From: Mesorhizobium sp. WSM3859
GTDB taxonomy: Bacteria; Pseudomonadota; Alphaproteobacteria; Rhizobiales; Rhizobiaceae
Length of the DNA stretch: 64,000 nucleotides
Direction: 5' to 3'
Assembly: GCF_002295065.1 (NCBI RefSeq)
Contig: NZ_NSGG01000006.1
Span: 248,001-312,000 of the forward strand
Within the stretch, counting starts at the first letter, position 1; each line of letters starts with the position of its first letter. The notes below the pieces were generated by a model that saw nothing but the letters and a program-made list of their open reading frames with translations, was not told where the DNA came from and did no database searches. This document shows positions 1 to 64,000 of the stretch, piece by piece. Position numbers and translations under genes: made by a program.

Positions 1-250
1 CGACGCCGGTGACATTGCCAAGAAGCGTCGTCACGTCCTTGCGCCTGCGTAAGAGATGACGGATTGGCCAGGCCACCTCCGAGGTCGCCAGCGACGTCGT
101 CGCCACCTGGTAGAGCAGCGGCTGGAACAGGTGGTGATTGCGCTTGTCGATCATGGTAATGCGCACCGGCGCACCAGCCAGCGTGCGGGTGAGTTCGAGC
201 CCGCCGAACCCGGCGCCGACGACCACGACATGATGCCTGGCTTCGCTCAT
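1..250 (-). CDS. ndh: Type II NADH dehydrogenase-like FAD oxidoreductase (N-terminal part)
   Basis: This is the first 83 codons of a gene that runs off the left edge of the window. The N-terminus has the dinucleotide-binding motif VVVVGAGFGGLE, followed by the IDKRNHHLFQPLLYQVAT stretch typical of type II NADH:quinone oxidoreductases. These single-subunit enzymes pass electrons from NADH to quinone at the inner membrane without pumping protons. The ATG at 250 is preceded by a GAGGTGG ribosome-binding site. The gene is divergent from the folate cyclo-ligase gene. Only the FAD-binding N-terminus is visible, so a related pyridine-nucleotide disulfide oxidoreductase cannot be excluded. Confidence 0.8.
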   Translation of the reverse strand, partial: MSEARHHVVVVGAGFGGLELTRTLAGAPVRITMIDKRNHHLFQPLLYQVATTSLATSEVAWPIRHLLRRRKDVTTLLGNVTGV

Positions 251-274
251 TTCATCCACCTCGCGGCGTAAAAC

Positions 275-295
275 TACCACATAGAGATGTAGGTA
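275..295. promoter_or_regulatory. Inverted repeat in the ndh/cyclo-ligase divergent spacer
   Basis: The arms TACCACAT and ATGTAGGTA flank AGAG and form a near-perfect dyad about 25 bases upstream of the ndh start. Its size and position suit an operator for a dimeric regulator of ndh. No regulator is encoded nearby, and the binding protein is unknown. Confidence 0.3.
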
Positions 296-423
296 TTTTG
301 TGCGCTGCAACAACATCTTGCCGGCTGAAAAACATGCCCCAGAGTCGTCGCGCGGCGTCGTGAATGCATATGTAGCGGGTGCTGCCGCAGGTATAGCGTG
401 AGACACCACGACAGGAGCCTATC

Positions 424-1080
424 ATGGCTGACAATCGCGACGACGGACCGGCTCAATACGCCTCGCCGCCTTGCTTCATGCATGAACTCGACCCCGAATA
501 CCGGGAGCCTCTCTCCGACTGGACGGATGTCAGGCGATGGCGCAGGGTTGAGCGTGAGCGGCTCATCAACGCCCGCCTTGCCGTCTCAGCCGATGCGCGG
601 GCGGCCATGTCGGCACGCATCGGCAATAGCCTCGACGCGCTGATTGGCGACATAGACGGCCGGATGGTCAGCCTTTATTGGCCGTTTCGCGGCGAGCCGG
701 ATCTGCGCGGCTGGATGGCTTCGGTCAATGAGCGCGGCGGCCGCACCGCGCTGCCTGTCGTCATCGAGAAGGGTCAGCCGCTGGTGTTTCGCGCCTACAG
801 ACCCGGCGACCGGCTGGAAAAAGGCGTCTGGAACATTCCGATCCCGGCCGAAGGCGATCCGGTCCTGCCCGACATCGTGATTTCGCCGATCGTCGGCATC
901 GATCCAGGCAAGTATCGGCTGGGCTATGGCGGCGGCTTCTACGACCGCACGCTGGCGGCGATGCCGTTCAGGCCGCTGGTGATCGGCGTCGGCTACGAAT
1001 TGCAGCGCATTGCGACCATCTACCCGCAGCCGCACGATATTCCGATGAGCGAGGTGGTGACGGAGGCCGCGACTGCCTAG
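424..1080 (+). CDS. 5-formyltetrahydrofolate cyclo-ligase
   Basis: This is a 218-residue cytoplasmic enzyme of the MTHFS family. It converts 5-formyl-THF to 5,10-methenyl-THF using ATP and so returns stored folate to the one-carbon pool. The diagnostic C-terminal motif GYGGGFYDRTL starts near residue 168 and is followed by the usual GVGYELQ segment. The start is supported by AGGAG seven bases upstream. An N-terminal extension of about 30 residues precedes the conserved domain. In many proteobacteria this gene follows zapA and the 6S RNA gene. Here a divergent dehydrogenase is upstream, and I could not recognise a 6S RNA in the 173-base spacer. Confidence 0.9.
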   Translation: MADNRDDGPAQYASPPCFMHELDPEYREPLSDWTDVRRWRRVERERLINARLAVSADARAAMSARIGNSLDALIGDIDGRMVSLYWPFRGEPDLRGWMASVNERGGRTALPVVIEKGQPLVFRAYRPGDRLEKGVWNIPIPAEGDPVLPDIVISPIVGIDPGKYRLGYGGGFYDRTLAAMPFRPLVIGVGYELQRIATIYPQPHDIPMSEVVTEAATA

Positions 1081-1427
1081 ACGGTCCAGGTCCAGTCGAT
1101 CGGATAGTTGAAAATCGGGGTGAAGGTCACGCCGACCGCCTCCATGTCCCTGCGGCCGTCGACGACCATCTCCTTCAGCGTGTCGAACTGCGCCGCATGC
1201 TCTTCGGTATCCCAGACACTGACCTGCACGATGGAGCCCTTCGGCGAGACGCCGGCATAAAAGTGAAGGAGTCCCGGCAGCCGTCTGATGGCCGGGATTA
1301 TGTACCGCGAGGTCTTCTTGCTCGCGGCATCGACTTCTGCGAACCGGCTCGGGTCATAGCTGGCGCGCGAGACGCGGACAACGGCGGTTGCCGGCAATAG
1401 TTCGGGCAAGGTGATTCTTTCTGTCAT
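1077..1427 (-). CDS. Putative antibiotic-biosynthesis-monooxygenase (ABM) fold protein
   Basis: This predicted 116-residue protein has the size and pattern of a single ferredoxin-like alpha/beta barrel of the ABM/dimeric barrel superfamily, with a central VSVWDTEEHAAQF segment. Such proteins range from monooxygenases to heme-binding or stress proteins, so no substrate can be assigned. The ATG at 1427 is the likely start; a longer reading frame extends upstream into the Lrp gene. It lies 32 bases downstream of the Lrp-type regulator on the same strand and may be co-transcribed with it. Its stop overlaps the stop of the convergent cyclo-ligase gene within CTAG. Confidence 0.55.
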   Translation of the reverse strand: MTERITLPELLPATAVVRVSRASYDPSRFAEVDAASKKTSRYIIPAIRRLPGLLHFYAGVSPKGSIVQVSVWDTEEHAAQFDTLKEMVVDGRRDMEAVGVTFTPIFNYPIDWTWTV

Positions 1428-1459
1428 ATCGCCGCTGCTCTCCTGCTGGTTATGAGTCC

Positions 1460-1933
1460 CTAAGCCATTTCCGGCCGCAGCCCGACCGCCGTGCGATCGA
1501 CGATCTCGCGCAGCGCGAAGGACGAGTTGATCTTCGTCACATGCGGCATGGCCGACAGCCATTCCTTGTGGATGCGCTCATAGTCGACGAGATCCTTTGC
1601 GGCGATGCGCAGGATATAGTCGTATTCGCCCGACATCAGATGGCAGGAAAGCACGTTCGGGCAGCGCTTGATCGCCGCCTCGAAATCCGACAGCGTCTTT
1701 TCGAATTGCCCCGACAGCGATATGTGCACGATCGCCGTCATCTGGTGGCCGAGCGCGCTGTTTGAAAGCCTGGCGTGATAGCCGCGGATGGTTCCGGACT
1801 TTTCGAGATTGTCGAGCCTGCGCGAACAGGCCGATTGCGAAAGGCCGACCTTCTCGGCAAGCGCCGCGTTGGGTATCCGGCCATCCTTCTGCAAAGTTTC
1901 CAGAATGGCGATATCAATCCTATCGAGCGGCAT
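1460..1933 (-). CDS. Lrp/AsnC family transcriptional regulator (AldR-like)
   Basis: This 157-residue protein has the Lrp architecture. An N-terminal helix-turn-helix covers about residues 5-60 (LDRIDIAILETLQKDGR, then the recognition helix with QSACSRRLDNLEK). A C-terminal amino-acid-binding RAM domain follows. The gene is divergent from alanine dehydrogenase. In rhizobia and mycobacteria that arrangement marks a local activator of ald that responds to alanine, so the role is inferred from family and position. The start at 1933 was preferred because the conserved domain begins immediately after it. Confidence 0.88.
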   Translation of the reverse strand: MPLDRIDIAILETLQKDGRIPNAALAEKVGLSQSACSRRLDNLEKSGTIRGYHARLSNSALGHQMTAIVHISLSGQFEKTLSDFEAAIKRCPNVLSCHLMSGEYDYILRIAAKDLVDYERIHKEWLSAMPHVTKINSSFALREIVDRTAVGLRPEMA

Positions 1934-2135
1934 TTTTCGTGGTTCCTGCGAATTTCCGGCTATTTTGCGCAACGATTATCGAAGAGCGGTCCTTGCCGCA
2001 AGTGCATTCGCAAACACATACGGAACGATTCATGATTGACTGAGGTTATTGCGTGTCGCCTCCGCATCCGGAGTCGGTGGCACGCACGAGTGACAGGGAG
2101 AGCGCCCTTGAAAGGGCGCGGACAGGAGAAGAAAG
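1934..2135. promoter_or_regulatory. lrp-ald divergent control region
   Basis: This 202-base spacer carries related short motifs: TTGCGCAA at 1965-1972, TTGCCGCAA at 1993-2001 and TTCGCAAA near 2008. Repeated weak sites spaced by 15-30 bases suit an octameric Lrp protein. A purine-rich AGGAGAAGAAAG precedes the ald ATG. I assign no exact promoter. Confidence 0.35.
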
Positions 2136-3251
2136 ATGCGTGTCGGCTGCCCCAAGGAAATCAAGAACCATGAATATCGCGTCGGCCTGACGCCCGGCTC
2201 GGTCCGCGAATATGTCGCGCATGGCCACGAAGTGCTGGTCGAGACGGGCGCCGGCGCCGGCATCGGCGCCGACGACAACGCTTATCGCGCCGCGGGCGCC
2301 ATCATCGCGAAGACGGCGGCCGACGTGTTCGCCAAGTCGGACATGATCGTCAAGGTCAAGGAGCCGCAGCCCAATGAATGGGTACAACTGCGCGACGGCC
2401 AGATCCTCTACACCTACCTGCACCTTGCTCCGGATCCGGAGCAGACCAAGGGTCTTCTCGCTTCGGGCGTCACTGCCGTTGCCTATGAGACCGTGACCGA
2501 CGATCGCGGCGGCCTGCCGCTGCTCGCGCCGATGTCGGAAGTCGCCGGACGCCTGTCGATCCAGGCCGGCGCCACCGCGCTGCAGAAGGCCAATGGCGGC
2601 CGCGGCGTGCTGCTTGGCGGCGTGCCCGGCGTGCTGCCCGGCAAGGTCACCGTGCTGGGCGGCGGCGTCGTCGGCCTGCATGCGGCCAAGATGGCGGCCG
2701 GCCTCGGCGCCGACGTCACCATCATCGACCGCTCGATCCCGCGCCTGCGCCAGCTCGACGACATTTTTGGCGGCCGCGTGCATACGCGCTATTCGACCGT
2801 AGAGGCGCTGGAAGAGGAATGCTTCTCGGCCGACGTCGTCATCGGCGCCGTGCTGATCCCGGGCGCCGCCGCGCCCAAGCTCGTGACCCGCGAAATGCTT
2901 TCCGGCATGAAGAAAGGCTCGGTGCTGGTCGACGTCGCGATCGACCAGGGCGGCTGCTTCGAGACCTCGCATGCCACGACCCATGCCGATCCGACCTATG
3001 AGGTCGACGGCGTTATCCACTATTGCGTCGCCAACATGCCCGGCGCCGTGCCGGTCACTTCGGCGCACGCGCTCAACAACGCGACACTGCACTATGGCCT
3101 GCAGCTCGCCGACAAGGGCCTCAAGGCGCTGGTCGACGACCATCACCTGCGCAACGGCCTCAATGTCCATAAGGGCAAGATCACCAACCGCGCTGTTGCC
3201 GAGGCGCTCGGCTACGAAATGGTCGAACCGAAGGCGGTGCTTGCCGCCTGA
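2136..3251 (+). CDS. ald: Alanine dehydrogenase
   Basis: Ald reversibly deaminates L-alanine to pyruvate and ammonium with NAD+. The 371-residue length matches the family. The N-terminus [17 protein letters not shown] is diagnostic, with the substrate-contacting Arg and the early Lys in place. The Rossmann motif [15 protein letters not shown] lies near residues 170-185, and the [17 protein letters not shown] segment near the C-terminus is typical. The gene is divergent from an Lrp-type regulator and ends at a strong terminator. In rhizobia Ald activity links alanine use and nitrogen metabolism. Confidence 0.96.
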
Positions 3252-3277
3252 TATCCGGCAAGAATTCCTCCTGTCAC

Positions 3278-3308
3278 GCCCGCCGGGTAACTCCGGCGGG
3301 CTTTTTTC
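3278..3308 (+). terminator. Intrinsic terminator of ald
   Basis: A 9-bp stem GCCCGCCGG/CCGGCGGGC with a six-base loop is followed by a run of T, 26 bases after the ald stop. Confidence 0.9.
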
Positions 3309-3380
3309 TTGGCCTGGAGCAATTTCAGAAAGAACGCGGAGCGGCCTCTGCGGCATTGCGCGCTCAATTTCCTGGAAGCA

Positions 3381-3412
3381 AAAAGCAAAAAAGCGGAGCA
3401 AAAGCCCCGCTT
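3381..3412 (-). terminator. Intrinsic terminator on the minus strand in a gene-free spacer
   Basis: Read on the minus strand, AAGCGGGGC and GCTCCGCTT pair around TTTT and are followed by a long T tract. No protein gene ends here; the reading frames entering from the right have no stop before the hairpin. It therefore suggests a short non-coding transcript that starts somewhere in 3450-3550. Confidence 0.6.
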
Positions 3413-3480
3413 CCTCGATGTTGCGATCTGCCGCCGGTCCATCCGCGGTCGACAAATCATCAACCATTACTTCTTAGCAA
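3390..3480 (-). ncRNA. Possible small RNA ending at the minus-strand terminator
   Basis: This is inferred only from the strong terminator at its 3' end and the lack of any gene it could serve. The 5' end and promoter are not identifiable, and I recognise no known RNA family. Confidence 0.25.
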
Positions 3481-3589
3481 AGGAGTACGACGAGAATACG
3501 ACAGTCTTGACGGAGTTCGATCCTGTCTTTCGGCGGTTATGCGTCCTTGTGTGAAATGCTTCACATTCGCCGGGCGGGAAAGATGCCTA

Positions 3590-3716
3590 GACACGCAATG
3601 CTACTGGCGGTCTGTGCTGCTTGCCGGTTTCGGACAATTCCGGCCTGGCAGCACTGGCCGACAGCTTCTGTCAGACCCTCCAACGGCCCGCCTGACCATC
3701 GGCGGGCTTCTTTTTG
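3590..3716 (+). ncRNA. Candidate structured small RNA with three-way junction and terminator
   Basis: The sequence folds neatly by eye. GGTCT (3609-3613) pairs with AGACC (3673-3677) and closes a junction. Inside are hairpin 1, GTGCTGC (3614-3620) with GCAGCAC (3648-3654) plus GCCGG (3623-3627) with CCGGC (3640-3644), and hairpin 2, GACAG (3660-3664) with CTGTC (3668-3672). A terminator follows at once: GCCCGCC (3686-3692) with GGCGGGC (3701-3707), then TTCTTTTT. No protein gene lies on this strand between ald and the terminator. The 5' end is uncertain. A CTTGAC box lies at 3506-3511, but no good -10 element follows it. It lacks the conserved SRP RNA loop sequence and is too short for RNase P RNA. 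Confidence 0.5.
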
Positions 3717-3750
3717 GGTCATGCCGGTCTGGGATCGGGCCGGTTTGGGA

Positions 3751-4218
3751 TCAGGCCCGCTCGATGCGGCATTGATAGCAATTGTTCCGGGCCGAGCGGA
3801 CATGGATGTCGGCGATGTCTTCGCGCCCAAGCAGTGTTGTCGCGCGGGCTGTGATGTCGCCCGTCGGCGTGACCGCGCCGCTGCCATAGACGATGCGGTC
3901 GTCCTTGCCATAACCACGCACGATATAGTCGCTGCTTGCGAGCATCTCCGGCAGAGCATCCCCATCGGCGGCGCGTTCGCATTCCTCGGCGTGCAGGAAG
4001 ATCGGGCCTGTCTCGGCATAGGGCTGCAGTTCCGGAAACGGTCGGTAGGCCACGATCAGGTAGCCGTCGCCCGCAGCGACGTTCTTCATGCAATGCCTGC
4101 AGGGCACGCCGTCGCCGTCGGAAATCCGGTGTTCCGGGGCGAGGCCATAGGCATCAGGCCCTCCCCGCTGCAAGGCGCGCACGGCTTCGGTCGGCAAGGC
4201 TTTGAACTGGATGCTCAT
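3751..4218 (-). CDS. DUF1203 family protein
   Basis: This 155-residue cytoplasmic protein resembles the DUF1203 family, which has a conserved pattern of Cys and His residues. Here these are PCRHCMKN near residue 40, FLHAEEC near residue 75 and NCYQCR near the C-terminus, where metal or cofactor binding is conceivable but unproven. The start at 4218 was chosen over a longer upstream frame because MSIQFKALPTE is the typical beginning. The function is unknown. It sits alone between the candidate small RNA and a 105-bp repeat. Confidence 0.7.
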   Translation of the reverse strand: MSIQFKALPTEAVRALQRGGPDAYGLAPEHRISDGDGVPCRHCMKNVAAGDGYLIVAYRPFPELQPYAETGPIFLHAEECERAADGDALPEMLASSDYIVRGYGKDDRIVYGSGAVTPTGDITARATTLLGREDIADIHVRSARNNCYQCRIERA

Positions 4219-4285
4219 GGCAAATCTCCGGTGTCGATGTCCGGAAATTATGCCTTGGCGGCAGTGCCTCCCACCCGATTCCTGC

Positions 4286-4390
4286 CTAGAGCGTTTCACC
4301 GTTTCACGGAAACGGCGAACCGCTCTAACTCTTTGTTTTTACGCAATTCCGGACGGAAACCCGCTCACACTTTTCCTGGAATTGCTCTAG
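4286..4390. repeat. 105-bp palindromic-ended intergenic repeat (TAGAGCG type)
   Basis: The element begins CTAGAGCGTTTCACCG and ends TGGAATTGCTCTAG, so its ends are inverted copies of CTAGAGC. An inner hairpin pairs AGAGCG and CGCTCT sequences. I recall elements of this kind being widespread in Mesorhizobium spacers, but only this one full copy is in the window. Confidence 0.6.
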
Positions 4391-4394
4391 CGGC

Positions 4395-4440
4395 GCGCAC
4401 ATGAAGAGCCCGGCTGCTTTGCACAACCGGGCCCTCGACC
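4395..4440 (-). terminator. Possible terminator downstream of the OmpA-family pseudogene
   Basis: On the minus strand a CCCGG...CCGGG stem with a loop of about 13 bases precedes CTCTTC. The T run is weak, so this is only a possible terminator. Confidence 0.3.
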
Positions 4441-4462
4441 ATCGGCATTGTCGGGCCGAGCG

Positions 4463-5019
4463 TTACCGCACGAAATCATCGAAGCGGCGCAGCGTCACGC
4501 GGCGGTTGCGCCAGTTCTCCTGCTGGGTCGGCACAAGCAGGAATTCCTCGCCATAGCCAACGGTTTCCAGCGCGAACGAGGGCACGCCGAACTCGCCTAC
4601 CAGGGTCCGCTTCAGGGAGGCGGCCCGGCGCTCGGACAGGACCTGGTTCGATTCGAAGGAGCCCACGGCGTCGGTGTGGCCCTCGATCAGGATGCGGGCG
4701 CCACGGTCGTGTCGCAGGATGCGATGGAGCCGTCGGCGATGATCTCGACCTTGCCATATTGCGAGGGGGCGATGGCGGCCGAGCCGAACTCGAAATTGAT
4801 CGACTGGATGTCGATCGAACGCGCCATGCGCCGCAGATCCGGCCGGCGCTTGAACTCGCGAACGGTGACGCGCTCGTTCGGGCGCAGCTTCTTCCTGGGC
4901 GCGGCGTCCAGCTGCCGCTCGATCGTCGCGGCCGAAGGCGTGCTCGCCTGCGCGAAGGCCAGGCTCGGCATGGCAATTGCCGCGATCGCGGCGACGGCAA
5001 ACATACGTCGGGTCAACAT
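4463..5019 (-). pseudogene. OmpA-family outer membrane protein, frameshifted
   Basis: The 5' part (5019 to about 4730) encodes a signal peptide, MLTRRMFAVAAIAAIAMP with AFA at the cleavage site, and then the linker and first strand of an OmpA C-terminal domain. That frame hits a stop at 4687. The rest of the domain continues in another frame down to 4463 and includes GHTDAVGSFESNQVLSERRA, the peptidoglycan-binding signature. Adding one base near 4728-4731, where GGCTCC probably was GGCCTCC, restores one frame of about 185 residues. The intact protein would be a periplasm-facing, peptidoglycan-binding envelope protein. The break is either a true mutation or a one-base sequencing error. Confidence 0.8.
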
Positions 5020-5162
5020 GTCTTTCTCCTACAAGCTCGGCCTCGTAATGCGGCCGGACAATGGCAAAGACAGCCTGAAGCGGCGATGAACGAGATGTTC
5101 AGGCCCACGGCAATTCCGGGAAAGCGTCCGCCGGTTGGGCTCGGCGGCAGCGTAAAACGGGT

Positions 5163-5726
5163 CTAGCCCCGCATGACGCTGGCCGAACGCTCGGCGAGGG
5201 TCAGCGGGTGCACGACTTCCTTCTTCTGCGCCACGGGCGTGAAGCCGAGTTTCTGGTACAGCGGCAGAGCCGCCGGATGGTCGAGCGTGCAGGTCTGCAC
5301 GGAGACGAACTTTGGCCCGTATGCCCAGGCCGCCGAGATCGCCGCGCCGAGGAACCAGCGGCCGATGCCCTGGCCGTGCGCATGTTCCATCATGCCGAAA
5401 TAGGCGAGCTCCACTTCGTCCGGCAGATGCGGCTTGAGGTCGAAGAAGCCGGCGGGAGCGCCGTCGAGATAGAGCACCCTGACGTCGCGGTCCTCGCGGT
5501 GCAGGCCGGCGGCAAGCTCCTCGTCGCTCATCCTCAGCACGTTGACCCAGTGCCATTTGCGCCCGACGCGATCTATCAAATAGCGGTAGAAATGGAGCGG
5601 GATGTCCTTGGTCTTCAGCAGCGCGATCTGCCGGTTGTAGGGGATCGGCGGCGAGACCGCCGGCGCGGCATGCATCTCCAGGAACGTGACCATGACATCG
5701 ATAGCTTGCAGCGCGCCGTTTTCCAT
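5163..5726 (-). CDS. GNAT family N-acetyltransferase
   Basis: This 187-residue acyltransferase has the GNAT acetyl-CoA motif, here HAHGQGIGRWFLGAAI near residues 120-135, followed by the strand and helix around TLDHPAALPLYQKLGF. The substrate is unknown. Its ATG overlaps the TAA of the sulfurtransferase gene by one base (TAATG), so translation is probably coupled. It is the last gene of an operon that starts with a cysteine synthase, which suggests an amino acid, thiol or tRNA-related substrate, but this is only inference. Confidence 0.85.
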   Translation of the reverse strand: MENGALQAIDVMVTFLEMHAAPAVSPPIPYNRQIALLKTKDIPLHFYRYLIDRVGRKWHWVNVLRMSDEELAAGLHREDRDVRVLYLDGAPAGFFDLKPHLPDEVELAYFGMMEHAHGQGIGRWFLGAAISAAWAYGPKFVSVQTCTLDHPAALPLYQKLGFTPVAQKKEVVHPLTLAERSASVMRG

Positions 5727-6577
5727 TATTCTTTCCACGTCACCACCGGCGTGTCGCTGAGACCGCCCCACTCCGTCCAGGATCCGTCGTAAAGCCGGTT
5801 GTCGGTATGGCCGAGCGTCTCCAGCGCCAGCGTGACCGCCGCCGCCGTGATGCCCGAGCCGCAGGACGTGACGACTGGCTTCGACAAATCGATGCCGGCA
5901 TCCTCGATCATCTTGCGCAAGCGGTCCTTGGGCAGCAGCTCGCCATTCTCGGCAAGCGCCGTGATCGGGACATTGTGCGCGCCCGGCATATGGCCTGAAC
6001 GGACGCCCGGGCGAGGCTCAGGATCGGTTCCGGCGAAACGGCCGGGCGAGCGCGCGTCGGCGATCTGGCTCTGGCGGCCGTCGACGATCCTGCGCATCTC
6101 GTCGAGGCCAACGACACGGTCCGCGTCGAAATCGGCATGGAAGACACTCGGCGCAATCTTGGTCGGCTCGGAAGTCACCGGCCGCCCCTCGGCTTTCCAG
6201 CGGTCGAAGCCGCCATTCAGGATGTAGACCTGGAAGACGCCCATGACCCGGAACATCCACCAGGCGCGCGGCGCCGAGAACACGCCAGGCCCGTCATAGA
6301 CGACGATTGTGTCATCAGCCGTAACGCCCATGGCGCCGACATACTGGGCAAAGTGCTGCGGCGAGGCCAAGGTGTGCGGCAATTTGGAATCCGGATCGGA
6401 AACCGCGTCCTGGTCGAGGAAGCGCGCGCCGAGAATGTGCGCGGCATCGTATTCGGCGCGGGCGTCTCGCTTTTGCGCCGGCAGATACCAGGAGGCGTCG
6501 ATGATGGTGAGGCCGGGCTCGCCAAGCTGCTTCTCCAGCCAGTCGGCGTCGACGATGAAGGGACTGTCCTGCGCCAT
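5726..6577 (-). CDS. sseA: 3-mercaptopyruvate (thiosulfate) sulfurtransferase
   Basis: This 283-residue protein has two rhodanese domains. The C-terminal domain carries the active-site loop CGSGITA with the catalytic Cys near residue 239. CG[ST]G[VI]T is the 3-mercaptopyruvate type rather than the CRKGVT of thiosulfate rhodaneses. It moves sulfur from mercaptopyruvate, a product of cysteine transamination, to thiol or cyanide acceptors. It lies 91 bases downstream of the AlaX gene, with a palindromic repeat in between, and overlaps the acetyltransferase start. Sharing an operon with cysteine synthase fits a role in cysteine turnover. Confidence 0.93.
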   Translation of the reverse strand: MAQDSPFIVDADWLEKQLGEPGLTIIDASWYLPAQKRDARAEYDAAHILGARFLDQDAVSDPDSKLPHTLASPQHFAQYVGAMGVTADDTIVVYDGPGVFSAPRAWWMFRVMGVFQVYILNGGFDRWKAEGRPVTSEPTKIAPSVFHADFDADRVVGLDEMRRIVDGRQSQIADARSPGRFAGTDPEPRPGVRSGHMPGAHNVPITALAENGELLPKDRLRKMIEDAGIDLSKPVVTSCGSGITAAAVTLALETLGHTDNRLYDGSWTEWGGLSDTPVVTWKE

Positions 6578-6605
6578 TTTGTTCTCCCTGGCCCGCCTCG
6601 GTTTA

Positions 6606-6653
6606 GAGCATGATGCCGAAAAGTGTGAAGCGGTTTTCGGGCGACATCATGCT
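6606..6653. repeat. GAGCATGAT-type palindromic repeat, copy 1
   Basis: It begins GAGCATGATGCCGAAAAGTG and ends GACATCATGCT, so the arms are inverted. It lies in the spacer between the AlaX and sseA genes of one operon and would form a hairpin in that mRNA. Related copies occur at 34962, 41444, 43060, 58589 and 62990. Confidence 0.75.
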
Positions 6654-6668
6654 TCATCACTTCGAGCA

Positions 6669-7415
6669 TCAATTCGTCGGCATTGGCCCGAAGCGGATGC
6701 GGAAGCGCCGGTTCTCGCGGCCCTTCTTCTCGATCTTGCCGATATGGATCTCGCCGACCTCGCCAGTCGACTTCACATGCGTTCCACCGCAGGGCTGGCT
6801 GTCGACCGAGCCGTTCTCGCCGATAGAGACCAGGCGGATTTGTCCTGTGCCGACCGGCGGGCGCACGTTCTTCGATTTGACCAGGCCGGGATTGGCGGCG
6901 AGCTCGTCGTCGGTGATCAACCGGGTGAAGATCGGATGGTCGGCGCGCACCAGCTCCATCAGCCGGGCCGTCACATCTTCCTTGACGAAGCCGCTGTCTG
7001 GGATATCGAAGTCGACACGGCTGTCGTTCTCGGCGACCGCCGCCCCGGTGATCGGAAACGGGCAAACGACAGTCAGCAGGTGGCAGGCGGAATGCATGCG
7101 CATCAGAAGGTGCCGCCGCTTCCAGTCGATCGAGAGCTTCAGCCTTTCGCCGACAGCGGGGAGCGGCTGCTCCGGCGCCGGTACATGGATAATCTCGTCC
7201 TTGGTTTCGCCGGTGATGGTGGCGGCGATCGCGATGCGGCCGCCGTCCGCTCGTTCGAGCATGCCGGTATCGCCCGGCTGTCCACCCGACGTAGCGTAGA
7301 AGATCGTGCGGTCGAGAAGGATGCCGCCGCGATCGTTGATGGCGACGACCTCGGCCTCGGCCGTCGTTTGATAGGCGTCGTCGCGAAACAGCGCCTCGGT
7401 CTTGTGCGCCATCAT
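6669..7415 (-). CDS. Alanyl-tRNA editing protein (AlaX type)
   Basis: This 248-residue stand-alone editing domain is homologous to the editing half of AlaRS. It would hydrolyse Ser or Gly wrongly attached to tRNA-Ala. Zinc ligands are visible as HSACH (HxxxH) near residue 110 and as CGGTH near residue 210. The N-terminal TSGGQPGD segment is also diagnostic. The ATG overlaps the TGA of the cysteine synthase gene (ATGA), indicating coupling. AlaX within a cysteine operon is notable because serine is the precursor consumed by that pathway. Confidence 0.9.
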   Translation of the reverse strand: MMAHKTEALFRDDAYQTTAEAEVVAINDRGGILLDRTIFYATSGGQPGDTGMLERADGGRIAIAATITGETKDEIIHVPAPEQPLPAVGERLKLSIDWKRRHLLMRMHSACHLLTVVCPFPITGAAVAENDSRVDFDIPDSGFVKEDVTARLMELVRADHPIFTRLITDDELAANPGLVKSKNVRPPVGTGQIRLVSIGENGSVDSQPCGGTHVKSTGEVGEIHIGKIEKKGRENRRFRIRFGPMPTN

Positions 7416-8446
7416 GCTACCTTTTCGAACGGCACGGAAATGTCGGCCTTCTCTTCCATCCAGCCCGGCACCGGAAGATTCTTGCCGCGCAGGAACTCCG
7501 GATTGAAGAGCTTGGACTGGTAGCGCGTGCCGTAGTCGGCAAGGATTGTCACGATGGTGTGGCCGGGTCCGAGCTCGCGCGCCAGGCGGATGGCGCCGGC
7601 GATGTTGGTGCCGGTCGAGCCGCCGACACAGAGGCCCTCTTCCTGGATCAGGTCGAAGATGATCGGCAACGCTTCCTCGTCCGTGATCTGGTAGGAGAAG
7701 TCCGGCCTGAAGCCTTCCAGGTTGGCGGTGATGCGGCCCTGCCCGATGCCTTCGGTGATCGAGTTGCCGTCGGATCTCAACTCGCCGCTGGTGTAGAAAC
7801 TGTAGAGCGCGGCGCCCAGCGGATCGGCGAGCGCGATCTTGACGTCTTTGCTCTTGCCCTTGAGCCCGAGCGCGACACCGGCGAGCGTGCCGCCCGAGCC
7901 TACGGCCGAAACGAAGCCATCGACCTTGCCGCCGGTTTGAGCCCAGATCTCCTGGGCCGTCGTGCGAATATGACCGTCGCGGTTGGCGACGTTGTCGAAC
8001 TGGTTGGCCCAGATCGCGCCGTTCGGCTCCGAGCGCGCCAATTGCTCGGCAAGGCGGCCCGACAGCTTCACATAATTGTTCGGGTTCTTGTAAGGCACGG
8101 CCGGCACTTCGATGAGCTCCGCGCCCAGGATCTTGATCGTGTCCTTCTTTTCCTGGCTCTGCGTGTCGGGGATAACGATCACGGTGCGGTAGCCGAGCGC
8201 CTTGGCGACCAACGTCAAGCCGATGCCGGTGTTGCCGGCAGTGCCTTCGACGATGAGCCCGCCAGGTTTGAGCAGCCCACGCTGTTCGGCATCGCGGATG
8301 ATGAACAGGCCGGCCCGATCCTTCACCGATTGTCCCGGATTCATGAACTCAGCCTTGCCGAGGATCTCACAGCCGGTCGCTTCCGAGGCCTTGTTGAGCC
8401 GGATCAGGGGCGTGTTGCCGATCGCTTCGATCACAGAACGGGGCAT
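7412..8446 (-). CDS. Cysteine synthase A family protein
   Basis: This PLP enzyme of fold type II has 344 residues. The Schiff-base lysine is K42 in NPGQSVKDRAG. The phosphate-binding loop is GTAGNTGIG and the C-terminal loop is GGSTGTNIAG. It makes cysteine from O-acetylserine and sulfide. It is longer than E. coli CysK (about 320 residues) because of a C-terminal extension, so the exact paralog and donor preference are uncertain; a cystathionine beta-synthase-like role is possible. It is the first gene of a four-gene operon with AlaX, sseA and an acetyltransferase. Confidence 0.88.
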   Translation of the reverse strand: MPRSVIEAIGNTPLIRLNKASEATGCEILGKAEFMNPGQSVKDRAGLFIIRDAEQRGLLKPGGLIVEGTAGNTGIGLTLVAKALGYRTVIVIPDTQSQEKKDTIKILGAELIEVPAVPYKNPNNYVKLSGRLAEQLARSEPNGAIWANQFDNVANRDGHIRTTAQEIWAQTGGKVDGFVSAVGSGGTLAGVALGLKGKSKDVKIALADPLGAALYSFYTSGELRSDGNSITEGIGQGRITANLEGFRPDFSYQITDEEALPIIFDLIQEEGLCVGGSTGTNIAGAIRLARELGPGHTIVTILADYGTRYQSKLFNPEFLRGKNLPVPGWMEEKADISVPFEKVA

Positions 8447-8637
8447 GTGGGATTCCTTTGTGTGTGCGGCGAGACCCTAAAAACCGGACGCCGCGGTTTC
8501 AAGGCAAGATTTTGCCTGGTCCAGTCGCATTCCGGATGGTGCAACGCTCGCAATCATTTCAGTGCCAGGTGCAAAACCGCTCTTTTCAACCGATTTCTCC
8601 GCCGCTAGAGCAAACCTGAACATCCGCAGGACATCCC

Positions 8638-9486
8638 ATGACACTCTACCGGGCCAATCCGAAAGACGGTGTCGCCTGGATCACGGGCGGCAGCAGCGGG
8701 CTTGGTCGCGCGTTGGCCAAGGATCTCGCCAATCAAGGCTATGCCGTGGCGGTGACGTCGCTGCCGGAAGATCCAGCCGACACGCTGATCGTCGAAACGG
8801 CGCAAATGCCCGGGCATGTGAGGTCCTTTCCCTGCGACGTCACCGACGAGCACGGCATGGCGCGCACGGCCGCCGCGATCGAGGAGCAGATGGGTCCGAT
8901 CGTGCTTGCCGTCTTCAATGCCGGCAACTACATCGCCACCCCTGGCGAGAATCTGGTGGTGCGCGATTTCCATCGTTCCTTCGCCGTGAACTATTTCGGC
9001 ATCGTCAACGGCGTGGTGCCTGTCGTCGAGCATATGCGCGTGCGCGGACGCGGCCATATCGTTCTTGTCGGATCGGTCACCGCCTATTCCGGCTGGCCGA
9101 CGACGGCAGCCTATGGCGGCACCAAGGCCGCGATCAACATCCTGGCGGAGTCGCTGAAATACGACTTCGACAAGATGAACATCCGCGTCCAGGTCATCAA
9201 TCCGGGTTTCGTCGACACGCCGCTGACCGAAAAGAACAAGCTGCCGATGCCGGGTCTCATGCCTGTGCATCGCGCCTCGCGCCGCATGGCCCGCGGCATC
9301 AAGAAAGGCCGCTTCGAAGTCACCTTTCCCTATCACATAAGCTGGCCGCTGAAGCTGCTCGGCCTGCTGCCGCGGCCGATCTGCCGGTTCGTCATCGGGC
9401 TCACCACCCATTGGTGGGGGCGGCCGTTGCATTTCGATCGTAGGCCGGCGGGCAAAAAAGACCCATCCCGCGACAAGGCGGCATAA
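8638..9486 (+). CDS. Short-chain dehydrogenase/reductase (3-ketodihydrosphingosine reductase-like)
   Basis: This 282-residue SDR protein has the nucleotide-binding motif TGGSSGLGRALA near residue 17, the NAG motif near residue 98 and the catalytic YGGTK near residue 160 with an upstream Ser. The C-terminal third is rich in hydrophobic residues and tryptophan (ISWPLKLLGLLPRP, GLTTHWWG), suggesting membrane association. That layout resembles lipid-modifying SDRs such as ketosphinganine reductases, but the substrate is not shown by the sequence. It is transcribed away from the cysteine operon. An alpha/beta hydrolase gene follows 84 bases later. Confidence 0.8.
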   Translation: MTLYRANPKDGVAWITGGSSGLGRALAKDLANQGYAVAVTSLPEDPADTLIVETAQMPGHVRSFPCDVTDEHGMARTAAAIEEQMGPIVLAVFNAGNYIATPGENLVVRDFHRSFAVNYFGIVNGVVPVVEHMRVRGRGHIVLVGSVTAYSGWPTTAAYGGTKAAINILAESLKYDFDKMNIRVQVINPGFVDTPLTEKNKLPMPGLMPVHRASRRMARGIKKGRFEVTFPYHISWPLKLLGLLPRPICRFVIGLTTHWWGRPLHFDRRPAGKKDPSRDKAA

Positions 9487-9570
9487 GCCTGCGCAACATA
9501 AGCCGGCGAAACGGCGATTGCCTGCCGGCGGGGACGGCCATAGGTTGAGAATCGTTGCTTGGAGACTCTA

Positions 9571-10560
9571 ATGGGGCGGCGGATCGTGCTGGCGGTGCTT
9601 GGCCTTGCAGTCATCCTGGTCGCCGGCTTCTTCCTCGGCCCCCGCGTGCCGGTCGATACCACGATCAGGTTCAATCCATCGGTGATCGGCGACGATCCGC
9701 AAGCCCACCTGGCGCGTGAAGAGGCTGCCGTGCCCAACATCCGCGACGGGCTCGACAAGGAGATCATCTGGGCAAACCCGATGGTCCACGCCAAGACGCC
9801 TTTGGCCATCGTCTACATCCATGGCTTTTCCGCCTCGAAGGGCGAGGTCCGGCCCTTGCCGGACGACATTGCGGATGAACTGGACGCCAACCTCTTCTAC
9901 ACGCGGCTGACCGGTCACGGCCAGGATGGCGCGGCGATGGCGCAAGGCAGCGTCAATGCCTGGATCAACGACTATGAAGAGGCTTTGGCCATCGGTCGCG
10001 AAATCGGCGACAAGGTGATCGTCATCGGGACGTCGACCGGCGGCTCGCTGGCAGCATGGGCAGCGACGCAGCCGGGTGCTTCGGACGGTGTCGCGGCAAT
10101 CGCGTTCATCTCGCCGAATTTCGGCGTCAAGGCCTCCGGCGCGGAGTTGCTGACCATGCGCTGGGGCGGACAGATCGCCGAGCTTGTCGGCGGCAAGGAG
10201 CGCAGCTTCCCGGCGCGCAACGCGCTCCACGAAAAATTCTGGACCACCAGATACCCGATGAAAGCGGTGCTGCCGATGGCCGCGCTCACCGAGCTTGCCT
10301 ATGCCGCGCCGGCCGAGAAGGCAAAGATCCCTGCCCTGTTCATCTTCTCGGATTCCGACAAGGTGGTGAGGCCGGACCGGACGCGCGAGGTAGCGGGGCG
10401 ATGGGCCGCTCCGCACGAGCTGGTGCCGGTCGACGACACCGGCGACCCGGACAATCACGTGATCGCCGGCGATGTGCTTTCGCCGCAGACCACGGCCTTC
10501 CTCACCCAGCGTATCGTGGTGTGGGTGAAGGCGCTGATGCAGCAGCAGGCAAGCCAGTGA
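9571..10560 (+). CDS. Membrane-anchored alpha/beta hydrolase
   Basis: This 329-residue protein begins with an uncleaved signal or anchor (MGRRIVLAVLGLAVILVAGF), so it probably works in the periplasm. The catalytic parts are the nucleophile elbow GTSTGGSLAAW, the acid in FSDSDKVV and the His in DNHVIAG. The oxyanion HGFSASKGE strand precedes them. It is probably an esterase or lipase-like enzyme of unknown substrate. The ATG at 9571 has GGAG six bases upstream; an upstream in-frame TTG lacks such support. It ends at a strong terminator. Confidence 0.85.
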   Translation: MGRRIVLAVLGLAVILVAGFFLGPRVPVDTTIRFNPSVIGDDPQAHLAREEAAVPNIRDGLDKEIIWANPMVHAKTPLAIVYIHGFSASKGEVRPLPDDIADELDANLFYTRLTGHGQDGAAMAQGSVNAWINDYEEALAIGREIGDKVIVIGTSTGGSLAAWAATQPGASDGVAAIAFISPNFGVKASGAELLTMRWGGQIAELVGGKERSFPARNALHEKFWTTRYPMKAVLPMAALTELAYAAPAEKAKIPALFIFSDSDKVVRPDRTREVAGRWAAPHELVPVDDTGDPDNHVIAGDVLSPQTTAFLTQRIVVWVKALMQQQASQ

Positions 10561-10584
10561 ATAAAATGGGGCCGGTGAAATGAA

Positions 10585-10617
10585 AACGGCCGGAGCATCG
10601 CTCCGGCCGTTTCTTCT
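10585..10617. terminator. Bidirectional terminator between hydrolase and helicase genes
   Basis: An 11-bp perfect stem AACGGCCGGAG/CTCCGGCCGTT with a five-base loop is followed by TTCTTCTT on the plus strand. It lies between two convergent genes and may serve both. Confidence 0.85.
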
Positions 10618-10635
10618 TGCATCGCCTTGACGGGC

Positions 10636-12093
<1,458 letters not shown>

Positions 12094-12481
12094 ATCTATC
12101 TTCTTTCAAGCGGCGCAATCGCCGCAAACGTCAAATGGCGGCAGGGCGCAACCTGCCGTCGAAACAATCATCAGGAAACGACAAGGCGGCGGACGGGAAA
12201 CGTCCGCGCGGCTGCGCTGTCGTGCCCGCGGACTTCATGCCCCGGGGCTTTTTCGCCGTCTTGCCGATCGACCTGGGTCGACTTGAAAGAGGGAAAACAG
12301 ACGCAACCAGTCTCATTCATGGAGAAAGCCGGACATACCGGCCCAAGCGCCTATACGCCGCATATGGCCGAGTCCGGCCCGAAATGCAAGGGGCCCTGTT
12401 GCAATGCAGCAAAACGAGGGCGCTTGCGCTCCTCTGCCCTCGCCATTACCACAAATCACTTATCCTTTTTGGGGACCAGTG
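12094..12481. other. Divergent spacer between rhlE and pccB
   Basis: This 388-base gene-free region holds a perfect 7-bp hairpin GCGGACG/CGTCCGC at 12189-12207 and a palindrome GCCCCGGGGC followed by five T at 12239-12253. The rhlE side may be a long leader, as is usual for cold-responsive helicases. I see no convincing small gene or clear promoter. Reading frames that cross into pccB from upstream lack ribosome-binding sites. Confidence 0.4.
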
Positions 12482-14014
12482 ATGAAAGACGTGCTGAAGG
12501 AACTCGAGCGTCGCCGCGAGATTGCCCGCATGGGCGGTGGCAAGGACCGCATCGACGCGCAGCACAAGAAGGGCAAGCTCACCGCCCGCGAGCGTATCGA
12601 GATATTTCTCGATGAAGGCTCGTTCGAGGAGTTCGACATGTATGTCGAGCACCGGTCGACCGATTTCGGCATGGAGAAGACCAAGATCGCTGGCGACGGC
12701 GTCGTCACCGGCTGGGGCACCGTCAACGGCCGCCCGGTCTACATCTTCGCCAAGGATTTCACCGTGTTCGGCGGCTCGCTGTCGGAGGCGCATGCCGAAA
12801 AGGTCATTAAAGTGCAAGAGATGGCGTTGCGCAATCGCGCGCCGATCATCGGCCTCTATGATGCCGGCGGCGCGCGCATCCAGGAAGGCGTGGCGGCGCT
12901 CGGCGGTTATGCCGAGATCTTTCAGCGCAATGTGCTCGCATCCGGCGTTATCCCGCAGATTTCGCTGATCATGGGCCCCTGCGCCGGCGGCGACGTCTAC
13001 TCGCCGGCCATGACCGATTTCATCTTCATGGTGCGCGACACCTCTTACATGTTCGTCACCGGGCCGGACGTGGTAAAGACGGTGACCAACGAGACGGTGA
13101 CCGCGGAGAGTCTCGGCGGCGCTTCCGTCCACACCACCAGATCCTCCATCGCCGACGGCGCCTATGATAACGATGTCGAGGCGCTGCTGCAGATGCGCCG
13201 GCTGGTCGACCTGCTGCCGGCATCCAACACGGCCGAGATCCCCGAGATCGAGTGCTACCAGTCGGTGACGGACCACGACCTATCGCTCGACCGGCTGATC
13301 CCCGACAATGCCAACAAGCCCTATGACATCAAGGAACTGATCCTGAAGGTCGCCGACGAAGGCGATTTCTTCGAGATCCAGCAGAGCTTTGCCAAGAACA
13401 TCGTCACCGGCTTCGGTCGCGTCGAGGGCCGAACGGTGGGCTTCGTCGCCAACCAGCCGATGGTGCTGGCCGGCGTGCTCGATTCCGACGCGAGCCGCAA
13501 GGCCGCGCGCTTCGTGCGCTTCTGCGACTGTTTTTCGATTCCGATCGTCACCTTCGTCGACGTGCCGGGCTTCTTGCCCGGCACCGCGCAGGAATATGGC
13601 GGGCTGATCAAGCACGGCGCCAAGCTGCTCTTCGCCTATGCCGAGGCGACCGTGCCGAAGATCACCATCATCACCCGCAAGGCCTATGGCGGGGCCTATG
13701 ACGTTATGGCGTCGAAGCATTTGCGCGGCGACATGAACTATGCCTGGCCGACGGCGCAGATCGCCGTGATGGGCGCCAGGGGCGCGGTCGAGATCATCTA
13801 CCGCAAGGACATCGGCGATCCGGAGAAAATCGCCGCTCATACAAAGACTTACGAGGATCGCTTCCTGTCGCCCTTCGTCGCCGCCGAGCGCGGCTATGTC
13901 GACGAGGTGATCATGCCGCATTCGACCCGCCGCCGGGTGGCGCGCGCGTTGCGCATGCTGCGCAACAAGGACATGCAGAACCCCTGGAAGAAGCACGACA
14001 ACATTCCGTTGTGA
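12482..14014 (+). CDS. pccB: Propionyl-CoA carboxylase beta subunit
   Basis: This 510-residue carboxyltransferase subunit takes CO2 from the biotin carried by the alpha subunit and makes methylmalonyl-CoA, feeding propionate from odd-chain lipids, branched amino acids and PHB-related metabolism into the TCA cycle. Typical segments are [30 protein letters not shown], the [17 protein letters not shown] loop and [12 protein letters not shown]. The start at 12482 fits the conserved N-terminus. The biotin-bearing pccA is not in the window; two glycosyltransferase genes follow instead. Confidence 0.94.
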
Positions 14015-14068
14015 GCAGATCTCCATCAGCCGAAAGGACGACCACCGCTAAATGAGCGCGGAGACGAC

Positions 14069-15010
14069 ATGCGTATAACACTCGCGGCCCAGGGCCTTAT
14101 TCCGTGCAAGGGCTATGGCGGCATCCAGCGGCAGGTCGAATGGCTGACCACGGAAATGGTCAAGATGGGGCATCAGGTGACGTTGATCGCCGGCCCGGGG
14201 TCGTCGCATCCGATGTGCGAGGTGCGCCACGCGGTCACCAATGACGAATGCCGCGCGGCTGTGCCCAAGGACGCCGATATCGTCCATCTCCATGCCTGGA
14301 AGGTCGAGGTCCCTTTTCCGACGCTGAACACCGAGCGCGGTCATCTGCCGGATTACCCGAGGCCGCAGCCGAACTGGAGCTTCATCAGCGCCCGCCATGC
14401 GGAACTGCATGGACGCGAGACCTTCGTCTATAACGGCTTTCCGGTGGACGCCTATCGGCTGGCGCCGTCGAAGAACGACCATCTGTTCTTCATGGCGGCC
14501 ATCGCGCGGGCCGGAAAGGGTCTCAACCGGGCGGTGGACCTGGCGAAAAAATACGATTTCAAGCTCGATATCGCCGGCGGCTCGCGCTGGAAGCTGCTTG
14601 GCCGCAGCAAGACGCGCCGCGAGGGCGTCTTCTTCAAGAGCCTGTCGTCACGATTCCGCTACCACGGGATGGTCGACGGCGAACCGAAGGTGCGTCTGTT
14701 GGGCGAGACCAGGGCCTTTCTCAACCCGATTTCCTGGGAAGAGCCTTTTGGAAACGCGCCGGTCGAATCCATGCTGTGCGGCACGCCTGTCCTGACAACG
14801 GCGCGCGGCGCGCTGCCCGAAACGGTCGACGCGGAAACCGGCCGCTTCTTCGACACGGATGACGAGTTCGCGCGCGGCCTTGGCGAAATCGGCGGTTTGT
14901 CGGCGCAAAGATGCCGCGAATCCGCGGCAGACCGGTTTCCGATCCAGAAGGCCGCAAAAGCCTATCTGGAGCTCTACCGCCGCATCCTTGATGGCGAAGC
15001 GCTTCCGTGA
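14069..15010 (+). CDS. Glycosyltransferase family 4
   Basis: This 313-residue protein is a GT-B fold retaining glycosyltransferase, short for the family (usually 350-400). The N-terminal loop GYGGIQRQVEWL and the donor-binding EEPFGNAPVESMLCGTPVL segment near residues 228-246 are diagnostic. It probably moves a sugar nucleotide to lipopolysaccharide core, exopolysaccharide or a glycolipid at the cytoplasmic membrane face. The ATG at 14069 has GGAG nearby. A GT9 gene follows within 61 bases, so the two may act in one surface-glycan pathway. Confidence 0.87.
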   Translation: MRITLAAQGLIPCKGYGGIQRQVEWLTTEMVKMGHQVTLIAGPGSSHPMCEVRHAVTNDECRAAVPKDADIVHLHAWKVEVPFPTLNTERGHLPDYPRPQPNWSFISARHAELHGRETFVYNGFPVDAYRLAPSKNDHLFFMAAIARAGKGLNRAVDLAKKYDFKLDIAGGSRWKLLGRSKTRREGVFFKSLSSRFRYHGMVDGEPKVRLLGETRAFLNPISWEEPFGNAPVESMLCGTPVLTTARGALPETVDAETGRFFDTDDEFARGLGEIGGLSAQRCRESAADRFPIQKAAKAYLELYRRILDGEALP

Positions 15011-15070
15011 GACATCACGCAAACGCTTCCTGTCAGCGGCGGCCTTTCCGGATCGAAAAGGTATCGCGCA

Positions 15071-16090
15071 TTGCGCCCCATCCTGGTTTTCTGCCTGCCG
15101 GCGATCGGTGATTTCATCCGCTGCCACGCGGCCATCCAGATCATCGCCGGGAGATTTCCCGGACAGCCGATCGACATCATTACCTCGAGGATCGCCGCGC
15201 CGCTGGCGCGGCTGATGCCGCATGTTCGCAAGGTCTGGATAGCGGAGAAGCACTGGAAGCCGGGGCTGAAAGAGCGAGCCGCACTCGCGCGAAGACTGCG
15301 CGAGGAGAATTACCAGGTGGCCTATATGCTTACCAGTAGCACCAAGGCATCCCTGGTGCCGTGGCTGGCCGGAATACCGGAGCGCATCGGCTATCCGCGC
15401 GAGTTCCAGTTCGGCATCGTCAACCGCCTGCCCGCAGGCTGGCTGAAATCGATGATTGCATTCGGCCCGCGCAAGACACGGCTGGCCGAACAGGTCTGCG
15501 CAATCGCATCTCTCGGCGAAAGGCCCGCTGAAGAAAGACCATTGCCGGCGCCGCAGCTCGTTGTTTCTCCTGAGGAACTCGCCGGCTGGCGCCAGCGCAA
15601 CGGCATCGACCCGGCCAGGCCGGCGATTGCGCTTTACACGTCCGATTTTGCCAACAAGCGGTCATGGCCGATGGAGCGCTTCGTCTCGATCGCGCGCGAC
15701 TATGCTGCTCGCGGCTGGTCGGTCTGGCTGATCGGAGGACCGCGGGAGCGGCAGGCCGCCGCCGAAATAAAGGCTCATTTGCCGGAGGCGATCGACTTCA
15801 CCTCGACGCCCGATATCGCTGAAGCCATGTGCCAGATCGCGGCCTCGACTGTTTTCCTCGGCGTCGACGGCGGCATCTCTCATGCCGCCGGTGCGCTTGG
15901 CGGCCCATGCGTGCTCATATACGGCTCGAACCGGGCCTATGTGCATGGTCCGGTGAACGAACAGGTGATCTTTCTCGAGCCGCCGATTTCGACACCGGGC
16001 TGGGTGGAGAACACGCGCGCCATCAGCGAAGACCGGGTTCGCGAGGCGCTGGCGACAGCGATCCGAAAACACGCGCCGCAATTCGCCTGA
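15071..16090 (+). CDS. Glycosyltransferase family 9 (heptosyltransferase-like)
   Basis: This 339-residue protein belongs to the ADP-heptose:LPS heptosyltransferase superfamily. The N-terminus RPILVFCLPAIGDFIRCHAA matches the family's acceptor loop, and the C-terminal GVDGGISHAAGALGGPCVLIYG is the donor-site motif. It starts with TTG at 15071; there is no upstream in-frame ATG or GTG before the stop that bounds the frame, and AAAAGG lies upstream. It follows the GT4 gene on the same strand and probably belongs to the same operon. The sugar and acceptor cannot be read from the sequence. Confidence 0.85.
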   Translation: MRPILVFCLPAIGDFIRCHAAIQIIAGRFPGQPIDIITSRIAAPLARLMPHVRKVWIAEKHWKPGLKERAALARRLREENYQVAYMLTSSTKASLVPWLAGIPERIGYPREFQFGIVNRLPAGWLKSMIAFGPRKTRLAEQVCAIASLGERPAEERPLPAPQLVVSPEELAGWRQRNGIDPARPAIALYTSDFANKRSWPMERFVSIARDYAARGWSVWLIGGPRERQAAAEIKAHLPEAIDFTSTPDIAEAMCQIAASTVFLGVDGGISHAAGALGGPCVLIYGSNRAYVHGPVNEQVIFLEPPISTPGWVENTRAISEDRVREALATAIRKHAPQFA

Positions 16091-16092
16091 CC

Positions 16093-18095
16093 TTATTCCT
16101 CGGCTGCCGCGCCGAAGCCTGCGCCCATGCTCGCGCGCGCCGTGGTCGCCCATGGGGTGGCGTGATTGTCGATGCGCATCTGGAAGATGAAATAGGTCGG
16201 CGAGCAGAAGCCGATGCCCTTGACCTTGGCTGCGCCCGGCGTATCCGCGGGCAGCGACTGGCACATATAGTCCTCGCGGCAGAAATGGTCGGCCGAGCAG
16301 GCTGGACGGTTGCCGCGATTGACCGCGCCGCCAAGACACCGGTCGAAATTGTTGGTCGCCACGCAGATGTCGAATTTTTTGCCGCCGACAAGACCGCAGA
16401 TTTCACTGGGCATCGGCTTGCCCGGTTTGAAGTCGGAGAAGGCGCGATCCTTGTCGTCGCAAGCGCGGTAGGCGAAGCCTCCTGGGACGCCGATCTTCGG
16501 TGGACGGCAGGTATAGGCCGTGCGGGAGATCGCCGGCGCGAAGGCGGCGAACTGGCCGGTGATCCTGTAGCGGTCGTTGAACGGCTCTGCCGCATTGCTG
16601 GCGATCGAGCCGGTGAGGCAAGGATGGCCGGAAAACATGGCGGGACTGTCTTTCGGCAGCAGGCATTGCGCCAGTTTGATCCTCACCCCCGAGGCGGTGG
16701 CGATTGGCGTGCAGATCGTACCGCCGCCGCATTGCCAGCTGCTGCCGAAGCGAGCGGCGTCTTCCGGCATCAGGCATGGCATCGCCGTTTCGGCCGGCGC
16801 ATAGACGACCTCGCCAGTGTCTTTCCAGGCAGCGGGTGGCGCAAACGACAATGGCCGGAAGCGGTTGGGCTCCCTGCCCTCGGCGGTCGCCTGCAGCCAG
16901 GCTTCGCGGCGCGGGATCTCGGCATGGAGATGCGGCGATATGCCGACCTCGAGCCGGTTCAGCGGCGAGGTCGTCGCGTCGTCGAGGCCGATGAAATGGA
17001 AGCCGGCGGTCGAACCGGCCTGATGGCAGCCCTGGCAGGCGCCGTTGTCGAGCCGCTCGACCAGGGCTTCCGGCGTGCGGGCCAATGAAAATTTCGAATA
17101 ATCGAGCCCGGCGAACGCTTTGGGATCGAGCAACGGCGTGAACGGATGATTGGCCTGCCTTGCGCTGCCGAAGGTCGACCAGGAGATGACTTTTCTCGCC
17201 AGGAACTCGTCCGGGATTTGATAGACGCCGAGATCGACCGCAGCGGCATTGGCGCGGACATAGTCGGCAAGCCGCGCTTTCAGGGCCGCATCGTCCGCGA
17301 GCCGTGCCGTGTCCGGCGTATTTTCCAGAGGCTTCTCTGCGACCATCGCGCCGTCGATGCTGAAGATGCGCATAAGGTAAGCCGCCTGCCCGCCGAACTC
17401 GGTTTCCTGGCCGGAAGGAAAGCGCACGACCTGCGCGTTGAGCTCGATCTGCTTGAAGGATAGCGAGGCCTTTTCGAGCGGCCCGCCGGTCAGCCAGCCG
17501 GCATCGACCGTTTCGTCGAGCTGTGGCGTCCAGCGGCCGGCCGCGCCCGCGCAGCCGCCGTCAGTGTCCGGAGCGACGCGGTATATTGCGCTGAGGTTGA
17601 ATGGCAAGCGCGAGGCCAGTTGCTTGCCGTTCTTCTTGAACGAGTACGCAAGGCGGTAGATGAACCGCACCTCGCCGCAGCTCGTCTCCTGGCCAAGCGC
17701 CGCGAAATCGCGCCGGTCGAGCCGGTTGACGACGCCGACAAGCCGGAAGCGCGCCGCGTTCGTCTTCAGCCAGCGCATGTCGATGATGCGGCCGACATTG
17801 CCGTCGGTCACTTCATAGAGGGTACGACCGCCGGCCTTGATGTCGGCGCGAAGCGCTGCAACATCGGCGGCGACGGTTTCGACCAGGGCGTGATAGGCCG
17901 GAGCGGAGTCGTAGAGGGTCTTCAGGTCGTCCTTGCCATCGACGCCGAAGAGGCCGGCGAAACCGTATCCCTTGGCGTCAAGCGTGGCGAGTACACGCGG
18001 GTCGTCGACGATGGTGACGGGATGACCGGCGGCATGCGCAAATTGGGCAGCGAAAGCCGCCAGGAGAAAGGCCGCGATGACGAGCCCCAGCCGTT

Positions 18096-18099
<4 letters not shown>
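16093..18099 (-). CDS. Large secreted protein with single CxxCH motif and Cys-rich C-terminus
   Basis: This 668-residue protein of unrecognised family begins with a signal peptide (MKRLGLVIAAFLLAAFAAQFAHA), so it is periplasmic or secreted. Residues 355-359 read CQGCH, a c-type heme site, followed by a histidine-containing segment (FHFIG). The last 250 residues contain many cysteines (for example CSADHFCREDYMCQ), suggesting disulfides. It may be a periplasmic redox protein, but the axial ligand and partner are unknown. Its ATG overlaps the TGA of nnr (ATGA). It converges on the GT9 gene with only two bases between stops. Confidence 0.6.
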
Positions 18100-20298
<2,199 letters not shown>

Positions 20299-20359
20299 CG
20301 CCACCCATCTTTCTGTAACGTCATCATCAAAAACACGTCATCACACAGGGATACATGAC

Positions 20360-21769
20360 ATGACGACAGCCAAAGACATCATGAAGCAGATCAAGGACAA
20401 CGACGTGAAATTCGTTGACCTGCGCTTCACCGATCCACGCGGCAAGCTGCAGCATGTGACGATGGATGTCGTCGAGGTCGAAGAAGACATGTTCGCCGAT
20501 GGCGTGATGTTCGACGGCTCCTCGATCGCCGGCTGGAAGGCAATCAACGAGTCCGACATGGTGCTGATGCCTGACATGGACACCGTCCACATGGATCCGT
20601 TCTTCGCGCAGTCGACCATGGTCATCCTGTGCGACATCCTCGATCCGATCTCCGGCGAGGCCTACAACCGCGACCCGCGCGGCACCGCCAAGAAGGCCGA
20701 AGCCTACATGAAGTCGGAAGGCATCGGCGACACCATCTATGTCGGCCCGGAAGCCGAGTTCTTTGTCTTCGACGACGTCAAGTACAAGGCAGACCCCTAC
20801 AACACCGGATTCCGCCTGGACTCCACCGAACTGCCTTCCAATGACGACACCGACTACGAGACCGGCAATCTCGGCCACCGTCCGCGCATCAAGGGCGGCT
20901 ACTTCCCCGTGCCGCCGATCGATTCCGCGCAAGACATGCGCTCCGAAATGCTGACCGTGCTGGCCGAGATGGGCGTGCGCGTCGAAAAGCATCACCACGA
21001 AGTCGCCGCCGCACAGCACGAGCTCGGCATCAAGTTCGACACGCTGGTGCGCAACGCCGACAAGATGCTGATCTACAAGTATGTCGTGCACCAGGTCGCC
21101 AATGCCTACGGCAAGACGGCCACCTTCATGCCGAAGCCTGTGTTCGGCGACAACGGCTCGGGCATGCATGTGCACCAGTCGATCTGGAAAGGCGGCAAGC
21201 CGACCTTCGCCGGCAACGAATATGCAGGCCTCTCGGAAACCTGCCTCTATTACATCGGCGGCATCATCAAGCACGCCAAGGCGATCAACGCCTTCACCAA
21301 CCCGCTCACCAACTCCTACAAGCGTCTGGTGCCAGGTTACGAAGCGCCGGTGCTGCTCGCCTATTCGGCGCGCAACCGCTCGGCTTCCTGCCGTATTCCG
21401 TTCGGCTCCTCGCCGAAGTCGAAGCGCGTCGAGGTGCGCTTCCCCGATCCGGGCGCGAATCCCTATCTCGGCTTCGCCGCCATGCTGATGGCCGGCCTCG
21501 ACGGCATCAAGAACAAGATCCATCCCGGACAGCCGATGGACAAGGACCTCTACGACCTGCCGCCGAAGGAGCTGAAGAAGATCCCGACCGTCTGCGGCTC
21601 GCTGCGCGAGGCGTTGCAGAACCTTGACAAGGATCGCGGATTCCTGAAGGCCGGCGGCGTCTTCGACGACGATCAGATCGATGCCTACATCGAGCTCAAG
21701 ATGGCTGAGGTGATGCGCTTCGAAATGACCCCGCATCCTGTCGAGTACGACATGTACTATTCGGTCTAA
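20360..21769 (+). CDS. glnA: Glutamine synthetase I
   Basis: This 469-residue dodecameric GSI makes glutamine from glutamate, ammonium and ATP. Tyr398 in [10 protein letters not shown] is the adenylylation site used by GlnE, so activity is controlled after translation. The glutamate-site segment and the metal-site motif GSGMHVHQS are present, as is the N-terminal DGSSIAGWK. It is co-transcribed with glnB and ends at a strong terminator. The organism also has the unrelated GSII gene just downstream on the other strand. Confidence 0.97.
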
Positions 21770-21804
21770 CGACCGAACTTCTTCGCATCGGCGACAAAGA
21801 CGGA

Positions 21805-21828
21805 CCCCGGCGTTTCGCCGGGGTTTTC
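21805..21828 (+). terminator. Intrinsic terminator of glnBA
   Basis: A perfect 8-bp stem CCCCGGCG/CGCCGGGG with loop TTT and four following T lies 35 bases after the glnA stop. Confidence 0.9.
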
Positions 21829-22010
21829 GCGTGGGCAGTCCATCGGAGGGCTGTCGCCCTCCCGCAAACGATCGGACCCATGCAGCGTCCGGCCGGTCCG
21901 CCGCTGCAGAAGCAGCAGTCATGCCGAAATGGCCGCGGCGCTCAATTGCGCGGTGTCGCTGCCGGCTGACCGTGGGCGGACGAAATATTCCCGCCGGTGG
22001 TTTGCATGCA

Positions 22011-22042
22011 AAAAGCCCCGGCGAAGAACGCCGGGGCTTTCG
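22011..22042. terminator. Terminator at the 3' end of glnII
   Basis: A 12-bp perfect stem AAAGCCCCGGCG/CGCCGGGGCTTT with a five-base loop has A runs on the left and T runs on the right, so it can act in both directions. It lies about 45 bases beyond the glnII stop on the minus strand. Confidence 0.85.
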
Positions 22043-22087
22043 ACAATTGAAGCTCATCCGGCGCAGGCGAGGCCCGCGCCTGGATGA

Positions 22088-23125
22088 TCAGGCGGCGGCG
22101 GAGACCGCGGCGGTCGAAACCTCCGAGATCGTCTTCAGGATCTGCGAAGCGATCTGGTAGGGGTCGCCCTGCGAGTTCGGGCGACGGTCTTCCAGATAGC
22201 CCTTGTAGTCGTTCTTGACGAAGGAGTGCGGCACGCGGATCGAGGCGCCGCGGTCGGCGATGCCGTAGGAGAACTTGTTCCACGGCGCGGTCTCGTGCTT
22301 GCCGGTCAGGCGCTTGTCGTTGTCCGGGCCATAAACGGCGATGTGGTCCATCAGGTTCTTGTCGAACTGCGCCATCAGCGCCTCGAAATAGGCCTTGCCG
22401 CCGACTTCGCGCATATAGGCGGTCGAGAAGTTGGCGTGCATGCCCGAGCCGTTCCAGTCGGTGTCGCCGAGCGGCTTGCAGTGGAACTCGATGTCGATGC
22501 CGTATTTCTCGGTCAGGCGCAGCAGCAGGTAGCGAGCCATCCACATCTGGTCGGCGGCTTTCTTGGAGCCCTTGCCGAAGATCTGGAATTCCCACTGGCC
22601 CTTCGCCACTTCGGCGTTGATGCCTTCATGGTTGATGCCAGCGGCCAGGCAGAGGTCGAGATGCTCCTCGACGATCGTGCGCGCGACATCGCCGACATTC
22701 TTGTAGCCGACACCGGTGTAGTATGGGCCCTGCGGCGCCGGATAGCCGCTCTCGGGGAAGCCCAGCGGACGACCATCCTTATAGAAGAAATACTCCTGCT
22801 CGAAACCGAACCAGGCGCCCTCGTCGTCGAGGATGGTGGCGCGCTTGTTGGAAACATGCGGCGTCACGCCATCGGGCATCATGACTTCGCACATGACCAG
22901 CACGCCGTCGGTGCGGGCCGGATCCGGATAGACGGCGACGGGCTTCAGCACGCAGTCGGAGCTGTGACCTTCGGCCTGGTTGGTCGAGGAGCCATCGAAG
23001 CCCCACAGCGGCAGCTGCTCGAGCGTCGGGAACTCGGCGAACTCCTTGATCTGGGTCTTGCCGCGCAGGCTTGGGGTCGGGACGTATCCGTCGAGCCAGA
23101 TATACTCGAGCTTGTATTTGGTCAT
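22088..23125 (-). CDS. glnII: Glutamine synthetase II (eukaryote-type)
   Basis: This 345-residue octameric GSII resembles plant and animal enzymes and is characteristic of rhizobia. Diagnostic parts are EYIWLDGYVPTPSLRGKT at the N-terminus, LPLWGFDGSST, the EQEYFF metal-site segment and NGSGMHANFST. It lacks the adenylylation loop of GSI, so control is mainly transcriptional. A sigma-54 promoter lies upstream at 23204-23220. It converges on glnBA with terminators for both genes in between. Confidence 0.97.
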   Translation of the reverse strand: MTKYKLEYIWLDGYVPTPSLRGKTQIKEFAEFPTLEQLPLWGFDGSSTNQAEGHSSDCVLKPVAVYPDPARTDGVLVMCEVMMPDGVTPHVSNKRATILDDEGAWFGFEQEYFFYKDGRPLGFPESGYPAPQGPYYTGVGYKNVGDVARTIVEEHLDLCLAAGINHEGINAEVAKGQWEFQIFGKGSKKAADQMWMARYLLLRLTEKYGIDIEFHCKPLGDTDWNGSGMHANFSTAYMREVGGKAYFEALMAQFDKNLMDHIAVYGPDNDKRLTGKHETAPWNKFSYGIADRGASIRVPHSFVKNDYKGYLEDRRPNSQGDPYQIASQILKTISEVSTAAVSAAA

Positions 23126-23203
23126 TCTGGAGCCTCTCGTTGCTTGATCACCGCATGCGGTGTCGACGCATGGCCGGGCTGGCCGGCCTGCCGGTCGTTA
23201 AAA

Positions 23204-23220
23204 TGCAAATCGTATGCCAC
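23204..23220 (-). promoter_or_regulatory. Sigma-54 promoter of glnII
   Basis: Read on the minus strand the site is TGGCATACGATTTGCA. GG and GC are separated by exactly ten bases, and the -12 element TTGCA is perfect. The start of transcription would be near 23193, about 68 bases upstream of the ATG. Sigma-54/NtrC control of glnII is established in rhizobia. Confidence 0.85.
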
Positions 23221-23235
23221 ACCCGCGCGATCGGG

Positions 23236-23252
23236 TGCGGCAAAATGGTCAC
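23236..23252. promoter_or_regulatory. Candidate NtrC-binding site
   Basis: TGCGGCAAAATGGTCAC matches about 12 of 17 positions of the enteric NtrC consensus TGCACCAAAATGGTGCA. It lies between two divergent GG-N10-GC promoters: close to the glnII promoter and about 95 bases upstream of the promoter facing the small gene. The match is by eye only. Confidence 0.35.
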
Positions 23253-23344
23253 GAGATCGTGTTGGTTTTGCTCAGCCGCCTCAGCACTGCGGCGAGATCG
23301 ATCAGATCCGCCATATGCCCAAATAATATGCAAATATTGATCCT

Positions 23345-23362
23345 TTGGTAGGCATATTGCCT
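23345..23362 (+). promoter_or_regulatory. Candidate sigma-54 promoter of the small DUF2735-like gene
   Basis: TTGGTAGGCATATTGCC has GG-N10-GC spacing and a perfect TTGC -12 element, but the -24 element (TGGTAG) is only partly conserved. Transcription would start about 60 bases upstream of the ATG at 23434, which has AAGGAGA ahead of it. Confidence 0.5.
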
Positions 23363-23433
23363 AAATGAATCGCAGAACCTACATTGCGGGAAAGGTGAAT
23401 CGAAAAGCTCGTAAAGAAGAAAGGAGACCGGCA

Positions 23434-23625
23434 ATGGAGATCGTCTCCGCCCGTCCCACGGCGAAAATCCTGATGTTCCCGCTGGCAGGACGCAAGTCTG
23501 CTTTAAATTTAGGCGCCAAGGCGAAATTCGCGGCAGAGCTTGCGACGCTTCACGGCGAGCACGCCGACTTCGACGGCTGGTACCACGAGGCCGCTGTCGA
23601 GGAAGAAAATCAGCGCAAGAGCTGA
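23434..23625 (+). CDS. Small DUF2735-like protein
   Basis: This 63-residue protein starts MEIVSARPTAKILMFPLAGR and contains a DGWYHEAA segment. It resembles the rhizobial DUF2735 family as I remember it, though this was not searched. The function is unknown. The ATG at 23434 has the strong site AAGGAGA seven bases upstream; an earlier in-frame start at 23365 lacks one. The gene is divergent from glnII and shares its control region, and it has its own sigma-54-like promoter, so it is probably induced by nitrogen limitation. Confidence 0.7.
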   Translation: MEIVSARPTAKILMFPLAGRKSALNLGAKAKFAAELATLHGEHADFDGWYHEAAVEEENQRKS

Positions 23626-23651
23626 TCATCGCCTCTTAGGTTTTATGGACG

Positions 23652-23689
23652 AAAAAGCCCGGCGCGAGCAATCGCGCCGGGCTTTCGTT
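23652..23689. terminator. Bidirectional terminator between the small gene and the transporter
   Basis: A 14-bp perfect stem AAAGCCCGGCGCGA/TCGCGCCGGGCTTT with loop GCAA has flanking A and T runs. The two neighbouring genes converge on it. Confidence 0.9.
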
Positions 23690-23709
23690 TGCTGTGGATC
23701 GATCTGTGG

Positions 23710-25596
23710 CTATTTGGCGTGCAGATCGGTGCCGAGCGTATCCCTGACGAAGATCATGCCGATGATCAGCGACATCGCCGCGATGATCACCGGGTACCAG
23801 AGACCGTAGTAGATGTCGCCCTTGTAGGCGCTGAGCGCGAACACTGTCGCCGGCAGCAGACCGCCGAACCAGCCGTTGCCGATATGGTAGGGCAACGACA
23901 TGCCGGTGTAGCGAATGCGGGTCGGGAACATTTCGACCAGGATTGCGGCGATCGGCCCATAGACCATGGTCACGAACAGCACCAGGATGAACAGGATGCC
24001 GATTGTCATCGGCCAGTTGATGGCGGCCGGGTCGGCAGTCATCGCGAAGGCGCCCCCACCCGGGATGGTGTAGACCGTGACTTCCGGCGCGCCGGCTGCC
24101 TCGTCCTTGGTCAGGATCTTGTCGGCGATCGCCTGATCGGTCTTCACCGTCGCCTTCTCGCCGCCGCGAATTGCCGCAGCGTCGAGCTTCAGTTCCGGAT
24201 TGGCCGCGACGAAGGCGTCGAGCTTCTGGTCCGCCACCTTGGCCGCGGCGCGCTTCAGCGGATAGCCGCCATCCTTCAGCGACATATTCACCGCCTTTTG
24301 GAAGGCCGCCTCCTTGGCCTTGGCCTGATCGCCGGCGGCAACGGCGTCATAAGACGGCACCGTCTCGTTGCCGATCTTGACCGTGGCCGCAGTTCCAGGC
24401 GCGGCCGTCGTGACGACGTCATAAGGGACCGAGTTCTTGGTCAGGAATGAGGTCGCGATATCGCAGGACGTCGTGAATTTCGCCGTGCCGACCGGGTTGA
24501 ACTGGAACCTGCAGTCGCCGGGCGCCGCCGTCACCGTCGCGCGGGTGTTCTGCTGGGCGGTGGCCAGGGCCGGATTGGCAGCCCAGGTCAGCGCCTTGAA
24601 CAGCGGGAAGGTGCAGACGATGCCGAGCGCAAGGCCGGCCATGATGATCGGCTTGCGGCCGATCTTGTCGGACAGCCATCCGAACACGACGAAGAAGATA
24701 GAGCCGATCGCAAGCGCGATGGCGATCATGATGTTGACCGACTGCGCGTCGACCTTCAGCACGTTGGTGAGGAAGAACAGGGCGTAGAACTGGCCGTTGT
24801 ACCAGATCACGGCCTGGCCGGCGGTGAGGCCGAGCAGCGCCAGAAGGGCTATCTTGGCGTTCTTCCACTGACCGAAAGCCTCCGTTAGCGGCGCCTTGGA
24901 GCCCTTACCCTCGTCCTTCATGCGCTGGAAGGTCGGCGACTCCGACAGCGACAGCCGAATCCAGACCGAAACGGCGAGCAACAGGAAGGAAACGATGAAG
25001 GGAATGCGCCAGCCCCAGCTTGCATAGGTTTCCTTGCTGAGCGAGGCCTGCACGATCAGGATGACGATGAGCGACAGGAACAGGCCGAGCGTCGCCGTCG
25101 TCTGGATCCATGACGTGTAATAACCGCGGCGATCGTCGGGCGCATGCTCGGCGACATAGGTCGCGGCGCCGCCATATTCGCCGCCAAGCGCCAGGCCCTG
25201 CAGCATGCGCAGTCCGATCAGGATCACCGGAGCGGCGATGCCCCAGCTCGCATAACCGGGCAGCAGGCCGACCAGGAAGGTCGACAGGCCCATGATCGTC
25301 ATGGTGACGAGGAAGGTGTATTTGCGGCCGACGAGGTCACCGATGCGACCGAACACGAGCGCGCCGAATGGGCGCACCAGGAAGCCGGCGGCAAAGGCCA
25401 GCAGCGCGAAGATGTTGCGCGTCGCCTCCGGGATCGCCGGGCTGAAGAAGGTCGAGCCGATGAAGGCGGCCAGCGAGCCGTAAAGGTAGAAATCATACCA
25501 TTCGAAAACGGTGCCGAGCGATGAGGCGAAGATGACTTTCTTCTCCTCCCGCGTCATGCCGCGGCTGGTTCTGCCGGCGGTCGAAGCCATTGCCAT
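23710..25596 (-). CDS. MFS transporter of the metabolite:H+ symporter (MHS) type with large insert
   Basis: This 628-residue inner membrane protein has the MHS signature at its N-terminus (SSLGTVFEWYDFYLYG), then GRIGDLVGRKYT and LQGLALGGEYGGA. Usual members have 430-550 residues. Here about 165 hydrophilic residues are inserted after the helix ending KALTWAAN and before INWPMTIGILFILV, so they form one large loop. The substrate is probably an organic acid or osmolyte, but this is not determined. The start at 25596 has GGGAGGAT upstream. The cupin gene lies upstream on the same strand, 280 bases away. Confidence 0.88.
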   Translation of the reverse strand: MAMASTAGRTSRGMTREEKKVIFASSLGTVFEWYDFYLYGSLAAFIGSTFFSPAIPEATRNIFALLAFAAGFLVRPFGALVFGRIGDLVGRKYTFLVTMTIMGLSTFLVGLLPGYASWGIAAPVILIGLRMLQGLALGGEYGGAATYVAEHAPDDRRGYYTSWIQTTATLGLFLSLIVILIVQASLSKETYASWGWRIPFIVSFLLLAVSVWIRLSLSESPTFQRMKDEGKGSKAPLTEAFGQWKNAKIALLALLGLTAGQAVIWYNGQFYALFFLTNVLKVDAQSVNIMIAIALAIGSIFFVVFGWLSDKIGRKPIIMAGLALGIVCTFPLFKALTWAANPALATAQQNTRATVTAAPGDCRFQFNPVGTAKFTTSCDIATSFLTKNSVPYDVVTTAAPGTAATVKIGNETVPSYDAVAAGDQAKAKEAAFQKAVNMSLKDGGYPLKRAAAKVADQKLDAFVAANPELKLDAAAIRGGEKATVKTDQAIADKILTKDEAAGAPEVTVYTIPGGGAFAMTADPAAINWPMTIGILFILVLFVTMVYGPIAAILVEMFPTRIRYTGMSLPYHIGNGWFGGLLPATVFALSAYKGDIYYGLWYPVIIAAMSLIIGMIFVRDTLGTDLHAK

Positions 25597-25876
25597 TTGA
25601 ATATCCTCCCGTGAGATCCCGTCTGTCCTCGACAGCTGCGCGCCGCACTCCTCCGAACGCGAACTCGAAAACGCAGCCAACGAAGCAAAAAATGACAGAA
25701 AGGGCGGGCGAAAGGCACCGCGACAATGGGATTATGACTTTGGTATTAGGTGCACTGCGAAAGCGGCGCGGTGCAGGGAGCGGTTCATTTCCAGCGCTAG
25801 TCAACCAATCCGCCGCACATCCTCTTCGAAAGGAGCGGTTTTCTCAATATCCGCAGTGAAGGCATACGGCGTAGTC

Positions 25877-26341
25877 CTAACGATCGAGCGCCAACGTCTC
25901 GTCGTTGATTATCCCAAGACGGGCTTCTAGCAGTGCTATCTCGTCGGGCGAGGCGGCACCAGACGCCTCTATCTCCATGAAGAGTTGCTCAAAGGCGCCC
26001 GGCGTTACTATCGCGAACATCTGCCCGGGCACGTCGCCAATATTGCGCCAACTGTGACGGACGTAAGGGGGCAGAACGACGACAGTGCCTGGAGGGGCAT
26101 CGAATTCTTCGTCACCGCACTGGAAACGATAAGTCCCGCAAACCACCCTAAAAACCTCCGTCTCGCGCGTGTGAGTGTGAGGGGCCGGGCCTTTCCCAGG
26201 GAGGGTGAAAGTTTCCCACATTCCAAATGCGCCGTTGGTCTCGGCGGCAGTGGCATGGACGACAACCTTCGCACCATGTGGCGCTTTGGCGAGGCGCTCC
26301 CTGCCCGGCGTGGAGATAACTGCTTTCTGAAAGTCCGACAT
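25877..26341 (-). CDS. Cupin domain protein
   Basis: This protein of 154 residues has one cupin beta barrel. The first metal motif reads PAPHTHTRETEVFRVVCGTYRF and the second is around PPYVRHSWRN, giving a usual His/Glu set. Cupins range from dioxygenases and isomerases to regulators, so no reaction is assigned. The start at 26341 was preferred because a G-rich site precedes it; an in-frame ATG at 26401 would add 20 residues without a ribosome-binding site. It appears to stand alone between ATP12 and the MHS transporter. Confidence 0.75.
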   Translation of the reverse strand: MSDFQKAVISTPGRERLAKAPHGAKVVVHATAAETNGAFGMWETFTLPGKGPAPHTHTRETEVFRVVCGTYRFQCGDEEFDAPPGTVVVLPPYVRHSWRNIGDVPGQMFAIVTPGAFEQLFMEIEASGAASPDEIALLEARLGIINDETLALDR

Positions 26342-26454
26342 GACCGCCCCCACTGGTTGAGTGGAGAACAATAGCATGGGATCGATTGCTGGTTCAGCCA
26401 TGGGTGGCGCAGGAGCATTCCGCACGGAAAACCCCTGCGCCCATTTCCCGGCTT

Positions 26455-27246
26455 CTAGGCTTTCAGTCCCTCGAGCAGGCTGACCGCCGCCATCATGTCG
26501 CGCTTGCGGGCCGAGCGGCGCGCGACAGCCTCGGCGTCCTGGCCCCAATGCTCGATCTGACAGTCCTCGTCGACATGGGCCGCCGCCCAGGCTTCCTCGG
26601 CGTCGAGCTCGCCGAAATCGACGGCCAAAGCCAGCAGCGCCGAGCCGGTCAGCGCCGTCATGACATGGATAGCGGCCAGCCGCATCGGCTCGGCACGCTG
26701 GCCGAGATGCGCGCCGAGGATGGCGATGGCTTCGCGAGGCTGCTCGACATGGATGATGCCTTCGGCAAGGTTGAAGCGCGCGCCAAGGCTGCCGCGTGCC
26801 CAGTCCAGCACCGGATCCCACAGCTTGTTCTGACGATCGATCAGGCCTTGCGGACCGTCGGCGCGGTAACAAAGCAGATCGGACGAGGCGAAGCGCAGCA
26901 CATCTTCCAGCACCGCCTGCGGGTCGGAGGCGACACCGTCGATGGCGGTGTTGACGAGGCGCATGACCGGCATCGTCACGGGGTCGATGACCTCACCCTG
27001 CGCGCTGAATTCGCTAGCCACAAGTGCTGCGGCCTTTTCGGTCGGCAGCACCATCACGGCCTTGCCAGGCGTGCGCACCGGCCTGCCGTCGAGATGGATG
27101 GCAAAACCGTTTTCCACCGGGACAACCGAAACCGCCTTGTAGAAACGCTTCGGCAGCGGCGTCTTCATCTGGATCTGGGCACGGCGCACGGGATCGGGAT
27201 CGGAAAGCAGTTTTCCGGCTTCGAGGTCTTCGAGGATATCGCGCAT
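26455..27246 (-). CDS. ATP12 family chaperone
   Basis: This 263-residue protein matches the ATP12 family, which in mitochondria assists assembly of the F1-ATPase alpha subunit and is found in alphaproteobacteria. Recognisable parts are KRFYKAVSV, FAIHLDGRPVRTPGKA, SSDLLCYRADGPQGLI and the acidic motif near the C-terminus. It starts at 27246, just 10 bases downstream of the permease stop, so it is probably in an operon with that gene and the pseudouridine synthase. A bacterial role in ATP synthase assembly is inferred from the family. Confidence 0.9.
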   Translation of the reverse strand: MRDILEDLEAGKLLSDPDPVRRAQIQMKTPLPKRFYKAVSVVPVENGFAIHLDGRPVRTPGKAVMVLPTEKAAALVASEFSAQGEVIDPVTMPVMRLVNTAIDGVASDPQAVLEDVLRFASSDLLCYRADGPQGLIDRQNKLWDPVLDWARGSLGARFNLAEGIIHVEQPREAIAILGAHLGQRAEPMRLAAIHVMTALTGSALLALAVDFGELDAEEAWAAAHVDEDCQIEHWGQDAEAVARRSARKRDMMAAVSLLEGLKA

Positions 27247-27256
27247 GTCGAACTCC

Positions 27257-28174
27257 CTAAACTGTTGGCTGCCTGCGCGCCGGCCGGTTGACGATGATGA
27301 GGCCGGCGGCGATCAGGGCCAGAGCCAGGAATATCCTGGTCGTCGGCGCTTCACCAAGGACCACCGCGCCGCATAAGACGCCGAACACCGGCGACAGGAA
27401 GGCGAAGCTCGACAGGCCGGACGCGGGGTAGCGCCGAAGCAGCCAGAACCACAATACATAGGTGAAGGCCACGATATAGAAAGACTGGAAGAGCAGCGCC
27501 AGCGTCGGCAAGGTTGCAACCGCGCGAATGGGCGGTCCGGCCAAGGGCATCACCACGACACCGACTATCGCCGCGCCGGCCAGTTGGTAGAGCAGCAATT
27601 TCTCGGCGCTGGTCGCGACCAGTTTCGAGCGCTTGATGACGATGCTGGTCGCTGCCCACAGGACGCCGGAACCCAGGCTGAGCAGATCGCCCAGAAGGGT
27701 CGTATCGGTGCCCGCGACAATGCCGTCGGAGAACACGGCCACCAGGCCGCAGAAGGCCAGGACAAGCCCACCGAGCTTGCGCGCGTTGATGTGCTCGCCG
27801 AGCAGGAAATGACCGCCGATCAGCACCCAGAACGGCATGGTGTTGACCAGCAGCGTGTTGCGGGCGACGGTCGTGTACTCAAGCCCGATATAGAGGCACA
27901 GGAACTCGACGCCGAAAAGCACGCCGACGACAATGCCGGCGCCCAGCGTTCCATCCGCTTCGAACAGCTTGATGCCGCGCAGCCGGCACCAGCCAAGCAC
28001 GCAAGCTCCCCCGATTAGCGACCGTGCGATCGAGACGAAGACGGGGTCGTAGCCTGCGTAGGAGATCTTGGCGGCGACGTAGTTCAGTCCCCACGAGAAG
28101 GTCAGCCCGACCATGATGGCCGCTGCCGCCATGTCGACCGCATCACGGCGATCCAGCGCGGGCGCAGCGGTCAA
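27257..28174 (-). CDS. EamA/DMT family permease
   Basis: This 305-residue inner membrane protein has ten hydrophobic segments in two EamA repeats, as expected for drug/metabolite transporters. The second half contains the typical ATSIVIKR...SSFAFLSPVFGVLCGAVVLGE pattern. The substrate is unknown. It probably starts with TTG at 28174, which has GGAGG seven bases upstream inside the end of the pseudouridine synthase gene; the first in-frame ATG at 28132 has no such site. Only two bases separate that TTG from the upstream stop. Confidence 0.85.
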   Translation of the reverse strand: MTAAPALDRRDAVDMAAAAIMVGLTFSWGLNYVAAKISYAGYDPVFVSIARSLIGGACVLGWCRLRGIKLFEADGTLGAGIVVGVLFGVEFLCLYIGLEYTTVARNTLLVNTMPFWVLIGGHFLLGEHINARKLGGLVLAFCGLVAVFSDGIVAGTDTTLLGDLLSLGSGVLWAATSIVIKRSKLVATSAEKLLLYQLAGAAIVGVVVMPLAGPPIRAVATLPTLALLFQSFYIVAFTYVLWFWLLRRYPASGLSSFAFLSPVFGVLCGAVVLGEAPTTRIFLALALIAAGLIIVNRPARRQPTV

Positions 28175-28176
28175 TC

Positions 28177-29157
28177 TCAGTCCTCCGCGCTCTGCTCGTC
28201 GAAGCCGAGCAGGTTCCAGCTCTGGCGCATATGCGGCGGCATCGGCGCCGTCACATCGATGACGCTCTGGTCCGGATGCGGGATGACGATGCGGCGGGCA
28301 TGGAGATGCAGACGATTCTGGATGCCGCCCGGAAATTCCCAATTGGTATCGGCCTCGAAATATTTCGGATCGCCGATGATCGGGCAGCCGATATGAGCGG
28401 CGTGGACGCGCAGCTGATGCGTGCGGCCGGTATAGGGCTCCATCTCCAGCCAGGACAGCGACTGCGCCGCCTGCTCGACGACGCGGTAATAGGAGACAGC
28501 GTGATCGGCCCCCTTCTCGCCATGCTTGGCGATGCGCACGCGGTCGCCGTCCGGCGTTGCCTCCTTGACCAGCCAGGTCGAGATCTTGTCCTCGCGCTTC
28601 GCCGGCACGCCCTTGACCAGCGCCCAGTAGGTCTTCTTGGTCTCGCGCGCCCGGAACGCTTCCGAGAGCTTCATCGCGGCAAGACGCGTGCGGGCAACCA
28701 CCAGCACGCCGGACGTGTCGCGGTCGAGGCGGTGGACAAGCCGCGGCTTCTCGCCCTTCTGGTTGCGCCAGGCTTCCAGCATGTCGTCAACATTGCGGGT
28801 GACGCCCGAACCGCCCTGCACCGCCAGGCCGGCCGGCTTGTTGAAGACGAAGACCTTCGGGTCCTCGTGCAGAAGCATCTTGGCCAGCACGTCGGCATCG
28901 CCCTGATTGCGGATCGAATGGCCGGTAAGCGGCGCGTCGCCTTTCTTGTCGATGTCGAGCGGCGGGATGCGCACCGTCTGGCCAGGCTCGACGCGTGTAT
29001 CGGCCTTTGCCCTGCCGCCGTCTATGCGGATCTGGCCCGAGCGCAACAGCTTCTGCAGGTGACCAAAGCCGAGGCCCGGATAATGGACCTTGAACCAGCG
29101 GTCGAGCCGCATGCCCGCCTCGCCGGCTTCCACCGTGATCTGTTCAACACCTGCCAT
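28177..29157 (-). CDS. rluC: RluC/RluD family 23S rRNA pseudouridine synthase
   Basis: This 326-residue protein has an N-terminal S4 RNA-binding domain (residues 15-75, with GMRLDRWFKVHYPGL) and a catalytic domain whose motif RLVHRLDRDTSGVLV contains the essential Asp. The YTGRTHQLRVHAAHIGCPIIGD segment is also diagnostic. It converts specific uridines of large-subunit rRNA to pseudouridine. RluC is favoured over RluD by length and the extended segment after the S4 domain, but this is not certain. It is first in an apparent operon with the EamA permease and ATP12. Confidence 0.88.
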   Translation of the reverse strand: MAGVEQITVEAGEAGMRLDRWFKVHYPGLGFGHLQKLLRSGQIRIDGGRAKADTRVEPGQTVRIPPLDIDKKGDAPLTGHSIRNQGDADVLAKMLLHEDPKVFVFNKPAGLAVQGGSGVTRNVDDMLEAWRNQKGEKPRLVHRLDRDTSGVLVVARTRLAAMKLSEAFRARETKKTYWALVKGVPAKREDKISTWLVKEATPDGDRVRIAKHGEKGADHAVSYYRVVEQAAQSLSWLEMEPYTGRTHQLRVHAAHIGCPIIGDPKYFEADTNWEFPGGIQNRLHLHARRIVIPHPDQSVIDVTAPMPPHMRQSWNLLGFDEQSAED

Positions 29158-29278
29158 GACTTCGCTTTTCCGTTTGAAAGCGGCGCCATAGCACTAAGGC
29201 GAACAGGTTGCGAGCCAAAGACCCAACAAAGCGCGACGATTACCCCAATCGCGGCTGATGGCGGGCTGGTCTGTTCGC

Positions 29279-29644
29279 TCAGTCGGTGGAAGATGGCGGC
29301 GACACCGCGCAAACCGTCGAACGTGTCAGGAAGCGCTTCTCGCGGCCATTGTCGAGCGAGAACATGCCACCCCTGCCCGGCACGACATCGATGATGAGAT
29401 CGGTGTGCTTCCAAACTTCATATTGCGAGGCGCTGATATAGACCGGCGTGCCGCCGATCTCGCCCAGCTTGACGTCGCTGTCGCCGACGATGAAATCGCC
29501 GCGCGGGTAGCACATCGGCAAAGAACCGTCGCAACAGCCGCCGGATTGGTGGAACAGAACCGGGCCGTGGTCGGCTATGATCTCGGCTAGAAGCACCTCG
29601 GCCTCCGGCGTGGCCGAGACTTTGTCCAAGGATATCTTGTCCAT
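29279..29644 (-). CDS. DUF779 protein of an aldehyde dehydrogenase operon
   Basis: This 121-residue protein belongs to DUF779, which commonly accompanies aldehyde dehydrogenase genes. It has a conserved FHQSGGCCDGSLPMCY segment near residue 35, with cysteines that could bind metal. The precise job is unknown. The ATG at 29644 has AAGGAGGA upstream. It is the second gene after the aldehyde dehydrogenase on the same strand, 66 bases away, with a hairpin in the spacer. Confidence 0.85.
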   Translation of the reverse strand: MDKISLDKVSATPEAEVLLAEIIADHGPVLFHQSGGCCDGSLPMCYPRGDFIVGDSDVKLGEIGGTPVYISASQYEVWKHTDLIIDVVPGRGGMFSLDNGREKRFLTRSTVCAVSPPSSTD

Positions 29645-29663
29645 CAGTTCCTCCTTCAAGAGC

Positions 29664-29690
29664 GGGAGGGCACGAAAGGCGCGCCCTCCC
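29664..29690 (-). promoter_or_regulatory. Hairpin between aldehyde dehydrogenase and DUF779 genes
   Basis: GGGAGGGC and GCCCTCCC form a perfect 8-bp stem around an 11-base loop. There is no T run, so it is more likely an mRNA processing or partial-stop element that lowers downstream expression than a full terminator. Confidence 0.45.
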
Positions 29691-29710
29691 CTCCCTACGG
29701 CCCGGGAGGA

Positions 29711-31228
<1,518 letters not shown>

Positions 31229-31336
31229 TGTCTGCCTCCCAGCAAAACGGCGTCACGGAATGTGGCGCGTCGCTGGAGACACTTGCGGATGCTCTTTAGC
31301 GTGTCATCCCCAGGAGAACGGATCGTAGCTGCCGAG

Positions 31337-31354
31337 TGTCGCAGAACTGCGACA
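31337..31354. promoter_or_regulatory. Perfect palindrome upstream of the aldehyde dehydrogenase
   Basis: TGTCGCAG and CTGCGACA flank AA in a perfect 18-bp dyad. It lies 17 bases beyond the stop of the GAF-Fis regulator gene and 109 bases upstream of the aldehyde dehydrogenase ATG. It is a likely activator site for that regulator. No GG-N10-GC promoter was found between it and the gene. Confidence 0.6.
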
Positions 31355-31370
31355 GGTCAGGTTGCGTAAA

Positions 31371-32339
31371 TCAGTGCGGCCGGCGGATGCTGAAACGGGC
31401 GAGCTTGCGATGCAGCGTCGCGCGCGAGATGCCGAGGCTCTGCGCCGCTGCCGAGACATTGCCGCCGGTGCGCGCCATGGCGCGCTGCAGCACGCTGCGC
31501 TCGGCATCGTCGAGATCCTCCCGGGCCTTGGCCGCGTCCCCAAGGATGTCCGCGGCGAGCAGGCCCCTGGCCAGGCCTTCCGACGTAATGCCATGAGCAA
31601 GCCGCGCCGAGCGTGTCGCGCCGATCACAAGGTCGTCGGCATCGACCGCGATCAGCGCGCCGGCGCTGCGCTCGGCAACCGGTGCAAGCAGGATGCGGGC
31701 ATTGGAATAGACCATACGGAAATTCTCGGCCTCGATACGGCGCGCGGCGTCGCCCACCGCCACCGAGATAAGCTGGACGAAACCTTCCGTGAGGTCAGAG
31801 CGGCAGGACGATACGTCGAGCGCGGCCGCCAGGTTGCCTTCATGGTCAAAGACGGGAGCCGTGGTGCAGCTCATGAGCGTGTTGCGCGAAAAGAAATGCT
31901 GGTCGCGATGGATGGTCAGCGCCCGCTGCTCGGCAAGGCAGGTGCCGATGCCGTTGGTGCCTTCACTGTCTTCGCTCCAGACCGTGCCGGTCCACAGGCC
32001 CCATTCGTCGAAGGTCTCGTCGTCCGCGACCGCGCCCCGGCGCTCGACCGGGATGCCGTCGTGATGGGCCAGCATCACGCAGCAACCCACACCGCCGACT
32101 GCCTGATAGAGCCGGTTGAGGCTCGTCTCGGCGGCGCGGATCATTCGCTCCATGCGCTGCCGGGCTTCTCTCAACTCACCTTCGGTCAGCCGCTTGGGCG
32201 CCTTGCGCTCGGCCGGATCGAGATGGTGCAATTGCAGGGAGCGCCGCCATGAGGCCACCAATGCCGAATGGGCCGCGTCGCTCTTTGCGATCGAAGCCTG
32301 GACCAAATCCGCGTGCACGGCGGTTTGCCGTCCGATCAA
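31371..32339 (-). CDS. GAF-domain transcriptional regulator with Fis-type HTH, no AAA+ domain
   Basis: This 322-residue protein resembles AcoR-type activators but is much shorter. It has an N-terminal sensing region with a GAF-like domain (about residues 45-200, with SEGTNGIGTCL). The C-terminal Fis helix-turn-helix is around residues 280-320 (TGGNVSAAAQSLGISRATLHRKLARF). The central AAA+ domain that contacts sigma-54 is absent. The TTG at 32339 has GGGAGG six bases upstream; a longer frame from an ATG at 32447 is possible. It is directly upstream of the aldehyde dehydrogenase operon on the same strand. Confidence 0.85.
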   Translation of the reverse strand: MIGRQTAVHADLVQASIAKSDAAHSALVASWRRSLQLHHLDPAERKAPKRLTEGELREARQRMERMIRAAETSLNRLYQAVGGVGCCVMLAHHDGIPVERRGAVADDETFDEWGLWTGTVWSEDSEGTNGIGTCLAEQRALTIHRDQHFFSRNTLMSCTTAPVFDHEGNLAAALDVSSCRSDLTEGFVQLISVAVGDAARRIEAENFRMVYSNARILLAPVAERSAGALIAVDADDLVIGATRSARLAHGITSEGLARGLLAADILGDAAKAREDLDDAERSVLQRAMARTGGNVSAAAQSLGISRATLHRKLARFSIRRPH

Positions 32340-32584
32340 CCCTATCCTCCCGGTGAGCGGAACCTCCCTCCGCTCCGTCGCCCTGCCCGCAAGAACATAG
32401 CCGACAATCCAAAGCGGTTCGGCCTTGGATACAATTGCCGACCGCACAGGTATTTCATTTCAAGCAAATCCACGCAGAAAATCGCTATGCATCGCCTGGA
32501 ATTGCTCTGGAGTTCTAAAGGCCGCGGCGCGTCGGCGCCATAGGACGTTGGTTTAACGGGCGGGAACCCCAGAGTTTGCCGCGA

Positions 32585-33412
32585 TCAGTTGGCGGTGGCC
32601 TTCGGCTTGGACGAGCCGATCATCTTCCAGTTCTTGTAGAAGACGGAATTGATGCGCTCCACGCTGACCGAGACGACTGAGAGAAGGCGCGCGATCAGTT
32701 TTGGGAACGGAGACGGGCGGATTATGTCGACGAAGACGCAGTAGCGGCGGCCGTCATATTCGTTGACCGAGCGGTGGAACAGCGTGTCGTCGAAGATAAA
32801 CAAGGGATTGTCGTACCAGTAGTTCTTCTTGCTGCCGCACTGCACGAAAATCTCCGCCTGCACCGGGATCAGATTGTAGAGGATGCGCAGGCTGAGCCGC
32901 AGCGGACCGAAGTGCCAGGACGTGGATTCGCGCTTGCTGAAAACGGATACGGCGATCGTCTTGATGTATTTGTAGTCCTTGTTGAATTCGGGAACGTTGT
33001 CGATCTTGTGCTTGCCGTACCACTGATAGACGTACATGCCGCGCCGGCCGGCGCCGAAATTGGCGTCGATGTCGGCGATGATCTCGTCCTTGCGGGCCTT
33101 GAAGACGCCCAGGACCTCGTTGATCTCGCGCTGATAGTCCTCAGGGAACTGCTCGGGCTTCCAGACGCCGGGGTTGCGGTAGCAGAGAAGGTCGACAATC
33201 AGGTTGAGCGGCGACAGCAGCCAGGTGAACAGGCCGTTGCCGAGAAAGTAGCGGTCGAAAAGCTTCCAGTCCTTCTGGTCGTTGCGCATGACGTCGATCA
33301 GGCCGCAGACGACCCAGAGCGCGGTCAGTATCGGAACAAAATAAAGGGCGAGCGCGAGAACCACGACCGCGATGGCGACCTTGCGGAGCGACTTGACAGT
33401 TTTCTTTTTCAT
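32585..33412 (-). CDS. Aspartyl/asparaginyl beta-hydroxylase family protein, membrane anchored
   Basis: This 275-residue protein has one N-terminal membrane segment (residues 12-38) and a cytoplasmic 2-oxoglutarate/Fe(II) oxygenase domain. The iron-binding part is visible as WHFGPLRLSLRI and FDDTLFHRSVNEYDGRRYCVFVD, with two histidines and a conserved Arg for 2-oxoglutarate. Bacterial relatives with this anchor hydroxylate lipid A (LpxO) or ornithine lipids (OlsC/OlsD), so a lipid substrate is plausible but not proven. Confidence 0.8.
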   Translation of the reverse strand: MKKKTVKSLRKVAIAVVVLALALYFVPILTALWVVCGLIDVMRNDQKDWKLFDRYFLGNGLFTWLLSPLNLIVDLLCYRNPGVWKPEQFPEDYQREINEVLGVFKARKDEIIADIDANFGAGRRGMYVYQWYGKHKIDNVPEFNKDYKYIKTIAVSVFSKRESTSWHFGPLRLSLRILYNLIPVQAEIFVQCGSKKNYWYDNPLFIFDDTLFHRSVNEYDGRRYCVFVDIIRPSPFPKLIARLLSVVSVSVERINSVFYKNWKMIGSSKPKATAN

Positions 33413-33612
33413 TGCCTTTCGCGCGGGAGGCGCGATCCTGTTCCATGGACAAAATCACGGCAACCCCCGTCAGCCGTGCGCCTTGATAAGGTTTTTTGTT
33501 TCCCGGCACAATGCCGTCGCGCGGACCCGTCAGCCGGCCAACATAAACATTACAACTCCATTCAACGCTCAGCCGACAGGTTCCGAGCGAGCCGACCGCC
33601 GGGCAGCGCAGT

Positions 33613-34923
33613 TCAGCCGTTCCGTTCGCTGCGCAGCTTCGCCCAATATTCCAGCCGCTTGCGGATGTCGCGCTCGAACCCGCGTTCCGGCGGATCGTAG
33701 AAAGTGTGCCGGCCCATCTTCTCCGGAAAATAGTCCTGGCCTGAAAACGCGTCCGGCTCGTCGTGGTCGTAACGATACCCGGCGCCGTAGTCCTCCTGCT
33801 TCATCAGCTTGGTCGGCGCATTGAGGATGTGCTTGGGCGGCAGCAGCGAGCCGAACTCCTTGGCCGCCGCGGTCGCAGCCTTGAAGGCGGTGTAGACAGC
33901 GTTCGATTTCGGCGCGGTGGCGAGATAGACGGTGGCTTGAGCGAAGGCGAGCTCGCCCTCGGGCGAACCAAGATAGTCATAGGCGTCCTTGGCCGCATTG
34001 GCGACGACTAGCGCCTGCGGATCGGCGAGCCCGATATCCTCCACCGCCATGCGCACCAACCGGCGGCCGAGATAAAGCGGATCCTCGCCGGCGTCGAACA
34101 TGCGGGCAAGATAGTAGAGCGCCGCGTCCGGATCGGAGCCCCGCACCGACTTATGCAGCGCCGAGATCAGGTTGTAATGGCCGTCCTGGCCCTTGTCATA
34201 GATTGGCGCGCGGCGCTGGATAACGCGCTGCAGGCCTTCAGGACCGAAGACTTCGCCTTTCTTGGCGGCGCGCCAGACTTCCTCGGCCAGCGTCAGCGAG
34301 GCGCGGCCGTCGCCGTCCGCCATGCGGATGAGCATAGCGCGCGCCTCATCGTCGAGCGGCAGCGCCCTGCCCTCGGTTTCTTCCGCTCGCGCCAGAAGCT
34401 TGGCGATGCTTTCCTCGCTCAGCGAACGGAACACCAGCACGCGCGCTCGCGACAGAAGCGCCGCGTTCAGCTCGAAGGACGGGTTCTCCGTGGTGGCGCC
34501 GACGAGCACCACGGTGCCGTCTTCCATCACCGGCAAAAACCCGTCCTGCTGGGCGCGGTTAAAACGATGGATCTCGTCGACGAAGAGCAGCGTCTGGCGG
34601 CCGTTGGCGCGCCTGAGCTTCGCCGCCTCGAAGACCTTCTTGAGGTCGGCGACGCCGGAAAACACTGCCGAGATCTGCTCGAAGGCAAGGTTGGTCTCGC
34701 CGGCGAGCAGCCGCGCCACCGTCGTCTTGCCAGTACCAGGCGGACCCCAGAAGATCATCGAGCCGAGCGAGCCGGAATCGATCAGCCTGGTCAGCGCGCC
34801 GTCCGGACCGGTCAGGTGCTCCTGGCCGACGACCTCGCCGAGATTTTTGGGGCGCAGCCGATCGGCCAGCGGCCGCCCGGGCGGCGCTTTCTCCGGCTCA
34901 TCGGAACTGAACAGATCGGCCAT
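33613..34923 (-). CDS. rarA: Replication-associated recombination protein A
   Basis: This 436-residue AAA+ ATPase of the RarA/MgsA/WRNIP1 family acts at stalled replication forks. Walker A is GPPGTGKTTVARLL near residue 58, Walker B is FVDEIHRFN, sensor 1 is GATTENPSFELN, and the C-terminal RarA domain contains KSVRGSDPDAALYYLARM. The start at 34923 gives the typical beginning MADLFSSDE; frames further upstream run into a repeat. The adjacent periplasmic protease gene is a common rhizobial neighbour. Confidence 0.95.
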   Translation of the reverse strand: MADLFSSDEPEKAPPGRPLADRLRPKNLGEVVGQEHLTGPDGALTRLIDSGSLGSMIFWGPPGTGKTTVARLLAGETNLAFEQISAVFSGVADLKKVFEAAKLRRANGRQTLLFVDEIHRFNRAQQDGFLPVMEDGTVVLVGATTENPSFELNAALLSRARVLVFRSLSEESIAKLLARAEETEGRALPLDDEARAMLIRMADGDGRASLTLAEEVWRAAKKGEVFGPEGLQRVIQRRAPIYDKGQDGHYNLISALHKSVRGSDPDAALYYLARMFDAGEDPLYLGRRLVRMAVEDIGLADPQALVVANAAKDAYDYLGSPEGELAFAQATVYLATAPKSNAVYTAFKAATAAAKEFGSLLPPKHILNAPTKLMKQEDYGAGYRYDHDEPDAFSGQDYFPEKMGRHTFYDPPERGFERDIRKRLEYWAKLRSERNG

Positions 34924-34961
34924 GCAAGTCTTTTGGTTGAAACGCGATCCCGCTCCTTTGA

Positions 34962-35030
34962 GAGCATGATCTTGTCCGAACACCGGTTCCCGCTTTCTGC
35001 CAAGCGGACCTTCGGTTCGGGATCATGCTC
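34962..35030. repeat. GAGCATGAT-type palindromic repeat, copy 2 (long form)
   Basis: It begins GAGCATGATCTTGTCCGAA and ends TTCGGGATCATGCTC. At 69 bp it is longer than the others because of an internal segment with CAAGCGGACCTTCGG. It lies between rarA and the Do protease gene. Confidence 0.8.
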
Positions 35031-35047
35031 TAAATGGGCAGACCGCC

Positions 35048-36535
<1,488 letters not shown>

Positions 36536-36605
36536 TTTTCGAATCCCTCCAGATCGGGCGCCATTGTCCTGACGATTGTGCAGAATGAAAGGCTAATGCA
36601 CAAAT

Positions 36606-36619
36606 GCGACACTTGTCGC
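36606..36619. promoter_or_regulatory. Dyad in the protease promoter region
   Basis: GCGACA and TGTCGC flank CT in a perfect 14-bp palindrome about 70 bases upstream of the Do protease ATG. It could be an operator for envelope-stress control, but no regulator is identified. Confidence 0.3.
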
Positions 36620-36677
36620 GCAAAAGCTTGAGCCTGGACGTGAAATATCCGCTCACTCGACTCAACCTGCTCCAAAC

Positions 36678-36702
36678 GCAAAAAGGGGCCCGAAGGCCCC
36701 TT
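36678..36702 (-). terminator. Terminator of the str-S10-spc-alpha ribosomal cluster
   Basis: On the minus strand AAGGGGCC, loop TTCG, GGCCCCTT is followed by a T run, about 26 bases after the rplQ stop. The stable TTCG tetraloop and T run make it a strong terminator. Confidence 0.92.
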
Positions 36703-36728
36703 GAAGTCATTGAGGAAAAACGCAGGCC

Positions 36729-37160
36729 TCAGGCGGCCGCGGCTTCCTCATTAGCGCCCTCTGCCTCGAGGCGGGCGCGGTCGGCTGCGCCCTTGGCCGA
36801 GGTGTCGCGGTCGACGAATTCGATGACCGCCATGGCAGCCTTGTCGCCCTTGCGGAAGCCTGCCTTCATGATGCGCAGGTAGCCGCCGTTGCGGGTGGCG
36901 TAGCGCGGAGCGATGGTCTCGAAGAGGCGCTTGACGACACCTTCATTGCCGATCTGCGCGATCACCTGGCGGCGGGCGTGCAGGTCGCCGCGCTTGCCGA
37001 GCGTGACGAGCTTCTCGACGATCGGACGCAGGTCCTTCGCCTTCGGCAGGGTGGTGACGATCTGCTCGTGCTCGATCAGAGACACGGCGAGGTTGGCGAA
37101 CATCGACTTGCGATGGCTGATGCTGCGGGCGAAACGACGGCCTTTGAAACCGTGGCGCAT
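36729..37160 (-). CDS. rplQ: 50S ribosomal protein L17
   Basis: This 143-residue large-subunit protein sits near the polypeptide exit tunnel. The N-terminus [17 protein letters not shown] and [20 protein letters not shown] are diagnostic. The C-terminal tail is alanine and glutamate rich, as in rhizobia. It is the last gene of the alpha operon, 104 bases after rpoA, and is followed by the cluster terminator. Confidence 0.97.
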
Positions 37161-37264
37161 GGCTCTTTTCCTTCTTCAGTTGTTCAAGAGGCCACGGCCT
37201 CTGATGGTTTTCCGCATGACCGTCGGATCGAGCGGCTCACGCCGCCGATCCTTGGAATTCATGC

Positions 37265-38275
37265 TCAATATTGGTCTTCGTAACGCTTGGCGAGGTCTTC
37301 GATGTTTTCCGGCGGCCAGTCCGGCACTTCCATGCCGAGATGGAGGCCCATGGCCGCCAGCACTTCCTTGATCTCGTTCAGCGACTTGCGGCCGAAGTTC
37401 GGGGTGCGCAGCATCTCGGCTTCGGTCTTCTGGATCAGGTCGCCGATATAGACGATGTTGTCGTTCTTCAGGCAGTTGGCCGAACGCACCGAAAGTTCGA
37501 GCTCGTCGACCTTCTTGAGCAGCGCCGGGTTGAAGGCGAGCTCGGTGACGGCTTCGGTCGCGACTTCCTTCTGCGGCTCGTCGAAGTTGACGAACAGCGC
37601 GAGCTGGTCCTGCAGGATGCGGGCGGCGAAAGCGACCGCGTCCTCGCCCGAGATCGAGCCGTTGGTCTCGATGGTCATGGTCAGCTTGTCATAGTCGAGC
37701 ACCTGGCCCTCGCGGGTGTTCTCGACCTTGTAGGAGACCTTCTTGACCGGCGAGTAGAGCGAGTCGACCGGGATCAGGCCAATCGGCGCGTCCTCTGCGC
37801 GGTTGCGCTCGGCCGGCACATAGCCCTTGCCGGTGTCGACGGTGAACTCCATGCGGATCTCGGCGCCCTCGTCCAGCGTGCAGATGACGTGGTCGGGGTT
37901 GAGGATTTCCACGTCGCCGACGGTCTGGATGTCGCCGGCGAGCACGGCGCCCGGGCCCTGCTTGCGAACGACCATGCGCTTGGGACCATCGCCTTCCATG
38001 CGGATGGCGATTTCCTTGATGTTGAGCACGATGTCAGTCACGTCCTCGCGCACGCCGGCGATGGACGAGAATTCATGCAGCACGCCGTCGATCTGCACGG
38101 CGGTGACGGCCGCGCCGCGCAGCGAAGACAGAAGTACGCGCCGCAGCGCGTTGCCAAGCGTCAGGCCGAAGCCGCGTTCGAGCGGCTCGGCCACCAGCGT
38201 GGTCAGCGTCTTCTTCTTCGACGAGAACTCGATCTTGTTCGGCTTGATCAGTTCCTGCCAGTTTTTCTGGATCAT
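37265..38275 (-). CDS. rpoA: RNA polymerase alpha subunit
   Basis: This 336-residue subunit nucleates polymerase assembly through its N-terminal domain (to about residue 235, with [21 protein letters not shown]) and contacts activators and UP elements through its C-terminal domain, whose helix-hairpin-helix reads [18 protein letters not shown]. The start at 38275, [12 protein letters not shown], is the conserved rhizobial N-terminus; a longer frame extends into the rpsK spacer. It is located between rpsK and rplQ in the alpha operon, the standard order. Confidence 0.98.
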
Positions 38276-38372
38276 AAATGTTTTCCTTCCTTTGCCCCGC
38301 CACCATCCAATCGTGGCGGGCGACACGGAAAACCGCGGAGGAACGCCGTGGCGTTCGCGCGGCGCTTAAAAA

Positions 38373-38762
38373 TCAGACGCGGCGCTTCTTGCGCGGACGG
38401 CAGCCATTGTGCGGGATCGGCGTCACGTCGCGGATCGAGGTGATGGTGAAGCCGGCCGCCTGCAGGGCGCGAAGGGCCGATTCACGGCCGGAGCCGGGGC
38501 CGCAGACCTCGACCTCGAGCATGCGCATGCCGTGTTCCTGCGCCTTCTTGGCGACGTCCTCGGCAGCCATCTGGGCGGCGAACGGGGTCGACTTGCGCGA
38601 ACCCTTGAACCCTTGCGCACCGGCCGACGACCAGGCAATCGAATTGCCCTGCGCGTCGGTGATGGTGATCATGGTGTTGTTGAAGGTCGAATTGACGTGG
38701 GCAACGCCCGACGAGATGTTCTTGCGTTCGCGACGGCGAACACGAGCGGCTTCCTTGGCCAT
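38373..38762 (-). CDS. rpsK: 30S ribosomal protein S11
   Basis: This 129-residue protein of the 30S platform binds 16S rRNA near the E site. Its [17 protein letters not shown] segment and the C-terminal [18 protein letters not shown] are diagnostic. It lies 97 bases upstream of rpoA. The spacer toward rpsM contains an inverted array of 7-bp units. Confidence 0.98.
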
Positions 38763-38821
38763 GGTAGTCCTTTCAGTTGATCTCTACACCGCCGTAATGC
38801 CAGCGGCTCCACCTTGGGAAG

Positions 38822-38881
38822 CGAGTAGGGAATAGTGAGTAGCGAATAGAGCCCTACTCGCTAATGACTACTCGCTATTCG
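38822..38881. repeat. Inverted array of 7-bp units between rpsM and rpsK
   Basis: Four heptamers in direct order, CGAGTAG, GGAATAG, TGAGTAG and CGAATAG (38822-38849), are followed after AGCC by four in inverted order, CTACTCG, CTAATGA, CTACTCG and CTATTCG (38854-38881). The whole can fold into one long hairpin in the ribosomal mRNA. The unit is about (C/G/T)GARTAG. It lies only a few bases from the rpsM stop. Confidence 0.85.
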
Positions 38882-38886
38882 CTCAA

Positions 38887-39255
38887 TTACTTCTTCTTAC
38901 CGGCGATCGCCTTGGCCGGGCCCTTGCGGGTGCGCGCATTGGTGTGCGTGCGCTGGCCGCGGACCGGCAGCGAGCGGCGGTGACGCAGGCCGCGGTAGCA
39001 GCCGAGGTCCATGAGCCGCTTGATGTTCATCGAGACTTCGCGGCGCAGGTCGCCTTCGACCTGGTAGTCGCGGTCGATCGTCTCGCGGATCTGCAGCACT
39101 TCCGCGTCGGTCAGCTGGTTGACGCGGCGGTCCGCCGGGATGCCGACCTTGTCGACGATCTCCTGGGCAAACTTCTTGCCGATGCCGTGAATGTACTGAA
39201 GCGCAATGACGACGCGCTTGTTGGTCGGAATGTTGACGCCGGCTATACGAGCCAT
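38887..39255 (-). CDS. rpsM: 30S ribosomal protein S13
   Basis: This 122-residue protein of the 30S head forms bridges to the 50S subunit and contacts P-site t[31 protein letters not shown] and the basic [17 protein letters not shown] tail are diagnostic. The start at 39255 was preferred over an in-frame ATG at 39273 because MARIAG is the universal N-terminus. It follows adk after a spacer of 244 bases. Confidence 0.98.
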
Positions 39256-39447
39256 TTTCTTCTCTTTCTCCATGTAGGCCGGGCAACCTTCAAAAAGGCA
39301 GGCCGGCGTTCAAGTTGTCCCGCGTCCGGTGGAGGCCGGCCCTTGCGGGAGTTTCCTGGTTCAAAGCGGACGCCTTGCCCGCAAGGGCAAGCAAAGTCCA
39401 TGCCTGATAGGAAGACGGGCCGCCATACCCCAACGACCCACTTCAGT

Positions 39448-39489
39448 CAAGCGCAATCTTCAATTGTCGCCAAGCGCAATCTTCAATTG
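39448..39489. repeat. Tandem repeat of a 19-base motif with 23-base period
   Basis: CAAGCGCAATCTTCAATTG occurs at 39448-39466 and again, unchanged, at 39471-39489. It lies just beyond the adk stop in the spacer to rpsM. It looks like a local duplication. Confidence 0.85.
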
Positions 39490-39499
39490 CCGGTCCGGC

Positions 39500-40086
39500 T
39501 CACTTCGCCACGGCCGCGAGCACCTTGCCGATCTCCGCGGTCACCGCATCGATACTGGCCATGCCGTCGACGGTGCTGAGCTTGCCTTTGGCGTAGTAGT
39601 AGCCGGTCAGCGGCGCCGTCTTCTTGTAGTACTCGCGCAGGCGTTCCTCGAAAACCGCCGGGTTGTCGTCCTTGCGCACCGGCTGGCCGGCGGCCTTGGC
39701 ATCCTCCGCGCGTTTGACGATTCGCCCGACCAGCGCCTTGTCATCCACCACAAGCTCGATGACGGTGTCGAGCGCGATGCCGCGCTCGGCAAGCATGGCC
39801 TCGACCGCGTCCGCCTGCACCAGCGTGCGCGGATAGCCGTCGAGGATGAAGCCCTTCGCGCAATCCGGCTGATCGATGCGCTCGGCGACGATGGCGTTGA
39901 CGATCGCGTCCGAGACCAGCTCGCCGGCATCCATCACCGCCTTGGCGCGCTTGCCCACTTCGGTTCCGGCCTGGACGGCGGCACGCAGCATGTCTCCCGT
40001 CGAGAGCTGTGGGATGCCGTGTTGTTCTACCAGTCTTTGTGCTTGCGTCCCCTTGCCCGCCCCTGGCGGCCCAAGCAATATAAGCC

Positions 40087-40090
<4 letters not shown>
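39500..40090 (-). CDS. adk: Adenylate kinase (short form)
   Basis: This 196-residue enzyme interconverts ATP + AMP and 2 ADP. The P-loop reads [20 protein letters not shown] is the nucleotide-binding hallmark. It is of the short type: the LID is brief and has no zinc cysteines, as is normal in alphaproteobacteria. Its ATG overlaps the secY TGA (ATGA), so translation is coupled. Location between secY and rpsM is the classic spc operon position. Confidence 0.97.
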
Positions 40091-41427
<1,337 letters not shown>

Positions 41428-41443
41428 GCCTGATTCTCCGCTA

Positions 41444-41492
41444 GAGCATGATGCCGAAAAGTGTGGAGCGGTTTTCGGACAACAGCCTGCTC
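41444..41492. repeat. GAGCATGAT-type palindromic repeat, copy 3
   Basis: It begins GAGCATGATGCCGAAAAGTG and ends ACAGCCTGCTC, so the right arm is partly degenerate. It lies in the spacer between rplO and secY, just upstream of the secY start. Confidence 0.65.
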
Positions 41493-41589
41493 TACTTTCA
41501 TTGATTTCCGTGTCACGCTCGACGCCCCCAGCTCAGGCGGCGCGTGTCACCGAAGCTCACGAGATAAGCTCCGGACCTTAAACATGCAA

Positions 41590-41611
41590 GCGGCCGCGTT
41601 GACGCGGCCGC
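41590..41611 (-). promoter_or_regulatory. GC-rich perfect hairpin between rplO and secY
   Basis: GCGGCCGCG and CGCGGCCGC form a 9-bp stem around TTGA. There is no T tract, so it is not an obvious terminator. It may be an attenuator or RNA processing site that separates secY expression from the upstream ribosomal genes. Confidence 0.45.
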
Positions 41612-41685
41612 CCAATTCATCTGGTCAAAGCGCGGTTCGAGGGAAAATGCGAAGTCATCCCGCTCGGCCGCGCTTCAAATCGCCG

Positions 41686-42162
41686 TTACTCGGCGGCGGC
41701 CGCTTCCGGCAGCTTCACCGAACCGCCGGCCTTCTCGATCTTCTCGATCGCGGCCTTGGAGGCGCCGGCGACGTCGAAGGAGAGCTTGGCCTTCAGCTCG
41801 CCGTCGGACAGCACGCGCACGCCGTCCTTGGCGCGGCGGATGACGCCGGCAGCAACCAGGGCCTCGGCCGTCACGGCTGCCTTGGCGTCGAGCTTCTTGG
41901 CGTCGATCGCCGCCTGGATCTTGGCCAGCGACACAATCGCGAAGCTCTTGCCGAACAGGTTGTTGAAGCCGCGCTTCGGCAGGCGACGATAGAGTGGCAT
42001 CTGGCCACCCTCGAAGCCGTTGATGGCAACGCCCGAACGGGCCTTCTGGCCCTTGACGCCGCGACCGCCGGTCTTGCCCGAGCCGGAGCCGATGCCGCGA
42101 CCGAGGCGCTTCTTGGAATGCGTGGCGCCGTCCTTGTCACGCAGATCGTTGAGTTTCATCAT
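41686..42162 (-). CDS. rplO: 50S ribosomal protein L15
   Basis: This 158-residue protein binds 23S rRNA late in 50S assembly. The glycine-rich N-terminus [26 protein letters not shown] and [18 protein letters not shown] are diagnostic. It has a 19-base spacer to rpmD upstream. The spacer downstream to secY is long. Confidence 0.97.
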
Positions 42163-42181
42163 TCTTCTCCTGCGCTTCCGT

Positions 42182-42379
42182 TCAGGCCTCGTCCACGACG
42201 CGGACGAGGTGCTGGACGGCGGCGATCATGCCGCGCACGGAAGGGGTATCTTCCAGCGTGCGCCGCTTGTGCATCTTGTTCAGGCCGAGGCCGACCAGCG
42301 TCGCGCGCTGCTCCTTCGGCCGGCGGATCGGCGAACCGATCTGCTCGACGGTGATGGTCTTGGTAGCTTTCTTGGCCAT
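42182..42379 (-). CDS. rpmD: 50S ribosomal protein L30
   Basis: This 65-residue protein reads [28 protein letters not shown], the L30 signature, and ends with the AAVQHLVRV segment. It lies 25 bases downstream of rpsE and 19 bases upstream of rplO, the standard order. Confidence 0.97.
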
Positions 42380-42404
42380 GGTCGAAATCCCTGGTCAGTG
42401 TCGA

Positions 42405-42974
42405 CTATTCTTCAGCCGCAACGGCGGTGCCGCGGCGGGCCTGAAGGGTCGAGTACTTGATGCCGCGCGCGGCAGCCACATCCTTCGGATGCATCTGGCT
42501 CTTCAGCGCGTCGAAGGTGGCCCGAACCATGTTGTAGGGGTTCGACGAACCCATCGACTTGGCGACCACGTCATGCATGCCGAGCGTCTCGAAGACGGCG
42601 CGCATCGGACCGCCGGCGATGATGCCGGTACCCTGCTTGGCGGCGCGCAGCAGAACGCGTCCGGCGCCCCAGCGGCCCTCGACGTCGTGATGCAGCGTGC
42701 GGCCCGAACGCAGCGGCACGAAGATCATGTCGCGCTTCGCCGATTCGGTCGCCTTGCGGATGGCTTCCGGCACTTCGCGCGCCTTGCCGTGGCCGAAGCC
42801 AACGCGGCCCTTCTGGTCGCCGACGACGACGAGAGCGGCAAAGCCGAAACGACGGCCACCCTTCACCACCTTGGCGACGCGGTTGATGTGGACGAGCTTG
42901 TCCACCATGCCGTCGTCACGCTCTTCGCGTTCACGCTCGCGGCCGCGGCCGCCTTCTCTACGTTCCTGTGCCAT
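42405..42974 (-). CDS. rpsE: 30S ribosomal protein S5
   Basis: This 189-residue protein lies at the mRNA entry side of the 30S subunit and affects decoding accuracy. [19 protein letters not shown] and the [16 protein letters not shown] segment are diagnostic. The N-terminus has an extra charged stretch rich in R and E. It follows rplR after a 129-base spacer with a palindromic repeat. Confidence 0.97.
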
Positions 42975-43059
42975 ATCCTAGTCCTTGTTCTTTTCCGGAA
43001 GCACGGGTTGCTGTTTGCCGATGCAGCTTTGGGTCATCGGCGGCGAACTTTTTTCCTTT

Positions 43060-43102
43060 GCATGATCTTTTCCGAAAAGTCTGCAACTTTTCGGGATCAT
43101 GC
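43060..43102. repeat. GCATGATC-type palindromic repeat, copy 4
   Basis: It begins GCATGATCTTTTCCGAAAAG and ends CTTTTCGGGATCATGC. The nearly perfect hairpin has a CTGCAA-like loop and lies just upstream of the rpsE start, immediately after rplR. Confidence 0.8.
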
Positions 43103-43103
43103 A

Positions 43104-43466
43104 TTAGAAGCTCAACCCGCCTTCGCGGGCAGCCTCGGCCAGCGCCTTGACGCGGCCGTGATAGATGTACGGGCCGCGATCGAAGACGACTTCCTTGACG
43201 CCGGCCTTCGAAGCGCGCTCGGCGATCAGCTTGCCGACCGCTGCGGCGGCCGCCGTGTCGGCACCGGTCTTGAGCGAACCCTTGAGGTCCTTCTCGAGCG
43301 TCGAGGCGGCGGCCAGGGTATGGCCGTTGGCATCGTCGATGACCTGGACGTAGATGTTCTTCGAGGTGCGGTGCACCGAAAGCCGCGGACGCGCGCCGGC
43401 GACCTTCTTCAGCTGGCGGCGTACGCGCTGCGCGCGGCGCTGGATGGTTTCCTTAGGGCTGGGCAT
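43104..43466 (-). CDS. rplR: 50S ribosomal protein L18
   Basis: This 120-residue protein, with L5 and 5S rRNA, forms the central protuberance. [18 protein letters not shown] and [23 protein letters not shown] are diagnostic. It lies between rplF and rpsE, each spacer carrying a repeat element. Confidence 0.97.
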
Positions 43467-43557
43467 ATTTTCAGTTCCTTGCCTTCAGTAGACGGGGGCA
43501 ACCCTGTGCGGTAGGCCGAGCCTCCCGCGGCGGCTCCCCGCGGCGTTACACTTCTCT

Positions 43558-43615
43558 GGCCTGGGCCTTTCCAAAAGTTTGCAACTTCTTGTTGCGCTGA
43601 CCTTCGGTTCAGGCC
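43558..43615. repeat. Palindromic repeat with GGCCTG ends, between rplF and rplR
   Basis: It has GGCCTG at one end and CAGGCC at the other, with internal CCAAAAGTTTGCAACTT and GACCTTCGGTTCAGG. The internal CTTCGG part resembles the middle of the long repeat at 34962, so it may be a diverged member of the same family. Confidence 0.5.
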
Positions 43616-43622
43616 AAGCCTA

Positions 43623-44156
43623 TTACTTCTTCTTGCCTTCCTTGCGCACGATGCGCTCGTCGGCATAGCGCACGCCCTTGCCCTTGTACGGCTCCGGGCC
43701 GCGATATTCGCGGATCTCGGCGGCGACCTGGCCGACCTGCTGCTTGTCGATGCCCGAGACCGTGATTTCGGTCGGCTTCGGCACGGTGATCGTGATGCCC
43801 TGGGGCGTCTCATAGACAACGTCGTGGCTGAAGCCGAGAGCCAGTTGCAGGTTCTTGCCCTGCAGCGCTGCGCGGTAACCGACGCCGGTGATCTCGAGCT
43901 TCTTCTCGAAGCCGTCCTTCACGCCCTGCAGGATGTTGACGATCTGCGTGCGCGACATGCCCCACTTGGAGCGCGCATTCTTGGTCTGGTCGCGCGGCTC
44001 GACGGAGATTTCATTGTTCTCCATCTTGACCAGCACTTCGTCGTTCACCACGAACTTCAGCTCGCCCTTCGGGCCCTTCGCCGTCACGGTCTGGCCGTTG
44101 ACGGAGGCGGTCACGCCCTGCGGCAGCGAAACGGGTTTCTTTCCGATACGAGACAT
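43623..44156 (-). CDS. rplF: 50S ribosomal protein L6
   Basis: This 177-residue protein near the factor-binding site begins [15 protein letters not shown]. The C-terminal [16 protein letters not shown] is diagnostic. The spacer to rpsH contains an inverted array of 7-bp units. Confidence 0.97.
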
Positions 44157-44183
44157 TTTTGTCTCCTTCTTTCCTTAACTGCT

Positions 44184-44268
44184 GTGAATGGTGAATGGTA
44201 AAATGGTGAATAGCGCGATCAAAGTTCCGTGCAGTTTCACCATTCACTATTCACCACTGACCATTCAC
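44184..44268. repeat. Inverted array of 7-bp units between rpsH and rplF
   Basis: On the left are GTGAATG, GTGAATG, GTAAAATG (8 bases) and GTGAATA (44184-44212). After 21 bases come GTTTCAC, CATTCAC, TATTCAC, CACTGAC and CATTCAC (44234-44268). The right part is the inverted form of the GTGAATG unit, so it can form a long hairpin. The layout matches the array at 38822 but the unit is different. Confidence 0.85.
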
Positions 44269-44270
44269 CC

Positions 44271-44669
44271 TTAGAAGATCTGGCAAAGGATCTCGCCGCC
44301 GACATTCTGCTCACGCGCTTCATGGTCGGCCATGACGCCCTTCGGCGTCGAGAGGATCGCGATGCCGAGGCCGTTGGCGACCTGCGGGATCGACTTGGCC
44401 GAGACATAGACGCGGCGGCCGGGCTTCGAGACGCGCTCGATTTCGCGCACGACCGGAGCGCCGTCGAAATACTTCAGCTCGATCTCGATTTCCGACTTGC
44501 CGTTTTCGAAATCGGTCTGGCTGTAGTCGCGGATATAGCCTTCCGACTTCAGCACTTCGAGGACGCGGGCGCGCAGACGCGAGGCCGGGGTCGAGACGCT
44601 CGACTTCTTGCGGCCATAGGCGTTGCGGATGCGGGTCAGCATATCGCCGAGAGGATCGCTCAATGACAT
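44271..44669 (-). CDS. rpsH: 30S ribosomal protein S8
   Basis: This 132-residue protein binds the central domain of 16S rRNA and starts [18 protein letters not shown]. The C-terminal [20 protein letters not shown] is diagnostic. In E. coli S8 represses the spc operon by binding its mRNA; whether that happens here is not shown. Confidence 0.97.
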
Positions 44670-44681
44670 CTCAGTGTCTCC

Positions 44682-44987
44682 TTACCAGCTCGACTTGACC
44701 AGGCCCGGGATCTGGCCGGTATTGCCCAGATCGCGAAGCGCGATACGCGAAAGCTTCAGCTTGCGATAATAGGCGCGCGGACGGCCCGTGACTTCGCAGC
44801 GGTTACGGATGCGGATCTTGGCCGAGTTGCGCGGCAGCGCCGAAAGCTTCAACTGGGCGCGGAAACGCTCTTCCATCGGCTTGGACTGATCCATGACGAT
44901 GGCCTTGAGCGCCGCGCGCTTGGCGGCGTACTGGTCGGCGAGTTTGCGGCGCCGGTTGTTCTTCTCGACTGAGCTGGTCTTTGCCAT
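44682..44987 (-). CDS. rpsN: 30S ribosomal protein S14 (zinc-free type)
   Basis: This 101-residue S14 is the long form without the zinc-binding cysteines. [23 protein letters not shown] and [18 protein letters not shown] are diagnostic. The start at 44987 was chosen because the family begins MAK; a longer frame extends upstream into rplE. It is located 12 bases upstream of rpsH. Confidence 0.97.
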
Positions 44988-45013
44988 TTCAGATTTTTCC
45001 TTTTTCGCTGCCG

Positions 45014-45592
45014 TTACTGGCGGAAGGGGAAGTTGAAGGCCTTGAGCAGTGCTCTGGCCTCGTCGTCCGTCTTCGCCGTCGTACAAACGATGACGTCCAT
45101 GCCCCAGACCTGATCAACCTTGTCGTAGTTGATCTCCGGGAACACGATGTGTTCCTTGATGCCCATGGCATAGTTGCCACGGCCGTCAAAGCTCTTCGGG
45201 TTCAGTCCGCGGAAGTCGCGAACGCGCGGCAGCGCGATGTTCACGAGGCGGTCGAGGAACTCGTACATGCGTTCCTTGCGCAGCGTGACCTTGGCGCCGA
45301 TCGGCATATTCTCGCGCACCTTGAAGCCGGCAATCGAGTTGCGGGCGCGGGTGACGACGGCCTTCTGGCCGGCGATCAGCGCGAGATCCTCGGCCGCGAC
45401 CGAGGGCTTCTTGGAATCGGCGGTTGCTTCGCCGACACCCATGTTCAGCACGATCTTGTCGATGCGCGGAACCTGCATCTCGTTGTCGTAGCCGAACTGC
45501 TCCTGCAGCGCCTTGCGGATGGTCTCCTGATAGACCTTCTTGAGGCGCGGCTCGTTCTTGGCAGCCGCCTGCTTGGTTTCAGCCTTAGCCAT
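45014..45592 (-). CDS. rplE: 50S ribosomal protein L5
   Basis: This 192-residue protein binds 5S rRNA and touches P-site t[19 protein letters not shown] and [24 protein letters not shown] are diagnostic. The start at 45592 lies inside the end of rplX, an 8-base overlap, so the two are translationally coupled. Confidence 0.97.
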
Positions 45593-45899
45593 TGATGACT
45601 TCTCCCGAGCGCTTGGCGACGCGCACCTTCTTGCCGTCCTTCTGGATGGTGAAGCCGACGCGGGTCGGCTTGCCATCCTTGGGGTCGGCCAGCGCGATAT
45701 TCGACAGGTGGATCGGCGCTTCCTTGGTGATGATCCCGCCCTCTTGGGACTGGGTCTGCTTCTGGTGACGGCGAATGAGGTTCACGCCGCGGACAACCGC
45801 GGTGTCTTCCTTCGGCTGCACCGACAGGACTTCGCCCGAACGGCCCTTGTCCTTGCCAGCAAGCACGACGACCTTGTCGCCTTTTTTGATCTTTTGCAT
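45585..45899 (-). CDS. rplX: 50S ribosomal protein L24
   Basis: This 104-residue assembly initiator protein begins [19 protein letters not shown], the KOW motif of L24. Its stop lies within the start of rplE. It follows rplN by 12 bases. Confidence 0.97.
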
Positions 45900-45911
45900 T
45901 GGTCCGGCTCC

Positions 45912-46280
45912 TTACAGCACTTCAGGCGCGAGCGAGATGATCTTCATGTGGTTCTTGGCGCGCAGCTCGCGCGGAACCGGTCCGAAGATACGGGTGCCGA
46001 TCGGCTCTTTCTTATTGTCAACGAGAACGGCCGCGTTCTTGTCGAAACGGATCACGCTGCCGTCGGGGCGGCGGATGTCCTTGGCCGTGCGAACCACGAC
46101 CGCCTTCATCACATCGCCCTTCTTAACGCGGCCGCGCGGAATGGCTTCCTTGATCGACACCACGATGATGTCGCCGACGGATGCGTACTTCCGCTTCGAG
46201 CCGCCCAGCACCTTGATGCACATGACACGACGGGCGCCGGAATTGTCCGCGACGTCGAGGTTTGTTTGCATCTGAATCAT
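45912..46280 (-). CDS. rplN: 50S ribosomal protein L14
   Basis: This 122-residue protein at the subunit interface begins [39 protein letters not shown] and the C-terminal [10 protein letters not shown] are typical. It lies 73 bases downstream of rpsQ, the conventional start of the spc operon, though no separate promoter is evident here. Confidence 0.97.
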
Positions 46281-46353
46281 GACTGGCCGCCTTCTTCTTT
46301 TCTAACGGGACGGGTGCTTTCACCCCTCCCCGGTCTGTCCAAAATTCGTTTGT

Positions 46354-46593
46354 TTACGCCTGGTCCGAGGTAACCACGACCCAGCGCTTGTCCTTCGAAA
46401 TCGGCTTCGATTCCTGGATGAACACCTGGTCGCCGACCTTGTGGGCGTTGTTCTCGTCGTGCGCCTTGTACTTCTTGGTCATGCGCACGGTCTTCTTCAT
46501 CACCGGATGCGTGAAGCGACGCTCGACCTTGACGACGACCGTCTTCTCGTTCTTGTCGCTGACGACGGTGCCCTGCAGGATACGCTTCGGCAT
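46354..46593 (-). CDS. rpsQ: 30S ribosomal protein S17
   Basis: This 79-residue protein binds the 5' domain of 16S r[27 protein letters not shown] and the YKAHDENN segment are diagnostic. It is separated from rpmC by only four bases. Confidence 0.97.
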
Positions 46594-46597
46594 GGTC

Positions 46598-46798
46598 TTA
46601 ACCCTTCTTGGCCGCGGCTTTTTCCGCGGCGATGGTCTTGATGCGCGCGATGTCCTTGCGGACCTGCTTCACGCGCGCGGTCTTCTCGAGCTGGCCGGTG
46701 GCCTTCTGGAAGCGCAGGTTGAACTGCTCCTTCTTGAGGGCCGCCAGGTCGTCGGTCAGCTGATCCTGGGTCTTGGTCCGGATGTCTTCGGCTTTCAT
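46598..46798 (-). CDS. rpmC: 50S ribosomal protein L29
   Basis: This 66-residue two-helix protein at the tunnel exit begins [18 protein letters not shown]. The [19 protein letters not shown] segment is the L29 signature. It lies 12 bases after rplP. Confidence 0.96.
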
Positions 46799-46810
46799 GA
46801 TCGGCTGTCC

Positions 46811-47224
46811 TTATTCTGCGATGCGCTGCACGAAGCGCGTCTTGACCGAGAGCTTGGCGGCGCCGAGACGCAGCGCCTCACGCGCGGTCTCCTCGCTGAC
46901 GCCATCGATCTCGAACATGATGCGGCCGGGCTTGACGCGCGCCGCCCAATAGTCAACGGCGCCCTTGCCCTTACCCATGCGGACTTCGGTCGGCTTCGAG
47001 GTGACCGGCAGATCCGGGAACACCCGGATCCAGACGCGGCCGGCGCGCTTCATCTCGCGGGTGATCGCGCGGCGGGCCGCCTCGATCTCACGCGCGGTGA
47101 CGCGGTTCGGCTCAAGCGCCTTCAGTCCGAAACCACCGAAATCCAGGTTGGTGCCGCCCTTGGCGGTACCGTGGATACGGCCCTTGAACTGCTTACGGAA
47201 CTTTGTGCGCTTTGGCTGCAGCAT
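46811..47224 (-). CDS. rplP: 50S ribosomal protein L16
   Basis: This 137-residue protein near the A-site tRNA begins [16 protein letters not shown]. The [16 protein letters not shown] and [15 protein letters not shown] segments are diagnostic. It lies 27 bases after rpsC. Confidence 0.97.
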
Positions 47225-47251
47225 CGTTCTAACTCCAAATTCTCAAATGTC

Positions 47252-47980
47252 TCAGGCGTTCTCGCGACGACGGCCGCGTTCACGCTCACCACCACCGCCG
47301 CCATGCGCTGCGTCACCCTCGGTGGCGCGACGCTCGGAGGCCATCGGGTCGTGCTCGAGGATCTCGCCCTTGAACACCCACACCTTGACGCCGCAGATGC
47401 CGTAAGCCGTGTTCGCCTCGGCCGTGCCGTAGTCGACATCGGCGCGCAGCGTATGCAGCGGCACGCGGCCTTCGCGGTACCACTCCATGCGCGCGATTTC
47501 GGCGCCGCCGAGACGGCCGGAGCAGTTGATGCGGATGCCTTCGGCGCCCAGACGCATGGCCGACTGAACGGCACGCTTCATGGCGCGGCGGAACGCGATG
47601 CGGCGCTCGAGCTGCTGGGCAATCGACTGGGCGATCAGCGTGGCGTCGATTTCCGGCTTGCGCACTTCAACGATGTTGAGGTGCGTCTCGGACTTCGTCA
47701 TCTCGGTCAGCTTCTTGCGCAGCTTCTCGATGTCGGCGCCCTTCTTGCCGATGATCAGGCCCGGACGCGCCGCGTGGATGGTGACGCGGCACTTCTTGTG
47801 CGGACGCTCGATCACGACCTTGGAGATCGCGGCCTGCTTGAGCTCCTTCTCGAGATACTTGCGGATCTTGAGGTCCTCATGCAGCAGCTGGCCGTATTCG
47901 CCGGTATTCGCGAACCAGCGCGAATCCCAGGTGCGGTTGATGCCGAGACGCAGCCCGATCGGATTGACTTTCTGGCCCAT
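47252..47980 (-). CDS. rpsC: 30S ribosomal protein S3
   Basis: This 242-residue protein at the mRNA entry channel begins [21 protein letters not shown]. The KH motif [15 protein letters not shown] is typical. The C-terminus has an R/E/G-rich tail. It overlaps rplV by one base. Confidence 0.97.
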
Positions 47981-48369
47981 TATGCGGCCTCCCCTTTTTC
48001 CTCGACTTCACGAACGACGATCGTGAGGTGCGAGAACGGCTTCTCGATACGGCTGGCGCGACCGCGGCCACGAGCGTGGAAGCGCTTCATGACGATCGAC
48101 TTGCCGACATAGGCTTCCGCCACCACCAGCGCATCGACGTCGAGGTCGTGATTGTTTTCCGCGTTGGCGATCGCCGACTCCAGCGTCTTCTTGACCGTGC
48201 CGGAAATCCGCTTGGCCGAGAATTCGAGGTCGGAAAGCGCGGTCGCGACCTTCTTGCCGCGGATCAGCGCGGCAACCAGGTTGAGCTTCTGCGGGCTGAT
48301 ACGGATCGTGCGCAGAACGGCACGCGCCTCGTTATCAGCAAGCCTGCGCGGAGCTTTGGCCTTGCCCAT
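47980..48369 (-). CDS. rplV: 50S ribosomal protein L22
   Basis: This 129-residue protein lines the exit tunnel, where a beta hairpin interacts with nascent chains and macrolides. [20 protein letters not shown] and [20 protein letters not shown] are diagnostic. It is two bases downstream of rpsS. Confidence 0.97.
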
Positions 48370-48371
48370 GA

Positions 48372-48650
48372 TTATTTCCTCTTCGCCTTCTTATCCGCGC
48401 CATGACCGTAATAGGTCCGGGTCGGAGCGAATTCACCGAACTTGTGGCCGACCATGTCCTCGTTCACCGAGACCGGGACGTGCTTCTGGCCGTTGTAGAC
48501 ACCGAAGGTGAAGCCGACGAACTGCGGCAGGATGGTGGAGCGACGGCTCCACATCTTGATCACCTCATTGCGACCACCTTCACGAACCTTGTCCACCTTC
48601 TTGAGAAGGTAGCCGTCGATGAAGGGGCCTTTCCAAATCGAACGAGTCAC
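48372..48650 (-). CDS. rpsS: 30S ribosomal protein S19
   Basis: This 92-residue protein of the 30S head binds 16S rRNA with S13. [17 protein letters not shown] and [17 protein letters not shown] are diagnostic. It is 16 bases downstream of rplB. Confidence 0.97.
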
Positions 48651-48666
48651 TTGGCGTTACCTCTTC

Positions 48667-49500
48667 TTAGCTCTTGCGCTGATGACGCGAGCGCAGGATG
48701 AACTTATCGGTCGCCTTGTTGGACCGCGTCTTCTTGCCCTTGGTCGGCTTGCCCCAGGGCGAAACCGGATGACGGCCGCCCGAGGTGCGGCCTTCGCCGC
48801 CGCCGTGCGGATGGTCGACCGGGTTCATGGTCACGCCGCGATTGTGCGGACGCTTGCCGCGCCACACGGTGCGACCGGCCTTGCCGTCGTTGATGTTGCC
48901 GTGATCGGGGTTCGACACGGCGCCGACGGTGGCCATGCAGGAACCGTGCACGACGCGCTGCTCACCCGAGTTGAGGCGCAGGATCGCCATGCCCTGGTCG
49001 CGGCCGACGAGCTGGGCGTAACCGCCGGCCGAACGGGCGACCTGGCCGCCCTTGCCCGGCTTGAGCTCGATGTTGTGGACGATCGTGCCGACCGGCATCG
49101 AGGCCAACGGCATCGCGTTGCCCGGCTTCACGTCGACCGCTTCGCCGGCCACGATCTTGTCGCCGGCAGCAAGGCGCTGCGGGGCCAGGATGTAGGACAG
49201 CTCGCCATCGTCATACTTGATCAGTGCGATGAAGGCGGTGCGGTTCGGATCGTATTCGATACGCTCGACCGTGCCGACGACGTCGTACTTCTTACGCTTG
49301 AAGTCGATGATGCGGTACGAACGCTTGTGACCGCCGCCGATGAAGCGGGCCGTGATGCGGCCGTAATTGTTGCGGCCGCCCGACTTGGTCAGGCCTTCGG
49401 TCAGGCCCTTGACGGGCTTGCCCTTGTAGAGGCCCGAGCGGTCGACGATGACCAGCTGGCGGGTGCTCGGCGTTACCGGGTTGAATTTCTTAAGTGCCAT
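48667..49500 (-). CDS. rplB: 50S ribosomal protein L2
   Basis: This 277-residue protein is required for subunit joining and peptidyl transfer. The [22 protein letters not shown] motif near the C-terminus, with its histidine, and [18 protein letters not shown] are diagnostic (shown here in part). It is 22 bases downstream of rplW. Confidence 0.98.
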
Positions 49501-49522
49501 TGTCCTGTCCTCGCGGCCTTGC

Positions 49523-49816
49523 TCAGAGACCCGTCGCGACGTCGATCGACTGGCCGTCGGCCAGCGTCACAACCGCCTTCTTGACGTCGCCCTGGCGGCC
49601 AACGGTGCCGCGGAAGCGCTTGATCTTGCCCTTGCGGACGAGCGTGTTCACAGCCGTCACCTTGACGCCGAAGAGAGCTTCCACGGCTGCCTTGATTTCC
49701 GGCTTCGACGCCTTCTTGGCGACGTTGAAGACGACCTGGTTCTGCTCGGAAGCCATGGTCGACTTTTCGGTGATCGCCGGCGAGACGATCACGTCGTAAT
49801 GACGAAGGTCGGTCAT
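49523..49816 (-). CDS. rplW: 50S ribosomal protein L23
   Basis: This 97-residue protein at the tunnel exit is the docking site for trigger factor and [23 protein letters not shown] and [18 protein letters not shown] are diagnostic. It overlaps the end of rplD by four bases. Confidence 0.97.
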
Positions 49817-50433
49817 TTGAAGCGCTCCTCGAGAGCCTCGACGGCGGCCTTCGAAAGGACCAGCGTGCCGCGGCGCAAAATGTCGTAGACGTTGATGCCC
49901 TGGATGGGCAGCACGTCGATGTTCGGAATGTTGGTCGCCGCCAGCTTGAAGTTCTGGTCAAGCTCGGCGCCGCCGATCACCAGGGCGTTGGTCAGCCCCA
50001 GCGTCTCGAGGTTCGCCGCCAGCGCCTTGGTCTTGGCGTCGGCAAGTTTCAGCTCGTCGATGATGATGAGCGAAGCGCTCTTGGCCTTGGCCGACAGAGC
50101 ATGCTTCAAGCCGAGGGCGCGCACCTTCTTCGGCAGCTCGTGCTCATGGCTGCGGACGACCGGGCCGTGCGCCTTGCCACCGCCGCGGAACTGCGGAGCG
50201 CGAGCCGAGTGGTGACGGGCGCGGCCCGTACCCTTCTGCTTGTACATCTTGGCGCCGGTGCGCGCGATCTCGGCGCGGCCCTTGGCCTTGTGCGTGCCCT
50301 GCTGCTTCTTGGCGAGCTGCCAGCGCACGACGCGCTGCAGGATGTCCTCGCGCGGATCAAGGCCGAAAATCTCCTCGGAGAGTTTCACCTTGCCGGCGTC
50401 CTTGCCGCCCAGCGTTGTGATCTTGAGATCCAT
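49813..50433 (-). CDS. rplD: 50S ribosomal protein L4
   Basis: This 206-residue tunnel protein begins [20 protein letters not shown]. The extended loop [21 protein letters not shown] reaches the tunnel wall. In E. coli L4 represses the S10 operon; no such leader was identified here. It overlaps rplC by one base. Confidence 0.97.
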
Positions 50434-51149
50434 TATTCGGCTCCCTCAGTGGCCGGGGCTTCGTTCTTGGCGGCAGCAGCGCGGATTGCCGCAGGCTTCG
50501 GCGCATTGGCCGGCAGCGCAACCTTGGCAGCGTCGCGAACCAGGATCCAGGCGCCCTTGACGCCGGGAACCGCGCCGCGGATCAGGATCAGGCCGCGATC
50601 GGCGTCGGTCGAGACGACCTCGACATTCTGCGTGGTCACGCGGGTGTCGCCCATGTGGCCGGCCATCTTCTTGCCCTTGAACACCTTGCCGGGGTCCTGG
50701 CGCTGGCCGGTCGAGCCGTGCGTGCGGTGCGAGACCGAGTTACCGTGCGTGGCACGACCACCACCCATGTGGTGCCGCTTGATCACGCCCTGGAAACCCT
50801 TGCCGGTCGAAGTGCCGGTGACGTCAACCTTTTGGCCGGCGACGAAATGCTCGACGGTCAGCTCGGCGCCGACGTCGATCATGTTGTCGGCGGAGACGCG
50901 GAACTCCGCGACCTTGGCCTTGGGCTCGACGGACGCGGCGGCGAAATGGCCGCGCATCGCCTTCGACGTGTTCTTCACCTTGGCAAGGCCAACGCCGAGC
51001 TGGACGGCGGTGTAGCCGTTCTTCTCCTGCGTGCGCTGAGCCACGACCTGGCAGTTCTCCATCTGGAGAACGGTGACGGGAACGTGTTCCCCGGCATCGT
51101 TGTAGATGCGGGTCATTCCCACCTTCTTTGCAATCACACCTGAACGCAT
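50433..51149 (-). CDS. rplC: 50S ribosomal protein L3
   Basis: This 238-residue protein near the peptidyl transferase centre begins [20 protein letters not shown]. The [21 protein letters not shown] loop is diagnostic (contains the conserved HH). The C-terminal tail is alanine-rich. It lies 61 bases after rpsJ. Confidence 0.97.
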
Positions 51150-51210
51150 CGGTTCAATTCCTTTAGAGTTCCGGGCCAGGGGCAGCGCCCCTTACCGCGC
51201 TCTCAATCCC

Positions 51211-51519
51211 TTAGAGCTTGATCTCGACGTCGACACCGGCGGCCAGATCGAGCTTCATCAAAGCATCGACCGTCTGCGGGGTCGGATCGACGATGTCGAG
51301 CAGACGCTTGTGCGTGCGCATCTCGAACTGCTCGCGGCTCTTCTTGTCGACGTGGGGCGACCGGTTGACCGTGAATTTTTCGATCCGCGTCGGCAGCGGA
51401 ATGGGGCCGCGGACGTTGGCGCCGGTGCGCTTGGCGGTCGACACGATTTCGCGCGTCGAGGCGTCGAGCACCCGGTGGTCAAACGCCTTAAGGCGGATGC
51501 GGATATTCTGTCCGTTCAT
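51211..51519 (-). CDS. rpsJ: 30S ribosomal protein S10
   Basis: This 102-residue protein of the 30S head also binds NusB in antitermination (NusE). [20 protein letters not shown] and [20 protein letters not shown] are diagnostic. It follows tuf by 68 bases with no obvious terminator, so str and S10 genes may be read together. Confidence 0.98.
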
Positions 51520-51587
51520 GCGTCAATTCCTTGTTCTGGCGCGGCGCGGGCAGCTCCCGCGCCCGCGACAGATCCGTTTCAGTCCAA

Positions 51588-52763
51588 TTACTCTTTGATG
51601 GTGACGACGATGCCGGCACCGACGGTGCGGCCGCCTTCACGGATGGCGAAGCGCAGCTTCTCTTCCATCGCAATCGGCACGATCAGCTCGACGTCGACGG
51701 TGATGTTGTCGCCGGGCATCACCATCTCGGTGCCGGCCGGCAGCGTCACGATGCCGGTCACGTCGGTCGTGCGGAAGTAGAACTGCGGACGGTAGTTGGT
51801 GAAGAACGGCGTGTGACGGCCGCCCTCGTCCTTGGTCAGGATGTAGGCTTCGGCCACGAACTTCTTGTGCGGCTTCACCGAGCCCGGCTTGGCCAGAACC
51901 TGGCCGCGCTCGACGCCTTCACGGTCGACGCCGCGCAGCAGCGCGCCGATGTTGTCGCCGGCCTGGCCCTGGTCGAGCAGCTTGCGGAACATTTCCACGC
52001 CCGTGCAGGTCGTCTTGGTGGTCGGACGGATGCCGACGATCTCCAGTTCCTCGCCGACCTTGACCACGCCACGCTCGACGCGGCCGGTCACCACCGTGCC
52101 GCGGCCCGAGATCGAGAACACGTCCTCGATCGGCATCAGGAACGGCTTGTCCAGCGGACGAACCGGGGTCGGGATGTAGGCGTCGACCTGAGCCATCAGC
52201 TCGCGGATGGCGTCCTCGCCGATGGTCTTGTTCGAGTCTTCCAAAGCAGCCAGCGCCGAGCCCTTGACGATCGGAATGTCGTCGCCGGGGAACTCGTTCT
52301 TCGACAGAAGCTCGCGAACCTCGAGCTCGACCAGCTCGAGCAGCTCGGCGTCGTCGACCTGATCGACCTTGTTGAGGAACACCACGATCGAGGGAACGCC
52401 AACCTGACGAGCAAGCAGGATGTGCTCGCGGGTCTGCGGCATCGGGCCGTCGGCGGCCGACACGACCAGGATCGCGCCGTCCATCTGGGCGGCACCGGTG
52501 ATCATGTTCTTCACATAGTCGGCGTGGCCGGGGCAGTCGACATGGGCATAGTGACGGTTGGCCGTCTCATACTCGACATGCGCCGTCGAGATCGTGATGC
52601 CGCGCGCCTTCTCTTCCGGCGCTGCGTCGATCTGGTCATAGCGCTTGTATTCGCCAAAATACTTCGTGATCGCCGCCGTCAGCGACGTCTTGCCATGATC
52701 GACGTGGCCGATCGTGCCAATGTTCACATGCGGCTTGGTGCGCTCGAATTTACCTTTTGCCAT
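51588..52763 (-). CDS. tuf: Elongation factor Tu
   Basis: This 391-residue GTPase brings aminoacyl-tRNA to the ribosome. The G motifs [17 protein letters not shown] and NKVDQVDD are present. Rhizobia often carry a second tuf copy near rpoB; the rest of that region is outside the window. The gene is 65 bases downstream of fusA. Confidence 0.98.
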
Positions 52764-52828
52764 GTGATCTCTCCATTCCTGCCTGCCCGTGCGGGCCTTG
52801 AATTAAGGTCTCGTGCAACCCGCTCGAG

Positions 52829-54919
<2,091 letters not shown>

Positions 54920-54946
54920 GGGAGGTGCCTCTCAGTCTCTGTCGCG

Positions 54947-55426
<480 letters not shown>

Positions 55427-55798
55427 TTACTTCGGACGCTTGGCGCCGTATTTCGAACGACGCTGCTTGCGGTTCTTCACACCCTGCGTGTCGAGCACGC
55501 CGCGGATGATGTGGTAGCGGACGCCCGGCAGATCCTTGACGCGACCGCCGCGGATCATGACCACCGAGTGTTCCTGAAGGTTGTGACCTTCGCCGGGGAT
55601 GTAGCCGATCACTTCAAAACCGTTGGTCAGGCGAATCTTGGCCACCTTGCGCAGCGCCGAGTTCGGCTTCTTCGGCGTCGTGGTGTAGACGCGCGTGCAG
55701 ACGCCCCGCTTCTGCGGGTTCTGCTGCATGGCCGGGACCTTGTTGCGCTTCACCGGCGCCAGGCGCGGCTTGCGGATCAGCTGGTTGACGGTAGGCAT
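55427..55798 (-). CDS. rpsL: 30S ribosomal protein S12
   Basis: This 123-residue protein controls decoding accuracy. [15 protein letters not shown] and [20 protein letters not shown] are diagnostic. The KPNSALRK lysine at the usual resistance position is unchanged, so the sequence predicts streptomycin sensitivity at this site. It is the first gene of the str operon, after a leader of about 240 bases. Confidence 0.98.
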
Positions 55799-55869
55799 TA
55801 AACCCTCTTGTCTCTCAATTCCGTGTCTGCCCTGTCAGGGCCGCTCAAAGCGTCATTTCCATACGCGAA

Positions 55870-55906
55870 TTCGGGCAACACACCGCGCCTCGCGGTCCTG
55901 CCCGAA
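55870..55906 (-). promoter_or_regulatory. Nested hairpin in the str operon leader
   Basis: On the minus strand TTCGGGCA pairs with TGCCCGAA, and inside it ACCGCG pairs with CGCGGT. It lies about 70 bases before rpsL in the untranslated leader. It could be a ribosomal protein binding site or a processing element. Confidence 0.5.
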
Positions 55907-56043
55907 CAAATTGCAGAGGAAGCGGAAGCCGCTTCATGCGCGCCGGAAATGTCTTTTCGCTCGTAAAACGAACCCTGTTTGAGACAAACTCCAAAGCGTG
56001 TCGCCTCGGAAAGGCTGGTCTCACATCGGTTCTGACGTCGCGG

Positions 56044-56072
56044 CTTCTACTCGTAAGGCCATTGCCCGTCAA
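56044..56072 (-). promoter_or_regulatory. Putative sigma-70 promoter of the str operon
   Basis: On the minus strand TTGACG (56072-56067) and TAGAAG (56049-56044) are separated by exactly 17 bases. The -35 box fits rhizobial housekeeping promoters and the -10 box is moderate. Transcription would start near 56037. Confidence 0.5.
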
Positions 56073-56260
56073 CCCCGCAACGGCAAATATTGCGGTCAAT
56101 TCGAGGCTTGGCAGCCATGCGCAAAACGCATGTAATTTTATTGCGCCTTTTTTCAAGAGCGAGGAAGAAAGTGACCGGCTTGCGGCTGTCTTCCGCGCCA
56201 GCTTCGTGCCAAAAGGCGGCTTGAGCCCGGACTTTCCGCCGGAAAACGAGGAATCAGCCC

Positions 56261-56542
56261 GTGAACGACAATGAAGAACGGCCGGTCACCATCATCACCG
56301 GACGAGTCTGGCGCAAGAAAGGCGGCAAGCCGGAAGGCGTGCATGTGATGCTGGTTGCGCCCGACGATGATTCTGCCGTTCGCCGCGCGCTCGAATCACT
56401 CGCCGCGGAAGGATTCGCCGAGGCCGAGCTCGACCAAATCGGCGATATGGAGGGCGAGCCTGACGAGGAGCCGCATCTGTCGGCCTATCAGGGCGCGCTG
56501 GAAGGCGAGGTCTCGATCGTCACTTTCGACGAGCCGTTGTGA
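56261..56542 (+). CDS. Small acidic protein of unknown function
   Basis: This 93-residue protein is acidic and has no signal or membrane segment. It is predicted to form a compact alpha/beta domain with a DDDSAVRRALESLAAEGF helix. I recognise no family. The GTG start at 56261 is supported by GAGGA eight bases upstream, and no in-frame ATG lies nearby. Codon use looks like that of neighbouring genes. It is divergent from the str operon and followed by the sugar dehydrogenase 77 bases later. Confidence 0.65.
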   Translation: MNDNEERPVTIITGRVWRKKGGKPEGVHVMLVAPDDDSAVRRALESLAAEGFAEAELDQIGDMEGEPDEEPHLSAYQGALEGEVSIVTFDEPL

Positions 56543-56619
56543 TCTCGCTGCCAGGCGCAGCGTCCCTTCCCCGCTCTGTCCCTCTATTAGAACAGCCATT
56601 CTTTCCTTCCGGAGTTCCC

Positions 56620-57549
56620 ATGACCAGCAATCCCATCAAGCTCGGCATCGTCGGCGTGGGCAAGATTGTCCGCGACCAGCATCTGCCGGCGGTGGCCAAG
56701 GACGGCGACTATCAGCTCGCCGCCGCGGCCAGCCGCCACGGCAAGGTCGACGGCATCCCGAACTATCCAACGATCGAGGCGATGCTTGCGGCTGAACCTG
56801 GCCTTGAGGCGGTCTCGCTCTGCATGCCGCCGCAGTTCCGCTACGATGCCGCGCGCACCGCGCTGGAAGCAAAGAAGCATGTGTTCCTCGAAAAGCCACC
56901 GGGCGCCACGGTGAGCGAGGTCGAGCACCTCAAGGCGCTTGCCGCAAAGAACGGTGTCTCGCTCTTCGCCAGCTGGCATTCGCGCTATGCGCCGGCGGTC
57001 GAGGCCGCGCGTAGTTTCCTCGCTTCGGCCAAGCTGACTTCCGCCGCCGTCAACTGGAAGGAAGACGTGCGACGCTGGCATCCGAACCAGGAATGGATCT
57101 GGGAGCCCGGCGGCTTCGGCGTCTTCGATCCGGGCATCAACGCGCTGTCGATCGCCACCCACATCCTGCCGCCGATGTTCATCACCTCGGCCGTGCTCGA
57201 CTTTCCGGAGAACCGCGCGGCTCCGGTCGCGGCGCATGTCGCCTTCCGCACGTCCAACGGCCTGCCGGTGACGATGGAACTCGACTGGCTGCAGACCGGC
57301 CCGCAGAGCTGGGACATCTTGGCTGAAACCGACAAGGGCAAGATGGTGCTGTCGGGCGGCGGCGCCAAGCTCGCCGTCGACGGCAAGGTCGTTCACGACG
57401 AGCCGGAGGCCGAATATCCAATGCTTTACAAGCGGTTCGCCGAGATCGTTCGCGCGGGCACCTCCGATGTCGACCTCGCGCCGCTGCAACACGTCGCCGA
57501 CGCTTTCATGCTGGGCAAGCGCAACGTGGTCGAGGCGTTTTTCGATTGA
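56620..57549 (+). CDS. L-arabinose/D-galactose 1-dehydrogenase (Gfo/Idh/MocA family)
   Basis: This 309-residue NAD(P)-dependent enzyme closely resembles Azospirillum L-arabinose 1-dehydrogenase. Shared parts are GIVGVGKIVRDQHLPAV, EKPPGATVSEVEHL and KEDVRRWHPNQEWIWEPGG. It would oxidise the sugar at C1 to the lactone, the first step of a non-phosphorylated arabinose or galactose pathway. The start at 56620 has GGAG six bases upstream; a longer frame from 56539 has no such site. No other pathway gene is adjacent. Which sugar it prefers cannot be read from the sequence. Confidence 0.85.
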   Translation: MTSNPIKLGIVGVGKIVRDQHLPAVAKDGDYQLAAAASRHGKVDGIPNYPTIEAMLAAEPGLEAVSLCMPPQFRYDAARTALEAKKHVFLEKPPGATVSEVEHLKALAAKNGVSLFASWHSRYAPAVEAARSFLASAKLTSAAVNWKEDVRRWHPNQEWIWEPGGFGVFDPGINALSIATHILPPMFITSAVLDFPENRAAPVAAHVAFRTSNGLPVTMELDWLQTGPQSWDILAETDKGKMVLSGGGAKLAVDGKVVHDEPEAEYPMLYKRFAEIVRAGTSDVDLAPLQHVADAFMLGKRNVVEAFFD

Positions 57550-57605
57550 GTTGTGCACGCGAGGGATCGCGGACCCGCCTGGAATGCACGCTAGCGCCAG
57601 GTCGA

Positions 57606-57766
57606 CCCCCACTCCGTCTCGGCTTCGCCGAGCCACCTCTCCCCCGATCGACGGGGTAGAGGAAAGGCGCCAAGCTTTTTTGCCTCAACGGTCGTCCAGC
57701 AACGCTCCCTTCCTTTCCCTCCGGAGAGGGGAAAGGTGGCGCTGCGAAGCCGAGACGGAGTGGGGG
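57606..57766. repeat. 161-bp element with 23-bp perfect terminal inverted repeats
   Basis: The left arm 57606-57628 (CCCCCACTCCGTCTCGGC...) is the exact inverse of the right arm 57744-57766. Inner sequences CCACCTCTCCCC and GGGGAAAGGTGG also pair, so the whole may fold. It is non-coding. It resembles intergenic palindromes I recall as common in Mesorhizobium, perhaps derived from a MITE. It lies between two convergent genes. Confidence 0.8.
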
Positions 57767-57847
57767 AAGCCGGTCGTCAAACGAAAAGCCGATGACAAGT
57801 GAGCATGACCGAGTTGGCCTGATATCATCATCATTCGCGATGTGACG

Positions 57848-58513
57848 TCATTCGACGATCGCAATCGCAAAACCGTCATAGCCCTTGGCACCGACGGTCT
57901 GGATAGCCGTGCCGTCCAGGCGCCTGTCACCGCCGATGAAGGAGAATGCCGCACGCGCTCCTTCGACATTGGCGTCGAGCCCATCGTTATTGAGCACCGC
58001 GCCGTCGCGGATGACGTTGTCGCAGACGATGACCGTGCCCGAGCGCGATAGCTTCATCGCCCAGTCGAGATAATTCGGGTTGTTGGGCTTATCGGCGTCG
58101 ATGAAGATCAGGTCGAACGGGCCGGCATTTTCGTCAACCAGCGCGGCGAGCGACTCGAGCGCTGGACCGACCCGCAGATCGACCTTGTTGGAAACCCCTG
58201 CCCGCTCGAAATTCGAACGCGCGACCTTGGCGTGGTGCGGATCGAGCTCCAGCGTCACCACCTTGCCGTCGGCCGGCAACCCCCTCGCCATCCAGATGGT
58301 CGAATAGCCGCCGAGCGTGCCGACCTCCAGCACGGTCTTCGCGCCGCGGATGCGCACCAGCAGCGACAGCAATTTGCCCTGTGCGGCCGAGACGTCGATC
58401 GCCGGCAGGCCCTGATCGCGGTTGGCCGCAAGCACTGCATCCAACACAGGATCCGCTTCGAAAAGAGACGAAACGATATAGTCGTCGACAGCCGTCCAGG
58501 TCTTGCTGCTCAT
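57848..58513 (-). CDS. Class I SAM-dependent O-methyltransferase
   Basis: This 221-residue protein belongs to the cation-dependent O-methyltransferase family (catechol/caffeoyl-CoA type). The SAM site VLEVGTLGGYSTIWMARGLP lies near residue 60. DLIFIDADKPNN and CDNVIRDG carry the metal-binding Asp and Asn residues. The substrate is unknown, probably a small catechol-like compound. It is convergent with the sugar dehydrogenase and separated from rpoC by a repeat and terminator. Confidence 0.88.
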   Translation of the reverse strand: MSSKTWTAVDDYIVSSLFEADPVLDAVLAANRDQGLPAIDVSAAQGKLLSLLVRIRGAKTVLEVGTLGGYSTIWMARGLPADGKVVTLELDPHHAKVARSNFERAGVSNKVDLRVGPALESLAALVDENAGPFDLIFIDADKPNNPNYLDWAMKLSRSGTVIVCDNVIRDGAVLNNDGLDANVEGARAAFSFIGGDRRLDGTAIQTVGAKGYDGFAIAIVE

Positions 58514-58588
58514 AGCTCTTCCTCTTTCGTGAAGTTAGATCGGGATGACGGCTCGTAGATCCATCATCCCGATCTGGTTTCTTAGTTG

Positions 58589-58637
58589 GAGCATGATCTT
58601 TCCCGAAAACCGGTACTCACTTTTCGGGATCATGCTC
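58589..58637. repeat. GAGCATGATC-type palindromic repeat, copy 5
   Basis: GAGCATGATC and GATCATGCTC form perfect ends of a 49-bp element with CCGAAAACCGG in the middle. It lies just downstream of the rpoC terminator. Confidence 0.85.
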
Positions 58638-58644
58638 TGAATGC

Positions 58645-58669
58645 AAAAAGGGGCCCGCGTAGGCCCCTT
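58645..58669 (-). terminator. Terminator of the rpoB-rpoC operon
   Basis: On the minus strand AAGGGGCC pairs with GGCCCCTT around a six-base loop, followed by a T run, some 25 bases after the rpoC stop. The stem is the same as in the terminator of the ribosomal cluster. Confidence 0.9.
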
Positions 58670-58694
58670 CTCTTCTTCTCTCATATCATGCCGC

Positions 58695-62891
<4,197 letters not shown>

Positions 62892-62989
62892 GCCGTTCTC
62901 CTTTTCGGGGTCCTCGATAACCCCTTCAATCGATCGCGGACGAAGTGTCCGCAGACTGGCCGGTCAAACCGGCCGAAGACTTCCTGATT

Positions 62990-63038
62990 GAGCATGACCT
63001 TGTCCGAAAACCGGTGGCCACTTTTCGGGGTCATGCTC
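62990..63038. repeat. GAGCATGACC-type palindromic repeat, copy 6
   Basis: It begins GAGCATGACCTTGTCCGAA and ends TTCGGGGTCATGCTC, with the compensated change A/T to C/G in both arms compared with copy 5, so the hairpin is preserved. It lies in the rpoB-rpoC spacer. Confidence 0.85.
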
Positions 63039-63074
63039 GGGGCGCGCCGCGTCCAAGCGCGGCGCGCCATTGCC

Positions 63075-64000
<926 letters not shown>

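Follow-up and report, generated by a model that had tools for sequence, protein, structure and literature searches.

What occupies the spacer behind a presumptive alanine dehydrogenase gene in Mesorhizobium sp. WSM3859, where the plus strand folds extensively and ends in a terminator-like hairpin? We addressed this question by computational analysis of a 64,000-nucleotide stretch of that genome (the window), together with related genomes. What we find there is most likely an independent small RNA (sRNA) gene of ∼117 nt, located in the spacer between ald and a convergent gene for a DUF1203 protein (Table 1). Our preferred reading, to which we assign a probability of roughly 0.6, is that this gene encodes a cAMP/CRP-activated sRNA that probably acts in trans, and that its regulator is most likely the CRP-family protein encoded at C33:174262.

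Table 1. Features of the ald-DUF1203 spacer and its surroundings, with the gene for the candidate regulator
Feature	Position	Strand	Basis or remark
ald (alanine dehydrogenase), upstream neighbor; name presumed	2136-3251	+	Open reading frame; relatives
Terminator of ald itself	3278-3301	+	Terminator pattern scan
Second sRNA-like gene, separate from the plus-strand RNA	3384-3466	-	Own terminator (pattern scan); ends set by eye
Palindrome TGTGAAATGCTTCACA, perfect TGTGA-N6-TCACA CRP-type operator	3550-3565		Sequence
Extended -10-like element TGc-CTAGAC	3584-3592	+	20 nt from palindrome to base 3586
Predicted sRNA, ∼117 nt	3599-3715	+	Start, -10 box plus 7 nt; end, T run; both predicted
5' hairpin domain, variable (long form)	3604-3664	+	Compensatory changes in inner stem; shorter or almost absent in some relatives
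Conserved GCTTCTGTC	3664-3672	+	Of 53 distinct homologues, 44 have it exactly and 49 have CTTC(C/T)GTC
Linker AGACCCTCCAAC, 5' of terminator	3673-3684	+	Unpaired in the window fold; CCAAC conserved
Rho-independent terminator GCCCGCC-TGACCATC-GGCGGGC-TTCTTTTT	3686-3715	+	Pattern scan; alignments A2 and A3
DUF1203 gene, convergent, 3' neighbor	3751-4218	-	Pfam PF06718, E 6.7e-37; start codon picked by eye
CRP-family protein gene, beside a nucleotide cyclase gene	C33:174262, ∼77 kb from the sRNA gene		cNMP_binding and Crp helix-turn-helix domains

A predicted sRNA with its own terminator

From its sequence, we take the upstream open reading frame to be ald. Beyond it, the original prediction had described by eye a structured RNA followed by a terminator, and each of its parts was found in place. 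GGTCT (3609 to 3613) and AGACC (3673 to 3677) have a long hairpin between them, GACAG-CTT-CTGTC occupies positions 3660 to 3672, and a pattern scan listed the GCCCGCC-N8-GGCGGGC terminator with the T run that follows it. The scan returned five terminator-like sites between 3250 and 4500, compared with 1.4 ± 1.3 in shuffled sequence, with the sRNA terminator contributing two overlapping entries. The claim that the nested pairing exceeds chance was borne out by folding: shuffled versions of the region from 3590 to 3720 gave -45.4 ± 3.6 kcal/mol and the native sequence -63 (z = -4.93), a value matched by none of 200 shuffles. For the predicted transcript alone, z was -3.56, again unmatched in 200 shuffles; trimming off the terminator (3599 to 3684) left a z of -3.03, which 3 of 200 shuffles equaled or bettered. 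Fold z scores for ten homologues ranged from -2.6 to -6.8.

The RNA had also been said to match no known family. In keeping with this, a search of the whole window against Rfam yielded no family at its gathering score. At a loose E-value, C4, mir-499, and a beta-proteobacterial RNA overlapped the sRNA within the region searched (3400 to 3800), all at chance level. We rejected the best of these subthreshold matches, C4 antisense RNA (RF01695) at 3599 to 3669, which scored 16.5 bits (E = 1.6) against a gathering score of 45.

The promoter carries a conserved CRP-type operator

The original prediction did not include a promoter. We infer that the TGc-CTAGAC element is the -10 box of this gene. 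The gap of 20 nt between the palindrome and this -10-like box, with transcription predicted to start at 3599, therefore centers the palindrome at -41.5, which is the class II position in CRP promoters. The TGTGA-N6-TCACA operator thus lies, relative to a predicted start site, at an activating position, as would be expected of a CRP/cAMP-activated sRNA gene.

To gauge conservation of the operator, we relied on homologues picked from 54 loci by their 3' end alone, which gave 37 distinct sequences. TGTGAA-N4-TTCACA was found within 320 bp upstream in 36 of these 37, and the remaining homologue (L031) carried it with one mismatch. Promoter columns in alignment A3 (36 sequences) were free of gaps, with 20 nt from the palindrome to CCTAGA. 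In a set of 53 distinct homologues the palindrome was present in 52; this count is partly circular, because loose versions of the palindrome and the terminator were used to assemble the set, and 36 of 37 is the better count. Similarly, loci found with covariance model R1 are not independent evidence for the palindrome, since the model includes it. The -10 box differed from CTAGAC in 23 of the 53 distinct sequences (in 8 of these within the first two bases), and some divergent relatives had a weaker box at the same distance, such as CACAGA or CGCAAA.

Across the 6.6-Mb genome, TGTGA-N6-TCACA occurred at 7 sites, compared with 1 for the reversed control pattern. Of the other sites, one is flanked by a cyclase gene (Guanylate_cyc, PF00211) and a P450 gene, and another sits 0.2 to 0.4 kb upstream of the CRP-family gene listed in Table 1. 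A further site, at locus L131 near position 1501, is followed after 20 nt by a -10-like CTAATG and stands ∼350 nt upstream of a gene for an ABC solute-binding protein; the gap between this site and the gene could hold another RNA.

The RNA is found in part of one genus

So far, the RNA is found in part of a single genus. Of 101 genomes searched by BLAST, 21 had a homologue; the window's own is among them, and all belong to the same genus. A pattern scan of named genomes returned 32 stretches, of which 30 were from Mesorhizobium and two from metagenome-assembled genomes named at a higher rank only. With R1, we detected matches in 55 of 146 genomes of the genus, again with the window's own among them. 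Across 247 genomes from 109 genera of the family, the two matches obtained were both in the same genus, and the 108 other genera sampled gave none; the filters used in both R1 scans lose some weak matches. Rescanning 24 of the 91 genus genomes without a match under looser filters gave a best E-value of 0.049.

To follow gain and loss, we mapped presence of the RNA onto a tree built from 53 distinct ald sequences, 32 from loci that have the RNA and 21 from loci that lack it; the divergent loci L085 to L098 were left out. Presence changed 4 times on this tree, compared with 16.7 times for shuffled labels, and none of 500 shuffles was as low. Given these few changes, the gene looks like a compact unit that is either present or absent and has been gained or lost a few times.

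A CRP-family protein beside a cyclase gene is the most likely regulator

The best match among solved structures to the CRP-family protein encoded at C33:174262 was 7pza, and the next best chain was 4cyd, which we take to be GlxR. Its recognition helix, ATRESVNK, aligns with ASRETVNK of 4cyd. In the available portions of the respective sources, 7pza is identified as Clr of Sinorhizobium meliloti (PMC10127613) and the GlxR operator is given as TGTGANNTANNTCACA (PMC4254451). Thus, judging from sequence, the genome encodes a CRP-family regulator with a cyclic-nucleotide domain and a matching helix, as a CRP/cAMP-activated sRNA would require.

We then compared the occurrence of this protein with that of the RNA in 20 genomes of the genus selected by us, half of which (10) have the RNA. 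The protein was present at 88 to 96% identity in all 10 RNA-bearing genomes. Among the RNA-lacking genomes, one (G118) encoded it at 82% identity and another (G005) encoded a 58% relative, while the remaining 8 had nothing above 32%. The association gave a Fisher p of 1.2e-4, a value that ignores kinship and refers to genomes of our own choosing. In G118, looser filters returned no convincing RNA (best E, 0.39). Because the two genes lie ∼77 to 161 kb apart in the window's genome and in all 10 RNA-bearing genomes, part of this link may be plain synteny. The RNA and the regulator may share a clade and nothing more, given how seldom RNA presence changes on the ald tree.

A different member of the CRP/FNR family could serve as the activator of a CRP-regulated sRNA, and the genome has candidates, with 23 Crp helix-turn-helix matches, 11 of them above the cut-off. 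We regard this alternative as unlikely. Among the best nine of the 23 (L136 to L144), an R-E-x-V-N-K helix occurs only in L143, which is the C33:174262 protein and the one that co-occurs with the RNA. The other helices of these nine are NETVSR or IETVSR in two proteins, presumably of the FNR/FixK type, HVNR, HMNR, or HTNK in five, and HRPSVS in one.

Locus L159 (G000:C33:167500-176500) brings together a gene for a TPR-repeat cyclase, a P450 gene, the CRP-family regulator, and two TGTGA-N6-TCACA sites, and is a candidate for a compact cAMP circuit. The P450 gene of this cluster has a weak C-terminal Dyp-peroxidase match.

The spacer RNA and its convergent neighbor

Only 35 nt separate the end of the RNA from the stop codon of the oppositely oriented DUF1203 gene. 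The RNA might instead be a cis element, either an antisense partner of the DUF1203 mRNA in its 3' untranslated region or a mere transcription barrier between ald and DUF1203. The arrangement recurs: among 14 further RNA-bearing loci that we fetched, DUF1203 lay downstream in all 10 that matched ald (369 to 611 nt away), and the same was true of 21 of 21 among the loci listed (386 to 629 nt away). However, 7 of the 21 RNA-lacking ald loci have DUF1203 adjoining ald with no RNA between them (spacers of 228 to 252 nt), ald has a terminator of its own, and conservation of a CRP-type operator and of the terminator loop would be superfluous in a barrier. We therefore consider a role in cis quite unlikely and retain a CRP-activated sRNA, probably acting in trans, as the preferred reading.

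A nearly frozen promoter and 3' end flank a variable body

Across the homologues, the gene is nearly frozen at its promoter and its 3' end, and it is the body of the sRNA that varies. With start and end predicted as in the window, all distinct transcripts but one are 70 to 131 nt long, and the shortest (70 to 71 nt) contain little besides the terminator. The exception, of 241 nt (L014, G003:C1), has an apparent inserted palindromic element in its 5' domain, with operator palindrome and 3' end intact. CCAAC-N-GCCCGCC was present in 52 of the 53 distinct homologues, a set whose choice was partly defined by the terminator. The terminator stem is invariant and its loop well conserved in both A2 and A3, two alignments for which the 3' end served as the selection criterion. 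The exact GCTTCTGTC was absent from 9 of the 53 distinct homologues and CTTCYGTC from 4, so this element cannot be the sole active part.

A body this variable, with forms that amount to little more than a terminator, could suggest that the RNA has no function and consists of a terminator remnant beside a hairpin stable by chance. We find this very unlikely, since operator and spacing persist even where the bodies can hardly be aligned, and the inner stems show compensatory changes. That the stretch is instead a short conserved protein-coding gene is scarcely credible: two long open frames do cross it on the plus strand in the window (3356 to 3775 and 3547 to 4404), but lengths from the -10 box to the terminator fall in all three frames among the homologues (25, 16, and 11 of 52) and no start codon is conserved in the alignment, so that neither frame looks like a conserved gene, in agreement with the original prediction that no protein gene lies on this strand here.

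Several folds compete

The original prediction joined these stems in a three-way junction closed by GGTCT/AGACC. All of the elements are present, and a close relative (L004) does have the junction as its minimum-energy fold. However, the minimum-energy fold of the window transcript is a long hairpin closed by GGUC/GGCC with a separate GACAG/CUGUC hairpin. We counted pairs in 29 long-form homologues (alignment A2, 28 distinct). The outer three pairs of the closing helix were formed in 70% of cells, and its middle pair (U-A) was kept in 7 of the 29. The two inner pairs showed double changes in 3 sequences each, on account of which the junction may still form.

Comparing the two models gave no uniform preference. 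The hairpin model contains 7 pairs altered at both positions (4.0 ± 1.1 in shuffles, with 7 of 500 reaching that count), and the junction model contains 6 (4.5 ± 1.0 in shuffles, with 69 of 500 reaching it). The junction had more cells with a double change (23 versus 20) and a higher covariation score (0.176 versus 0.164), both measures lying above every shuffle for either model, and in each model 13 of the double-change cells come from an inner stem common to the two. RNAalifold on A2 chose yet another closing helix, pairing GGCGG with CUGUC, and for this reason we claim no single closing helix. When covariation was examined stem by stem, as had been suggested, the core of the 5' hairpin (the inner stem) was backed by compensatory changes in A2, the junction's closing helix gave a mixed result, and 7 of the 8 pairs in the terminator stem were constant, leaving that stem uninformative.

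Partition functions computed for the 53 distinct sequences (4 without CTTCYGTC were left unscored) showed that the partner of CUGUC differs by relative, being local, on the far 5' side, downstream, or mostly absent; several relatives thus have this arm base-paired and not exposed. Several short-form relatives (L015, L017, L020, L026, L037, and L053) fold into an outer helix with two small hairpins, and the topology first proposed therefore occurs but is not general. Following the pair counts and partition functions, we did not accept the three-way junction as the general fold; according to these models it is one of several competing folds.

A proposed mechanism and possible targets

Under the preferred reading, the class II activator at the palindrome (-41.5) would be a CRP-family protein that binds cAMP, and the most likely candidate is encoded beside the cyclase gene ∼77 kb away. 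Its binding would give rise to a ∼117-nt transcript that ends at 3715. The sRNA would then base-pair in trans with mRNAs, using GCUUCUGUC and the CCAAC linker of the conserved 3' part; this is the weakest step of the proposal. The 5' hairpin would serve mainly as a protecting and replaceable cap. As expected of a trans-acting sRNA, the gene has its own Rho-independent terminator with a U run, conserved in A2 and A3.

We searched for targets of the 3' part by looking for the 9-base sequence GACAGAAGC within 30 nt of an ATG in 6 genomes, which revealed no convincing target among the matches listed. Each genome gave 22 to 44 matches, compared with 5 to 12 for the reversed control, with codon usage a likely cause of the excess. 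One recurring match, when viewed by eye, was antisense to a coding sequence that looks to us like rpmG. The linker reads CCCUCCAAC in the window's clade and could in that form pair with Shine-Dalgarno sequences. Because other clades read UUUCCCAAC, such pairing is only a lead.

A broader reading, which we consider doubtful, is that the sRNA is confined to the genus and forms a single circuit with its own cAMP/CRP regulator, the two being acquired and lost jointly, and that the sRNA has a body almost free to change between a frozen promoter and a frozen 3' end. If this were true, the working part would be the 3' linker, the terminator stem, and the conserved loop rather than the 5' fold. An sRNA in which the operator and 3' end are conserved and the fold is not would also be a warning against sRNA searches that start from structure.

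Relation to known sRNAs

Rhizobia have many nucleotide cyclases and few known outputs of cAMP signaling. An sRNA under CRP control, for which a candidate regulator can be named, would be a direct and testable output of cAMP signaling in Mesorhizobium. The kind of gene is known, as CRP-activated sRNAs include one in a rhizobium, and the family is new in that no Rfam match reaches the gathering score. CyaR is an sRNA of E. coli that is activated by CRP. The RNA described here is like CyaR in having a Rho-independent terminator and, by prediction, in acting by base-pairing and in being activated by CRP, whereas it differs from CyaR in sequence and finds no Rfam family at the gathering score. In S. 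meliloti, the promoter activity of SMelC181 drops when the cAMP-binding CRP-family activator Clr is deleted, according to the available part of the report (PMC10127613). Both are rhizobial sRNA genes tied to a CRP-family activator, a tie that in the present case is predicted from sequence; the core motif given there for Clr is GTNNCNNNNGNNAC, in contrast to TGTGA-N6-TCACA here.

A literature search of limited scope found no paper naming the ald-DUF1203 sRNA locus. In the accessible part of a survey of M. huakuii 7653R (PMC5596092), MH_s11, MH_s16, and MH_s22 are transcribed in convergent chromosomal spacers and have no Rfam annotation. The best fit in size to the ∼117-nt sRNA is MH_s16 (123 nt, coordinates 2796947 to 2797069), from the same genus and likewise in a convergent spacer. 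We attempted to place the three by their distances from the TPP riboswitch and RNase P, using 7 other genomes, and the distances disagreed.

A second RNA-like gene on the minus strand

The same spacer holds a second sRNA-like gene on the minus strand, with a strongly conserved core, GACCGCGGATGGACCGGC; this gene, too, was no part of the original prediction. At this gene, ar35 (RF02346) was the top Rfam match in 8 of 8 related loci, at 27 to 34 bits, where the gathering score is 45; the window's own copy scored 13.1 bits (E = 4), also under that score. The gene is probably a diverged relative of ar35, as judged from these matches. Its core was kept in 6 of the 7 loci in which DUF1203 adjoins ald and the plus-strand RNA is missing. 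Just 5' of this gene, at 3486 to 3502 on the minus strand, lies a direct repeat with an 11-bp period, GTCGTA-N5-GTCGTA, and this repeat is partly conserved in relatives. The ChvI motif of S. meliloti, N-GCC-N8-GCC in the available text of PMC9731502, has the same 11-bp spacing.
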